Part shown: one piece after another, positions 1 to 46,918 of the stretch | How positions within the stretch are numbered: the first letter of the stretch is position 1 | Layout of the letters: each line of letters opens with the position of its first letter | Origin: Bacteroidota bacterium | GTDB taxonomy: Bacteria; Bacteroidota; Bacteroidia; 2-12-FULL-35-15 | NCBI GenBank assembly: GCA_023251835.1 | Contig: JAHEXZ010000039.1 | Location: forward strand, 1-46,918 | Reading direction: 5' to 3' | Length of the DNA: 46,918 nucleotides | Made by a program: the position numbers and the translations under genes | Notes under the pieces: generated by a model | The model's database searches: none | The model's input: only the letters and a program-made list of their open reading frames with translations | Told to the model about the DNA's origin: nothing

Positions 1-21
1 TTTTTTGATTTTTTCATGTAC

Positions 22-57
22 AAAAAAAGCTTAGTGAAATCACTTTCACTAAGCTTT
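22..57 (-). terminator. Rho-independent terminator downstream of dacB-like gene
   Basis: A perfect 14-bp inverted repeat (26-39 with 44-57, 4-base loop) is followed on the minus strand by a run of seven T (22-28 on the plus strand are A). It lies about 70 bases past the stop of the D,D-carboxypeptidase gene and would end the thioesterase-carboxypeptidase transcript. Confidence 0.85.
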
Positions 58-123
58 CTCCAAACCTTTATACAGTAAGGTGAACAGAGGATTCCACCAA
101 CCATTTTTCAGTAATATGCCTGA

Positions 124-1596
124 TTATTCAGTTTCTGCTATAGCAATCAATATCTTTTCCATTTTCTTTTTCATTTCCGAAGCAGTACATTCATAATTAT
201 TTGCAAGTAAAGAGAAACAGATCAGTTCTCCTTTCTTATTTTTTACATATCCGGCATAACCCCTTGCTCTTGTGATATAGCCGCTTTTAGCACATAAATT
301 ATTTTCTGCTGCACTTCCTTCACACAGATTACCTAAGGAACCTGATTTACCAGCTATCGGGAATGAATCGTAAAAGGTTTTAAAATTTTTATCCTTTGCC
401 ATAAACTGTAAAACCTGCACCTCAGTTTTGGTGGTGATCACATTGGAGCGGGAGAGGCCACAACCATCATTCATAAAAAAACCTTCAACATCTATTCCCA
501 TTTTTTTCCAGAATGCAGTAATAATATCGATGCCTTCATTTTCTCTGCCAATTCCATTTTCTTTATATGCAATATATTTAAGCAGATGTTCTGCATACAG
601 GTTGTTACTTTTAAGGTTAGTCCAGTAGATAATTTCACTTAATGGAGGCGAAAAATTTGTAAACAAGGTCTTCTTGGAAAGTTCAGCATATCTGTTTGTT
701 TCTTTCAATTCGCGCACTGTTGTTGCTTTTGTGGCAACAGTTATACCAATAGTTTTTAATACGCTTTCCAGTGATTGTGCACAAAATAAAGCAGGATCAG
801 GAAGAGAACCCTCTATATCATAACTCTTACTGTTGGCAGGGATGGTTCCTTGTATTTTCCGGTAATAAGTATAAGGAGCACCATAAATAAAAGCATTATC
901 ATCATCACCACCAGAAATAACATTATTTATAAGTTGCAGACCATCAATAGCGGGGCTCACGTTTACAACTGTTGTAGGAGTATTGGTAATTCCGGATTTC
1001 AGGTAAATTGTATATTTATTATCATGATAGGATAATCCACTTGCTCCTGCGCCAAAATAATTGCCTATATCAGACCATACCCATTGGGGAGGTAAAATAT
1101 TGTCATCAAATATGCCGGCATCACCAATAATGGCACCTTCAATTTTTTTTACCCCTTTATATTTAAGAAAATTAGCCCATCTATCCGTGGTGCTGAGACT
1201 ATCTTTAGGAGCTTTAAAATATTCAGATTCAAGAGTGGGATCACCACCACCGGTAATGTATAAGTTGCCTTTTATTGTGCCTGTAAGCGTATCAAAAGAA
1301 CCATCGTACTGTAATTTGGTTTCAAATCTGAAATCGCTTCCTAATATAGATAAAGCAGCTCCTGTAGTGATTATTTTTAATGTGCTTGCTGGTATCAGGC
1401 TCACGGCACTATTGTATTCAGCGATAATAGTATCTTGTTTAGCCGGCATTACACAAATACTCCATGTTGCATGTTTTAAGGCAGTATCTGTTTTTAGTTT
1501 TTCAATTTCCTTATCCAGCTTTGTTGTCTTTATCTGGGAATAAATAAAATTGCCAGGAAAAAACAAAATCAATACGAATGAAATTTTTTTTATCAT
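124..1596 (-). CDS. dacB: D-alanyl-D-alanine carboxypeptidase/endopeptidase, PBP4 (DacB) type, peptidase S13
   Basis: Periplasmic low-molecular-weight penicillin-binding protein of class C that trims or cleaves peptidoglycan cross-links. The mature protein follows a signal peptide (MIKKISFVLILFF...YSQ, residues 1-21). The active-site SxxK is S71-T-L-K74; an SNN triad lies in LKSNNLYAEH, and the third motif is KSG in CAKSGYI near the C-terminus. The 490-residue length fits the family. I chose the ATG at 1596 rather than the upstream in-frame ATG at 1638, because it begins the signal peptide and forms an ATGA overlap with the stop of the thioesterase gene, implying translational coupling. A strong terminator follows at 22-57. 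Family assignment is firm; preference for endopeptidase or carboxypeptidase activity cannot be read. Confidence 0.93.
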   Translation of the reverse strand: MIKKISFVLILFFPGNFIYSQIKTTKLDKEIEKLKTDTALKHATWSICVMPAKQDTIIAEYNSAVSLIPASTLKIITTGAALSILGSDFRFETKLQYDGSFDTLTGTIKGNLYITGGGDPTLESEYFKAPKDSLSTTDRWANFLKYKGVKKIEGAIIGDAGIFDDNILPPQWVWSDIGNYFGAGASGLSYHDNKYTIYLKSGITNTPTTVVNVSPAIDGLQLINNVISGGDDDNAFIYGAPYTYYRKIQGTIPANSKSYDIEGSLPDPALFCAQSLESVLKTIGITVATKATTVRELKETNRYAELSKKTLFTNFSPPLSEIIYWTNLKSNNLYAEHLLKYIAYKENGIGRENEGIDIITAFWKKMGIDVEGFFMNDGCGLSRSNVITTKTEVQVLQFMAKDKNFKTFYDSFPIAGKSGSLGNLCEGSAAENNLCAKSGYITRARGYAGYVKNKKGELICFSLLANNYECTASEMKKKMEKILIAIAETE

Positions 1597-2021
1597 TTTG
1601 ATACCTCTACAATTGCCATTGTAAGCCTGCTGATGCATACCATTTTTCCTGCTTCATTTTTAATCTCAATATTCCATACATGTGTTTTTTTTCCTATATG
1701 TACAGGAGATGCTTCTGCGTATACAAAACCACTTCCGACAGGCCGCAAGTGGTTGGCATTAATTTCCATTCCTACACATGTATATTTTGTGTGATCTACA
1801 ATCAGATTGGATGCTATGCTTCCTAAGGTTTCTGCCAAAGCAACAGACGCACCACCATGAAGTATACCCATTGGTTGCACAGTACGATGGTCAACAGGCA
1901 TACGCCCCTTAACAGAGTTTGTAGTGAGCTCTGTAATTTCTATACCAATAGTTTCACTCATGTTATTTTTTAGCATGAATTGAATATCTTCGGCTGTATA
2001 GGGCTTAAACCAGATGCTCAT
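1593..2021 (-). CDS. Hotdog-fold acyl-CoA thioesterase (PaaI/MenI-like)
   Basis: Small cytosolic hotdog thioesterase of 142 residues. The hallmark HGG (55-57) is followed by the likely catalytic E64 in ALAETLGSIAS, as in the YdiI/MenI and PaaI families, which hydrolyse aromatic acyl-CoAs such as 1,4-dihydroxy-2-naphthoyl-CoA in menaquinone synthesis. No other menaquinone gene is in the window, so the substrate is open. Its stop overlaps the start of the carboxypeptidase gene by an ATGA junction, so the two are co-transcribed; the functional link between them is unclear. Confidence 0.85.
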   Translation of the reverse strand: MSIWFKPYTAEDIQFMLKNNMSETIGIEITELTTNSVKGRMPVDHRTVQPMGILHGGASVALAETLGSIASNLIVDHTKYTCVGMEINANHLRPVGSGFVYAEASPVHIGKKTHVWNIEIKNEAGKMVCISRLTMAIVEVSK

Positions 2022-2209
2022 ATTTTGAGGTTGTCGGTTATTAGTTATTGGTTAGACAGTTTAGGATATTTTTGAGATCAGCTTGTAATAACTATTAACT
2101 TTTTTGACGAACGAAATTAATAAGAATTCTTTTATGGAATTTTTAAATTATTGCATCATAGGCTCAAAATAGATTAATTTTATACTAAACCCCTTAAAAC
2201 TTAGAACAA

Positions 2210-3088
2210 ATGAAAACCATTTATTTGCTGCTTCTTACAACCCTCATGTTTGGCTCTTGTAGTAACAAATCAGAGAAATTTTATGATATGGCTGCGGTTG
2301 GCGCAGCAGAAGAATCTCCGGCACCACCACCGCCATCCGATAAAGATATTGCTGAAGCAGATTTTGAGCAGACTATACCAGCAAGCGGTTTAAACCAAAG
2401 CACAAATTCTTCAACAGAAAAAATTAAAGTGGCTGAAAAAATAAAAAAAACGGCATATCTATCTATTACAGTAGATGACTATAAAAAAGCGCGTACCGAA
2501 ATTGAAAAAATCGTAAAATCAGGAAATGCTTATATAGGAAGTGAGGATGAGCAAAATTCAGCTTATAGCATTTCCAATAATATGGTAATACGTGTAATAA
2601 ACAAAGAATTTGATTCGATGATAAACAACTTAGTAGCGGTTGCCAGTAATGTAAATTCAAAAAGTGTTAATGCTGAGGACGTAACAGCCCAGTTTGTAGA
2701 TATACAGTCGCGTTTGAAATCAAAAAAAGAAATTGAAAAACGTTATCTTGATATATTGCAGAAAGCTTCCAAAATAAGCGATATATTGGAAATAGAACAG
2801 AAATTAGGACAAATACGCGAGGAGATTGAAGCTAAAGAGGGTGAACTCAAATACCTTGCTGACCAGGTAGATTATAGCACTATCAATTTAAATTTTCATC
2901 AGGAGTTTGAGTATGCACCAACTGATAAACCAGGTTTTTGGGGCAGGTTGGGAAATGCCTTTGTTAATGGATGGCATGGTTTTTTAAGTTTCATTGTAGG
3001 GTTAACATACGCCTGGCCTCTGTGGATATTGTTGGGAATAGCGGGTTATTTTCTTGTAAAATTTATTAAACGTCAATTGAGAAAATAA
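2210..3088 (+). CDS. DUF4349-family lipoprotein
   Basis: The N-terminus MKTIYLLLLTTLMFGSC is a lipoprotein signal with lipobox FGSC, so the protein should be lipidated at Cys17. A Pro/Ala-rich linker follows (about 35-75), then the DUF4349 core with KKTAYLSITVDDYKKAR and a long coiled coil (about 160-225, SRLKSKKEIEKRY...ILEIEQKLGQIREEIE). A hydrophobic helix (about 265-283, WPLWILLGIAGYFLV) and a basic tail close it. Together the N-terminal lipid and C-terminal membrane helix are the usual DUF4349 layout. Function is not established for the family. It is monocistronic by spacing. Family call is good; topology is inference. Confidence 0.85.
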   Translation: MKTIYLLLLTTLMFGSCSNKSEKFYDMAAVGAAEESPAPPPPSDKDIAEADFEQTIPASGLNQSTNSSTEKIKVAEKIKKTAYLSITVDDYKKARTEIEKIVKSGNAYIGSEDEQNSAYSISNNMVIRVINKEFDSMINNLVAVASNVNSKSVNAEDVTAQFVDIQSRLKSKKEIEKRYLDILQKASKISDILEIEQKLGQIREEIEAKEGELKYLADQVDYSTINLNFHQEFEYAPTDKPGFWGRLGNAFVNGWHGFLSFIVGLTYAWPLWILLGIAGYFLVKFIKRQLRK

Positions 3089-3160
3089 CTTTTGATAAAG
3101 AAGTGACATCAATCATATTAATGTATGACAATGATTAATTAAAATAATTTTTCCAGAAGA

Positions 3161-3168
3161 TACATTTG
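3161..3168 (+). promoter_or_regulatory. Bacteroidota -7 element upstream of the 131-aa coiled-coil gene
   Basis: TACATTTG matches the TAnnTTTG consensus of the primary Bacteroidota sigma factor and lies 28 bases before the ATG. No convincing -33 TTTG is present. Confidence 0.45.
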
Positions 3169-3195
3169 CAAATGTAATCATAACACTATTTAACT

Positions 3196-3591
3196 ATGAC
3201 AACAATAACTGTAAAAACAAAGCGCATTGATGACCTTCATTTTGAGCATCAACTGTGGAAGTCAGAAGCAAAATTTTGTGCGGACGAATTAAAAATTTAT
3301 AAGAACTGGTTAAGTGATATAGCATCTAAAAACAGTAAGAATGCTATTAGAAAACAAATTGAACAATTTCAGAATAAATTTATAATTCAGAAGGAGCAAT
3401 TGGATGGATTAAACCATGAGATTAATGTTCATGACCAATGGCTTGCCCAGTTTGCACATGAAAATCCTGTAGCAATTGAACATCGGTTTTTTGCTGATCA
3501 TAAAGTAATGCGTGAACAGATGGAGGCCTTCCGAAAAATTTTTAGTGAGCTAAAAGAAGATTTCAGAAAGTTTCTGGCAACCTGGATGTAA
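3196..3591 (+). CDS. Conserved-type hypothetical, helical coiled-coil protein
   Basis: A 131-residue soluble protein without signal peptide or membrane segment, predicted almost wholly helical with heptad-like Leu/Ile spacing and many Lys, Glu and Gln. The start is a clear ATG shortly after a TAnnTTTG promoter element. I recall similar short helical proteins with a DLHFEHQLW-like beginning in other Bacteroidota, but no function is known to me. It stands alone between the DUF4349 gene and the convergent acyltransferase gene. Real gene by codon use and length; function unassigned. Confidence 0.7.
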   Translation: MTTITVKTKRIDDLHFEHQLWKSEAKFCADELKIYKNWLSDIASKNSKNAIRKQIEQFQNKFIIQKEQLDGLNHEINVHDQWLAQFAHENPVAIEHRFFADHKVMREQMEAFRKIFSELKEDFRKFLATWM

Positions 3592-3603
3592 ATCAAACAG
3601 ATG

Positions 3604-4953
3604 CTATGTATTCGCATATTCATTTTTAACCTTATCAAATTCTGCAATAATTTGCTCGCGCTCAATGATAAGGTTGGAAATGAATACGCTTTTTTTATAA
3701 AACAACATTAATAGCATCCATTTGGTGCGTATTTTATTGATGGTGTAAAAATACCAATATGTAAAAAAACCACTTAACGGAAGACTTAAACCATATACAA
3801 TAGTTAGCCACACCCAATGCGTATACTTCCATACAAAGATAATTTGCACCGTATAGAAAATTAAAAAAGTAAACATTCCGCCCACCATACTAATAGCACC
3901 AACAAATTCAATAGATGAGCTTATTCTCCTAGCAATACGCCCTGGAATTTCAAATGGTAAAAAGTTATTTATCAATCCATAAAGATATATTGGAAAGCCC
4001 AAAATAATGAGTAACAATGCTTTCAGATTACTGCTGATAAATGAGTCGCTTTTTTTTTGGTTTCTGGCAATATCTTTATCGGTAAGCCCTAAGCGGCTCA
4101 GGTTGTTCAAATATTCATTTATTCTTGAACGCATTATTTCCACATGCTGAGGATTTTTCTTTTGGTAATAGTCAACTGCCTCAACAATGCCTTTGGTAAG
4201 AATAAATTCAGCATCTTTATCCTTTTTGCTGATACCTCGTTCTTTTGAAAGTTTGTACTTATAAAGTAGTTCTATATTCTTTACCAGTTCATCTGTTTTG
4301 TCATCTTCAATGGCAATGATAAGTGTTTCGAGCTTTCTGCGAATTTCTTCAGTAAGTTCATCCACTGTCTTGTATTCATCAATGCTATACTGTTCTTTGT
4401 AATCAGCTACCCGGATTGGTGTGTCTATATTGATAAAAAGGTCACGATTAAATTTATGTGGGTTAGCATAATTTAATCCTATTGTTATAATGTTTACTCC
4501 CAACTGAAAATTATTAGATGCTTCTGCACCTAATGTAATGCGTGCAGCTCCTGTTTTAACAGGTCGTAGTTTACGCTCTGTAATGCTTGTACCTTCAGGG
4601 AACATTAAAAGAACGCCATTTTTCTCAAGATGTTCAAAACATCTGGTAAATGTTTCTTTATTTTTACTCATCAGCGAAGGGTCATCTTTCTGACGATAAA
4701 CAGGAATAATATTAAAGTGTGGCAACAACCACCTTGAAAAACCAGTATTAAACAATGACCCTTTAGCCAAAAAATATACCTCACGGTTAAGCATGGTAGC
4801 TACTACAATAGGATCCATAAATGTACTTGGATGGTTGACCAGCACCATTAACGGTCCTTTGGTAGGTATTAACTCTTTGTTCCGGATAGTAATAGAACGG
4901 AAAAAGATACGAACAGTAATTTTCATTACTAATTTTAGAAAAGAGTAAAGCAT
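3604..4953 (-). CDS. PlsC-like phospholipid acyltransferase with C-terminal membrane domain
   Basis: Membrane acyltransferase of the glycerol-phosphate/lysophosphatidate acyltransferase superfamily, expected to acylate a glycerophospholipid or related acceptor on the cytoplasmic face. Block I is NHPSTFMD (H41 to D47, the H-x5-D spacing common in Bacteroidota homologues); block III is FPEGTS (118-123). After a helical region (about 190-305) there are three membrane segments (about 310-345, 350-375, 382-405). At 449 residues it is much longer than single-domain PlsC; long versions of this type are common in Bacteroidota. Substrate is undetermined. It converges with the coiled-coil gene with only 12 bases between stops. 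Confidence 0.85.
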   Translation of the reverse strand: MLYSFLKLVMKITVRIFFRSITIRNKELIPTKGPLMVLVNHPSTFMDPIVVATMLNREVYFLAKGSLFNTGFSRWLLPHFNIIPVYRQKDDPSLMSKNKETFTRCFEHLEKNGVLLMFPEGTSITERKLRPVKTGAARITLGAEASNNFQLGVNIITIGLNYANPHKFNRDLFINIDTPIRVADYKEQYSIDEYKTVDELTEEIRRKLETLIIAIEDDKTDELVKNIELLYKYKLSKERGISKKDKDAEFILTKGIVEAVDYYQKKNPQHVEIMRSRINEYLNNLSRLGLTDKDIARNQKKSDSFISSNLKALLLIILGFPIYLYGLINNFLPFEIPGRIARRISSSIEFVGAISMVGGMFTFLIFYTVQIIFVWKYTHWVWLTIVYGLSLPLSGFFTYWYFYTINKIRTKWMLLMLFYKKSVFISNLIIEREQIIAEFDKVKNEYANT

Positions 4954-5082
4954 TGTTTATTTATACTGTTGTTATTTTCAATAAAATTAAACATTTTTGA
5001 ATTCTGGCAGCATATAAACGCAAATATTGATTCTCTTATTAAAGCCAACTCAGCATTATATTATTGTACAAGACCAATCACC

Positions 5083-5172
5083 AGTGTTAAGTCAACCTTG
5101 TGACATAAAACCTGACAGGTCTGATAAGCTGTATGCTCAGAGATCTGCCAGGTTTATGCTTGACAAGACACT
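5083..5172. repeat. 90-bp imperfect palindrome in intergenic region
   Basis: The region 4954-5301 has no convincing gene. Its centre is a long imperfect inverted repeat: inner arms 5107-5122 (AAAACCTGACAGGTCT) and 5141-5156 (AGATCTGCCAGGTTTA), extending to AGTGTTAAGTCAA at 5083 and TTGACAAGACACT at 5172. Size and symmetry suggest a REP/MITE-like intergenic element. Confidence 0.6.
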
Positions 5173-5247
5173 AGCATCTGGCAAAAATCAAATAAATTTC
5201 CAATGGAATATTTTGTTTATATTTAACAGCTTTAATTTTCAAGAACT

Positions 5248-5255
5248 TATTTTTG
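5248..5255 (+). promoter_or_regulatory. -7 element of the 222-aa secreted protein gene
   Basis: TATTTTTG fits TAnnTTTG and lies 47 bases before the ATG at 5302. The -33 element is not clear. Confidence 0.4.
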
Positions 5256-5301
5256 CAAATGTATGTGACGTTCTTTTGCGTAAAAAAATAAAAATATACA
5301 C

Positions 5302-5970
5302 ATGAAAAAAACAATTACCCTTGCGTGTGCAGCAGTTATAACCGTGTCTGCTTTTTCTCAAAAAATAAAAGTAAAAGAATCAACTGAAACTATTGGTGGT
5401 GGAAACCATAACGCTTTGGTAGTAAAACTTTTTGACGTAAATCCTTCCGATGCCGAAGAAGAGTTTAAATCATTTATGAAAACGTATGATGGAAAAAGAT
5501 CTTCAATGGAAGGGGCTGTTTTTATTGACAATGCCGTTATCACAGCCATAGGAAACAACACCATTGATGTTTATGGAAAAGCGAGCGGTAAAAAAGGTGA
5601 CCCTGAAATTTCATTTACGGTTGCTTTTGATTTGGGGGGATCTTTTTTAAACTCATCAGAACATAAAGCTCAATATAATGTGGCTGAGAAAATAGTAAGT
5701 GATTTTGCAATAAAAACTGTTAGAAATGCAATAGAAAAGCAATTACGAGACACCAAAAAAATACAGGCAAAGCTGGAGGACGAACAAAAAGATTTAGAAA
5801 AAGAGAATAGGGAATTGAATAGTGATATTGAAGATTATAAAATTAAAATAAAGAAAGCAGAGGATGATGTGATGAAAAATCAAACAGCGCAAGATAGAAA
5901 AAAGGAAGAGATTGAAGCACAAAAAAAGGTAGTTGGCGAGACTGATCTGAAATTAAAAGCGGTGAATTAA
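5302..5970 (+). CDS. Secreted hypothetical protein with C-terminal coiled coil
   Basis: A 222-residue protein beginning with a signal peptide (MKKTITLACAAVITVSAFSQ, cleavage near residue 20). Residues about 21-135 form a compact beta-rich domain (ETIGGGNHNALVVKLF, NNTIDVYGKASG, EISFTVAFDLGG). Residues about 145-220 are a highly charged coiled coil (KKIQAKLEDEQKDLEKENREL). No family name is recognised. The combination suggests a periplasmic or outer-membrane-associated structural protein, which is inference only. It is transcribed alone, upstream of metK on the same strand, 134 bases away. Confidence 0.75.
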   Translation: MKKTITLACAAVITVSAFSQKIKVKESTETIGGGNHNALVVKLFDVNPSDAEEEFKSFMKTYDGKRSSMEGAVFIDNAVITAIGNNTIDVYGKASGKKGDPEISFTVAFDLGGSFLNSSEHKAQYNVAEKIVSDFAIKTVRNAIEKQLRDTKKIQAKLEDEQKDLEKENRELNSDIEDYKIKIKKAEDDVMKNQTAQDRKKEEIEAQKKVVGETDLKLKAVN

Positions 5971-6104
5971 TATTTTGTTTTTCTTAAAAAGTTACCTAAA
6001 AAAAATACTGACAGGCAATGAATAACAAGTTATCCGATAAATTTTCTTATTAATGAATTAATTGTATTTTAGTGCCCATTAAAAATTTTAAAACAAAAAA
6101 ATAT

Positions 6105-7358
6105 ATGCCGTATTTATTTACATCCGAATCAGTGTCAGAAGGGCACCCGGATAAAGTAGCTGATCAGATTTCTGACGCTTTAATTGATAATTTTTTAGCA
6201 TTTGATTCTCAGTCAAAGGTAGCATGTGAAACCTTAGTAACTACAGGTCAGGTAGTGCTTGCTGGTGAGGTTAAGTCGCAGGCTTATCTGGATGTACAGA
6301 CTATTGCACGTGATGTGATTAAAAAAATAGGATATACCAAGAGTGAGTATATGTTTGAAGCCAATTCCTGTGGCGTATTCTCTGCTATTCATGAACAATC
6401 ATCGGATATTAACCAGGGAGTAGACAAAAAGAAAAAGGAAGAGCAGGGTGCAGGTGACCAGGGAATGATGTTTGGCTATGCCACAAATGAAACCGAAGAT
6501 TATATGCCACTTGCATTGGATTTGGCTCATAAAATTTTAATTGAGCTGGCTGCCTTACGTAGAGAGAATAAACAAATCAAATATCTTCGTCCGGATGCAA
6601 AATCACAGGTAACATTAGAGTACGATGATAACAATGTACCTGTACGTATTGATGCTATTGTGGTCTCAACACAGCATGATGATTTTGATACAGAAACAAA
6701 AATGCTTGCAAAAATAAAAAGTGACATTGTTTCTATTTTAATTCCACGTGTAAAAGTAAAGTATAAAAAATATGCTCATTTATTTAATGATAAAATAGAA
6801 TATCATATAAATCCTACAGGAAAATTCGTAATTGGTGGACCGCATGGTGATACCGGCTTAACAGGCCGTAAAATCATTGTGGATACCTACGGTGGCAAAG
6901 GTGCTCATGGTGGTGGAGCGTTCTCCGGAAAAGATCCTTCAAAAGTTGACCGTTCTGCAGCATATGCCACGCGTCACATTGCAAAAAATCTTGTTGCTGC
7001 CGGTGTATGCTCTGAAGTACTGGTTCAGGTTTCGTATGCAATTGGTGTTGCGAAACCAATGGGCATATATGTTAATACTTATAATACTTCTAAAGTAAAT
7101 ATGACTGATGGCGGGATATCAAAAATAGTTGAAACTATTTTTGATATGCGCCCGTATTTTATCGAACAGCGTTTGAAGTTACGTAATCCTATCTACAGCG
7201 AAACTGCTGCTTATGGCCACATGGGGCGTAAATCTGAAGTAGTAACTAAAGTATTCAGGTCTCCTGAAGGTAAAGAAAAGAAAGTAAAAGTAGAATTATT
7301 TACCTGGGAAAAGCTGGACTATGTTGCTAAAGTAAAGGCAGCCTTTAAGTTGAGGTAA
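6105..7358 (+). CDS. metK: S-adenosylmethionine synthase
   Basis: Cytosolic enzyme making S-adenosylmethionine from methionine and ATP; it feeds all methyltransferases, including the FkbM and fused methyltransferases further along this window. Signatures are the N-terminal [25 protein letters not shown] in the middle, and [19 protein letters not shown] in the C-terminal half. With the ATG at 6105 the protein is 417 residues, the usual length for Bacteroidota. An in-frame GTG at 6072 would add 11 Lys-rich residues with no family support, so I reject it. No operon partner is present. Confidence 0.97.
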
Positions 7359-7422
7359 TAATCAACAAATATAAGCCGTACCTGAAATGACAAAGGTTCT
7401 TTAATAAAATATCATAAAACTC

Positions 7423-7563
7423 AAGCCCCAGAGGGGCGTAATATTGGTAGTACCAATATATCATCTTTTTTAAGCTCCAGAGGAGCGAAATATTACGCTC
7501 CCCTGGAGCTGTAGGAGATACTGGGGGAATCCATTCTACCAATATCTCGCCCCTCTGGGGCTT
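7423..7563. repeat. Nested double inverted repeat
   Basis: In the 410-base gap after metK an outer inverted repeat (7423-7450 and 7536-7563, sharing AGCCCCAGAGGGGCG and ATATTGGTAG on the two strands) encloses an inner hairpin (7473-7487 with 7496-7510, CTCCAGAGGAGCG/CGCTCCCCTGGAG). The inner arm is a diverged copy of the outer arm, so this looks like two copies of one palindromic intergenic repeat, one inside the other. No protein is credible here. Confidence 0.8.
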
Positions 7564-7584
7564 TTACTTTGCAAAAGATTAAAT

Positions 7585-7626
7585 TATACTTCGGCTGTAT
7601 GAGGCTTCGGTGAGCTCAGCCGAACC
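7585..7626 (-). repeat. REP-like element, family 1 copy C (partial)
   Basis: Read on the minus strand it carries GCTGAGC, CCGAAGC, CTCAT and ends in CAGCCGAAGTATA, the same ordered blocks as the copy at 15441-15500. It is shorter and in opposite orientation to the other two copies. Confidence 0.6.
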
Positions 7627-7645
7627 CTTTGCAGAAATTACCGAA

Positions 7646-7703
7646 CTCTCACCTGTTTTGTCCTCCCCAACTTCTTTGGGGATCGGAATAAAGCAGGTGA
7701 GAG
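7646..7703. repeat. Hairpin with internal second hairpin
   Basis: CTCTCACCTG (7646-7655) pairs with CAGGTGAGAG (7694-7703), and within the loop TCCCCAA (7664-7670) pairs with TTGGGGA (7676-7682). No T-run follows, so it is more likely a repeat element or structured RNA than a terminator. Confidence 0.6.
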
Positions 7704-7768
7704 CCAGTATAAACATTAACTACTAAAATTAACTTAGATAACATCAGTTATAACTGATAAATACTTTA

Positions 7769-8167
7769 GTGAATAAAATACCAAAATATATTTTTATTAT
7801 TTTGCTGATAACCTGTAAGGCGGTGCTTAGCCAAAACAAGGAAAAATTTTCCTTCTCTATTTGTAATAATAAAAGTATTACTATTAATCATGCCAATCTT
7901 GAAAAATGTCCAAGGCTTGTTGTTAATGATAAAAAAATTAAAATCAAATCCTTTTCATTATCAATTTTGGTACATTCAAAAATGCATCCGGAAGGCTTTT
8001 ACAGAGATATTGCTATCAATGACAATATAATAACAGCAACAACATTATCATTTATTAAAGAACTTTTAGTAAACGATCCGTATGTTAAAGTAATAGTTGA
8101 GAATATAGAAATTACTAAGGAAGGAAAATCAGACAGATGCAAGGGTTTTATTTTTTATGTAAAGTAG
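7769..8167 (+). CDS. Small secreted protein, paralogue of the protein at 8710
   Basis: A 132-residue protein starting at a GTG; no better in-frame ATG exists and the N-terminus MNKIPKYIFIILLITCKAVLSQ is a typical signal peptide. The mature part aligns end to end with the product of 8710-9135: both have F-x(2)-C, then ITI-x(3)-L-x-KCP-x-L, VKSF/IKSF-S/T-x(2)-I-V, and a C-terminal G(F)-x-FY. The pattern of short strands and the C-terminal I-x-I-x(3)-GK...FxFY recalls the last domain of GldM, but this is weak and unverified. Function unknown; expected in the periplasm or outside the cell. Confidence 0.7.
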   Translation: MNKIPKYIFIILLITCKAVLSQNKEKFSFSICNNKSITINHANLEKCPRLVVNDKKIKIKSFSLSILVHSKMHPEGFYRDIAINDNIITATTLSFIKELLVNDPYVKVIVENIEITKEGKSDRCKGFIFYVK

Positions 8168-8201
8168 AAAGAACGAATTATTAACTTTATCTTCCATTCT
8201 A

Positions 8202-8209
8202 TATCTTTG
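8202..8209 (+). promoter_or_regulatory. -7 element upstream of rhodanese gene
   Basis: TATCTTTG fits TAnnTTTG, 72 bases before the ATG at 8282; no clear -33 box. Confidence 0.35.
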
Positions 8210-8281
8210 TGGCACATTGAGTAATTGAGTAGTTAAATGGCATTAAGTTTATAGAGAAATAGGAAAACCGTTCTATAAATT

Positions 8282-8614
8282 ATGGAAAACAGGATAGAAT
8301 CAATTAAAAAATTATTGGGATTCGGACCTAAGGCAAATTATGCTGAGCTGGTTAAACAAGGAGCAATTATACTTGATGTACGTAGTAAAACCGAATATGC
8401 AAGTGGCCATATAAACGGGTCTGTAAACATAGCTGTTGATCAATTAAGTAATAATTTATCGAAATTAAAAGATAAACAAAAGCCAATTATTACTTGTTGT
8501 GCCTCAGGTATAAGAAGCGCATCGGCAAAGAGTATTTTGAAGGCGAACGGCTATGTGAATGTATATAATGGTGGCAGTTGGAGCAGCTTACAGAATAAAA
8601 TCAGTAATTCTTAA
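8282..8614 (+). CDS. Single-domain rhodanese (sulfurtransferase) protein
   Basis: A 110-residue cytosolic protein consisting of one rhodanese fold. It shows the N-terminal AIILDVRSKTEYASGHI block and the active-site loop CASGIRS at about residues 66-72, preceded by a second Cys (TCCASGIRS). Such proteins carry persulfide sulfur for transfer to an acceptor. No signal peptide is present, unlike the two secreted paralogues on either side, so it is probably an unrelated insertion between duplicated genes rather than their partner. Confidence 0.9.
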   Translation: MENRIESIKKLLGFGPKANYAELVKQGAIILDVRSKTEYASGHINGSVNIAVDQLSNNLSKLKDKQKPIITCCASGIRSASAKSILKANGYVNVYNGGSWSSLQNKISNS

Positions 8615-8709
8615 ACATAATAAATTGTGTAATACTATCCATTCATAGCACTCCCCCCTACAAAAGGAATAAAAGATAAATAGTAATTCTGTTCATAAAA
8701 CGATCACTC

Positions 8710-9135
8710 GTGAAAAGAGCAAGCCTTGTAAGCATCCTTATCCAGATATTAAGTGGTGCAGCAATATATAGTCAAAGCTTTAGTACAAGCCTGTTTAGAT
8801 TTTGCAAACAAATGGGCGAAACTATTACAATAGCAGAGCTTGATAAGTGCCCGAAACTTTCTCCTAAAAATAAAAATGTAGAAGTAAAATCATTTACCGT
8901 AGATATCTTTGTAAAAAGTAATACCGAAATGCCGGAAAATATTTCTGAATTTGGCAAAGATGGACTTTTTCTGGAGTACAAAATTAAGGGAGATACCTTA
9001 TCTGAAGAAGTGTTTGAATATTTCAGGAAGGCTGGTAACAGCCATCTGAAAATTGTTATTGATGACATTGTAGCTATTGAAAATGGAAAAGAAGGTAAAT
9101 ACCCTGGCTTTACTTTTTATTTACATAACAAATAA
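8710..9135 (+). CDS. Small secreted protein, paralogue of the protein at 7769
   Basis: A 141-residue protein, again with a GTG start and a signal peptide (MKRASLVSILIQILSGAAIYSQ). It aligns with the 7769 product along its whole length: FRFCKQMGETITIAELDKCP against FSICNNKSITINHANLEKCP, then VEVKSFTVDIFV against IKIKSFSLSILV, and IVIDDIVAIENGKEGKYPGF near the end. The ITIAEL-x-KC...FTV...DDI order is reminiscent of GldM C-terminal domains, which begin with I-x-x-x-E/A-L and end with an eDI-x-A-x-x-G stretch. That link is a hypothesis. Two cysteines (F-x-x-C and KCP) are conserved between the pair and may form a disulfide. Confidence 0.7.
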   Translation: MKRASLVSILIQILSGAAIYSQSFSTSLFRFCKQMGETITIAELDKCPKLSPKNKNVEVKSFTVDIFVKSNTEMPENISEFGKDGLFLEYKIKGDTLSEEVFEYFRKAGNSHLKIVIDDIVAIENGKEGKYPGFTFYLHNK

Positions 9136-9156
9136 AAGCTATATATAGCCCAGACA

Positions 9157-10014
9157 CTATTGTGTTTTTGTCATCGATTGCGGTGTACATATAATAAAAT
9201 CGCCTAAGCCCATCACCTCTGTAGCTAATGTATCTATATCAGGTTGTTCTGTTGAACCAATAGTAAAAACTTTTAAATCCGGTTTTTCCTGTTTCAGATA
9301 CCATTCAATTCCTTCGTGGTAATTACTATGGTATGAGCCGTTGTAATGAATAAACGTTTTTGTTTTACTCCAGTTCTTTAATATAAAATAAGCCATGGTA
9401 GCATCTTTTATAGCTTGTGATTTCGGAAGATTTTCTCCTCCATGACCGCCAGCTGATTCAAAAATTTCTTTATAGGTTTTTAAGTTACCATCATATTTCA
9501 TTGGCAAAGGAGAAATCCATTTTTTTGCTTCGGTATCAATACTATCAAGTTTTTCAATCCCTTTACTATAAACCATATTTGCATATCGCCTTGGAATATT
9601 GGTTGCTATAAAATTTAAATGATTGTTTTTTGCCGCTTCAATAAGCGGTTTGTAATCGGTTTTATAATTCGACCATAATTTTACTTCATCTTTAAATGTT
9701 TTATCAGAAATCTTACCCTGCAAATATTCATTCAATGCAATTTGATCATCTGCCTCAAACATTTCTGCTCCAAGAATCAGGTTATTTTTCTTTATTTCAA
9801 TCAAATCTTTTGTAAGTTCTAATTGTAACCAGTGGCAGATAGGGTTGTCATGAAGTTCCCCAAACAAAATGATATCGGCTTCTTTAGCTTTTTTTAACAA
9901 CTGTGAATAATCACTTTCTTTGCCCTGTATATCATATATCTTATAGGCTGGTTTAACTTCTTTATATGCCGAAAAAACAAAGAGAAGCATCCACATAAAT
10001 AAAATCTTTTTCAT
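9157..10014 (-). CDS. ChaN-like haem-binding/TIKI-superfamily protein
   Basis: A 285-residue exported protein of the ChaN/DUF399 family, placed by others in the erythromycin-esterase/TIKI superfamily. Diagnostic pieces are DIILFGELHDNPICHWLQ near residue 50, GAEMFEADDQ near 85, and the C-terminal FIHYNGSYHSNYHEGIEWYL. Family members in proteobacteria bind haem and are associated with iron uptake; in Bacteroidota the role is unproven and a peptidase-like function is possible. The N-terminus (MKKILFMWMLLFVFSAYKEVKP) is a signal peptide; there is no Cys for lipidation. It stands alone and converges with the secreted protein gene at 8710. Confidence 0.85.
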   Translation of the reverse strand: MKKILFMWMLLFVFSAYKEVKPAYKIYDIQGKESDYSQLLKKAKEADIILFGELHDNPICHWLQLELTKDLIEIKKNNLILGAEMFEADDQIALNEYLQGKISDKTFKDEVKLWSNYKTDYKPLIEAAKNNHLNFIATNIPRRYANMVYSKGIEKLDSIDTEAKKWISPLPMKYDGNLKTYKEIFESAGGHGGENLPKSQAIKDATMAYFILKNWSKTKTFIHYNGSYHSNYHEGIEWYLKQEKPDLKVFTIGSTEQPDIDTLATEVMGLGDFIICTPQSMTKTQ

Positions 10015-10045
10015 AGAGAAATCGTATTTAAGTTTTAAATTGAGC

Positions 10046-10053
10046 CAAAAGTA
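10046..10053 (-). promoter_or_regulatory. -7 element of the ChaN-like gene
   Basis: On the minus strand TACTTTTG fits TAnnTTTG, 31 bases upstream of the ATG. No -33 element is seen. Confidence 0.4.
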
Positions 10054-10124
10054 ATAATAATAATAAGTTTAAAAAACAGCCACAGATTCACAGATTGGTA
10101 TTCACATTATTTATTCACCCTTAC

Positions 10125-10157
10125 TTGCTGTTAATCCTGTTGCTTTTTTTATATTTG
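10125..10157 (+). promoter_or_regulatory. ssb promoter
   Basis: TATATTTG (10150-10157) fits the -7 consensus, with TTG at 10125-10127 some 22 bases upstream as a -33 candidate. The ATG of ssb is at 10195. Confidence 0.5.
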
Positions 10158-10194
10158 CTATTGAAATTAATTAATAAAAGACATAGCACTATTT

Positions 10195-10599
10195 ATGGCA
10201 GGATTAAACAAAGTAATTTTAGTTGGCAATTTGGGTAAAGACCCTGAAGTTCGCCACCTCGAAGGAGGAGTGGCTGTTGCAAATTTTTCATTGGCAACTT
10301 CTGAATCGTATAAAGATAAAACCGGCCAACGTATTGAACAAACAGAGTGGCACAATATAGTTGTATGGCGCGGACTTGCAGAAGCTGCTGAAAAATATCT
10401 AAAAAAAGGAACAACCGTTTACCTGGAAGGAAAACTCCGTACCCGTTCCTGGGATGATAAAGAAGGACATAAACGTTATATCACCGAAGTGGTAGGGGAT
10501 ACATTTACAGTTTTAAACAGAAAAGAAAGTAGTCCAACAAGTAGTGAAGAAGTAACTAATGGTATTGGTGCTAAAACAGGTGATGATTTACCGTTTTAA
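10195..10599 (+). CDS. ssb: Single-stranded DNA-binding protein
   Basis: Cytosolic OB-fold protein of 134 residues that coats single-stranded DNA in replication, recombination and repair. It begins [20 protein letters not shown], continues with [13 protein letters not shown] and [23 protein letters not shown], and ends in the acidic tip DDLPF that binds partner proteins. It is followed on the same strand by gldE and gldD, an order I know from other Bacteroidota, separated here by a REP-like element. Confidence 0.96.
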
Positions 10600-10607
10600 A
10601 AATTATG

Positions 10608-10676
10608 CTGAGCGAATGAGTTTGCAATGGTTAGTGAGCTTGTCGAACTATTGCAAACTTATTCAGTCGAAGTATA
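10608..10676 (+). repeat. REP-like element, family 1 copy A
   Basis: Between ssb and gldE. GAATGAGTTTGCAA (10614-10627) pairs with TTGCAAACTTATTC (10651-10664), 13 of 14, and the element ends in CAGTCGAAGTATA. The block order and end match the copy at 15441-15500, and partly 7585-7626. Confidence 0.75.
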
Positions 10677-10745
10677 TGATTAATGTTTGGCTTTAATTTT
10701 TCAATATTTTACAGTTGAGCATTTTTAATTTTAAACTCCATAAGA

Positions 10746-12104
10746 TTGGATTCCACGAGTAGTATTATCTTTTGCAGCAGCTTACCACTTATAGGTATTG
10801 TCGTCAAAACTTTTTCGATAAGTATTTTACTGACTATTCTATCTATATTGGTATTGTTGGTGCTTATTGCTTTTGTTTCTGCTGCAGAATCTGCTTTTTT
10901 TTCACTCACTCCAACCGAAATGGAAGAGCTGAAAACGTCAGGGTTAAAAACAGACGAAAAAATACTGACATTGATAAACACTCCAAAACGTTTATTAGCC
11001 ACTCTTTTAATCAGCGTTAATTTTTTGAGCATTGCAATTGTTATTCTTAACTCCACTTTTATTTTTGGGGAAGAGGGTTGGTTTGACTTTTCGCAAAACC
11101 ACATGCTGGGTTTTATTATTCAGGTTGTGCTGCTAACATTCCTTATTTTATTAGTTGGAGAGGTTACTCCCAAGATTTATGCTACTCAAAATGCTTTAAA
11201 TGCAACCCGGATCTTAGTTTATTTTGTACAATTTTTACAACGGATATTTTATCCGGTAAGTTCTTTTTTAATTCTGTCAACCTCTTTGCTTGACAAGCTG
11301 ATAAAACCCCAATTACATAATATTTCTATGGATGAGCTGTCACAAGCCTTAGACCTCACCAGCGATGATGATATAGCAGAGGAAGACCATAAAATATTGC
11401 AGGGAATAGTAAAATTCGGAAATATTGAAGTAAAACAAATCATGAAACCCCGAATGGATATTATAGCTTTCGGATACACAACTTCATATAAAAAATTGTT
11501 GGAAAACATTACTATTTCAGGGTTTTCACGAATACCAATATATAAAGATACATTTGATAATATTGCCGGAGTGCTTTATACAAAGGATTTACTCCAGTAC
11601 TTGAATAATGATGATAGTTTTCAATGGCAGGGAATAATCCGGCCTCCATTTTATGTTCCTGAGAATAAAAAAATTGATGATTTGTTACGTGAATTCCAGC
11701 ATAAAAAAATTCATCTTGCAGTTGTTGTGGATGAATATGGTGGTACTTCCGGTATAGTTACATTAGAGGATGTAATAGAAGAAATAGTAGGGGAGATAAA
11801 TGATGAGTTTGATGACGATGATTTAACCTATTCCAAACTCGATAATAATAACTATGTATTTGAAGGTAAAGCCCATTTAAATGATGTATTCCGTATTCTG
11901 GAAGTTGACAGTGATGAATTTGAAGATGCAAAGGAAAAAGCAGATTCACTGGCCGGGCTCATTATTGAGATGGAGGGACGTATTCCTGTTAAAAATGAAA
12001 AAATAAAATTCAAAAATCTCATCTTTACTGTAGAATCGGCCGATAACCGTAAAATTAAACGGGTAAAAATAACCATTGTCAGAGATGCAGAAGAAAATAA
12101 ATAA
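10746..12104 (+). CDS. gldE: Gliding motility protein GldE (CNNM/CorC-type CBS protein)
   Basis: Inner-membrane protein of 452 residues. An N-terminal DUF21/CNNM membrane domain (helices within about 25-200, including VLLVLIAFVSAAESAFFSL) is followed by a CBS pair (about 225-345, with IMKPRMDIIAF and VVVDEYGGTSGIVTLEDV) and a C-terminal CorC/HlyC domain (about 360-450). GldE is the Bacteroidota member associated with gliding and T9SS function, related to Mg2+/Co2+ transport proteins. The start appears to be TTG at 10746, since no in-frame ATG precedes the conserved DSTSS beginning. Its end overlaps gldD by 29 bases. Confidence 0.9.
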   Translation: MDSTSSIIFCSSLPLIGIVVKTFSISILLTILSILVLLVLIAFVSAAESAFFSLTPTEMEELKTSGLKTDEKILTLINTPKRLLATLLISVNFLSIAIVILNSTFIFGEEGWFDFSQNHMLGFIIQVVLLTFLILLVGEVTPKIYATQNALNATRILVYFVQFLQRIFYPVSSFLILSTSLLDKLIKPQLHNISMDELSQALDLTSDDDIAEEDHKILQGIVKFGNIEVKQIMKPRMDIIAFGYTTSYKKLLENITISGFSRIPIYKDTFDNIAGVLYTKDLLQYLNNDDSFQWQGIIRPPFYVPENKKIDDLLREFQHKKIHLAVVVDEYGGTSGIVTLEDVIEEIVGEINDEFDDDDLTYSKLDNNNYVFEGKAHLNDVFRILEVDSDEFEDAKEKADSLAGLIIEMEGRIPVKNEKIKFKNLIFTVESADNRKIKRVKITIVRDAEENK

Positions 12105-12798
12105 ATATGTTGGAGCCGTGATTATCATTTTTGCCAGTATAAAAAATTCTTTCTCACTACTATTCGTATCTTTTATTTGTTGCGTTGTTTATCTTTCTCT
12201 GATAGCCTGCGGTGATGGTGATGATACTATTGCCCCTAAACCCAGAGCGTATTTTAGAATAGCATTTCCTGAAAAAAAATATGTGATGTATGATTCGGCC
12301 TGTCCGTTTAAATTTGAAATTCCTGCTTATTCACAAATGGAGAACGATAAAAGTTATCGTGCTGAACCCTGTTGGCTAAACCTGAATTTTCCAAGATTTC
12401 ATGGGACTATACATCTTAGTTATAAGCCTGTAAATAATAATATCCAGGAATATTTAGAGGATACCTATACACTTGCATCCAGGCACCAGATAAAAGCTTC
12501 AGGTATTGAAGAGCAGTTGATTGCAAAAGATTCGGATAGGGTGTATGGCTTGATTTATCGGATAAAAGGAAATGCCGCTTCATCCGTCCAGTTTTTTCTT
12601 ACCGATAGTGTACATCATTTCATAAGGGGTGCTTTATACTTCAATGCCACACCCAATACGGATTCAATCACAACTGTTGTTGAGTTTATAGAGAAAGATA
12701 TCCAACAAATGATTACTACCTTTGAATGGAAAAATGGTGTAACGCTATCAGGCCGCTTTCCTGAGGCTATGCATAAAAAACAAAATGGAGGCAAATAA
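12076..12798 (+). CDS. gldD: Gliding motility lipoprotein GldD
   Basis: A 240-residue lipoprotein required for gliding in flavobacteria. A hydrophobic signal (about 24-44) ends in the lipobox YLSLIAC (Cys about 45). The mature N-terminus KPRAYFRIAFPEKKYVMYD and the later RAEPCWLNLNFPRFHGTIH are typical of GldD. The ATG at 12076 overlaps gldE; the second Met (12085) is equally possible. The 3' end overlaps that of the convergent ctaA gene by 51 bases, so the last 17 codons are coding on both strands. Confidence 0.9.
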   Translation: MSEMQKKINKYVGAVIIIFASIKNSFSLLFVSFICCVVYLSLIACGDGDDTIAPKPRAYFRIAFPEKKYVMYDSACPFKFEIPAYSQMENDKSYRAEPCWLNLNFPRFHGTIHLSYKPVNNNIQEYLEDTYTLASRHQIKASGIEEQLIAKDSDRVYGLIYRIKGNAASSVQFFLTDSVHHFIRGALYFNATPNTDSITTVVEFIEKDIQQMITTFEWKNGVTLSGRFPEAMHKKQNGGK

Positions 12799-13776
12799 TA
12801 CAAAGGCCCCTGTCTGGTGCAACACCCCCATTGTTATTGGTACCGCATATATCAATGTAATGATGCCAAGTAAAAACTGAACAGCTACAACACCTAACAT
12901 AAAATTAGATGCTTTACGTTGTAATAATGTAAGTGTCATCTGTCTTGTTTTATCCCATAAAAATACAATAGCAATAACAACTGCATAAGCAATATACCTG
13001 TGTATAAACTGCACCCCCGCAGGGTTTTCAACAAAGTTCCTCAAAAACGGGTCAAATGATATGATGGTATCAGGGAAGTATGAGAAACCCATTCTTGGGA
13101 ATGTATTGTAAAATAAACCAGCCTTCAACCCGGCCACAAATGCTCCGTAAATAATCTGCAAAACAGTAAGTACAAAAGCCATGATTGCCAAGCGTTTTAC
13201 CTTTTTGGTAATCTTATTTTCTTTTATAGTATTGGGATACAACAAATCCAAGGCATACCAGAATGTAAAACCAAAAACAGTAAAAGCACTTATAAGATGT
13301 GCTGCCAGCCGGTAATGACTTACATGCGGCTCCTTTTGCAGACCACTTTTAACCATAAACCAGCCCAACACTCCCTGTAAAGCCCCTAAAGCAAGCAACA
13401 CAAACATTTTCTTTAACAAGTACCTGTCAAATTTATTTTTTAACAGGAAATAAAAAAATGGTATCAGAAATACTACACCAATAGTTCTGCCTAACAAACG
13501 GTGAATATACTCCCACCAGTAAATAGATTTAAATTCTTCAAGTGTAAATTGATTATTGATCAGCTGGTACTCTGGCGATTGCTTATATTTTTCAAAAGGT
13601 ATCTGCCAGTCAACTTCACTTATGGGAGGGAAAGAGCCAACAATCATATTCCATTCTACCATTGACAATCCGGAATGTGTGAGGCGCGTGATACCACCAA
13701 TCACAACCATTGTATAAATTAAAGAACAGCCGGCAAGTAGCCATATTATAATGGATTTATGAGAATTTGCTTTCAT
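12748..13776 (-). CDS. ctaA: Haem A synthase (COX15/CtaA family)
   Basis: Polytopic inner-membrane enzyme of 342 residues that oxidises the C8 methyl of haem O to make haem A for cytochrome oxidase. About eight membrane helices are visible. Haem-ligand histidines are in WWEYIHRLLGR, HLISAFTVF, QFIHRYIAYAV and GVLHQTGAF. The N-terminal GGITRLTHSGLSMVEWN is diagnostic for the COX15 type. It is divergent to hemB with about 157 bases between start codons, a grouping that makes sense since both belong to haem synthesis. Confidence 0.95.
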   Translation of the reverse strand: MKANSHKSIIIWLLAGCSLIYTMVVIGGITRLTHSGLSMVEWNMIVGSFPPISEVDWQIPFEKYKQSPEYQLINNQFTLEEFKSIYWWEYIHRLLGRTIGVVFLIPFFYFLLKNKFDRYLLKKMFVLLALGALQGVLGWFMVKSGLQKEPHVSHYRLAAHLISAFTVFGFTFWYALDLLYPNTIKENKITKKVKRLAIMAFVLTVLQIIYGAFVAGLKAGLFYNTFPRMGFSYFPDTIISFDPFLRNFVENPAGVQFIHRYIAYAVVIAIVFLWDKTRQMTLTLLQRKASNFMLGVVAVQFLLGIITLIYAVPITMGVLHQTGAFVLFASILFFMHSLRKAA

Positions 13777-13801
13777 AAAATTTTCACATATTTAGTGTGT
13801 C

Positions 13802-13809
13802 CAAAGTTA
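13802..13809 (-). promoter_or_regulatory. -7 element of ctaA
   Basis: TAACTTTG on the minus strand fits TAnnTTTG and lies 25 bases before the ctaA ATG. Confidence 0.45.
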
Positions 13810-13899
13810 CTAATAGTTATTACGCTTAAAGCGTTTTATGCACTTTTAGTTTCTTACAAATTCTGCTGTCACCAGAAAGCTCCCGCTTTTGAAAAAGCG

Positions 13900-13907
13900 T
13901 ATATTTG
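13900..13907 (+). promoter_or_regulatory. -7 element of hemB
   Basis: TATATTTG fits TAnnTTTG. It lies inside the longest reading frame for hemB (TTG at 13889), so transcription would begin downstream of that codon; this supports the ATG at 13934 as the true start. Confidence 0.5.
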
Positions 13908-13933
13908 TACTCTATATTTTATTTTTTGTTAAC

Positions 13934-14902
13934 ATGCTACAACGCCCAAGAAGACTAAGAAAGAATGCCATTGTTCGTGAAATGGTTGCTGAAACAAAAC
14001 TTTCAAAGGATATGTTTATTTATCCCTATTTTGTTGTTAATGGGAAAAATGTGGTTCATCCTATAGCCGCCATGCCCGGCATTAATCATTATTCAGTGGA
14101 TGAGTTGTTGAAAGATGTGGAGAAAGGGCTAAAATCAGGAATCAACAAAATTATATTGTTTGGAGTAGGGGAATCTAAAACAGAAGATGCAAGCTCTTCA
14201 TTCAGCGATAATGCTATTGTGGTAAAAGCAGTAAGGGCTTTGAAAGAAAAATTTGGGGAACAGCTCTATGTTATTACAGATATATGTGTATGTGCTTATA
14301 CAACACATGGTCATTGCGGAATTATTCATAATGAATATGTACATAATGACGATTCTGTTAAAGTATTGGCACAAATGGCACTAGCACATGCACAGGCAGG
14401 AGTTGATATGGTAGCGCCAAGCGATATGATGGATGGACGTATTCTGGCTATGCGTGAATTGCTTGATAAAAACGGTTTTGAAAATACAGCAATCATGTCG
14501 TATTCTATAAAATATGCTTCAGCCTATTATGGCCCTTTCAGGGAAGCTGCTGATTCAGCACCACAAAAAGGCGACAGAAAATCCTATCAGATGGATTTTA
14601 GAAATGGCAATGAATCATTGACTGAAGGTTTGCTGGATGAAGCTGAAGGAGCAGATGTGCTGATGGTAAAACCTGCTTTGGCTTATATGGATGTGATTTT
14701 CAACTTACGCAAAAACACATTGCTACCAATTGCATGCTACAATGTTTCGGGAGAATATTCTATGGTAAAAGCTGCTGCTGCAAATGGATGGATTGATGAG
14801 CAAAAGATTGTGATGGAAAACATGTATGCTTTTGCCCGGGCGGGTGCTAACCTTATCATTACATATCATACAAAAGATATTTTGGAGAGAGACTGGATTT
14901 GA
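13934..14902 (+). CDS. hemB: Delta-aminolevulinic acid dehydratase (porphobilinogen synthase)
   Basis: Cytosolic enzyme joining two 5-aminolevulinate molecules into porphobilinogen in haem synthesis. With the ATG at 13934 it is 322 residues, a normal length, beginning MLQRPRRLRKNAIVREMV. The Zn-binding Cys cluster is ITDICVCAYTTHGHCG; the Schiff-base lysines are in MSYSIKYASAYYGPF and VLMVKPALAYMD. The longer frame from a TTG at 13889 is rejected because a -7 promoter element lies within it. Divergent from ctaA. Confidence 0.96.
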   Translation: MLQRPRRLRKNAIVREMVAETKLSKDMFIYPYFVVNGKNVVHPIAAMPGINHYSVDELLKDVEKGLKSGINKIILFGVGESKTEDASSSFSDNAIVVKAVRALKEKFGEQLYVITDICVCAYTTHGHCGIIHNEYVHNDDSVKVLAQMALAHAQAGVDMVAPSDMMDGRILAMRELLDKNGFENTAIMSYSIKYASAYYGPFREAADSAPQKGDRKSYQMDFRNGNESLTEGLLDEAEGADVLMVKPALAYMDVIFNLRKNTLLPIACYNVSGEYSMVKAAAANGWIDEQKIVMENMYAFARAGANLIITYHTKDILERDWI

Positions 14903-15043
14903 TTTTCATTCGCACATTCACATATCAGTATATTGTATAGATATGCTGATTATAAATATCTACAAGCCATCTCAAAAATATAATAACATAACTTTAACCC
15001 CAAAAACGTTAAACCTTAAACAGCCCAATAACCAATAGAAACA

Positions 15044-15373
15044 ATGAAAACATCCGAGATTAAATTCACCGTAACGCTTGATGAGAATAATTTACCTGAG
15101 AAAATTGACTGGGTTGCGGCAGAGGCAAACGAAGCAAGCACAAGCAAATCGGTAATGATTGCACTGTGGGATGCGAAAGAAAACAATACCTTACGTATTG
15201 ATTTATGGACCAAAGATATGTTGATTGATGAAATGAAACAGTTTTATCATCAATGTCTGCTATCTATGGCTGATACATTTGAACGTTCTACCGGAGAGTC
15301 TGAAGTTGCAAAAGGGATGCGTGATTATGCACAGCAGTTTGGTGAACAAATGAAATTAATTGTCCAAAAATAA
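15044..15373 (+). CDS. gldC: Gliding motility protein GldC
   Basis: A 109-residue soluble protein whose sequence (MKTSEIKFTVTLDENNLPEKI, WVAAEANEASTSKSVMIALWD, LWTKDMLIDEMKQFYHQ) matches GldC. GldC has no known enzyme activity; in Flavobacterium johnsoniae it aids gliding and stabilises the GldB lipoprotein. The usual neighbour gldB is not here; the gene lies between hemB and the convergent engB gene, which often accompanies gldB/gldC. A REP-like element separates it from engB. Confidence 0.88.
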   Translation: MKTSEIKFTVTLDENNLPEKIDWVAAEANEASTSKSVMIALWDAKENNTLRIDLWTKDMLIDEMKQFYHQCLLSMADTFERSTGESEVAKGMRDYAQQFGEQMKLIVQK

Positions 15374-15440
15374 ACTAAAATATACTGAATCTTACTGCGT
15401 TTGTGATGGCAAAACACGTTAGAGTCAGTAATACTGGGCA

Positions 15441-15500
15441 GATGAGTTTACCGGTTGCTGAGCATAGCCGAAGCACGCAAACTCATTCAGCCGAAGTATA
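15441..15500 (+). repeat. REP-like element, family 1 copy B
   Basis: A 60-base element between the convergent gldC and engB. GATGAGTTT at its left pairs with AAACTCATT near its right, an inner GCTGAGC...CCGAAGC block is present, and it ends in CAGCCGAAGTATA as in copies A and C. Confidence 0.75.
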
Positions 15501-15537
15501 AATGGGAAATATAGGATCAATAAGTTGAGAATATATC

Positions 15538-16134
15538 CTAAAAAAGTTTATTGGTACTTTCAATAAAAGCCAGCAACTCTGTTCTTCCTGTCTTATCTTC
15601 AGCAGAAGTATAAAAACATAGTGGTAATTCTTCCCAGAATTTTTCAAGCTCAAGCGTATAAGCAGTTATATTATCACTAAATTGTCTTTTGGAAAGTTTA
15701 TCAATTTTTGTGAATACAATCACAAAGGGTATACTATTTTTACCTAACCATCTCATAAATTCAAGATCAATTTTTTGTGCAGATATACGCGAATCAATCA
15801 ACACCATCAGACACACCAGGTTGGAGCGCTTTAATATGTATTGTTGGATGAATACATTCCACTTTTCCCGTTGTTCTTTTGCTACCTTTGCATAACCATA
15901 ACCCGGTAAGTCTACCAAATACCAATTTTGGTTAATCAGAAAATGATTGATAAGCTGTGTTTTTCCGGGCTTTACAGAAGTTTTAGCTAAACTTTTACGA
16001 TTACACAACATATTGATAAGGGATGATTTCCCCACATTGGATCGCCCAATGAAAGCATACTCCGGCAATACAGAAACCGGGCATTTTGCCACTTCTGTAT
16101 TGCTAATTACAAATACTGCTGATTTTATTTCCAT
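15538..16134 (-). CDS. engB: Ribosome biogenesis GTP-binding protein YsxC/EngB
   Basis: A 198-residue TRAFAC-class GTPase acting in large ribosomal subunit assembly. G1 is [11 protein letters not shown], the switch region is [16 protein letters not shown]3 is [10 protein letters not shown]4 is FTKIDKLSK and G5 is SAEDKTG. Length and start ([19 protein letters not shown]) are normal. Directly upstream lies the broken insertion-sequence region. Confidence 0.95.
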
Positions 16135-16186
16135 AGCATAGAGTACCCTTCTTCCTTTGTAAAGTTTTCAAAATAACATCCTCAAA

Positions 16187-16540
16187 CTAAGGATAAATTC
16201 TATAATTGAGTTCAGGAATATCAGAGTGGGATGCAATCCGGCTTTCATCCACATCTGTTTTGCTTACTTTGATTCCTTTCTCATACTTTTTTAGGTTCAA
16301 TCTGACCACAACCATTAGTCCTGTTTTTATTGATGTTTGCTCAATTAATTTTTGCACTGTTTGATAATCGCCCCCCCTCCATGGCCTTATGTACCTGACA
16401 AAACAATCGGTGTTCAATCAGATTCCATTTGGAGCAGTAAGGTGGATAATGACATACGATAACGGACAAACCGGTTTTGGCGACCAAACCAAAATAAGAT
16501 TGAGCCTCTTCCGCAGAAACAAAAATAACAATAAACCTGT
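16187..16540 (-). pseudogene. Remnant of ISAzo13-like transposase (frameshifted C-terminal end)
   Basis: On the minus strand two reading frames together give the C-terminal third of an ISAzo13-type transposase. From about 16534 the frame reads AEEAQSYFGLVAKTGLSVIV, then CHYPPYCSKWNLIEHRLFCQ, the hallmark region around the last catalytic Glu (IEHR). The reading is broken near a run of seven C (16371-16377); the next frame then gives IEQTSIKTGLMVVVRL and ends GIKVS...NYRIYP at 16187, typical of the family's last residues. The N-terminal two thirds are absent, so the element is dead. Confidence 0.82.
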
Positions 16541-16554
16541 AATTCGGCAGATTG

Positions 16555-16803
16555 ATTATAGATTTAATTCCTAAACACCTGTTAGTTCAGTATGTAAGCA
16601 AATTCAAAAGCGATAAATATTGTCATAAATATAAAACCTACGACCAATTAGTAGCTCTTTTGTTCGGACAGCTTTGTAAATATAATACTCTGGAGGATAT
16701 ATCGGTTGGTGTTGGTGTGAGTGAAATCTTTATTACAGACTTAGGGTTACATCAAAGTCCAGCAAAATCTACTATGAGCGATGGCAATAAAAACCGCAAT
16801 TAG
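16555..16803 (+). pseudogene. Remnant of IS4-family transposase N-terminal domain (DUF4372)
   Basis: The plus-strand frame reads LIPKHLLVQYVSKFKSDKYC, DQLVALLFGQLCKYNTLEDI and LGLHQSPAKSTMSDGNKNR, the DUF4372 domain that begins many IS4-family transposases (the last block corresponds to STLSDANKKR). The usual first residues are missing, and the frame ends just after this domain, so the catalytic domain is lost. It abuts the ISAzo13-like remnant head to head, showing that one element interrupted or replaced part of another. Confidence 0.8.
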
Positions 16804-17174
16804 AATAAAAGCGGAGAATACCTTTGTAACGTGTATAAAATTGAGGCGGGTAAATACTTGTCCGCGGCTCAATTGTTTTTCTCTTAATTTTACACCCATG
16901 ATATTATGGTTTATCAGGTTAATAAATACCTTCGTGCAATATTCTCGAATTGAGAACACTTCACTTGGGTTGATGAACTATCGTGTAAGTCTTTGGAAGT
17001 TTTTGAGTAATAATCGGGTAACAAAAATTGCTAAAAAATATAATTATACCTAAGTAAGCAGAAATTATTCTTTCCAAGTAGCCCGTGTTATTAGGGATTT
17101 TAAGCCTTTTTTAGGTGGAGATATATTTTGAAATTTAAACAGACTTTTAATTTTATTTTAAAAACGTACAAAAT
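16804..17174. other. Degenerate DNA after the IS remnants; no gene recognised
   Basis: Open frames of 70-90 codons occur on both strands but none resembles a known protein, and their composition (long hydrophobic and Asn/Lys runs) is unlike neighbouring genes. I take it to be decayed mobile-element or spacer DNA leading into proC. Confidence 0.5.
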
Positions 17175-17975
17175 ATGAAAATTACAATTATAGGCTGTGG
17201 TAACATGGGTTTAATCTATGCCCGCGCTTTCCTGAAATACAATATTGTTACAAAGGAAAACCTGCTGCTTGTTGAAAAAAGTGAAGTACGGAAACTGGAA
17301 TTATTAAAACTGAATGTTGGTGAAGTAACAGTACCTAATGATGCTAAAATAGCAGATAGTGACATTATTATTGTTGCGGTGAAACCGCAGGATTTTCAGG
17401 CTCTTGCTGTGGAATTGAAGCCTATATTGCAATCAGCAAAATGTATCATATCTATTATGGCAGGTATGAAAATCAGCTGTATTGAGAATGCTTTGGGCAA
17501 TCCCAATATTATACGTGCTATGCCGAATTCTCCTGCTGAATTGGGTATGGGAATGACTGCTTTTACTGCAAATACAACAATACCCATCAAACAAATACGG
17601 AAAGCGGAAAATGTGCTAAATACAACGGGCAGATCCCTGTATCTTGATAATGAAAAATTGTTAGATGCTGTCACAGCTTTGAGCGGAAGCGGGCCTGCTT
17701 ACTTTTTTTATATTGTAAAACACATGATAGAAGCCGGAAGGCAAATGGGGTTTGATGAAGCCACTGCTTCGCTGTTTGTAAAGCAAACCATGCTCGGTGC
17801 TTTTCATCTGATTAACAATGGAAATAAATCATTGGATGAGTTGATAAAAGCTGTTGCTTCTAAGGGCGGCACTACTGAAGCAGCTCTTTCTGTTTTTAAT
17901 TCTACAGCAGTGGGAGAAAATATTCAGAAAGGAATTATTAAAGCGAGGGATAGGAGCATAGAATTATCCAAATAA
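17175..17975 (+). CDS. proC: Pyrroline-5-carboxylate reductase
   Basis: Cytosolic NAD(P)H-dependent enzyme for the last step of proline synthesis; 266 residues. The Rossmann motif is MKITIIGCGNMGLIYARAFL. ALSGSGPAYFFYIVKHMIEAG and a C-terminal KGGTTEAALSVF stretch are the ProC signature. An upstream TATATTTTG near 17124 resembles a -7 box with one extra base. It converges with the CotH-type gene, with 33 bases between stops. Confidence 0.95.
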   Translation: MKITIIGCGNMGLIYARAFLKYNIVTKENLLLVEKSEVRKLELLKLNVGEVTVPNDAKIADSDIIIVAVKPQDFQALAVELKPILQSAKCIISIMAGMKISCIENALGNPNIIRAMPNSPAELGMGMTAFTANTTIPIKQIRKAENVLNTTGRSLYLDNEKLLDAVTALSGSGPAYFFYIVKHMIEAGRQMGFDEATASLFVKQTMLGAFHLINNGNKSLDELIKAVASKGGTTEAALSVFNSTAVGENIQKGIIKARDRSIELSK

Positions 17976-18008
17976 ATTTTATGATATCTAACAACCCTTA
18001 TCTGTAAA

Positions 18009-21000
18009 TTAAATCTTTGCACGTATCAGTTTAATGGATTTTCTGAAATCTTTGGATTTGAACTCAATAAAATAGATTCCATTATTAAGTCGCAATTCGT
18101 TTGCATCAACAGTTAAAGTATGTATTCCTTCTTCCTGGAATGAACCATCAGAAACAGGTTCTGCTACTTTTTGGCCGAGTATATTGCTTATTGTTATAGA
18201 TACCTGTTTATCAGTTGGAAGTTCATAAGCAATTGTAAGCTGATTGTTAAAAGGATTAGGAAATACTTCAAAATAATTTTCCAATTTCTCGAAATAAGCA
18301 GTGAATTTGTCATTACTGCTGATATTAAGTGTTAGCGATGGGTCGTTATATGGAGAATTGACCATAATATCTGATTGCCAATATTTAAAACTGTAACCGG
18401 TATTAGGTGTTACGGTTATTGTTACCGGGACTCCGTCAAAATAAACACCTGACCAGGGAAGTGTTTCAGGTGTAATGGTACTTATTTTTATTTTTCCTGC
18501 GCCTGCAGGTTGAACATCTAATGTTACATCTACTTGCTTTATAAGGTTAAAATCACTTTGAATGTCATCCCGGGCTGTGATGATACGCTTATTTGCAAAC
18601 GAAAGCATACTATCAATATTTGCTTCCCAGGAAGGAACATCTGTAGATCGTCCAATAAACCCAGGTGCCGGGGACGTGTTTCCCCATAAATTAAAATGTC
18701 TTTCCATTTCAGGGAGCATTTCATCCCGCATAATATAGGCTCTTTCACTCATTTTTTCGGATTGAAAAATTGTATTTATCAAATCTGCATAACGATTAAC
18801 AAAATAATTCTTAAATTCAGTATTGTTCAGTAATCCCTTTAACATAGTTGAATGTGGGTTTGAGGTAGAAGGGTTAATGGCAACACTTAAAAAATTGCTT
18901 GTATCATTTTCACTCCATGAATCGGCAAAACCTAAAGAAATATCGGTATCCCAAAGTACATAACGCCACTTGCCAGGCGGGTTGTTGGGTCTCCAGAATT
19001 TAATGTTATTCGTATAAGAACCCAGCCAGTCAAAATTTATAATAAAAGTTTCGGTAATAAAATAATCACAGAAATTGTTTATGTCGAGCATCTCCTTTGC
19101 AGTACTGTAATTAACAGGATTTGTCATATCAGCAGATCCGATAAAATCAGCCATATCTAAAAAGCCGGTATTGCTGCCTTCAATAATATCCCCGTCAAAT
19201 TGTAAAAAATCTATATTATCAGGTGAAACACCACTATTATTATTAGCTATATAATTTTTATCTTGTTTTTCGCGAAGCTCATAAACTCCCCAATAATTTC
19301 CATTAATAAAGAGAACACAAGGTCTTCCATCCATAATATCAATATTCGTGTTTTTTTGTACGTTTTTTTGATTGAACCGGTCGCGCATGTGGCAGGTATT
19401 CCAGTCTGATCCTGCATTTCGAATATTAAATGATTTATATTGAGTTACATTAGGTTTGTCAGGAAATAAAGGATAATTAATTGTGCAGCCATTATAGTTA
19501 TCTTTTGCTTTTACGCAGAATCCGCGTTGAGGCCATGCTTTTGAGTAGTTGCCCTGAATTGTAATCACTGAAGGGGTTTCAAATCCCAATTGTCCTGCCA
19601 GGTCGAAGTATTCTATATTTGCCAGTCGCTCCCAGCCCTGCCAGAAATTGGCTCCAAAAAATGGGATTTCAGTAGTATCGGCATTTGGTCCCATAACATA
19701 AATGCCGTAGTTATAATCAAATAAGTTATACGGGTCGCTTGTGAGCGAAACAACAGGGAGTTTTATATTTTCATTTATAAAATAGGTATTGGTAACTATC
19801 TCACTGGCCAGCTCCATTGGATTTGTCGGATAAGTTTTTGCCCTGATGACCGTAGTAGAATCAATATTAATGGGAGAAGTACAGATTGCAGATGACGGAT
19901 CAGGATCTTTTCCATCCAATGTATATCTTATGATTCCCGAAGCAGTTGATAAGCCAATTGTTTGATTGCCATTATAAAAACCGGCTGGTAAACTAAATGA
20001 AGGTTTTTCAGCATAATCTGAATAAGAGACAGAAGCGTTATTTGTGGAATCAGGGGAGGGGGAATCGAAATAATACCAGTTATTTGCTCCATCAGGCCTT
20101 CTGCCAAAGGAATGGTTCATTTGCATGGCACCGATGGTATGTTGATCTACTATTTCTCCATAAGAATTGGTAAGTGTTAGTATCTGTCCGGAACTGTTCA
20201 GGTTAAAATCGGTATGTAAATGTATATCGGCAGGAAAGGGATAATATGTAGTTGCAGTATCGTTAACTCCAATTATAAAATAGGGAATGGCAGACAAATC
20301 CGAACTGAAATCGGATGCATTATGAACCTGGATGCTGAAAACATTTGTTCCAGGCTTAAGTGCTGCATCAATAACATCGGGAGGAATCATATAGAACCCG
20401 GAGAAATTTCCGGTTTGATACATTGTAGCTTCGTGCTCTTCGTATGTAAATTCGTCATAAGAAGGAGTATCTCCATACACACCAATATTAGCCCTGGCAA
20501 TTTCAACACCATTTAAATAAGCAACAAAGCCATCATCATAGTCAATTAATAATGCAGCAACGGGAATAATACTTGTATCAGCTATTGTAAAACTTTTGCG
20601 CATGAAAACAGAATTTACAGGCGAAATAACAGTGCTGTCGTCACCATCGCCATAACCAATTCCCCCTTTCCCTGTGAACCAGAATGAATCATCAAAAGTA
20701 ATGTCGCGCCATGAAGGTGGGGGATTTGAATAACCAAGAAAATATTGCCAATAATTATCAGCATATACGGGTACTTCCCAGTGATCAAAATAGGTTGTTC
20801 GGTTTTTTTCTGAACAAAATACGGTAAGGTAGTCGTATGGTTTTAGGATGATGTTAGGAAATGTCCAGGAACTGGTATTTCCGTTTTCAGTACGTGAAAT
20901 GGTATAACCATTCATATTGACGGCAACTGAAGAACTATTATAAAACTCTATCCAATCCTGCTGGTCGCTATCTTCGTCCAGAAAATTAGAAGTGCTTGCA

Positions 21001-21080
21001 CTTGATACTTCATTGATTACAATTTGCGAATGAAGTATGAGTGCACAGAAAATAAATATAAAAAGTAAGACCTTTTTCAA
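18009..21080 (-). CDS. Secreted lamin-tail/CotH-kinase multidomain protein with T9SS sorting domain
   Basis: A 1023-residue exported protein. Order: signal peptide (1-19, MKKVLLFIFIFCALILHSQ); lamin-tail domain (about 20-95, INEVSSASTSNFLDEDSDQQ...DWIEFYNSS); a beta-sandwich region with DYDDGFVAYLNGVEIAR (about 170-190); a chitobiase C-terminal-like domain (about 355-425, IIRYTLDGKDPDPSSA); a CotH domain (about 438-840) with FNIRNAGSDWNTCHMRDRF, INGNYWGVYELREKQD and WRYVLWDTDISLGF; an InlB-like beta repeat (about 850-935, GAGKIKIS...GYSFKYWQSD); and a type A T9SS sorting domain (FPNPFNNQLTIAYELP to the end). CotH proteins are kinase-like and some phosphorylate proteins, but activity here is unknown. 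It should be placed on the cell surface or released by T9SS. Confidence 0.92.
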   Translation of the reverse strand: MKKVLLFIFIFCALILHSQIVINEVSSASTSNFLDEDSDQQDWIEFYNSSSVAVNMNGYTISRTENGNTSSWTFPNIILKPYDYLTVFCSEKNRTTYFDHWEVPVYADNYWQYFLGYSNPPPSWRDITFDDSFWFTGKGGIGYGDGDDSTVISPVNSVFMRKSFTIADTSIIPVAALLIDYDDGFVAYLNGVEIARANIGVYGDTPSYDEFTYEEHEATMYQTGNFSGFYMIPPDVIDAALKPGTNVFSIQVHNASDFSSDLSAIPYFIIGVNDTATTYYPFPADIHLHTDFNLNSSGQILTLTNSYGEIVDQHTIGAMQMNHSFGRRPDGANNWYYFDSPSPDSTNNASVSYSDYAEKPSFSLPAGFYNGNQTIGLSTASGIIRYTLDGKDPDPSSAICTSPINIDSTTVIRAKTYPTNPMELASEIVTNTYFINENIKLPVVSLTSDPYNLFDYNYGIYVMGPNADTTEIPFFGANFWQGWERLANIEYFDLAGQLGFETPSVITIQGNYSKAWPQRGFCVKAKDNYNGCTINYPLFPDKPNVTQYKSFNIRNAGSDWNTCHMRDRFNQKNVQKNTNIDIMDGRPCVLFINGNYWGVYELREKQDKNYIANNNSGVSPDNIDFLQFDGDIIEGSNTGFLDMADFIGSADMTNPVNYSTAKEMLDINNFCDYFITETFIINFDWLGSYTNNIKFWRPNNPPGKWRYVLWDTDISLGFADSWSENDTSNFLSVAINPSTSNPHSTMLKGLLNNTEFKNYFVNRYADLINTIFQSEKMSERAYIMRDEMLPEMERHFNLWGNTSPAPGFIGRSTDVPSWEANIDSMLSFANKRIITARDDIQSDFNLIKQVDVTLDVQPAGAGKIKISTITPETLPWSGVYFDGVPVTITVTPNTGYSFKYWQSDIMVNSPYNDPSLTLNISSNDKFTAYFEKLENYFEVFPNPFNNQLTIAYELPTDKQVSITISNILGQKVAEPVSDGSFQEEGIHTLTVDANELRLNNGIYFIEFKSKDFRKSIKLIRAKI

Positions 21081-21192
21081 AATTTCATTTTACTATAATT
21101 AAAGGTATAAAAAATTTTAATTAAAGTAAAGTTTATGTCGGTATACGATAAATTTTACTTTTTGTTGCCCTTCTATTTATGATATTTTCTGA

Positions 21193-23298
21193 CTATTTCC
21201 TGGTTACACTCTCTGTTAGTTTCTCTAATTTACTTATTCGAATTTCATATTCAGACCTAAGGTCATTTACTTTATTAAAAATCTGAACATTTTGTTTCTT
21301 AAATTCAATGTTTTCTGTTTTTAATTTATCATTTTGAACTTTTAAATTCTCAATTTCTTTTTGTTGCTCTTGTATAGCTTTGGTAAGAACAGCCGTAAGT
21401 TGCCCATAGGATAGAGTCATTTGCCCTTCTGTTCCGTACACTATTTCAGGAAGAACAAGTTTTACCTCTTGGGCGAGGAAACCAATATCTTGCTGGCGTG
21501 TATTTTTCATTTTATAAGTTACCGGTCGAAGACGCATTATTTCTGTTAATCCGTAAGAAATATTTTTTATATCATATTTTTTTGTACTGTCAGAGGCATT
21601 TGCCCATATTCCTGATGTGGTCAAAGCAGCTCCATTGCCGTTTGTGGCATTGGTTCCAACACGAATTGCTGCAGTATCCGGTGAAACACCAAATCCCCAA
21701 CCTACAACATTTCCATTTCCAAACACCATATTATTGCTTGCCGTTACCTGAGCATTATAGCCTATTGCAGTGGAATTACTTACCCCTGTGGCAGTATATA
21801 AGGCATTGTAGCCAATGGCAGTATTATTATCACCAGTGTTATTGTACATAGCATAAACACCCAGAGACGTATTATTATTTCCGGTAGTATTGGTAAAAAG
21901 AGTAGAATCTCCCATACCGGTATTGTGTTGGCCGGTAGTATTATGCCAGAGCGCAAAAGCACCGGTAGCTGTGTTGTAGGAACCTGTAGAATTAAATAAT
22001 AAAGCTCTATCTCCCAGGGCAGTATTATGTTTCCCTGTTGTGTTAAATCCAAGTGAAAAAGTTCCGGTAGAAGTATTCCGGAAACCTGTGGTATTGTTGC
22101 TCATGGCATCGCGTCCAATGGCCACGTTATCACTTCCTGTGGTATTAGCAGGAAGGCATAATGTTCCGATGGCAACATTACTTGCACCTGTGGTGTTTTG
22201 AGTAAGTGCATAAAAACCGTTTGCGACATTTTCATATCCCGAAATATTGGCATGCATTGCATAATAACCAACAGCAGTATTATTGTGTGTTGCGCCAGTA
22301 GTAGCATAGAGAGCGCCTAATCCAACTGCCGTGTTGCTAAATCCGGTTGTATTCGAATAGAGTGCTTGTACACCAATGGCAGTATTATATGTCCCTGTGG
22401 TATTCGACATAAGTGCTTCTGCACCGACAGCCGTATTATAGGAGGCTTCAAAACCGTTTACTGAAAAATTATTTAGAAGTGTATTATAGCCAATAGCAGT
22501 ATTTTGACTCCCTACAGTATTGGCATTAAGGGCTCCTGAGCCATTGGCAGTATTTTTAGTTCCTGAGGTAGAGCTGCCAGTCTGGTAACCGAAAAAAGTG
22601 TTGTTTAATATATGATCAATTCGTCCGGCATTCGTGTTGTTTACTCTAATATTAAAAGGGACATTGTCTGTTGTACCCAAAAAATTTGTTCCATCTACTG
22701 TACCGGCATTCCCTAATAGTTCCCAGGCATTTCCTCCTGTTCCACCACCTGAACCCGTTGCTCCTGTTGCACCTGTAATCCCTGTAACGCCAATGGTTCC
22801 ATCTGTTCCTGTTGCGCCCGTGGCTCCCGGTGTACCTCCTCCTGTTCCGGTAGATCCTGTTGTTCCAGTGGAGCCCGGTATTCCTGCTCCTGTAGTTCCG
22901 GTAATTCCTGTAGCACCTGTTGCACCAGTAACACCATTGGCTCCGGTTGGGCCCACCAGTCCTATGCTTACCGAATTACAAAGTGATGCCCAGCCTGATA
23001 CCTTGTAATAAAAAAAACAGGATGAATCGGTATTATATATCATAAGTCCATTGGCAGGGAAGGAGATAACATTCATTTGTGTAGTGTTCAACCTGGGAAC
23101 AAGCATGCCTTTATTTGTTGAAAAGATATCCAGCATTGCAGAAGAATCCGGTGTTATTGTACCGATACCTACATTTTGACCTAAAGAAATACTAATTATA
23201 CTGATAAAAGGAAAACATAAACACCAAAGGGATAAAATAGATAATTTGTTTGTAGTTTTAGTTTTGTAAACCTTTGAAACTTTTGAATTGTTTTTCAT
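21193..23298 (-). CDS. Collagen-like, head-repeat surface/fibre protein with C-terminal S74 chaperone domain
   Basis: A 701-residue protein with phage-tail-fibre architecture. A hydrophobic export signal ends near residue 40 (ISLGQ), followed by [16 protein letters not shown], a common start in Bacteroidota fibre proteins. Residues about 116-190 are collagen-like Gly-x-Thr/Ala triplets ([15 protein letters not shown]). Residues about 240-510 hold some sixteen units of about 24 residues built on [13 protein letters not shown], like the head repeats of trimeric autotransporters. An intramolecular chaperone (S74) domain follows (about 553-650; [26 protein letters not shown]), then a coiled coil to the C-terminus. 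S74 domains drive trimerisation and self-cleave at the Ser-Asp present here. No T9SS tail is visible, so the export route is unclear. Confidence 0.88.
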
Positions 23299-23363
23299 TG
23301 TTGTAATCTTTATGGATAGTGTCAGTATTTTATCAGGCCTACTATAAAATATTAGTTATCAGG

Positions 23364-23395
23364 ACATTGTAAGAAGCCAATGTTTCTTACAATGT
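23364..23395. repeat. 12-bp perfect hairpin between ispG and the S74 gene
   Basis: ACATTGTAAGAA (23364-23375) pairs with TTCTTACAATGT (23384-23395) around an 8-base loop. It lies after ispG and upstream of the S74 gene on the minus strand; there is no T-run, so it is either a weak terminator or a 5' leader structure. Confidence 0.5.
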
Positions 23396-23506
23396 TTCTT
23401 ATAAATTTGAAGTTATGGAACAAAACTATGAGATGTCTTGCACTTTATATCTAAATTCAAAGGGTACAAAAAGGGGACAATTTATTAACTCCTGATTTAC
23501 ACCGAG

Positions 23507-25432
23507 TTATTCCTTCTCTACCCAATCTCCATTCTTTTTAATCAAATCGATTAATGCACCAACGGCTTTTTCTGAGTTGATATTACGCTCTACCACTTCA
23601 CGTCCTTTGTATAAAGTAATTTTTCCAACCCCTGTTCCTACATAGCCATAATCAGCATCGGCCATTTCACCGGGGCCATTTACAATGCATCCCATAATAC
23701 CAATTTTTACTCCTTTCAAATGATTGGTGTGGCTCCGGATTTTTGCTGTTGTTTCCTGCAAGTCAAATAAGGTTCTGCCACAGGAGGGGCAGGAAATGTA
23801 TTCTGTTTTTGAGATTCGTGTGCGTGTTGCCTGGAGTATACCAAATATAGTTGTATTTACATTTTTAGGTAAGGTACAATTGTTCTGCTGAATCCATACC
23901 CCATCACCTAAGCCGTCTAATAATAAAGCACCTATATCAGTAGCTGCATGTAACTGAAATTTACCTTTTGAAATATTGTCGTAATTACGTTTTATAATTA
24001 CTGGAACAGCAGATTTACTATTCATCAATTCAATAAACATTCTGCGTTGTTCGGCCATTCCATGCTCATTAGAAGTTTCAAAAACAAACACTACGGTTTT
24101 ATCGAATTGTTGAATTAAAGAACCTGACAGAAGTAAAGAATCACTATTTATGCTAATAAAATTCAATTCATTTGATTTTTTGTCAGCTTTGATATACTCT
24201 TCGGCAGTAAATAAAGGGTATTTCCTTACAGGATTTTCTATATTTTTCCAAACAGATGAATTATAGATGATTCCCAGCGTACCGGGTATTTCAAAATTTA
24301 TGCTATTATCACCAACAAAAATATAATCACATGCATGGTCGGTTAAATTCCATTTATCAAGTGACACAGAATAATTATAACCAACAGCAAAAAGTGATGC
24401 AGGAGTGATGGTTTGTTTTTGGCTGAAATCAGCAATTACACGTGGAACATTGTGTCCGCCAATATTTACTACTTCACAACTTTCTCTGCGTTTGTAGTCG
24501 TAAAGGTTATAGGGGAGAACTTCCGGGATAGGTTTGTGTTCAGCTCTATTTGTATAACGTTTAACTAATGCTTTTGCAACCGGTATTTCAAATTCAGGTT
24601 CTTCTGTGAGTGAAACGCGAATGGTGTCTCCAATACCATCTTCCAGCAAGGTGCCGATGCCAACTGCTGATTTGATACGTCCGTCTTCACCCTCTCCTGC
24701 TTCTGTAACTCCCAAATGCAAAGGATAATTCATATTGTACTGTTGCATCTTTTGTATCAGCAAACGGTAGGCCTGAACCATTACCTGTGGGTTGCTGGCT
24801 TTCATGGAAAGCACAATGTTGTAGTAATTATTGTCTTCGCAGATTCGAAGAAATTCCATGGCGCTTTCTACCATTCCAAGTGGTGTATCACCATAGCGAC
24901 TCATTATTCGGTCGCTCAGAGAACCATGATTAGTGCCAATGCGCATTGCAGTACCATATTCCTTACATATTTTTACAAGTGGTGTAAACCGTTCACCGAT
25001 ACGCTCTAACTCCAATTCATAGGCGGTATCAGTATAATCAATAGATTCAAATTTTTTCTTGTCGGCATAGTTACCTGGATTTATCCTTACTTTTTCTACA
25101 ATGCGGGCGGCAAGTTCAGCGGCATTGGGAGTAAAATGTATATCTGCAATCAGTGGAGTTTTATAGCCGCGTGCGCGTAATACCTTTTTTATATTTTCTA
25201 AATTTTTTGCTTCCTTAATGCTGGGCGCTGTAATTCGCACATATTCACAACCGGCTTCAATCATACGAATGCTTTGCTCTACAGTAGCCATAGTATTCAT
25301 AGTATCAGTGGTAGTCATAGACTGAACACGGATAGGATAGTTGCCACCTAAAGGAACATCACCAATAGTTACAACCCGGGTTTTGTATCGTGAATAGCGT
25401 GTTAGGCTATTGCAGTATAATAGAGTAGACAT
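23507..25432 (-). CDS. ispG: 4-hydroxy-3-methylbut-2-enyl diphosphate synthase (long form)
   Basis: Fe-S enzyme of the MEP isoprenoid pathway, converting MEcPP to HMBPP; 641 residues. The N-terminal TIM barrel starts YSRYKTRVVTIGDVPLGGNY. A large middle insertion (roughly 290-520) is characteristic of Bacteroidota, Chlamydiae and plant enzymes. The C-terminal domain supplies the [4Fe-4S] ligands: SCPSCGRTLFDLQ (about 545) and GIMGCIVNGPGEMADADYG (about 580). Its cluster would be supplied by the SUF system encoded at 32368-37736. Monocistronic by spacing. Confidence 0.95.
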   Translation of the reverse strand: MSTLLYCNSLTRYSRYKTRVVTIGDVPLGGNYPIRVQSMTTTDTMNTMATVEQSIRMIEAGCEYVRITAPSIKEAKNLENIKKVLRARGYKTPLIADIHFTPNAAELAARIVEKVRINPGNYADKKKFESIDYTDTAYELELERIGERFTPLVKICKEYGTAMRIGTNHGSLSDRIMSRYGDTPLGMVESAMEFLRICEDNNYYNIVLSMKASNPQVMVQAYRLLIQKMQQYNMNYPLHLGVTEAGEGEDGRIKSAVGIGTLLEDGIGDTIRVSLTEEPEFEIPVAKALVKRYTNRAEHKPIPEVLPYNLYDYKRRESCEVVNIGGHNVPRVIADFSQKQTITPASLFAVGYNYSVSLDKWNLTDHACDYIFVGDNSINFEIPGTLGIIYNSSVWKNIENPVRKYPLFTAEEYIKADKKSNELNFISINSDSLLLSGSLIQQFDKTVVFVFETSNEHGMAEQRRMFIELMNSKSAVPVIIKRNYDNISKGKFQLHAATDIGALLLDGLGDGVWIQQNNCTLPKNVNTTIFGILQATRTRISKTEYISCPSCGRTLFDLQETTAKIRSHTNHLKGVKIGIMGCIVNGPGEMADADYGYVGTGVGKITLYKGREVVERNINSEKAVGALIDLIKKNGDWVEKE

Positions 25433-25448
25433 TTTTATGAATTAATTA

Positions 25449-25456
25449 CAAAGTTA
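25449..25456 (-). promoter_or_regulatory. -7 element of ispG
   Basis: TAACTTTG on the minus strand fits TAnnTTTG, 16 bases before the ispG ATG; a TTG at 25481-25483 may be the -33 element (24-base spacing, somewhat long). Confidence 0.4.
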
Positions 25457-25644
25457 AGATAATCGTTAAGAAATTTGCTACAAGTTGCTATATAATTGTA
25501 TATTAGCTTATTAAATGGAATAACTACTTTGTGTTGAATTGTCAGATAAAGTTTTTCGGCTTGGTTCAACATTCGAAAAAATGATTTTTTTGTGACTTAT
25601 AATTTATTGAAAGTCAAATTTTTCATAAAAAAATTTATTTTGCA

Positions 25645-25676
25645 CCCAACCTTTGATGTATTTTGAACGTGTATAT
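25645..25676 (+). promoter_or_regulatory. ECF-type promoter upstream of the sigma factor operon
   Basis: CCCAACCTTT (25645-25654), 13 bases, then CGTGTATAT (25668-25676), 36 bases before the sigma factor ATG. AACC-type -35 and CGT-type -10 boxes are typical of ECF sigma factors. The same two blocks occur upstream of the PKD protein gene at 29055, which makes autoregulation likely. Confidence 0.7.
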
Positions 25677-25712
25677 TTTTAGAAAAAGAAACTTTACCGG
25701 TAAATATGACTA

Positions 25713-26273
25713 ATGAACATTGAACTTGAACTCATCACGGCTTGTATTAATAGGGAAAGAAGAGCAGAGTATGAGCTTTATAAAACAACATACAGTTATT
25801 TAATGGGGATATGTTTCAGATATACTAATTCCCGGGAAGAAGCAGACCAGATGCTAAACCTTGGTTTTTTAAAAATTCTTAAAAATCTGGATAAATATAA
25901 GCCTGAAATTCCATTCAAAGTTTGGATAAGGAGGATTATGATAAATATAATTATTGATGAATTTAGAAAAGAGAAAAGACATAAAGAAAATGTTGAATAT
26001 GTGGAGGAGTATTATGATAATAGTAATTATGCCGAGCAAAATAATGCACTTGCCAAAATGAATGTGGAACAGATTCATGAATTGATTACCAAGCTTCCAC
26101 CGATGAGTCAAAAGGTGTTTAACTTGTATATTATTGACGGTTTTAGCCATAAAGAGATTGCAGATATGCTCAACATGTCTGAAGGAACATCCAAATGGCA
26201 TTTGAATTTTTCGCGTAGTAAATTAAAAGAAATGTTGGACAAACTTATTTCTCCTTTAAAGACTGCACAATGA
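25713..26273 (+). CDS. ECF-type RNA polymerase sigma factor
   Basis: A 186-residue sigma-70 family protein. Region 2 spans about 12-85 (YLMGICFRYTNSREEADQML, FKVWIRRIMINIIIDEFRKE) and region 4 about 120-172 (LITKLPPMSQKVFNLYIIDG, HKEIADMLNMSEGTSKWHL). It directs RNA polymerase to a special promoter class. The upstream element at 25645-25676 and its twin at 28983-29013 are the likely targets. Its stop overlaps the start of the next gene by an ATGA junction, so sigma factor and putative anti-sigma protein are made in a coupled fashion. Confidence 0.94.
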   Translation: MNIELELITACINRERRAEYELYKTTYSYLMGICFRYTNSREEADQMLNLGFLKILKNLDKYKPEIPFKVWIRRIMINIIIDEFRKEKRHKENVEYVEEYYDNSNYAEQNNALAKMNVEQIHELITKLPPMSQKVFNLYIIDGFSHKEIADMLNMSEGTSKWHLNFSRSKLKEMLDKLISPLKTAQ

Positions 26274-27820
26274 AACAGGAAGAAGATTTTGATGAGATAA
26301 TTCGCCAGAAGTTTGCTGAAAAGGAATTTGTTTTCAACGAAGAAAACTGGGAAAAAGCAGAAAGAAAGATTGATGCTGCAAGAAGATTTAAAAAAATCTT
26401 ATTATGGTCAACTGTCTTTATAACCGGTTTTTTCTGTGGTATTGGAGTAACGTTTGTATTTATTCAAAAAAAGCAAATGAATGATAGTATTGTTTTAAAT
26501 GGTTTTTCTCCTAAAAATCATTTAAATGTGACTATTGAAAACAATGTAAACAGGGATAAAAATAATACTTCAAATGATGCCTATACTGCGAATAATATAA
26601 ATGAACCCAATGAAACTGGAAATGACAAAGAGAAAGATGGTTTCATAAATGATAAGAATTATAACACATCTATACTTGCCCAGCACCAATCCCATAATGG
26701 GATAACGATGGAAGGAAAACGTTTGAACATGCAGAATGAGCAAAATAGAGTGACTGGTGAACAGAATAATAAGAATGAGTATAAAAATAAAACTGGAATT
26801 TCAGGGCTAATTGGTCAGAAAAGTGAAAAAACAGATAAAGAAAGTAAAAGAAGAGAAAAGGTTGAAACTGCTGAAACAAATAAATTGAATGAAAAATGGG
26901 ACAAATATGAGGAAACTATTAGTAAAGCAGAATCAGACCAAAGTTTGCAGGTAAGAACTTCAAAAGTAGAGTCAAGCAGTAACATTGAAAAAACAGATTC
27001 TGCAATACATGACTTTAATTCAATTGTCAACACTCAAAAAGATGTTATAACTCACATATTTAAAGATGCTGAGGCAGCAGCAGTTATGAAAGATAGTTCA
27101 TCTTTGAAGTCCGATTCGGTTTTGGCTGCTGACCAAAACAATCTGAAGGGCACATCTGTTTTACCAGGCGGATTGTCCAGTGCTACTTTTATTTCTTTAG
27201 TCATTGGAACTAATGTTGAACTTGGATGGCAGTACGGAGAAGCCTCTGAAGGACGTGGATTTAACCCAATTGCGGGTGTTGAAATAAACCATTATGTGAA
27301 TCATAAGTGGATGGTATCATCTGGTATTCAATATGGAAGCATTGCTTATCTGAAAGCCAGTGAAAAGCAATTTTCAAAAACAACCTATGGTTTCGGTTCA
27401 GTTTCTGTTGATACAATAATAAACACTACATTATTACATTATGCTGTAGTACCTGTTTTGTTAGAATATAATCTGAATGATAAAAATGCAATTAGCATAG
27501 GTGGTTCTGTTTCTTATCTTGTTAATACAAATAGTAAAGTTTCTACCCGTTCAACTGCCATAGGCCCGATGTCGGGCAATACCGGTGAAGTAAAAACAAT
27601 TTCAGATATGGAAAGTGGTTATTATACAAATGCATTTAATAAATGGGATGCATCACTATCAATAGGTTATCGCAGAAGGATAACCCAACGGCTTACGGCT
27701 TCTGTTCTAGCTAATTGTGGATTATTAGATATAAAAAACAATGCTTTCTTTTCGAGAGAAAAATTTGAAAGAAATAGCGGTATAAAATTAGTTATTTCTT
27801 ATACTTTATTTGATTTATAA
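26270..27820 (+). CDS. Putative dual membrane-spanning anti-sigma factor with C-terminal outer-membrane beta-barrel
   Basis: A 516-residue protein with unusual architecture. Residues 1-42 are charged and lack a signal peptide (DFDEIIRQKFAEKEFVFNEE resembles short Bacteroidota anti-sigma segments). One membrane helix follows (about 43-65, ILLWSTVFITGFFCGIGVTF). Residues about 66-300 form an Asn/Lys/Glu-rich, probably disordered linker. Residues about 303-516 alternate like the beta strands of a small outer-membrane barrel (SLVIGTNVELGWQYGEAS, WDASLSIGYRRRITQRLTAS) and end in the strand KLVISYTLFDL. The layout matches the Dma class of anti-sigma factors described in Bacteroides, which link an outer-membrane barrel to a cytosolic sigma-binding domain. 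Gene order (directly after the sigma factor, coupled) supports this. Sigma binding is inference. Confidence 0.75.
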   Translation: MKQEEDFDEIIRQKFAEKEFVFNEENWEKAERKIDAARRFKKILLWSTVFITGFFCGIGVTFVFIQKKQMNDSIVLNGFSPKNHLNVTIENNVNRDKNNTSNDAYTANNINEPNETGNDKEKDGFINDKNYNTSILAQHQSHNGITMEGKRLNMQNEQNRVTGEQNNKNEYKNKTGISGLIGQKSEKTDKESKRREKVETAETNKLNEKWDKYEETISKAESDQSLQVRTSKVESSSNIEKTDSAIHDFNSIVNTQKDVITHIFKDAEAAAVMKDSSSLKSDSVLAADQNNLKGTSVLPGGLSSATFISLVIGTNVELGWQYGEASEGRGFNPIAGVEINHYVNHKWMVSSGIQYGSIAYLKASEKQFSKTTYGFGSVSVDTIINTTLLHYAVVPVLLEYNLNDKNAISIGGSVSYLVNTNSKVSTRSTAIGPMSGNTGEVKTISDMESGYYTNAFNKWDASLSIGYRRRITQRLTASVLANCGLLDIKNNAFFSREKFERNSGIKLVISYTLFDL

Positions 27821-27841
27821 CTTATACCATTGATAACAATA

Positions 27842-28960
27842 ATGAAACGACAGTTTTTTTTGTGTAGTGTTATTTTTATTTGTCTTGCAGCCTGCAGGAA
27901 AGATTATCCGGTTGATAATCCAACGGCTTCGCCTGTATTTTATTTTAAAGGTGTTGTGAATGGTTCTCCCGTAAATATCAATGCAGGAATAGATAATTAT
28001 TATATGTATTCATCCTTTATACAGGATTCTAACGATGTATATAACTTTTTTGGAGAGTTCAGACAAACAGTTTGTACAAACTGTACTAATAAAATAAAAT
28101 TTCAGATAAATGATCAGGCTTCTACTGCACCTAATTCTCCTTCTTTAATAAACGTTTCTTTAGTTTCCGGATATTACGCTATACAACAGGTTGATTCTAT
28201 TCAGATAGGTACTCCAACAGAGTATATGGTAAGCTTTTCCCCTGATGACAATGATTCAACTGCTCTCTATATATGGGACTTTGGCGATGGAACAACCAGC
28301 CAGCTGTTTGCTCCAACTCATTTATTTGATCACCCTGGTTATTACAATGTGTGTTTAACAGTTAATTATAGTGGGTGCACAAATTCTATTTGTAATCAGA
28401 TTAAAGTCGGAATAGCTGAACCTTCATGTGATGTATATATTGTTGATTCTCTCATTTCAGCAAATACTGTTTTACTAACAGCCTCTGCCAACGGGATGTC
28501 TGGCATGTATTCCTGGGATTTTGGTGATGGCACAACCAGCATATCCAACTTGAATACCATTACACATACTTATACAATTCCTGGTGCTTATACAGTATGT
28601 GTAGAAGCAACGGGCCAGAATTGCAGTTCTACCATTTGTAGAAACGTATCAACACAGAATTTTACCGGTTGTGTTGCTAATTATTATTCTTATATACAGG
28701 GAATAAGTCAAAATCCATTTTCATTATCAAATATTATAGTTGAGTGGACTGATAATTCGGGAGCTATATATACATCAAATATGGCCGCACAATCAATTGA
28801 CAGCTATTTCCAAATAATTTCAGTAGAAGATTACTTAGCTAATGAAAATGGCGAGCCCACCAAAAAATTACATATAAGGTTCAAATGCGATTTATTTAAT
28901 GGTAATGATGTTATTTCTATTGATAACGCTGAAGCCATTATAGCTGTTTCATACCGATAG
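27842..28960 (+). CDS. PKD-domain lipoprotein
   Basis: A 372-residue lipoprotein. MKRQFFLCSVIFICLAACRK carries the lipobox LAAC, so I start at the ATG at 27842 rather than the TTG at 27830. After an N-terminal domain of about 115 residues there are two PKD domains (about 127-195, YIWDFGDGTTSQLFAPTHLF; about 205-275, YSWDFGDGTTSISNLNTITH), each with paired cysteines. The last 95 residues are a separate beta-rich region. It is 21 bases behind the putative anti-sigma gene and co-transcribed. PKD domains are extracellular beta sandwiches used in adhesion or glycan contact. It may be a surface partner of the larger PKD protein that follows. Confidence 0.87.
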   Translation: MKRQFFLCSVIFICLAACRKDYPVDNPTASPVFYFKGVVNGSPVNINAGIDNYYMYSSFIQDSNDVYNFFGEFRQTVCTNCTNKIKFQINDQASTAPNSPSLINVSLVSGYYAIQQVDSIQIGTPTEYMVSFSPDDNDSTALYIWDFGDGTTSQLFAPTHLFDHPGYYNVCLTVNYSGCTNSICNQIKVGIAEPSCDVYIVDSLISANTVLLTASANGMSGMYSWDFGDGTTSISNLNTITHTYTIPGAYTVCVEATGQNCSSTICRNVSTQNFTGCVANYYSYIQGISQNPFSLSNIIVEWTDNSGAIYTSNMAAQSIDSYFQIISVEDYLANENGEPTKKLHIRFKCDLFNGNDVISIDNAEAIIAVSYR

Positions 28961-28982
28961 TGAAAAATTATTTCTATTTCAA

Positions 28983-29013
28983 CCCAACCTTTTGTTTTTC
29001 TCAGCGTGTATAT
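28983..29013 (+). promoter_or_regulatory. ECF-type promoter upstream of the PKD repeat protein
   Basis: CCCAACCTTT (28983-28992), 12 bases, then CGTGTATAT (29005-29013), 41 bases before the ATG at 29055. Both blocks are identical to those upstream of the sigma factor gene, with one base less spacing. Confidence 0.7.
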
Positions 29014-29054
29014 AGATAGATAGAAAGAAATATAAACTTTAAATACAAGAACCC

Positions 29055-31268
29055 ATGAGAACAACTTTAACAAATCAAAAAAACAATTTTAAAAAACTTA
29101 CAAAAGTTTTAGGAATTGCAGCACTTACAGGTTTGGGCTTAAAAGCAAACGCACAGCAGCAATGTATAGCAAACTATACATATGTTAACGATAACATCAA
29201 TACTGGAAATGTAATCTTTACCAACACATCGTCTACCGGAAATTCACAATTGACATATTTCTGGAGTTTTGGCGATGGTACTTCTTCAAATCTGGAAAAT
29301 CCCAACCATGTATTTGCTAATACCGGAACATCCGAAGCAGTGGTGTGTTTAACAATTTATGATTCAGTTTGTCAAAGCACTTTTTGCGATACAGTAATTA
29401 TAGGAGGTATTACCAACGTTTGTCAGGCTTATTTTTATTCAACACCTGATTCCAATTCAGTGAACGGAATCAACTTTTTTAATTACTCCAATTCGGGAGG
29501 AACACCTAACGCCAGTTATTCGTGGTATTTTGGCGATAACACTACTTCCAATCTACAAAATCCAAATCATATATATGCTAATGCAGGAACATATCAGGTA
29601 TGTTTAACAATTGCCGATTCAAATGGCATTGCTTGCAGTTATTGTGATAATGTTGTTGTTGGAAATAACACTGGTGGCGGTTGTATGGCCTATTTCTACG
29701 CAGAACCAGATTTGAATTCGATAAACGGAATTAATTTTTTGAATTATTCATCCTCTGGAGGAACACCATCTAACAGCTATTCCTGGGATTTTGGCGATAA
29801 CACTGCTGCTTCCAATCTGGAAAACCCCAACCACGTATATGCCAATGCAGGAACATATATGGTATGTTTAATGGTTACTGATTCAAATGGCATTGCTTGC
29901 AGTTATTGCGATAATGTTGTTGTTCAAGATTCAACCGGTATCGGTTGCCAGGCTTATTTTTATGCAGAACCGGATTTTAACTCGGTGAATGGAATAAACT
30001 TTTTTAATTATTCTTCTCCCGGAGGAACGCCAAGCACCTTTTCCTGGGATTTTGGCGATAACACCCCTGTTTCCAATGTTGCAAACCCTAATCACACATA
30101 TGCCAATGCGGGAACATACACAGTATGCTTAACATCGAACTCAAATGGCAGTGTTTGCAGCTATTGCGATTACGTTGTTATTGGGGATAACACCGGAGGT
30201 GGCTGTCAGGCCTATTTCTATGCAGAGCCAGATTCGAATTTGCTAAACGGCATCAACTTTTTCAATTATTCCAACTCCAATGGAATATCAAATACACTTT
30301 TCTGGGACTTTGGTGATAACACTCCAGCTTCCAGTGTTGGTAATCCAAACCACATATATGCCAATGCCGGAACATATATGGTATGTTTAACAACTGTTGA
30401 TTCAAATGGTACCACTTGCAGTTATTGCGACAACGTTATTGTTGGAGATCAAACTGGTAACATCTGCCAGGCTTACTTTTATGCAGTCCCCGATTCCAAT
30501 TCGGTGAATGGAGTGAGCTTTGTGAATTACTCAGGAATAAATTCAGGTGGAACAGCGAGCCTCTTTTTCTGGGATTTTGGTGACAATACTACTTCCAATT
30601 TGGAAAACCCAAGTCATGTATATGCCAACCCGGGAACATATCAGGTATGCTTAACAATTGCTGATTCAAATGGCATTACTTGCGTTAATTGCGAAGATAT
30701 AGTTGTTGGTGATGGTGGATGTCAGGCTTATTTTTACTGGGAATCTGATTCCAGTTCGGTGAATGGAATAAGTTTTTCAAATAATAATCAGGGTGGAATA
30801 TCCAACACGAATAGCTATTTATGGGATTTTGGTGATAACACTACCAGTTCTAATTTAGGTACCCCAAACCACATATATGCTGATACAGGAACATATTATC
30901 CTTGTTTAACCATTATTAGTCAAAATGGCAGCACATGCACCTATTGCGATAGCATTGCCGTTCTGGCTATGTTGCCTTCCGGTATTAATGAATCTGGGAA
31001 TGTAAATGTAAATGTGATGCTTGAAAATTATCCAAATCCTTTTAGTGGGAATACAACTATTAAGTATAAACTTTATAAAGGAACCTCTGTTGAATTGAGT
31101 GTTTTGGATATCCTGGGTAATAAAATAGCTACAATAGAAAATGTGCACAAAAATGCAGGAAATTATTCATTGGTATGGAATGCTGATAATGTTGCAGAAG
31201 GCGTATATTTTCTGAGGATGAATGTAAATGACCAGGTTTCTATTAAAAAAGTGATAGTTTCAAAATAA
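29055..31268 (+). CDS. Seven-repeat PKD surface protein with T9SS sorting domain
   Basis: A 737-residue secreted protein. The signal region spans residues 1-33 (KVLGIAALTGLGLKANAQ). From Cys37 there are seven PKD units of about 85-90 residues, each built on C-x-AYFY...NGINFFNYS...WDFGDNT...NPNHIYANAGTY-x-VCLT...C-x-YCD. Four cysteines per unit are mostly conserved and probably form disulfides. A short linker leads to a type A T9SS sorting domain (YPNPFSGNTTIKYKLYKG to KKVIVSK). T9SS would export it and attach it to the surface or release it. Its own ECF-type promoter suggests separate control by the sigma factor encoded at 25713. A clear terminator follows at 31287-31323. Confidence 0.93.
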   Translation: MRTTLTNQKNNFKKLTKVLGIAALTGLGLKANAQQQCIANYTYVNDNINTGNVIFTNTSSTGNSQLTYFWSFGDGTSSNLENPNHVFANTGTSEAVVCLTIYDSVCQSTFCDTVIIGGITNVCQAYFYSTPDSNSVNGINFFNYSNSGGTPNASYSWYFGDNTTSNLQNPNHIYANAGTYQVCLTIADSNGIACSYCDNVVVGNNTGGGCMAYFYAEPDLNSINGINFLNYSSSGGTPSNSYSWDFGDNTAASNLENPNHVYANAGTYMVCLMVTDSNGIACSYCDNVVVQDSTGIGCQAYFYAEPDFNSVNGINFFNYSSPGGTPSTFSWDFGDNTPVSNVANPNHTYANAGTYTVCLTSNSNGSVCSYCDYVVIGDNTGGGCQAYFYAEPDSNLLNGINFFNYSNSNGISNTLFWDFGDNTPASSVGNPNHIYANAGTYMVCLTTVDSNGTTCSYCDNVIVGDQTGNICQAYFYAVPDSNSVNGVSFVNYSGINSGGTASLFFWDFGDNTTSNLENPSHVYANPGTYQVCLTIADSNGITCVNCEDIVVGDGGCQAYFYWESDSSSVNGISFSNNNQGGISNTNSYLWDFGDNTTSSNLGTPNHIYADTGTYYPCLTIISQNGSTCTYCDSIAVLAMLPSGINESGNVNVNVMLENYPNPFSGNTTIKYKLYKGTSVELSVLDILGNKIATIENVHKNAGNYSLVWNADNVAEGVYFLRMNVNDQVSIKKVIVSK
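29163..30975 (+). repeat. Tandem PKD-coding repeats (seven units of about 260 bp)
   Basis: Seven in-frame direct repeats. Units 2 to 6 are the most alike, sharing long stretches such as TATGCCAATGC and TGGGATTTTGG, while units 1 and 7 are more diverged. This is the pattern expected when internal copies are renewed by unequal recombination. Confidence 0.85.
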
Positions 31269-31286
31269 GGCTTGTTTAGCCGATAG

Positions 31287-31323
31287 AAAAAAAAGCGCAG
31301 CCGTATGGTTGCGCTTTTTTTTT
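31287..31323 (+). terminator. Rho-independent terminator after the PKD protein gene
   Basis: AAGCGCAGCC pairs with GGTTGCGCTT around GTAT (one G-T pair), flanked by A8 and T9 runs. It can work on both strands and so also ends any transcript from the DMT transporter gene. Confidence 0.93.
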
Positions 31324-31379
31324 AATACGTTTTCATAGAAAGAACTCCATCAGTGCCTTGCTAATGAATACACCAATAC

Positions 31380-32267
31380 TTACTCCTGGTGCTGTTTCTT
31401 TAGATAGTTTTTTAATATACCATTTCCGAATATAGTAGCCAGTATTATTAATGTTCCAAGATAAAATCCAGGTGTCATAGCTTCGTCCTTTTGCCAGATC
31501 AGATAAGCCAGGATAATACCATAAATAGTTTCGAGATTGATAGTAAGTGTTACTGTATAAGGACTCAGATGTTTCATCAGGTTAACGCTTGCAATGAATG
31601 TAAATGCAGTACCAACAATTGATAACAGACATAACCAGCCCCAGTCTTCAACTTTTACAGAAAAAAAAGACAAGTTGAAATTTCCATTGATAAGTAAATA
31701 AATTGATAATGCAATAAAACCTCCTCCCAATTCATAAGCTGTAATAATGGAAGAGGGCATGCGTTGAACAAATAAGCCATTGCATACAGTAAAAAAGGAA
31801 GATGTGACTGCTGCAAGGATTCCCAAAATAATTCCATCTGTATATTGTGTTTCAACTTTGAATATCATTGCAATAGCTGCAATGATAACCATTCCGAAAG
31901 CCAGCTCGTAACGTATAAGCTTGCGTTTGTATAAAATGGGTTCGATAATGGAGGTAAAAAAGGTGGCAGTTGAAAATGCTACCAACGTTACGGATACGTT
32001 TGATATTTTAATTGCATGATAAAAACAATACCAATGAAAAGCAATGATCCCGCCTATTCCGAATAGCTTTAGCATATCCTGCCTTGAAATTTTCAGACCT
32101 TGTTTTATATATGTTAAATAAAAGGAGAGAGTGATAAGAGTAATTAATATTCTGAACCATACCAGCTGAAAGGCATCAACTGATATTACTTTTCCAAGGA
32201 TAGGAGCCCAACCCCATATAAATACAATAAAATGGAGTAAAAGGAGATGTTTATTTTTAAAAAACAT
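31380..32267 (-). CDS. DMT-superfamily transporter (EamA domains)
   Basis: Inner-membrane protein of 295 residues with about ten membrane helices arranged as two EamA repeats (HFIVFIWGWAPILGKVISVD in the first; ITAYELGGGFIALSIYLLI and VGTAFTFIASVNLMKHLSPY in the second). Members export metabolites such as amino acids; substrate cannot be predicted. I take the ATG at 32267; a GTG at 32276 would add three residues. It follows sufD on the same strand after about 100 bases and may be read through from the SUF operon, but no functional link is evident. Confidence 0.9.
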   Translation of the reverse strand: MFFKNKHLLLLHFIVFIWGWAPILGKVISVDAFQLVWFRILITLITLSFYLTYIKQGLKISRQDMLKLFGIGGIIAFHWYCFYHAIKISNVSVTLVAFSTATFFTSIIEPILYKRKLIRYELAFGMVIIAAIAMIFKVETQYTDGIILGILAAVTSSFFTVCNGLFVQRMPSSIITAYELGGGFIALSIYLLINGNFNLSFFSVKVEDWGWLCLLSIVGTAFTFIASVNLMKHLSPYTVTLTINLETIYGIILAYLIWQKDEAMTPGFYLGTLIILATIFGNGILKNYLKKQHQE

Positions 32268-32367
32268 AAAAAGCACTTATGAATTTAAATCATAAGGTAT
32301 GCAAATATAGCAAGAAAAGGAGGAGGGAAACAATTGTAAAGTATAGCTGTTCAGCAGCAATTGCAAA

Positions 32368-33696
32368 TTATTCAAACCGTTCTGATATTTTAGCTTCTAT
32401 ATATTTTTTCAAATCATCAATTTTGACAGTGTTTGTAACTTCAGAAGCAAAAGCATGCATCAACAATTTTTTTGCACTTGTTTCGCTTAAACCACGCGCA
32501 CGCAAATAAAACACCTTTTCTTCATCCAGTTTCCCGGTAGATGTACCGTGAGAACATTTTACATCATCGGCATATATTTCCAATTGCGGTTTGGTATTGA
32601 TGGTACCATCATCACTCAATAAAATATTTTTGTTCGACTGAAAAGCATTGGTTTTTTGTGCATCTTTTCTCACAAATATTTTTCCGTTAAAGGTAGCGGA
32701 CGATCTTTCATCCACTATGCCTTTATAAAGCTCATTGCTGTTACAATTTGGCTTACGATGATCAACAAGCGTATGATTATCCACTACCTGGTTTCCTTTG
32801 GTTAAGTATAAGCCGTTTAGATGCGTTTCAATGTTTTCAGCATCTAAAACAATGTTCAAATTGTTTCTTACTAATGAACCGCTTAATGTGAATGTATGTG
32901 TATAAAAAATACTGTTCTGTTTTTGAACAACTTGCGTGGAGTTTATTAAATACCCCCAATTGTTTTCATCCTCTGTTTCATAGTGATCAACAACAGCATT
33001 TGCATTAACAACTAATTCTGTTAATGCATTGTTAAATGTTTTAGCACCGGAATCAATAGTTGAGTAGGATTCAATAATTTTTACCTGTGCACATTCTTCA
33101 ACAATGATTAAGTTGCGTGGATGGGTAATTGCGGGACTGTTTGTTGTTGAAATATGAATAATGTGAATGGGTGTTTCAATAATTTCATTTTTTTCTATAT
33201 GGATAAATGCTCCATCTTTTGCCATGGCTGTGTTTAATGCAGAGAAAGCGTCTGTATTTATATCAAAACTTTTGGAGTAATATTTTTCAAAAGTTTCAGT
33301 ATGTTTTTTTGAAGCTTCGGTTATACTACAAATAGTTAAACCTTTGGGTAAACTGTTTAATGACAGCAATTCACCACTAAAAATACCATTTTCAATAACT
33401 ATTGTAATTACATTTTTTAAAAACGTAAGCGATTCAATTTGTTCACGAGTGATTGTTTTATTGACATTAAGAACAAATTCATCTTTTAACAATGAGTCAA
33501 TATTTATGTATTTGTATTCTTCATTTTTGCGGCTGGGGATACCTTGCCGGAAGAAGCTATCCATTGCTTGTTCACGTAATTGCGTGTTTCCAAATAAAAA
33601 ACTCTTCGAACGTTCAAATTCAGAAGTCAGGAGGTTTTCCAGGTTTTTAGTGGAAGAACTTTTTGTTTTAATATTTTCGACTGTTTTTATTGACAT
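32368..33696 (-). CDS. sufD: Fe-S cluster assembly protein SufD
   Basis: A 442-residue beta-helix protein that forms the SufBC2D scaffold complex, with SufB and SufC, for building Fe-S clusters. The N-terminal half has FRQGIPSRKNEEYKYINID; the C-terminal SufB/D core includes HLNGLYLTKGNQVVDNHTLV, DVKCSHGTSTGKLDEEKVFY and ARGLSETSAKKLLMHAFASE. It is last in the suf gene order here. The cysteine desulfurase sufS, which often follows sufD in Bacteroidota, is absent; a DMT transporter gene is in its place. Confidence 0.95.
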   Translation of the reverse strand: MSIKTVENIKTKSSSTKNLENLLTSEFERSKSFLFGNTQLREQAMDSFFRQGIPSRKNEEYKYINIDSLLKDEFVLNVNKTITREQIESLTFLKNVITIVIENGIFSGELLSLNSLPKGLTICSITEASKKHTETFEKYYSKSFDINTDAFSALNTAMAKDGAFIHIEKNEIIETPIHIIHISTTNSPAITHPRNLIIVEECAQVKIIESYSTIDSGAKTFNNALTELVVNANAVVDHYETEDENNWGYLINSTQVVQKQNSIFYTHTFTLSGSLVRNNLNIVLDAENIETHLNGLYLTKGNQVVDNHTLVDHRKPNCNSNELYKGIVDERSSATFNGKIFVRKDAQKTNAFQSNKNILLSDDGTINTKPQLEIYADDVKCSHGTSTGKLDEEKVFYLRARGLSETSAKKLLMHAFASEVTNTVKIDDLKKYIEAKISERFE

Positions 33697-33712
33697 AAGA
33701 TTTTATCTTATC

Positions 33713-34465
33713 TTAAATATTCACACCAGATTTTATAAAATCATATCCTTTCTCTTCGAGCTCTATAGCCAGTTCTTTCGGGCCAGATTTAACAATTTTA
33801 CCGTTATATAATATATGAACTACATCAGGAATTATATAGTCCAGCAAACGCTGATAATGAGTAATTACAATTGTTGCATTATCTTTTGATTTTAATTTGT
33901 TTACACCATTGGCAACAATACGTAATGCGTCAATATCAAGCCCACTGTCTGTTTCATCCAGTATTGCCAGTTTAGGCTCAAGCATAGCCATTTGAAATAT
34001 TTCATTGCGTTTTTTTTCACCACCGCTAAAACCTTCATTTACGGAACGGTTTGCCAGCTTAATATCCAGCTCTACTAACTTCTGTTTTTCTTTTACCATG
34101 GCCAGAAAGTCCTTTGCATCAATAGGTTCTATGCCTTTGTATGCACGAATTTCATTTAGTGCAGTTTTAAGAAAATTAATATTGCTCACCCCCGGAATTT
34201 CCACAGGGTATTGAAATGCAAGAAAAATTCCTTCACGGGCTCTGTCTTCCGGAGATAACTCTAACAGATTTTTACCATTGAACAGCACTTCGCCCTCAGT
34301 AACTTCATAATCTTCTCTACCTGCAAGCACAGCAGATAACGTGCTTTTACCAGAACCATTAGGTCCCATAATTGCATGTATTTCTCCTGCTTTTACCTCT
34401 AAATTGATTCCCTTCAGGATTTCTTTTCCGCCAGTAGAAGCGTGTAAATTTTTTATTGATAACAT
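33713..34465 (-). CDS. sufC: Fe-S cluster assembly ATPase SufC
   Basis: A 250-residue ABC-type ATPase that drives the SufBC2D complex. Walker A is GPNGSGKSTL, the signature is FSGGEKKRNEI, and Walker B is LAILDETDSGLDID, with the SufC-typical lack of membrane segments. Sixteen bases separate it from sufD. Confidence 0.97.
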   Translation of the reverse strand: MLSIKNLHASTGGKEILKGINLEVKAGEIHAIMGPNGSGKSTLSAVLAGREDYEVTEGEVLFNGKNLLELSPEDRAREGIFLAFQYPVEIPGVSNINFLKTALNEIRAYKGIEPIDAKDFLAMVKEKQKLVELDIKLANRSVNEGFSGGEKKRNEIFQMAMLEPKLAILDETDSGLDIDALRIVANGVNKLKSKDNATIVITHYQRLLDYIIPDVVHILYNGKIVKSGPKELAIELEEKGYDFIKSGVNI

Positions 34466-34487
34466 AATTGTATTATTCAGTTCAATT

Positions 34488-35717
34488 TTATCTTTTAATT
34501 TTCAGTGTTGCTAAAGCCATTCGCTTAAGTAATGGCCCTTTCCTGCCATGTTTGCTTCCCTTTAAAAAACTGTCGAAATACATTTTAGTATATGCAGAAG
34601 CATAGATAGCACATTTTCCATGACCAAATTTTTTTCCTGCATTGCGCAACGTAATGTGTTTTGCTCCTTTTGCTTTCATGGCATCGGAAGCTACAAATGC
34701 GTTTTTATAATTTACCTGTTCATCAGCAGTGCAGTAGCACATCATTACCGGTACTTCCGGTTTCCAGTCATGTACGCTGTTTTTGCTTAGTGCAACTTTA
34801 AAAGGAAATTGGTCATTGTTGTTAAATGCCTCCATAAATTCATCTTTCAGCACATCTTTAGGCACTTCAGGCATCACTTTGTTTATATCATTCATCGTAT
34901 GTTTCCCATCAAACAGGGGAGGCAGTATTTCTGCATAAGCTGTTTTAAAGCAGTTGTTAGGGTTATCAAAGCATTTATAGGCTTCCTGGTAGGAATATAC
35001 TAAGTAGGGCAGGTAACCTGGGTGAGAGTATGGTTTAAACATCACTTCTGTTTGTATGCCAGCTAAATCATAAGCTCCGCTCATTGGAGCAGCAGCAGTT
35101 ACTATAAATTCATCTGCATGTTTTTCCTGCATCACTTTTAGTGTTGCTAATGTAGCATGTCCACCTTGCGAATAACCTGTGAGAAATAAAAACTTGTTTT
35201 GTTTCGCATTTTCCTTTACAAGCAATTCCTTTATAGCTCTCAGCATATCAATGGAGGCAGCCGCTTCTGTTTCCACATGGTGATATAAGTGTGTTCTTTT
35301 TCCTTCTCCCAGGCCTATGTAATCCGGAAAAGCAACCATATAACCACTCGCACTGAATACGGTACAAATAGCCTGTTCTCCGGTAAATGCAATTTTTCTG
35401 TCTTTTACTATTTGTGTTCCATGATGATAACAAATCATAGGAAATTCTTTGTCTTTTTTTCGTGGGAGAAAAAATATTCCGGATGCTTCAATAGGCGAAC
35501 CATCATGCCATGTAGTTTCATAAATCACTTCAAAAACATCTAATGGATTATTAATAGGGGCAATAAATTTTTTTATGTTTTTAGCTTTCCACAGTGAGTC
35601 GAGGTTCTCTATACTATAGGAGTTTATAAGTTTATAGCTAATAAGCCGTCCACGTCCAGCTTGTGCGTTTGTTACAGAAATAACAAGTAGTAAGAATGCC
35701 GATAAGAATTTAAACAT
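34488..35717 (-). CDS. Secreted alpha/beta hydrolase embedded in the suf operon
   Basis: A 409-residue exported alpha/beta hydrolase, probably a lipase/esterase or prolyl-oligopeptidase-like enzyme. MFKFLSAFLLLVISVTNAQA is the signal peptide (ATG at 35717; the frame opens 18 bases earlier). The nucleophile elbow is GYSQGGHA. A likely acid lies in CYCTADEQVNYK and the histidine in GKKFGHGKCAIYA. YHHGTQIVKDRK and FPDYIGLGEGKRTHLYHHVE match secreted lipase-like families. Position is odd: it is on the same strand between sufB (44 bases) and sufC (22 bases) although the SUF proteins are cytosolic. It may simply ride on the operon; a link to iron or sulfur stress is speculation. Confidence 0.85.
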   Translation of the reverse strand: MFKFLSAFLLLVISVTNAQAGRGRLISYKLINSYSIENLDSLWKAKNIKKFIAPINNPLDVFEVIYETTWHDGSPIEASGIFFLPRKKDKEFPMICYHHGTQIVKDRKIAFTGEQAICTVFSASGYMVAFPDYIGLGEGKRTHLYHHVETEAAASIDMLRAIKELLVKENAKQNKFLFLTGYSQGGHATLATLKVMQEKHADEFIVTAAAPMSGAYDLAGIQTEVMFKPYSHPGYLPYLVYSYQEAYKCFDNPNNCFKTAYAEILPPLFDGKHTMNDINKVMPEVPKDVLKDEFMEAFNNNDQFPFKVALSKNSVHDWKPEVPVMMCYCTADEQVNYKNAFVASDAMKAKGAKHITLRNAGKKFGHGKCAIYASAYTKMYFDSFLKGSKHGRKGPLLKRMALATLKIKR

Positions 35718-35761
35718 TTGAAAAAACAGATTCATATTATTCGTATTGATTGTGATTTGTA

Positions 35762-37213
35762 TTACCCTACGCTTCCCTCCAAAGAAATTGCCAACAGTTT
35801 TTGTGCCTCCACCGCAAACTCCATTGGCAATTTATTCAATACCTCTTTGCAATAACCATTCACAATTAAGCCTATTGCTTTTTCAGTATCAATACCTCGC
35901 TGTTTGCAATAAAATAATTGGTCTTCACCAATTTTAGAAGTAGTGGCTTCATGTTCCACAACACCTGATTTATCTTTAATCTCAATATAGGGGAACGTAT
36001 GGGCTCCACACTTATCGCTCATCAGTAAACTATCGCATTGTGAAAAATTACGGGCATTAGTAGCACCTTTAGCAATACGTACCAATCCTCTATAACTATT
36101 GTTACTAAAGCCGGCAGAAATACCTTTTGAAATAATAGTGCTTCGTGTATTTTTCCCAAGATGAATCATTTTGGTGCCTGTATCAGCTTGTTGGTAGTTA
36201 TTGGTAACCGCAACAGAGTAAAATTCTCCAACAGAATTATCACCTTTTAAAATCACAGAAGGATATTTCCAGGTAATGGCAGAGCCTGTTTCTACCTGTG
36301 TCCAGGAAATTTTGGAATTATCTTCCATGCAAACACCACGTTTTGTGACAAAATTAAAAACACCGCCTTTGCCTTCTTTATCTCCCGGATACCAGTTTTG
36401 AACGGTACTGTATTTTATTTCAGCATTTTTGTGGGCAATCAATTCCACAACAGCAGCGTGCAGTTGATTTTCATCACGCATGGGAGCAGTACAGCCTTCT
36501 AAGTAGCTTACGTATGAATCCTCATCTGCAATGATTAATGTACGTTCAAACTGGCCTGTGCCTGCTGAATTAATTCTGAAGTAAGTAGATAGTTCCATCG
36601 GGCAGCGTACGCCTTTAGGAATGTAACAAAAGGAACCATCCGTAAAAACAGCCGAATTCAGCGCTGCATAAAAGTTATCCGTATGAGGAACCACTGAGCC
36701 CATATATTTTTTAACTAATTCAGGATGTTCCTGTACAGCTTCGCCAAATGAGCAAAAAATAATACCTTTCTCAGACAGTACTTCTTTGAATGTTGTTTTT
36801 ACTGAAACACTATCCATCACAATATCTACAGCAATAGTGCTTTCTACACCCGTAAGACGTTTTTGTTCTTCAATAGAGATACCCAGCTTTTCAAATGTTT
36901 TTAAAAGTTCTGGGTCAACTTCATTCAGACTGTCAAGATTTTTTTTAGGCTTTGGGGCAGAATAATAAATAATATCCTGAAAATTGGGCTTTTGATAAGA
37001 TAGGTGAGCCCAGTGTGGCTCTTCCAGCTTTTGCCAATGGCGGAATGCTTTTAAACGATATTCCAGCATCCATTCAGGTTCGTTTTTCTTCTTAGAGATG
37101 AAATGAATAATATCTTCATTTAACCCTTTAGGAGCATTGTCTGCTTCAATATTGGTAACAAATCCGTACTTATATTCTTCGTTAATTTTTTCTGTTAAAA
37201 TCTTGTTTTCCAT
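35762..37213 (-). CDS. sufB: Fe-S cluster assembly protein SufB
   Basis: A 483-residue scaffold of the SufBC2D complex, on which Fe-S clusters are built. Signature regions are [60 protein letters not shown] and [20 protein letters not shown], with the conserved Cys of the assembly site in the latter. Length and domain order are normal. The gene is 30 bases behind a small ORF that follows sufA. Confidence 0.97.
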
Positions 37214-37243
37214 TACTTAAACTTCAATAAAAGACCCTTTCCT

Positions 37244-37405
37244 TCAGGTTTTTTTAAGAGCACCGTTTTTAAATAGGAGTGATAACTTCATTAATTCAAA
37301 TGCTTTTTTTAACCTTTGCTGATGCGTTAAAGCAAAAATTTCCTTTAACCGCCTTTCATTTATAGCGTCTAAATTGGAACTTGTATGTAAAATTACTTTT
37401 GCCAT
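37244..37405 (-). CDS. Small hypothetical protein between sufA and sufB (53 aa)
   Basis: From the ATG at 37405 the frame encodes 53 residues, MAKVILHTSSNLDAINERRL, then ALTHQQRLKKAFELMKLSLL and a basic end. It starts four bases after the sufA stop and ends 30 bases before sufB, so it is in the same transcript. The QQRLKKAFELMKLSLLFKNG segment is an amphipathic helix of a type I have seen in small Bacteroidota ORFs, but I cannot name a family. The longer frame opening at 37471 lies inside sufA and is rejected. It could be a genuine operon member or a fragment. Confidence 0.5.
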   Translation of the reverse strand: MAKVILHTSSNLDAINERRLKEIFALTHQQRLKKAFELMKLSLLFKNGALKKT

Positions 37406-37409
37406 TTTT

Positions 37410-37736
37410 CTACACCCCAAACGATTCGCCACAACCGCAGGTTCTGCTTGCATTTGGGTTATTAAACACAAATCCTTTTCCGTTTAACCCTCCTGAATAA
37501 TCAAGCTCTGTACCTATCAGATATAAAAAACTTTTTTTATCGACAACAATTTTAATCCCTTTGTCTTCAAAAATCTGATCACCTTCTTTAAGAAGAGTGT
37601 CAAATTCTAATTTGTATGAAAGACCGGAACAGCCTCCACCTGCAACACCCACACGTATAAAGGTGTCTTCAGGTCGGTTTTCGTTTTTTATTAAATTTAA
37701 CGCATGCTGTTTTGCGTTTTCTGAAACTGTAATCAT
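37410..37736 (-). CDS. sufA: HesB/IscA-type Fe-S carrier (SufA/ErpA-like)
   Basis: A-type carrier of 108 residues that receives Fe-S clusters from SufBC2D and hands them to target enzymes. The three conserved cysteines are in GVAGGGCSGLSY (about 36-47) and ASRTCGCGESFGV at the C-terminus. I start at the ATG at 37736 (MITVSENAKQHAL); the frame remains open 35 codons further, but that part covers the promoter and palindrome at 37758-37815. First gene of the operon. Confidence 0.92.
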   Translation of the reverse strand: MITVSENAKQHALNLIKNENRPEDTFIRVGVAGGGCSGLSYKLEFDTLLKEGDQIFEDKGIKIVVDKKSFLYLIGTELDYSGGLNGKGFVFNNPNASRTCGCGESFGV

Positions 37737-37757
37737 GTTAGTTTTTAATAATTGCTT

Positions 37758-37776
37758 ATTTAGATTTAATCTAAAT
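37758..37776 (-). promoter_or_regulatory. Perfect 19-bp palindrome (candidate operator) at the suf promoter
   Basis: ATTTAGATT-T-AATCTAAAT is a perfect 9+1+9 inverted repeat placed just downstream of the -7 element, over the expected transcription start. This position is typical of a repressor site. The shape recalls DtxR/MntR-type boxes (TTTAGG...CCTAAA) but the regulator is not known. Confidence 0.65.
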
Positions 37777-37783
37777 TTGAATA

Positions 37784-37815
37784 CAAAAATACCTAAAAAA
37801 TGGTATTGTCGCAAA
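37784..37815 (-). promoter_or_regulatory. Complete Bacteroidota promoter of the suf operon
   Basis: On the minus strand TTTG (37815-37812), 20 bases, then TATTTTTG (37791-37784): both -33 and -7 consensus elements at proper spacing, about 48 bases before the sufA ATG. Confidence 0.75.
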
Positions 37816-37903
37816 TAATTTGATGGATTTCGATTGACCATTTTTTTACATAGAAAGATAAAAGACGTTGCTTAAAAGCAAGTATCTCATAAGTAATAAA
37901 TAG

Positions 37904-37911
37904 TATATTTG
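37904..37911 (+). promoter_or_regulatory. -7 element of the glycan gene cluster
   Basis: TATATTTG fits TAnnTTTG; transcription from it would include the hairpin at 37925-37969 in the leader of the glycosyltransferase mRNA (ATG at 37998). Confidence 0.45.
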
Positions 37912-37924
37912 TTCTTCATAACAT

Positions 37925-37969
37925 AAGAAACTGTTTAAATTTTATTTTATGAAATTTAAACAGTTTCTT
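37925..37969 (+). promoter_or_regulatory. 18-bp perfect hairpin in the 5' leader of the glycan cluster
   Basis: 37925-37942 pairs perfectly with 37952-37969 (arm AAGAAACTGTTTAAATTT) around a 9-base loop. There is no following T-run beyond TTTCTTTCT. It may be a leader structure, an attenuator-like device or a terminator for read-through. Confidence 0.6.
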
Positions 37970-37997
37970 TCTAAATATTAACCTGTAACTTAATACA

Positions 37998-38732
37998 ATG
38001 TTTTATTACAAAAAGTGGGCGATAGTGATACCAATGGCTAATGAAGAGGCTGATTTTAAACCTTTTATCGATATGCTCAATTTTGTAATCAATGAATTAA
38101 ACCCGGGTAATGTCTACTTTGTAGTCGACAAAGCATCGAAAGATCGTACCTTAGAACTTTGCAGGGAGTTATCTTTACTTGATCCGCGGTACGTTACCGT
38201 TTGGGCTCCGGAAAACCGTAATGTAGTAGATGCTTATGTTCGTGGTTTGCGTGAGGCGTATGAGGCTGGGCATGACCTTATTATTGAGATGGATGCGGGT
38301 ATGTCTCATGATCCCAGAGCGATTCCCATGTTTCTCCGTGTTCTGAATGAAGGGAATGAATGCGCTTTTGGAAGTCGTTTTATTAATGGCGGTTCTATGG
38401 GAGATTCGCCTTTTAAACGCAGGTTGCTTTCAAAAACAGGTACTATTTTAGCCAATTTGTTGCTTGGAACCAAGCTACGGGACATGACTTCAGGGTATCA
38501 GGGCTTTCATCGTGACGTTGTAGCCAAAATCATTAAGCATAATTTTAAATCAAAAGCTCATTTTTATCAGACAGAACTACGTTATTTATTAAGAAAAAGA
38601 AGGCTTTTTGAAGTTCCGATACATTACCAGGCCCCTTCACCCCGTGTTTCGCCAAACGCTATTAAAAATGCCTATCAAACCTTGTTTTATTATTTCTTTT
38701 TGAGGCTGACTGGGAAGAGGCCAACGTTATAA
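37998..38732 (+). CDS. Family 2 glycosyltransferase (dolichyl-phosphate mannosyltransferase-like)
   Basis: A 244-residue GT-A glycosyltransferase. KKWAIVIPMANEEADFKPF begins the nucleotide-binding fold; VDKASKDRTLELC and IIEMDAGMSHDP supply the nucleotide-sugar and metal site. GSRFINGGSMGDSPFKRR and LRDMTSGYQGFHRDVV resemble polyprenyl-phosphate glycosyltransferases. No clear C-terminal membrane anchor is present. First gene of a cluster with the STELLO-like, FkbM and fused methyltransferase-GT genes, likely building a surface glycan or glycolipid. Confidence 0.9.
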   Translation: MFYYKKWAIVIPMANEEADFKPFIDMLNFVINELNPGNVYFVVDKASKDRTLELCRELSLLDPRYVTVWAPENRNVVDAYVRGLREAYEAGHDLIIEMDAGMSHDPRAIPMFLRVLNEGNECAFGSRFINGGSMGDSPFKRRLLSKTGTILANLLLGTKLRDMTSGYQGFHRDVVAKIIKHNFKSKAHFYQTELRYLLRKRRLFEVPIHYQAPSPRVSPNAIKNAYQTLFYYFFLRLTGKRPTL

Positions 38733-38788
38733 TAATTTCTGAAAAAAACAGTTAGCAATTGAACACGTTAACAATTGGGCAATCAATA

Positions 38789-38820
38789 ACCAATGAACCA
38801 ATGAACCAATGAACCAATGA
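38789..38820 (+). repeat. 8-bp tandem repeat (ACCAATGA x4) before the STELLO-like gene
   Basis: Four perfect copies of ACCAATGA end 10 bases before the ATG at 38831, preceded by a partial copy. The array covers the expected ribosome-binding region. Confidence 0.9.
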
Positions 38821-38830
38821 ACTGATATAT

Positions 38831-39859
38831 ATGTCAAAATCCCTTGTTATTACTTCTATTGCCAATGATAAGCATCCTGTTTTAAGTTCGTTTGCTAATG
38901 AATGTAAAAAAAGAAAACTCGATTTTATTGTTATTGGAGATACAAAATCACCTTCTGATTTTCAGTTGGATGGTTGCAATTTCTGGAGCGTAGAACGCCA
39001 GTTATCATTACCTTTCGAATTGGCAAAAACTACTCCTACACGTCATTATTCAAGAAAAAATCTGGGTTATCTGATAGCGATTCAAAATGGTGTGACAGAA
39101 ATAACAGAAACTGATGATGATAATATTCCCCGTGAGGATTTCTGGCATGAAAAGCAGCGTGAAATAAAAAGTTTTTCCTTTATAAACACAGGCTGGGTGA
39201 ATGTGTATCATTACTTCACAAAAAATAAAATATGGCCTCGTGGTTTTCCGTTAGAAGAGTTGCAAAACAAGCAAATTGATATCAATACGTTGAACTTTGA
39301 TTTTGTAAATTGTCCTATTCAGCAGGGATTGGCAGATGAAAACCCTGATGTAGATGCAGTTTACCGTTTAACCTGTCCGTTACCGCTTAACTTCGAAATA
39401 AAAACACAACTTGCATTGGGAAAAAATGCATGGAGCCCTTTTAACAGTCAGAATACACACTGGTTCAAAGAAGCATTTGCTCTGATGTATTTGCCTTCCT
39501 ATTGCAGCTTTCGGATGACGGACATATGGAGAAGTTATGTAGCGCAACGCATTGCCTGGGAGTGTGGATGGAGTATTTTATATCATGAGCCAACAGTATG
39601 GCAGGAGCGTAATGAACATAATCTGATGAAAGATTTTGAAGATGAAATTCCTGGTTATTCCAATAATTATAAAATATGCAGAGAGTTACAAAACCTGCAA
39701 TTAAAAGCTGGAAAAGAGAATATCTGTGATAATTTAATTACATGTTACCAAAAATTAATTGATATTGAGGTTGTTGGTAAAGATGAAATGATTCTATTAA
39801 AGGCATGGATAAATGATATAAGTAAATTATTGAAAATACGTGCTGTTGAATTAAATTAA
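38831..39859 (+). CDS. STELLO/DUF288-like putative glycosyltransferase
   Basis: A 342-residue protein without signal peptide. Its N-terminal half follows the DUF288 pattern, known best from plant STELLO proteins: LVITSIANDKHPVLSSF, a DFIVIGDTKSPSDFQLDGC stretch, then TRHYSRKNLGYLIAIQNGVT and ETDDDNIP, with a DDD that could bind metal and nucleotide-sugar. A later part has WSPFNSQNTHWFKEAFALMY and FRMTDIWRSYVAQRIAWECG. Plant STELLOs affect cellulose synthase assembly in the Golgi; bacterial members have no assigned acceptor. Second gene of the glycan cluster. Confidence 0.85.
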   Translation: MSKSLVITSIANDKHPVLSSFANECKKRKLDFIVIGDTKSPSDFQLDGCNFWSVERQLSLPFELAKTTPTRHYSRKNLGYLIAIQNGVTEITETDDDNIPREDFWHEKQREIKSFSFINTGWVNVYHYFTKNKIWPRGFPLEELQNKQIDINTLNFDFVNCPIQQGLADENPDVDAVYRLTCPLPLNFEIKTQLALGKNAWSPFNSQNTHWFKEAFALMYLPSYCSFRMTDIWRSYVAQRIAWECGWSILYHEPTVWQERNEHNLMKDFEDEIPGYSNNYKICRELQNLQLKAGKENICDNLITCYQKLIDIEVVGKDEMILLKAWINDISKLLKIRAVELN

Positions 39860-39871
39860 CCAGGATAATAA

Positions 39872-40636
39872 ATGTCGCTCTCCATTCAGTTTGGCAATTT
39901 CCTTTATAAAAATGCTTTTCCAATATATAACATTCTCTATCCAATATTTAAGAGAAAACAGGATGTAAAAGAATTAAGACTCATCAGTTCAGTAGTAAAG
40001 TCTGGGAATAATGTATTGGATATTGGAGCAAATATTGGTTTTTATACTTCTGAATTTTCACGTTTAACAGGTGCAAAAGGAACAGTATTCGCCTTTGAAC
40101 CAGAGCCTCTGAATTTTAAATACCTACAGCAAAATTGCAGGCATCTGAAAAATGTAAAGCTTATTAATAAAGCTGTTTCTGACACAACCGGAACATTAAA
40201 AATTTATTTGTCGAAAATGTTGAATGTAGACCATCGCACCTATCAAATTGATGATTACTCAGCTATTAAAGAAATTGATGCTATAACTATTGATGATTAT
40301 CTTAGAGCCAATAAAAATCCTAATATAGATTTTATTAAAATGGATATTCAGGGGTTTGAAATGGCTGCATTAAAAGGAATGTTAACTACATTGAGACGTA
40401 ATGTCGAAATAAAAATTATTTCAGAATTATGGCCTTATGGTCTGCAAAAGGCTGGTAGTTCAGCAAATGAAATGATTCACTTTTTAAATTCTGAAGGATT
40501 TAATGTTTATTTGCTGACATCAAGTCCTCCTTCTCTTTTAACTGCTGAAACTATTCAGCACTTAAAGGTTGACGAAAATGTATATTACAATGTTTTTCTT
40601 AGCAGAAAAAATGAATCTATAAATGCTTTTAGATAG
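39872..40636 (+). CDS. FkbM-family SAM-dependent methyltransferase
   Basis: A 254-residue methyltransferase. Motif I is NVLDIGANIGFYTSEFSRL; VFAFEPEPLNFKYLQQNC follows, and IDFIKMDIQGFEMAALKGM is the FkbM hallmark. FkbM enzymes O-methylate sugars or polyketides. It starts 12 bases after the STELLO-like gene and ends 20 bases before the next, so it belongs to the glycan operon and probably methylates a sugar made there. Confidence 0.92.
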   Translation: MSLSIQFGNFLYKNAFPIYNILYPIFKRKQDVKELRLISSVVKSGNNVLDIGANIGFYTSEFSRLTGAKGTVFAFEPEPLNFKYLQQNCRHLKNVKLINKAVSDTTGTLKIYLSKMLNVDHRTYQIDDYSAIKEIDAITIDDYLRANKNPNIDFIKMDIQGFEMAALKGMLTTLRRNVEIKIISELWPYGLQKAGSSANEMIHFLNSEGFNVYLLTSSPPSLLTAETIQHLKVDENVYYNVFLSRKNESINAFR

Positions 40637-40656
40637 AAACTCTGTAATAAGAAGTA

Positions 40657-42084
40657 ATGGATTATCCGCTAAATAATAAAAAGGAGTATTTTGAAAAAAT
40701 CGCACCAAAGCGTAAAAAGCCGAGAGGTGTAAGCGCTTATTATTGGAATGAGATAACCAATTACTGTGATTATTTTGTTCAGGATGATATATCCGTACTT
40801 GAAATTGGTTGTGGTGCTGGAGAATTATTGGATGGAATACATGCGAAACATAAGGTAGGCATTGACTTTAGCCCTGCCATGATTGCCATTGCAAAAGAAA
40901 GATTTCCAGGCATTGATTTTCATGTGATGGAAGCAGAACATTTACAACTGAATGAAAAGTTTGATCTTATTATACTTTCCAATCTAATTGGTCATCTGGA
41001 TGATGTTCAGGAAGTGTTTAAACAATTGCACAAAGTATGTCATTCACAAACTAAAATTATTATTACCTATTATAACTATCTGTGGGAGCCTGTTTTGAAG
41101 TTTGCGGAATTTGTTGGTCTGAAAACGCATACGCCTATACAAAACTGGCTATCACTTGCGGATATTAATAATTTGCTTTATGTTTCGGGTTTTGATGTTT
41201 ATAGAAACACCAAACGGATGATATTCCCATTCAGTATTCCTTTATTGAAAGGGGTTTTAAATCGTTTTCTGGCAAAATTGCCCTTCTTTCGTTTTTTTTC
41301 AATAAATATATATACTTTCGCTAAGCCAATGTCTACACTATCTCCGTCAGATTATAGTGATAAATATTCGGTTTCTGTTATTATCCCCGCCCGTAATGAG
41401 AGTGGTAATATTGAAAATGCAATTTTGCGTTTACCCAAATTAGGTAGTCACACCGAAGTAATTTTTGTGGAAGGAAATTCTACTGATTATACCTGGAATG
41501 AAATACAAAAGATTGCAAAAAAATATGCGAGTACGCATGATATAAAAATTATACAACAAAGTGGTAAAGGAAAAGCGGATGCGGTTCGTAAAGGTTTTGG
41601 AATGGCTACTGGTGATATTTTAATGATATTGGATGCAGACCTTACTGTACCGCCTGAAGATTTGCCTAAATTTTATGATGCGATAGCCTCTGGTAAAGGT
41701 GATTTTGTTAATGGTTCTCGTATGGTGTATCCTATGGATAAAGATGCAATGCGTTTTTTAAATTTATTAGGGAATAAATTTTTCAGCAGTGCATTCACCT
41801 GGTTACTGGAACAAAAATTTAAAGATACCTTATGTGGAACAAAGGTGATTTTTCGGAAAGATTATCATCGATTAGTTAAAAACCAGAGTTACTTTGGAGA
41901 TTTTGATCCTTTTGGGGATTATGATTTAATATTTGGTGCTTACAAACTCAATCATAAAATAGTTGAGATTCCTATTCGTTATAAAGAACGTACGTATGGT
42001 ACCACCAATATTTCACGTTTTAAACATGGTTTGATATTATTACGTATGTGTATCTTTGCTGCACGTAAGATTAAGTTTATTTAA
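40657..42084 (+). CDS. Fusion of class I methyltransferase and family 2 glycosyltransferase
   Basis: A 475-residue two-domain protein. Residues about 40-190 are a class I methyltransferase (ISVLEIGCGAGELLDGI, HKVGIDFSPAMIAIAKERF, LIILSNLIGHLDD). From about 235 a GT2 domain begins (YSVSVIIPARNESGNIENAI, ILMILDADLTVPPEDLPKFY, GDFVNGSRMVYPMDKDAMR, KERTYGTTNISRFKHG). The dolichyl-phosphate-type GT2 lacks obvious membrane helices apart from a hydrophobic end. The order Met-transfer then glycosyl-transfer suggests a sugar is modified and transferred in one step, which is inference. Last gene of the cluster. Confidence 0.92.
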   Translation: MDYPLNNKKEYFEKIAPKRKKPRGVSAYYWNEITNYCDYFVQDDISVLEIGCGAGELLDGIHAKHKVGIDFSPAMIAIAKERFPGIDFHVMEAEHLQLNEKFDLIILSNLIGHLDDVQEVFKQLHKVCHSQTKIIITYYNYLWEPVLKFAEFVGLKTHTPIQNWLSLADINNLLYVSGFDVYRNTKRMIFPFSIPLLKGVLNRFLAKLPFFRFFSINIYTFAKPMSTLSPSDYSDKYSVSVIIPARNESGNIENAILRLPKLGSHTEVIFVEGNSTDYTWNEIQKIAKKYASTHDIKIIQQSGKGKADAVRKGFGMATGDILMILDADLTVPPEDLPKFYDAIASGKGDFVNGSRMVYPMDKDAMRFLNLLGNKFFSSAFTWLLEQKFKDTLCGTKVIFRKDYHRLVKNQSYFGDFDPFGDYDLIFGAYKLNHKIVEIPIRYKERTYGTTNISRFKHGLILLRMCIFAARKIKFI

Positions 42085-42091
42085 TTTTCCT

Positions 42092-42107
42092 CGCAAAGGC
42101 GCAAAGA
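42092..42107 (+). repeat. Short direct repeat CGCAAAGG/CGCAAAGA before thiL
   Basis: Two adjacent near-identical octamers in the 65-base gap. CGCAAAG(G/A)CGCAAAG strings of this kind are common intergenic words in Bacteroidota genomes. Confidence 0.5.
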
Positions 42108-42149
42108 GGCTTAAGAAATGACGGAGAAACAGTTGTTAAAAATAAGAAA

Positions 42150-43199
42150 ATGTTAGAAAATACAGGTCGTACAGAATTAAGCAGCTTAGGTGAATTTGGA
42201 TTAATAAAACATTTAACCCGGTTCATTGAGATAAAAAATGAAAGCACTATTAAAGGTGTTGGTGATGATGCGGCTGTTATTGATTTTAAAAATAAGCTAA
42301 CCGTTGTTTCAACAGACATGCTTGTAGAAGGCGTTCATTTCGACTTGATGTACGTTCCTTTAAAACATTTAGGCTATAAAGCGGTAACAGTGAATCTTTC
42401 AGACATATATGCGATGAATGCTACACCACGCCAGATTACTGTTTCTTTTGCCGTTTCTAACCGTTTTTCCGTTGAAGCTGTTGAAGAATTGTATGCCGGA
42501 ATCATTACAGCCTGTAATAAATACAAAGTAGACCTTGTGGGTGGAGATACAACAACATCTAAATCCGGCCTTGTAATAAGTATTACAGCTATTGGAGAGG
42601 CTGCTGCTGAAGATCTGATTTATAGGGATGGGGCCAAAGATGGCGATTTATTATGCGTTACCGGTGATTTGGGAGCTGCTTATATTGGTTTACAATTATT
42701 AGAGCGGGAGAAAAAAATTTTTCTGGAAAACCCGGGTGTACAGCCTGATCTGGATGGTCATGATTATATTCTGCAACGCCAGCTAAAACCTGAGGCACGT
42801 AAAGATATACCTGTTTTGCTAAAAAAATTAGAGGTAAAGCCAACGGCAATGATTGATATATCAGATGGTTTGGCATCGGAGATACTACATCTATGTACCC
42901 AGTCAGAAGTAGGGTGTAACTTATATGAAGATAAAATACCAATAGACCCTTCTGCTTATAATATGACGCGTGAATTTAACCTGGACCCTACCGTTTGTGC
43001 ATTGAGCGGGGGAGAAGATTATGAATTATTATTTACTATTGACCAGTCTGATTATCCTAAGGTAAAAGCCAATCCCGATATTACCGTGATTGGGCACATG
43101 ACACATAAAAAGGAGGGAATGAATCTTATTACAAAAGCGGGTACAACCTACCCACTCACTGCACAGGGCTGGGATTCACTGTTGAATAAAATAGCTTAA
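42150..43199 (+). CDS. thiL: Thiamine-monophosphate kinase
   Basis: A 349-residue cytosolic ATP-dependent kinase making thiamine diphosphate, the active cofactor. Conserved regions are LGEFGLIKHL, IKGVGDDAAVI, STDMLVEGVHFDL, AVTVNLSDIYAMNATPRQ, VGGDTTTSKSGLVISITAIG, MIDISDGLASEILHLC and LSGGEDYELLFT. Length and start are normal. It converges with the osmC-family gene with three bases between stops. Confidence 0.95.
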   Translation: MLENTGRTELSSLGEFGLIKHLTRFIEIKNESTIKGVGDDAAVIDFKNKLTVVSTDMLVEGVHFDLMYVPLKHLGYKAVTVNLSDIYAMNATPRQITVSFAVSNRFSVEAVEELYAGIITACNKYKVDLVGGDTTTSKSGLVISITAIGEAAAEDLIYRDGAKDGDLLCVTGDLGAAYIGLQLLEREKKIFLENPGVQPDLDGHDYILQRQLKPEARKDIPVLLKKLEVKPTAMIDISDGLASEILHLCTQSEVGCNLYEDKIPIDPSAYNMTREFNLDPTVCALSGGEDYELLFTIDQSDYPKVKANPDITVIGHMTHKKEGMNLITKAGTTYPLTAQGWDSLLNKIA

Positions 43200-43202
43200 C
43201 AC

Positions 43203-43622
43203 TCATTCATTCACGCTCACTTTATAAGTGATTAATGCACCTGCCAATTCTAATGTTCTGGCAACAGAACAATATTTTTCCATGGAAAGCTGAACAGCAC
43301 GTTCAGCTTTTTCTTTATCAATTGTTCCTTTTAATTTAAAATGAATTTGGATGGTTTCCCATAAAGAAGGCTCTTTATCTTTTTGTCTTTCACCATCAAT
43401 GCTTATTTCAAAACTTTCAATAATTTGTCTTTGTTTTTTTAATATCATCACAATATCAATTCCACTGCAGCCTCCTAAACCCATTAATAATAGCTGCATG
43501 GGGCGCACCCCCTTATTGCTTCCACCAATATTTTCGCTTCCATCCATGAGAGCAATATTCCCTGTTTCGCTCACTGCCTCAAAATGAAAGGCATCATCTA
43601 AGCGTTTTAATTCTATTCGCAT
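43203..43622 (-). CDS. OsmC/YhfA-family protein
   Basis: A 139-residue OsmC-like protein. The two redox-active cysteines are in LMGLGGCSGIDIVMIL and MEKYCSVARTLELAG, the arrangement of the YhfA/OsmC branch that reduces organic or lipid hydroperoxides. I use the ATG at 43622; the frame open to 43694 runs into the end of folA. Nineteen bases separate it from folA, so it is last in the SPFH-thyA-folA-osmC unit. Confidence 0.92.
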   Translation of the reverse strand: MRIELKRLDDAFHFEAVSETGNIALMDGSENIGGSNKGVRPMQLLLMGLGGCSGIDIVMILKKQRQIIESFEISIDGERQKDKEPSLWETIQIHFKLKGTIDKEKAERAVQLSMEKYCSVARTLELAGALITYKVSVNE

Positions 43623-43641
43623 AATTATTAAAATAAGAGAA

Positions 43642-44142
43642 TCATCGTTTTCTTTCGTACATAATAAAATCGTGCGGATAAATATTCTTTTCATCCACTA
43701 TTCCGTTAACACGGTTTGTTTCTTTCCATTCGTTCATATTAATTGCCGGAAAGTAAACATCACCTGTAAATGAATGATAAATTTTTGTTATGTATAATCT
43801 ATCAGCCAGGTGCATGCTTTGTTTAAAAATTTCGGCACCACCAATTATAAAAATTTCATCATCACCTGTTTGTTTTGCTTTTTCAATAGCCTCATCAATT
43901 GAGCCAGCAACAATAGCTCCCGATGCATTGTAAGCCTTTTGTCGGGTAATAATAATATTTATGCGATTAGGTAGGGGGCGGAATTTTTCAGGAATAGATT
44001 CATAATTCTTTCTGCCCGTAATCACGGAATGTCCTGTGGTCTTCCCTTTAAAATACGTCATATCGGCCGGTAAATGCCATATAAGAGCATTGTCCTTGCC
44101 GATTACATTGTTTTCGTCAACTGCTACTATTATTGATATCAT
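43642..44142 (-). CDS. folA: Dihydrofolate reductase
   Basis: A 166-residue NADPH-dependent enzyme regenerating tetrahydrofolate. MISIIVAVDENNVIGKDNAL, then IWHLPADMTYFKGKTTGHSV, TGRKNYESIP and IFIIGGAEIFKQ are the conserved blocks. The ATG at 44142 is chosen; the frame opening at 44205 overlaps thyA. Directly behind thyA, which consumes methylene-tetrahydrofolate and produces the dihydrofolate substrate. Confidence 0.96.
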   Translation of the reverse strand: MISIIVAVDENNVIGKDNALIWHLPADMTYFKGKTTGHSVITGRKNYESIPEKFRPLPNRINIIITRQKAYNASGAIVAGSIDEAIEKAKQTGDDEIFIIGGAEIFKQSMHLADRLYITKIYHSFTGDVYFPAINMNEWKETNRVNGIVDEKNIYPHDFIMYERKR

Positions 44143-44164
44143 TATGAGGAATGTAATTAATAGA

Positions 44165-44959
44165 CTAAACCGCCACTTCTGCCTTAATATGCGGATGCGG
44201 GTCATAACCCTCTAATGTAAAATCTTCGTATTTAAACTCAAAAATATTTTTCACTGAAGGATTTATTTTTAGTATAGGCAATTTACGAAAATCCCTTGTT
44301 AATTGAAGTTTGGCCTGTTCTATATGATTGGAATATAAGTGAGCATCGCCCAGAGTATGAATAAATTCTCCTGCTTGTAAATCGCACACTTGTGCTACCA
44401 TCATGGTGAGTATGGCATAGGATGCAATATTAAACGGCACTCCCAAAAATATATCTGCACTGCGCTGATACAATTGGCAACTCAATTTTCCATCAGCAAC
44501 ATAAAACTGAAAAAAAGCATGACAGGGAGGCAACTTCATTTTGTCTATTTCACCCACATTCCATGCACTTACAATCATTCTGCGGCTATCAGGAGTGTTC
44601 TTTAGTTGATTCACCACTTGTGTTATTTGGTCAATGTGGCGCCCATCTGCAGCAGGCCAGCTGCGCCATTGTGAGCCGTATACAGGTCCAAGGTTGCCAT
44701 TTTCATCTGCCCATTCATCCCATATATGTACATTGTTTTCTGTCAGATATTTTATGTTTGTCTCCCCTTTCAGGAACCATAACAATTCATGTATAATAGA
44801 TTTTAAGTGTAGCTTTTTTGTTGTTAAAAGGGGAAAGCCTTCCTGCAAGTCAAAACGCATCTGATGGCCAAAAACGCTGATAGTTCCTGTGCCGGTTCTA
44901 TCTGTTTTGGTAGCTCCTGTATCCAAAACATGACGCATTAAATCGTGGTATTGTTTCAT
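44165..44959 (-). CDS. thyA: Thymidylate synthase
   Basis: A 264-residue ThyA-type enzyme converting dUMP to d[23 protein letters not shown] is the N-terminal region, the catalytic Cys is in [19 protein letters not shown], and [16 protein letters not shown] and [14 protein letters not shown] complete the site. Operon with folA, 22 bases downstream; 28 bases behind the SPFH gene. Confidence 0.97.
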
Positions 44960-44987
44960 TGTGTATTCTTAAAAAAAACCAACTCAA

Positions 44988-46918
44988 TTATTTTTTATTC
45001 CCATCATTATCTTTTTTTGAAGAAGGTGTTGTACCATCTTCTTTCTTACTGGTATCAATCATTTCCATCAATTTTAATCCCAGTAATCCATTCATAGGAT
45101 TGGCTTCACCACCACTGCCATTGATAAATACATCCGGAATTATTTTAATTCTTCCTTTACCAATTTCTTCAGTAACCTTATACTTTGTAAAGTTATCGCC
45201 ACCCATTGCTCCAACAGCCAATTGGTAGGCTTCAGCGGTTGATCGGCCTATTGCTAATATTTTTTCTGCCTCTGCTTTACCTGTTACAGAAATTTTTTCC
45301 GCATCCGCATTTGCATTTAGTTTTGTTGCTTCTGAATCAGCTTGTGCTTTATACCGGGTAGCTTCTGCGGATGCGTTTGCGCGCATTTTTATTGTTTCAG
45401 CTTCCGCCTGCACAGCAAGTTTTATGCTTGTTGCGTCACCTTCAGCTTTTTTTACAGTAGCATTTGCTGTACGTTCAGCAATTTCAACACTTTGTTGTGC
45501 TTTTACAATTTCCTTTTGCATATCAGCAATTGCGGTTTCTTTTTCTACCCCCTGGCGCTTCTCCTGCGCTTTCTTTTGTGTTTCAAATGTCAATTCTTCT
45601 TCTTGTGCAATTTTACGATCAGTTAATGTTTTCATCAAGGAGGCAGGTGGAACAATGTCACCAATAAGAGTATCCACTGCATTTACGTTATATTGCTCCA
45701 ATACTTTTGATATATGATCCTTGGCAGATTGTTGACGTTCCTTGCGAGTACCAAGGAAAGAAATTACATCACTATCTTGCGCAGAGTTACGGAAATAGTT
45801 ACCAATAGTCGGTTCCAACACTTGTGATACAAGGTTATTCATATTTCCAAAACGTGCAATTACTTTTGGCGCTTCGGAAGATGGGATATGAATAATTTGT
45901 GCTACATCCAAATTAAACGGGAATCCATCTTTTGAACGAACAGTAATAGTAGAAAGATTTTTATCCAAATTATGAGATTCAGAACGTGCACTTGCCCAAT
46001 TAAGCACCAGGTTAGTGGTGGGTACTAATTCCACTTTCATGATGTATTTATTGATGGGATATTTACCGGGGCCAAATGGTTCATTCCATACTCCTTTGAA
46101 TCCTTTTTCCATGATATTTCCATGTTTAAAAGAATCGCCACTTAAATCTTTTCCTTCTTGTCCAATATAAGAAATAACAACACCTACGTGTCCAATAGGG
46201 ATTTCAGTCATTGGAGTTTCTTCTATTTGAACCGCCCAGGGATTAATATTGTATGAACCAGCCAAAACAATTTGTGGTTGTAAGCCTCGGTTACCGCCAT
46301 TTTTCAAAAAAGTGTTAAAATCTTGAAAATTATTATGTCCTTCAACCAATTTACCTGCAATTTGACCATCTTCAATAGGTTGCCCGTCAAGAGTGGTTAC
46401 AATGCCAACCATGCTTTCGCGAATGCTGATCATATCAGCTTCTATACCCGAAAACAAATGTGTATTGATACGATAGGATCCTGCAGTTATATAAGCAGCT
46501 TGACGCCCTTTTTGTCCACTGGAATTTAAAAATTTTTCTGCGTCCTGAAAATTATCACAATCTACTTTACTTCCTAAAATGGCACCTGTTGGAATCTCTA
46601 CGCCATCTTTGGCTAATATCAAAACAATTTTCCCTTGTGGAACAATTACAAATGGTTGCAAAATGATTTCATATTGCCAAACCCATTTACCAAAATAAAT
46701 TCCGGGAGCTAATGTTTTTGCTTGAAAACCTGCTTCTCCTTTGGTAGCAATAATGCGGTTGTCCGGCATTTCTTTAAATTCACCAAAAAGCACGAATTTT
46801 TTTGTTACCAATCCAATTCGGTCTTCAGGAATAATCACCATCCCAAATAAAATACGGAGAATAATTTTATAAAATAAAATCAATACAATTGGGATAGCAA
46901 TCCACCAATAGTTAATTA
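44988..46918 (-). CDS. SPFH/flotillin-like membrane protein (5' end outside the window)
   Basis: At least 640 residues; the frame stays open to the window edge (codons for NYWWIAIPIVLILFYKIIL precede the first possible start), so the N-terminus is missing. A membrane anchor (IAIPIVLILFYKIILRILFG) is followed by a Band 7/SPFH region with VIIPEDRIGLVTKKFVLFGE and FPFNLDVAQIIHIPSSEAP, then a long helical Glu/Ala/Lys region (AQQSVEIAERTANATVKKAE, NASAEATRYKAQADSEATKL) typical of flotillins. Flotillin-like proteins organise membrane microdomains. It precedes thyA by 28 bases on the same strand, so the nucleotide genes may depend on its promoter. Confidence 0.88.
   Translation of the reverse strand, partial: INYWWIAIPIVLILFYKIILRILFGMVIIPEDRIGLVTKKFVLFGEFKEMPDNRIIATKGEAGFQAKTLAPGIYFGKWVWQYEIILQPFVIVPQGKIVLILAKDGVEIPTGAILGSKVDCDNFQDAEKFLNSSGQKGRQAAYITAGSYRINTHLFSGIEADMISIRESMVGIVTTLDGQPIEDGQIAGKLVEGHNNFQDFNTFLKNGGNRGLQPQIVLAGSYNINPWAVQIEETPMTEIPIGHVGVVISYIGQEGKDLSGDSFKHGNIMEKGFKGVWNEPFGPGKYPINKYIMKVELVPTTNLVLNWASARSESHNLDKNLSTITVRSKDGFPFNLDVAQIIHIPSSEAPKVIARFGNMNNLVSQVLEPTIGNYFRNSAQDSDVISFLGTRKERQQSAKDHISKVLEQYNVNAVDTLIGDIVPPASLMKTLTDRKIAQEEELTFETQKKAQEKRQGVEKETAIADMQKEIVKAQQSVEIAERTANATVKKAEGDATSIKLAVQAEAETIKMRANASAEATRYKAQADSEATKLNANADAEKISVTGKAEAEKILAIGRSTAEAYQLAVGAMGGDNFTKYKVTEEIGKGRIKIIPDVFINGSGGEANPMNGLLGLKLMEMIDTSKKEDGTTPSSKKDNDGNKK

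Follow-up and report, generated by a model that had tools for sequence, protein, structure and literature searches.

The locus described here raises the question of whether an ECF sigma factor, governed by one protein that reaches from the cytoplasm to the outer membrane, sets which proteins a cell makes for its surface. It lies in a 46,918-nucleotide stretch of Bacteroidota DNA (the whole stretch analysed, called the window below) and consists of four plus-strand genes (25713-31268) with a hairpin at its end (31286-31323). The reading frames of the sigma factor, the second protein, the lipoprotein, and the PKD protein lie where a preliminary description of this DNA had placed them, and the reported translational coupling of the first two is seen as an ATGA overlap. 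For the lipoprotein, the ATG at 27842 is a more likely start than the TTG at 27830. The features are as follows.

25645..25670, plus strand: promoter-like motif CCCAACCTTT-N13-CGT, 43 bases upstream of the sigma start
25713..26273, plus strand: ECF sigma factor, 186 aa (Pfam sigma-70 regions 2 and 4)
26270..27820, plus strand: predicted Dma-family trans-envelope anti-sigma protein, 516 aa (ATGA overlap with the sigma stop)
26270..26407, plus strand: its cytosolic segment, residues 1-46, with invariant W27 (homolog conservation, AlphaFold2)
26408..26464, plus strand: its inner-membrane helix, residues 47-65 (hydropathy 2.03, AlphaFold2)
26477..27163, plus strand: its disordered periplasmic tether, residues 70-298 (AlphaFold2 pLDDT)
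27164..27817, plus strand: its C-terminal eight-strand barrel, residues 299-516 (OMP_b-brl_2, AlphaFold2)
27842..28960, plus strand: lipoprotein, 372 aa, with two PKD domains and conserved N- and C-terminal parts (lipobox LAAC, Pfam)
28983..29007, plus strand: second promoter-like motif, CCCAACCTTT-N12-CGT, 48 bases upstream of the PKD gene
29055..31268, plus strand: seven-PKD protein, 737 aa, with signal peptide (Pfam: seven PKD domains and Por_Secre_tail, 4e-11)
31029-31265, plus strand: T9SS type-A sorting domain of the seven-PKD protein (Por_Secre_tail)
31286-31323, plus strand: terminator-like hairpin of 17 pairs with a T-run, at the 3′ end of the locus

The short cytosolic segment, single inner-membrane helix, and disordered linker that had been proposed for the 516-residue protein are all present (hydropathy, AlphaFold2). 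Basic residues precede the helix, and the tether, rich in N, K, S, and E, spans ~230 residues (125-349 in relatives). In the AlphaFold2 model, for which 32 homologs served as input, pLDDT is mostly <50 at residues 72-255 and 271-296 and mostly >90 in the strands from 306 to 515; a long helix is also modelled. The Pfam family OMP_b-brl_2 matches residues 331-489 (E = 2e-8), and structure comparison of the barrel with VIA gives Z scores of 16.0 for OmpA (3.7 Å over 168 residues), 15.8 for NspA, and 14.8 for OmpW. The C-terminal domain therefore models as an eight-strand outer-membrane barrel and not as a non-barrel periplasmic fold, and it is predicted from the model to insert in the outer membrane. 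None of the proteins of the locus matches a FecR domain at E ≤ 1 in Pfam or NCBIfam. By analogy with described systems, we have little doubt that the 516-residue protein would act as an anti-sigma factor, its cytosolic segment being the part that presumably binds the sigma factor.

The preliminary description had recognized in this layout the Dma proteins reported in Bacteroides, and sequence comparison upholds that assignment. We matched profiles built solely from the clade of the window protein against anti-sigma proteins encoded beside NigD in Bacteroidales, which are of the Reo/Dma1 type by gene order and not by name. The N-terminal profile matches three of the four (E from 3e-6 to 3e-4) and the barrel profile matches the NigD-linked homologs (7e-9 to 5e-5), both in a small search set; against about 40 proteins, E-values for the whole-protein profile range from 2.5e-11 to 4.8e-6. 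Genes for NigD, sigma, and anti-sigma factors adjoin at these NigD-linked loci of Bacteroidales-like genomes (in the order NigD-sigma-antisigma in L196 and L199), and P. vulgatus has the same arrangement around M0N98_03760-03762 (PMC9308784, PMC13114119). Layout and profile matches to the NigD-linked Bacteroidales anti-sigma factors thus both place the window protein in the Dma/Reo family. A neighboring ECF sigma factor of group ECF21 is a further mark of Dma proteins; here the neighbor is certainly a sigma factor of the ECF type. The NigD_N domain has no match in the home genome, and a profile of the lipoprotein finds no match to NigD (E near 1).

A homolog of the 516-residue protein occurs in 29 of the 148 genomes searched. 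Every one of the 28 full-length homologs considered adjoins a homologous sigma factor gene, with overlaps or gaps mostly of ≤35 bases, and the pairing of sigma factor and barrel is thus conserved among related genomes; the lipoprotein is the next gene in 21 of them. Since this search had started from the anti-sigma protein, we repeated it in named GTDB genomes with the sigma factor alone as query, and found the full triad at 26 of the 28 uncut, called loci among the 32 closest. The hosts in this second search are MAGs and isolates whose labels include Saprospiraceae, Crocinitomicaceae, Cryomorphaceae, Flavobacteriales, and Chitinophagales. In all, the triad was seen at 48 loci across many families, and its cultured carriers include Phaeodactylibacter luteus KCTC 42180 (L099) and Brumimicrobium salinarum LHR20 (L121). 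Triad loci group together strongly on a sigma factor tree with 112 rows (10 changes vs. 36.5 in shuffles), and some Dma loci of the same branch have no lipoprotein. A T9SS type-A gene is immediately adjacent at only 25 of the 48 triad loci. We conclude that sigma factor, Dma protein, and lipoprotein are a conserved module and that the exact seven-PKD cargo gene is local. A chance origin of the locus is excluded, because gene order, tight gaps, and sequence are all conserved.

A further sigma-Dma pair, lacking the lipoprotein, is found at L037:573-2536, L038:6521-8439, and L079:8001-9949; genomes G079 and G117 carry both kinds of pair. The variant motif CCCAACATTT lies upstream of the sigma gene of the lipoprotein-less pair, which may represent a paralog of the system whose promoter specificity has shifted. 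Beside the same kind of sigma factor, in a sister branch, we also observe anti-sigma-like proteins of another build (L126:1728-2990, L137:8536-9801, L141:8536-9813, L154:8619-9836, and L058:6638-7894). These have the same N-terminal segment and helix, followed by two PKD domains and a CHU_C type-B T9SS sorting domain, with no barrel (Pfam run on four of the five). An inner-membrane protein bearing a T9SS signal could possibly be a decoy-cargo sensor of secretion.

The lipoprotein family has a conserved core, with AG..YYM.S in the N-terminal part and G..Y.S....Q...S.F.I......N..G..TKK in the C-terminal part. PKD domains are absent from the lipoproteins of two loci (L086:10037-10672 and L094:10081-10686), which at about 205 residues contain nothing beyond the two conserved terminal parts and offer a compact target for structure determination. 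We rejected PKD alone as a criterion for the family, as a phylum-wide search on that basis matches mostly other PKD proteins. The model of the lipoprotein is all-beta with good confidence; Foldseek and VIA return essentially only PKD domains, and the terminal parts are without a reported match, which is no evidence for a new fold. Distances among barrels correlate with those among the lipoprotein C-terminal parts after removal of sigma factor distances (partial r = 0.33; reached in 0 of 500 permutations, a test that is anti-conservative because the sequences are related). Because the lipoprotein is made together with the sensor, has no promoter of its own, and varies in its C-terminal part in step with the barrel, we lean slightly toward the view that it acts with the barrel.

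ECF promoters typically carry AAC at -35 and CGT at -10. The upstream regions of the sigma genes in relatives have in common CCCAACCTTT, 13 bases, and CGT. With spacers of 11-14 the 4.1-Mb home genome contains just two matches, one before the sigma gene and one before the T9SS PKD gene (spacer 12); window shuffles give an expectation of 0.02 in the window. Sites with a single mismatch were dismissed as noise in the home genome, where there are three extra vs. ten in the backward control. Counted in a relaxed form across loci, the motif lies upstream of 26 of 47 sigma genes and 14 of 36 nearby T9SS genes, the remaining 21 sigma genes having no recognizable motif; no Dma gene has it (0 of 48), the lipoprotein gene does in 3 of 48 cases, and among other genes the count is 5 of 365. 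This distribution fits one sigma-Dma-lipoprotein operon together with a cargo gene transcribed from a separate promoter of that type.

The spacer is 13 bases in 41 of 45 motif sites, 11-14 being permitted. Five relatives (G008, G117, G079, G027, and G030) carry between 5 and 10 sites apiece, and the backward control has 0 or 1. Across the 148 genomes, we count 51 sites in the 29 with a Dma homolog vs. 15 in the 119 without, the latter number being near or under the backward-control rate. The CCCAACCTTT motif was not seen upstream of the NigD and sigma genes of Bacteroidales. From its position and distribution, it is very likely that the sigma factor recognizes CCCAACCTTT-N13-CGT. Two incomplete genomes of the same genus (G021 and G022) have 4 and 2 motif sites and no Dma homolog was found in them; the triad may be missing from these assemblies.

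What, then, would such promoters control? We retrieved the genes downstream of about 30 motif sites, 25 of which have a gene start close by. Sixteen of these 25 genes encode a T9SS sorting domain above the Pfam cut-off (12 type-A and four type-B; type-B domains were scored with Pfam, since a custom profile under-detected them), and four more have lipoprotein signals, as judged by eye. Were as many as one gene in eight T9SS cargo, this share would still have P near 1e-9. Counts of 64 and 65 type-A sorting domains in two genomes suggest that the true background is below an eighth at least there; the other genomes counted have at least 150. Scanned with Pfam, the 25 genes comprise cargo, lipoproteins, and unassigned genes, and no T9SS machinery family is among the hits. 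In the home genome, one cargo gene carries the motif vs. at least 150 T9SS type-A domains, so the sigma factor cannot be a general T9SS regulator. The preliminary description had proposed that a signal is answered by making a surface protein, and the motif common to the sigma gene and the T9SS PKD gene supports this output half of the idea. It is likely that the sigma factor drives a surface/T9SS regulon, the composition of the linked genes pointing most likely to its own operon plus selected surface cargo.

Two smaller observations concern sites of this kind. In genome G027, contig C51 encodes tandem 40-residue membrane peptides (MNTKKEISQTITYKVSIGTVSTLLSLAIIAVVYFSVLHVL) at about 53420-54270 (L259:250-1100), the first two copies each preceded by CCCAACCTTT-N13-CGT. 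Upstream of a full gene for the T9SS PKD protein lies a 70-residue fragment that matches this protein (L031:4642-4854); it has a motif site of its own and is likely a decayed or partial duplicate.

Taken together, we assign a probability of about 75% to a sigma/anti-sigma switch that spans the envelope and governs a selection of surface-exposed proteins. The cytosolic segment of the Dma protein would keep the ECF sigma factor inactive at the inner membrane, and the long disordered tether would join this inner-membrane end to the eight-strand barrel in the outer membrane. There the co-transcribed lipoprotein would partner the barrel, most likely in a co-sensing or braking role. Disturbance of the outer-membrane end, or binding to it, would free the sigma factor to transcribe the operon that encodes it and a few genes for surface proteins from CCCAACCTTT-N13-CGT promoters; at the window locus the surface output would be the T9SS-exported seven-PKD protein. 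We favor outer-membrane disturbance as the trigger, since the homologous Reo responds to envelope-damaging toxins (PMC9308784), and by that analogy give it even odds.

The role of the lipoprotein is where the strongest competing account arises. It could be a mere output, as NigD is: The barrel alone would sense outer-membrane stress, and the lipoprotein and the PKD protein would be protective or adhesive surface products. NigD lipoproteins do form the regulon of the homologous EcfO-Reo system (PMC9308784, PMC13114119), and the same branch includes Dma loci that do without the lipoprotein. However, its gene sits within the sigma-Dma operon, with a motif of its own in only three of 48 cases, and stays third in order over long distances, and variation in the C-terminal part of the lipoprotein follows that of the barrel; we regard this account as a real contender with about one chance in three. 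It is unlikely, by comparison, that the circuit is a secretion feedback, with T9SS activity or the PKD protein on the surface as the signal read by barrel and lipoprotein, and with cargo synthesis tuned to it by the sigma factor. T9SS cargo is the main class of motif-linked genes, the sister anti-sigma proteins themselves bear a T9SS sorting domain, and in P. gingivalis PorA ties a sorting-domain protein to SigP signalling (PMC7712824). Yet T9SS machinery is missing from the motif-linked genes, and the homologous Reo responds to outer-membrane toxins without T9SS (PMC9308784).

Two further alternatives bear on the components themselves. Another sigma factor or regulator might read the motif, the locus merely holding two of its promoters; the assignment draws on position and co-occurrence, and these genomes carry many ECF sigma factors. 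We consider this improbable, as the motif precedes the sigma gene itself in 26 of 47 triad loci and tracks the presence of the system across genomes. Least probable is an ordinary inner-membrane anti-sigma factor whose C-terminal domain remains periplasmic. An uncleaved N-terminal helix would indeed make delivery of the barrel by BAM unusual, but the OMP_b-brl_2 match and the eight-strand barrel, with Z scores of 16 to OmpA and 15.8 to NspA, argue against it, and a tether of 230 residues (125-349 in relatives) is long enough to cross the periplasm.

Dma and EcfO-Reo are already known as a kind of system, from gut Bacteroides and Phocaeicola, where the outputs look diverse (PMC13088901, PMC9308784, PMC13114119). 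What is new relative to the published Dma/Reo descriptions that we compared is the conserved partnership with a lipoprotein, the promoter signature, and the enrichment of the regulon in T9SS cargo; literature searches for the motif and for the combination of PKD, anti-sigma, and T9SS returned no match, and an earlier mention is possible. The triad, a promoter signature through which the regulon can be read out from sequence, and regulons with T9SS cargo in several lineages open the family to tests beyond the gut, and suggest a common theme in which barrel-tipped anti-sigma factors tune what the cell displays on its surface.

The closest parallels are Dma1-Das1 and Dma2-Das2 of Bacteroides thetaiotaomicron, which share the four-part layout of cytosolic segment, membrane helix, disordered tether, and barrel, with an adjacent ECF sigma factor (PMC13088901). 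Signs of autoregulation are common to the window system and Dma2-Das2, where das2 goes up on deletion of dma2; unlike at the window locus, the third gene of the dma2 operon encodes a DUF4943 protein, and the output in that species is nigD1 for dma1 and PULs/OMVs for dma2, as opposed to T9SS cargo (PMC13088901). EcfO-Reo of B. fragilis and Phocaeicola vulgatus likewise has an anti-sigma factor running from cytoplasm to outer-membrane barrel and a surface-protein regulon, but one that includes NigD lipoproteins (PMC9308784, PMC13114119). ECF sigma factors control T9SS-related genes also in PorXY-SigP of Porphyromonas gingivalis (PMC7712824) and in the SM6 sigma-ECF promoter class of Flavobacterium psychrophilum, which has a CGT box at -10 (PMC9723704). 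Those act on the T9SS machinery, SigP through a two-component system (PMC7712824, PMC9723704), whereas here it is genes for cargo that bear the motif, and the sigma factor is paired with a trans-envelope anti-sigma protein. As in FecIR/TonB-dependent signalling, a signal at the outer membrane would reach an ECF sigma factor through an inner-membrane anti-sigma factor; there the path is divided among several proteins, whereas here one protein is proposed to span the envelope.
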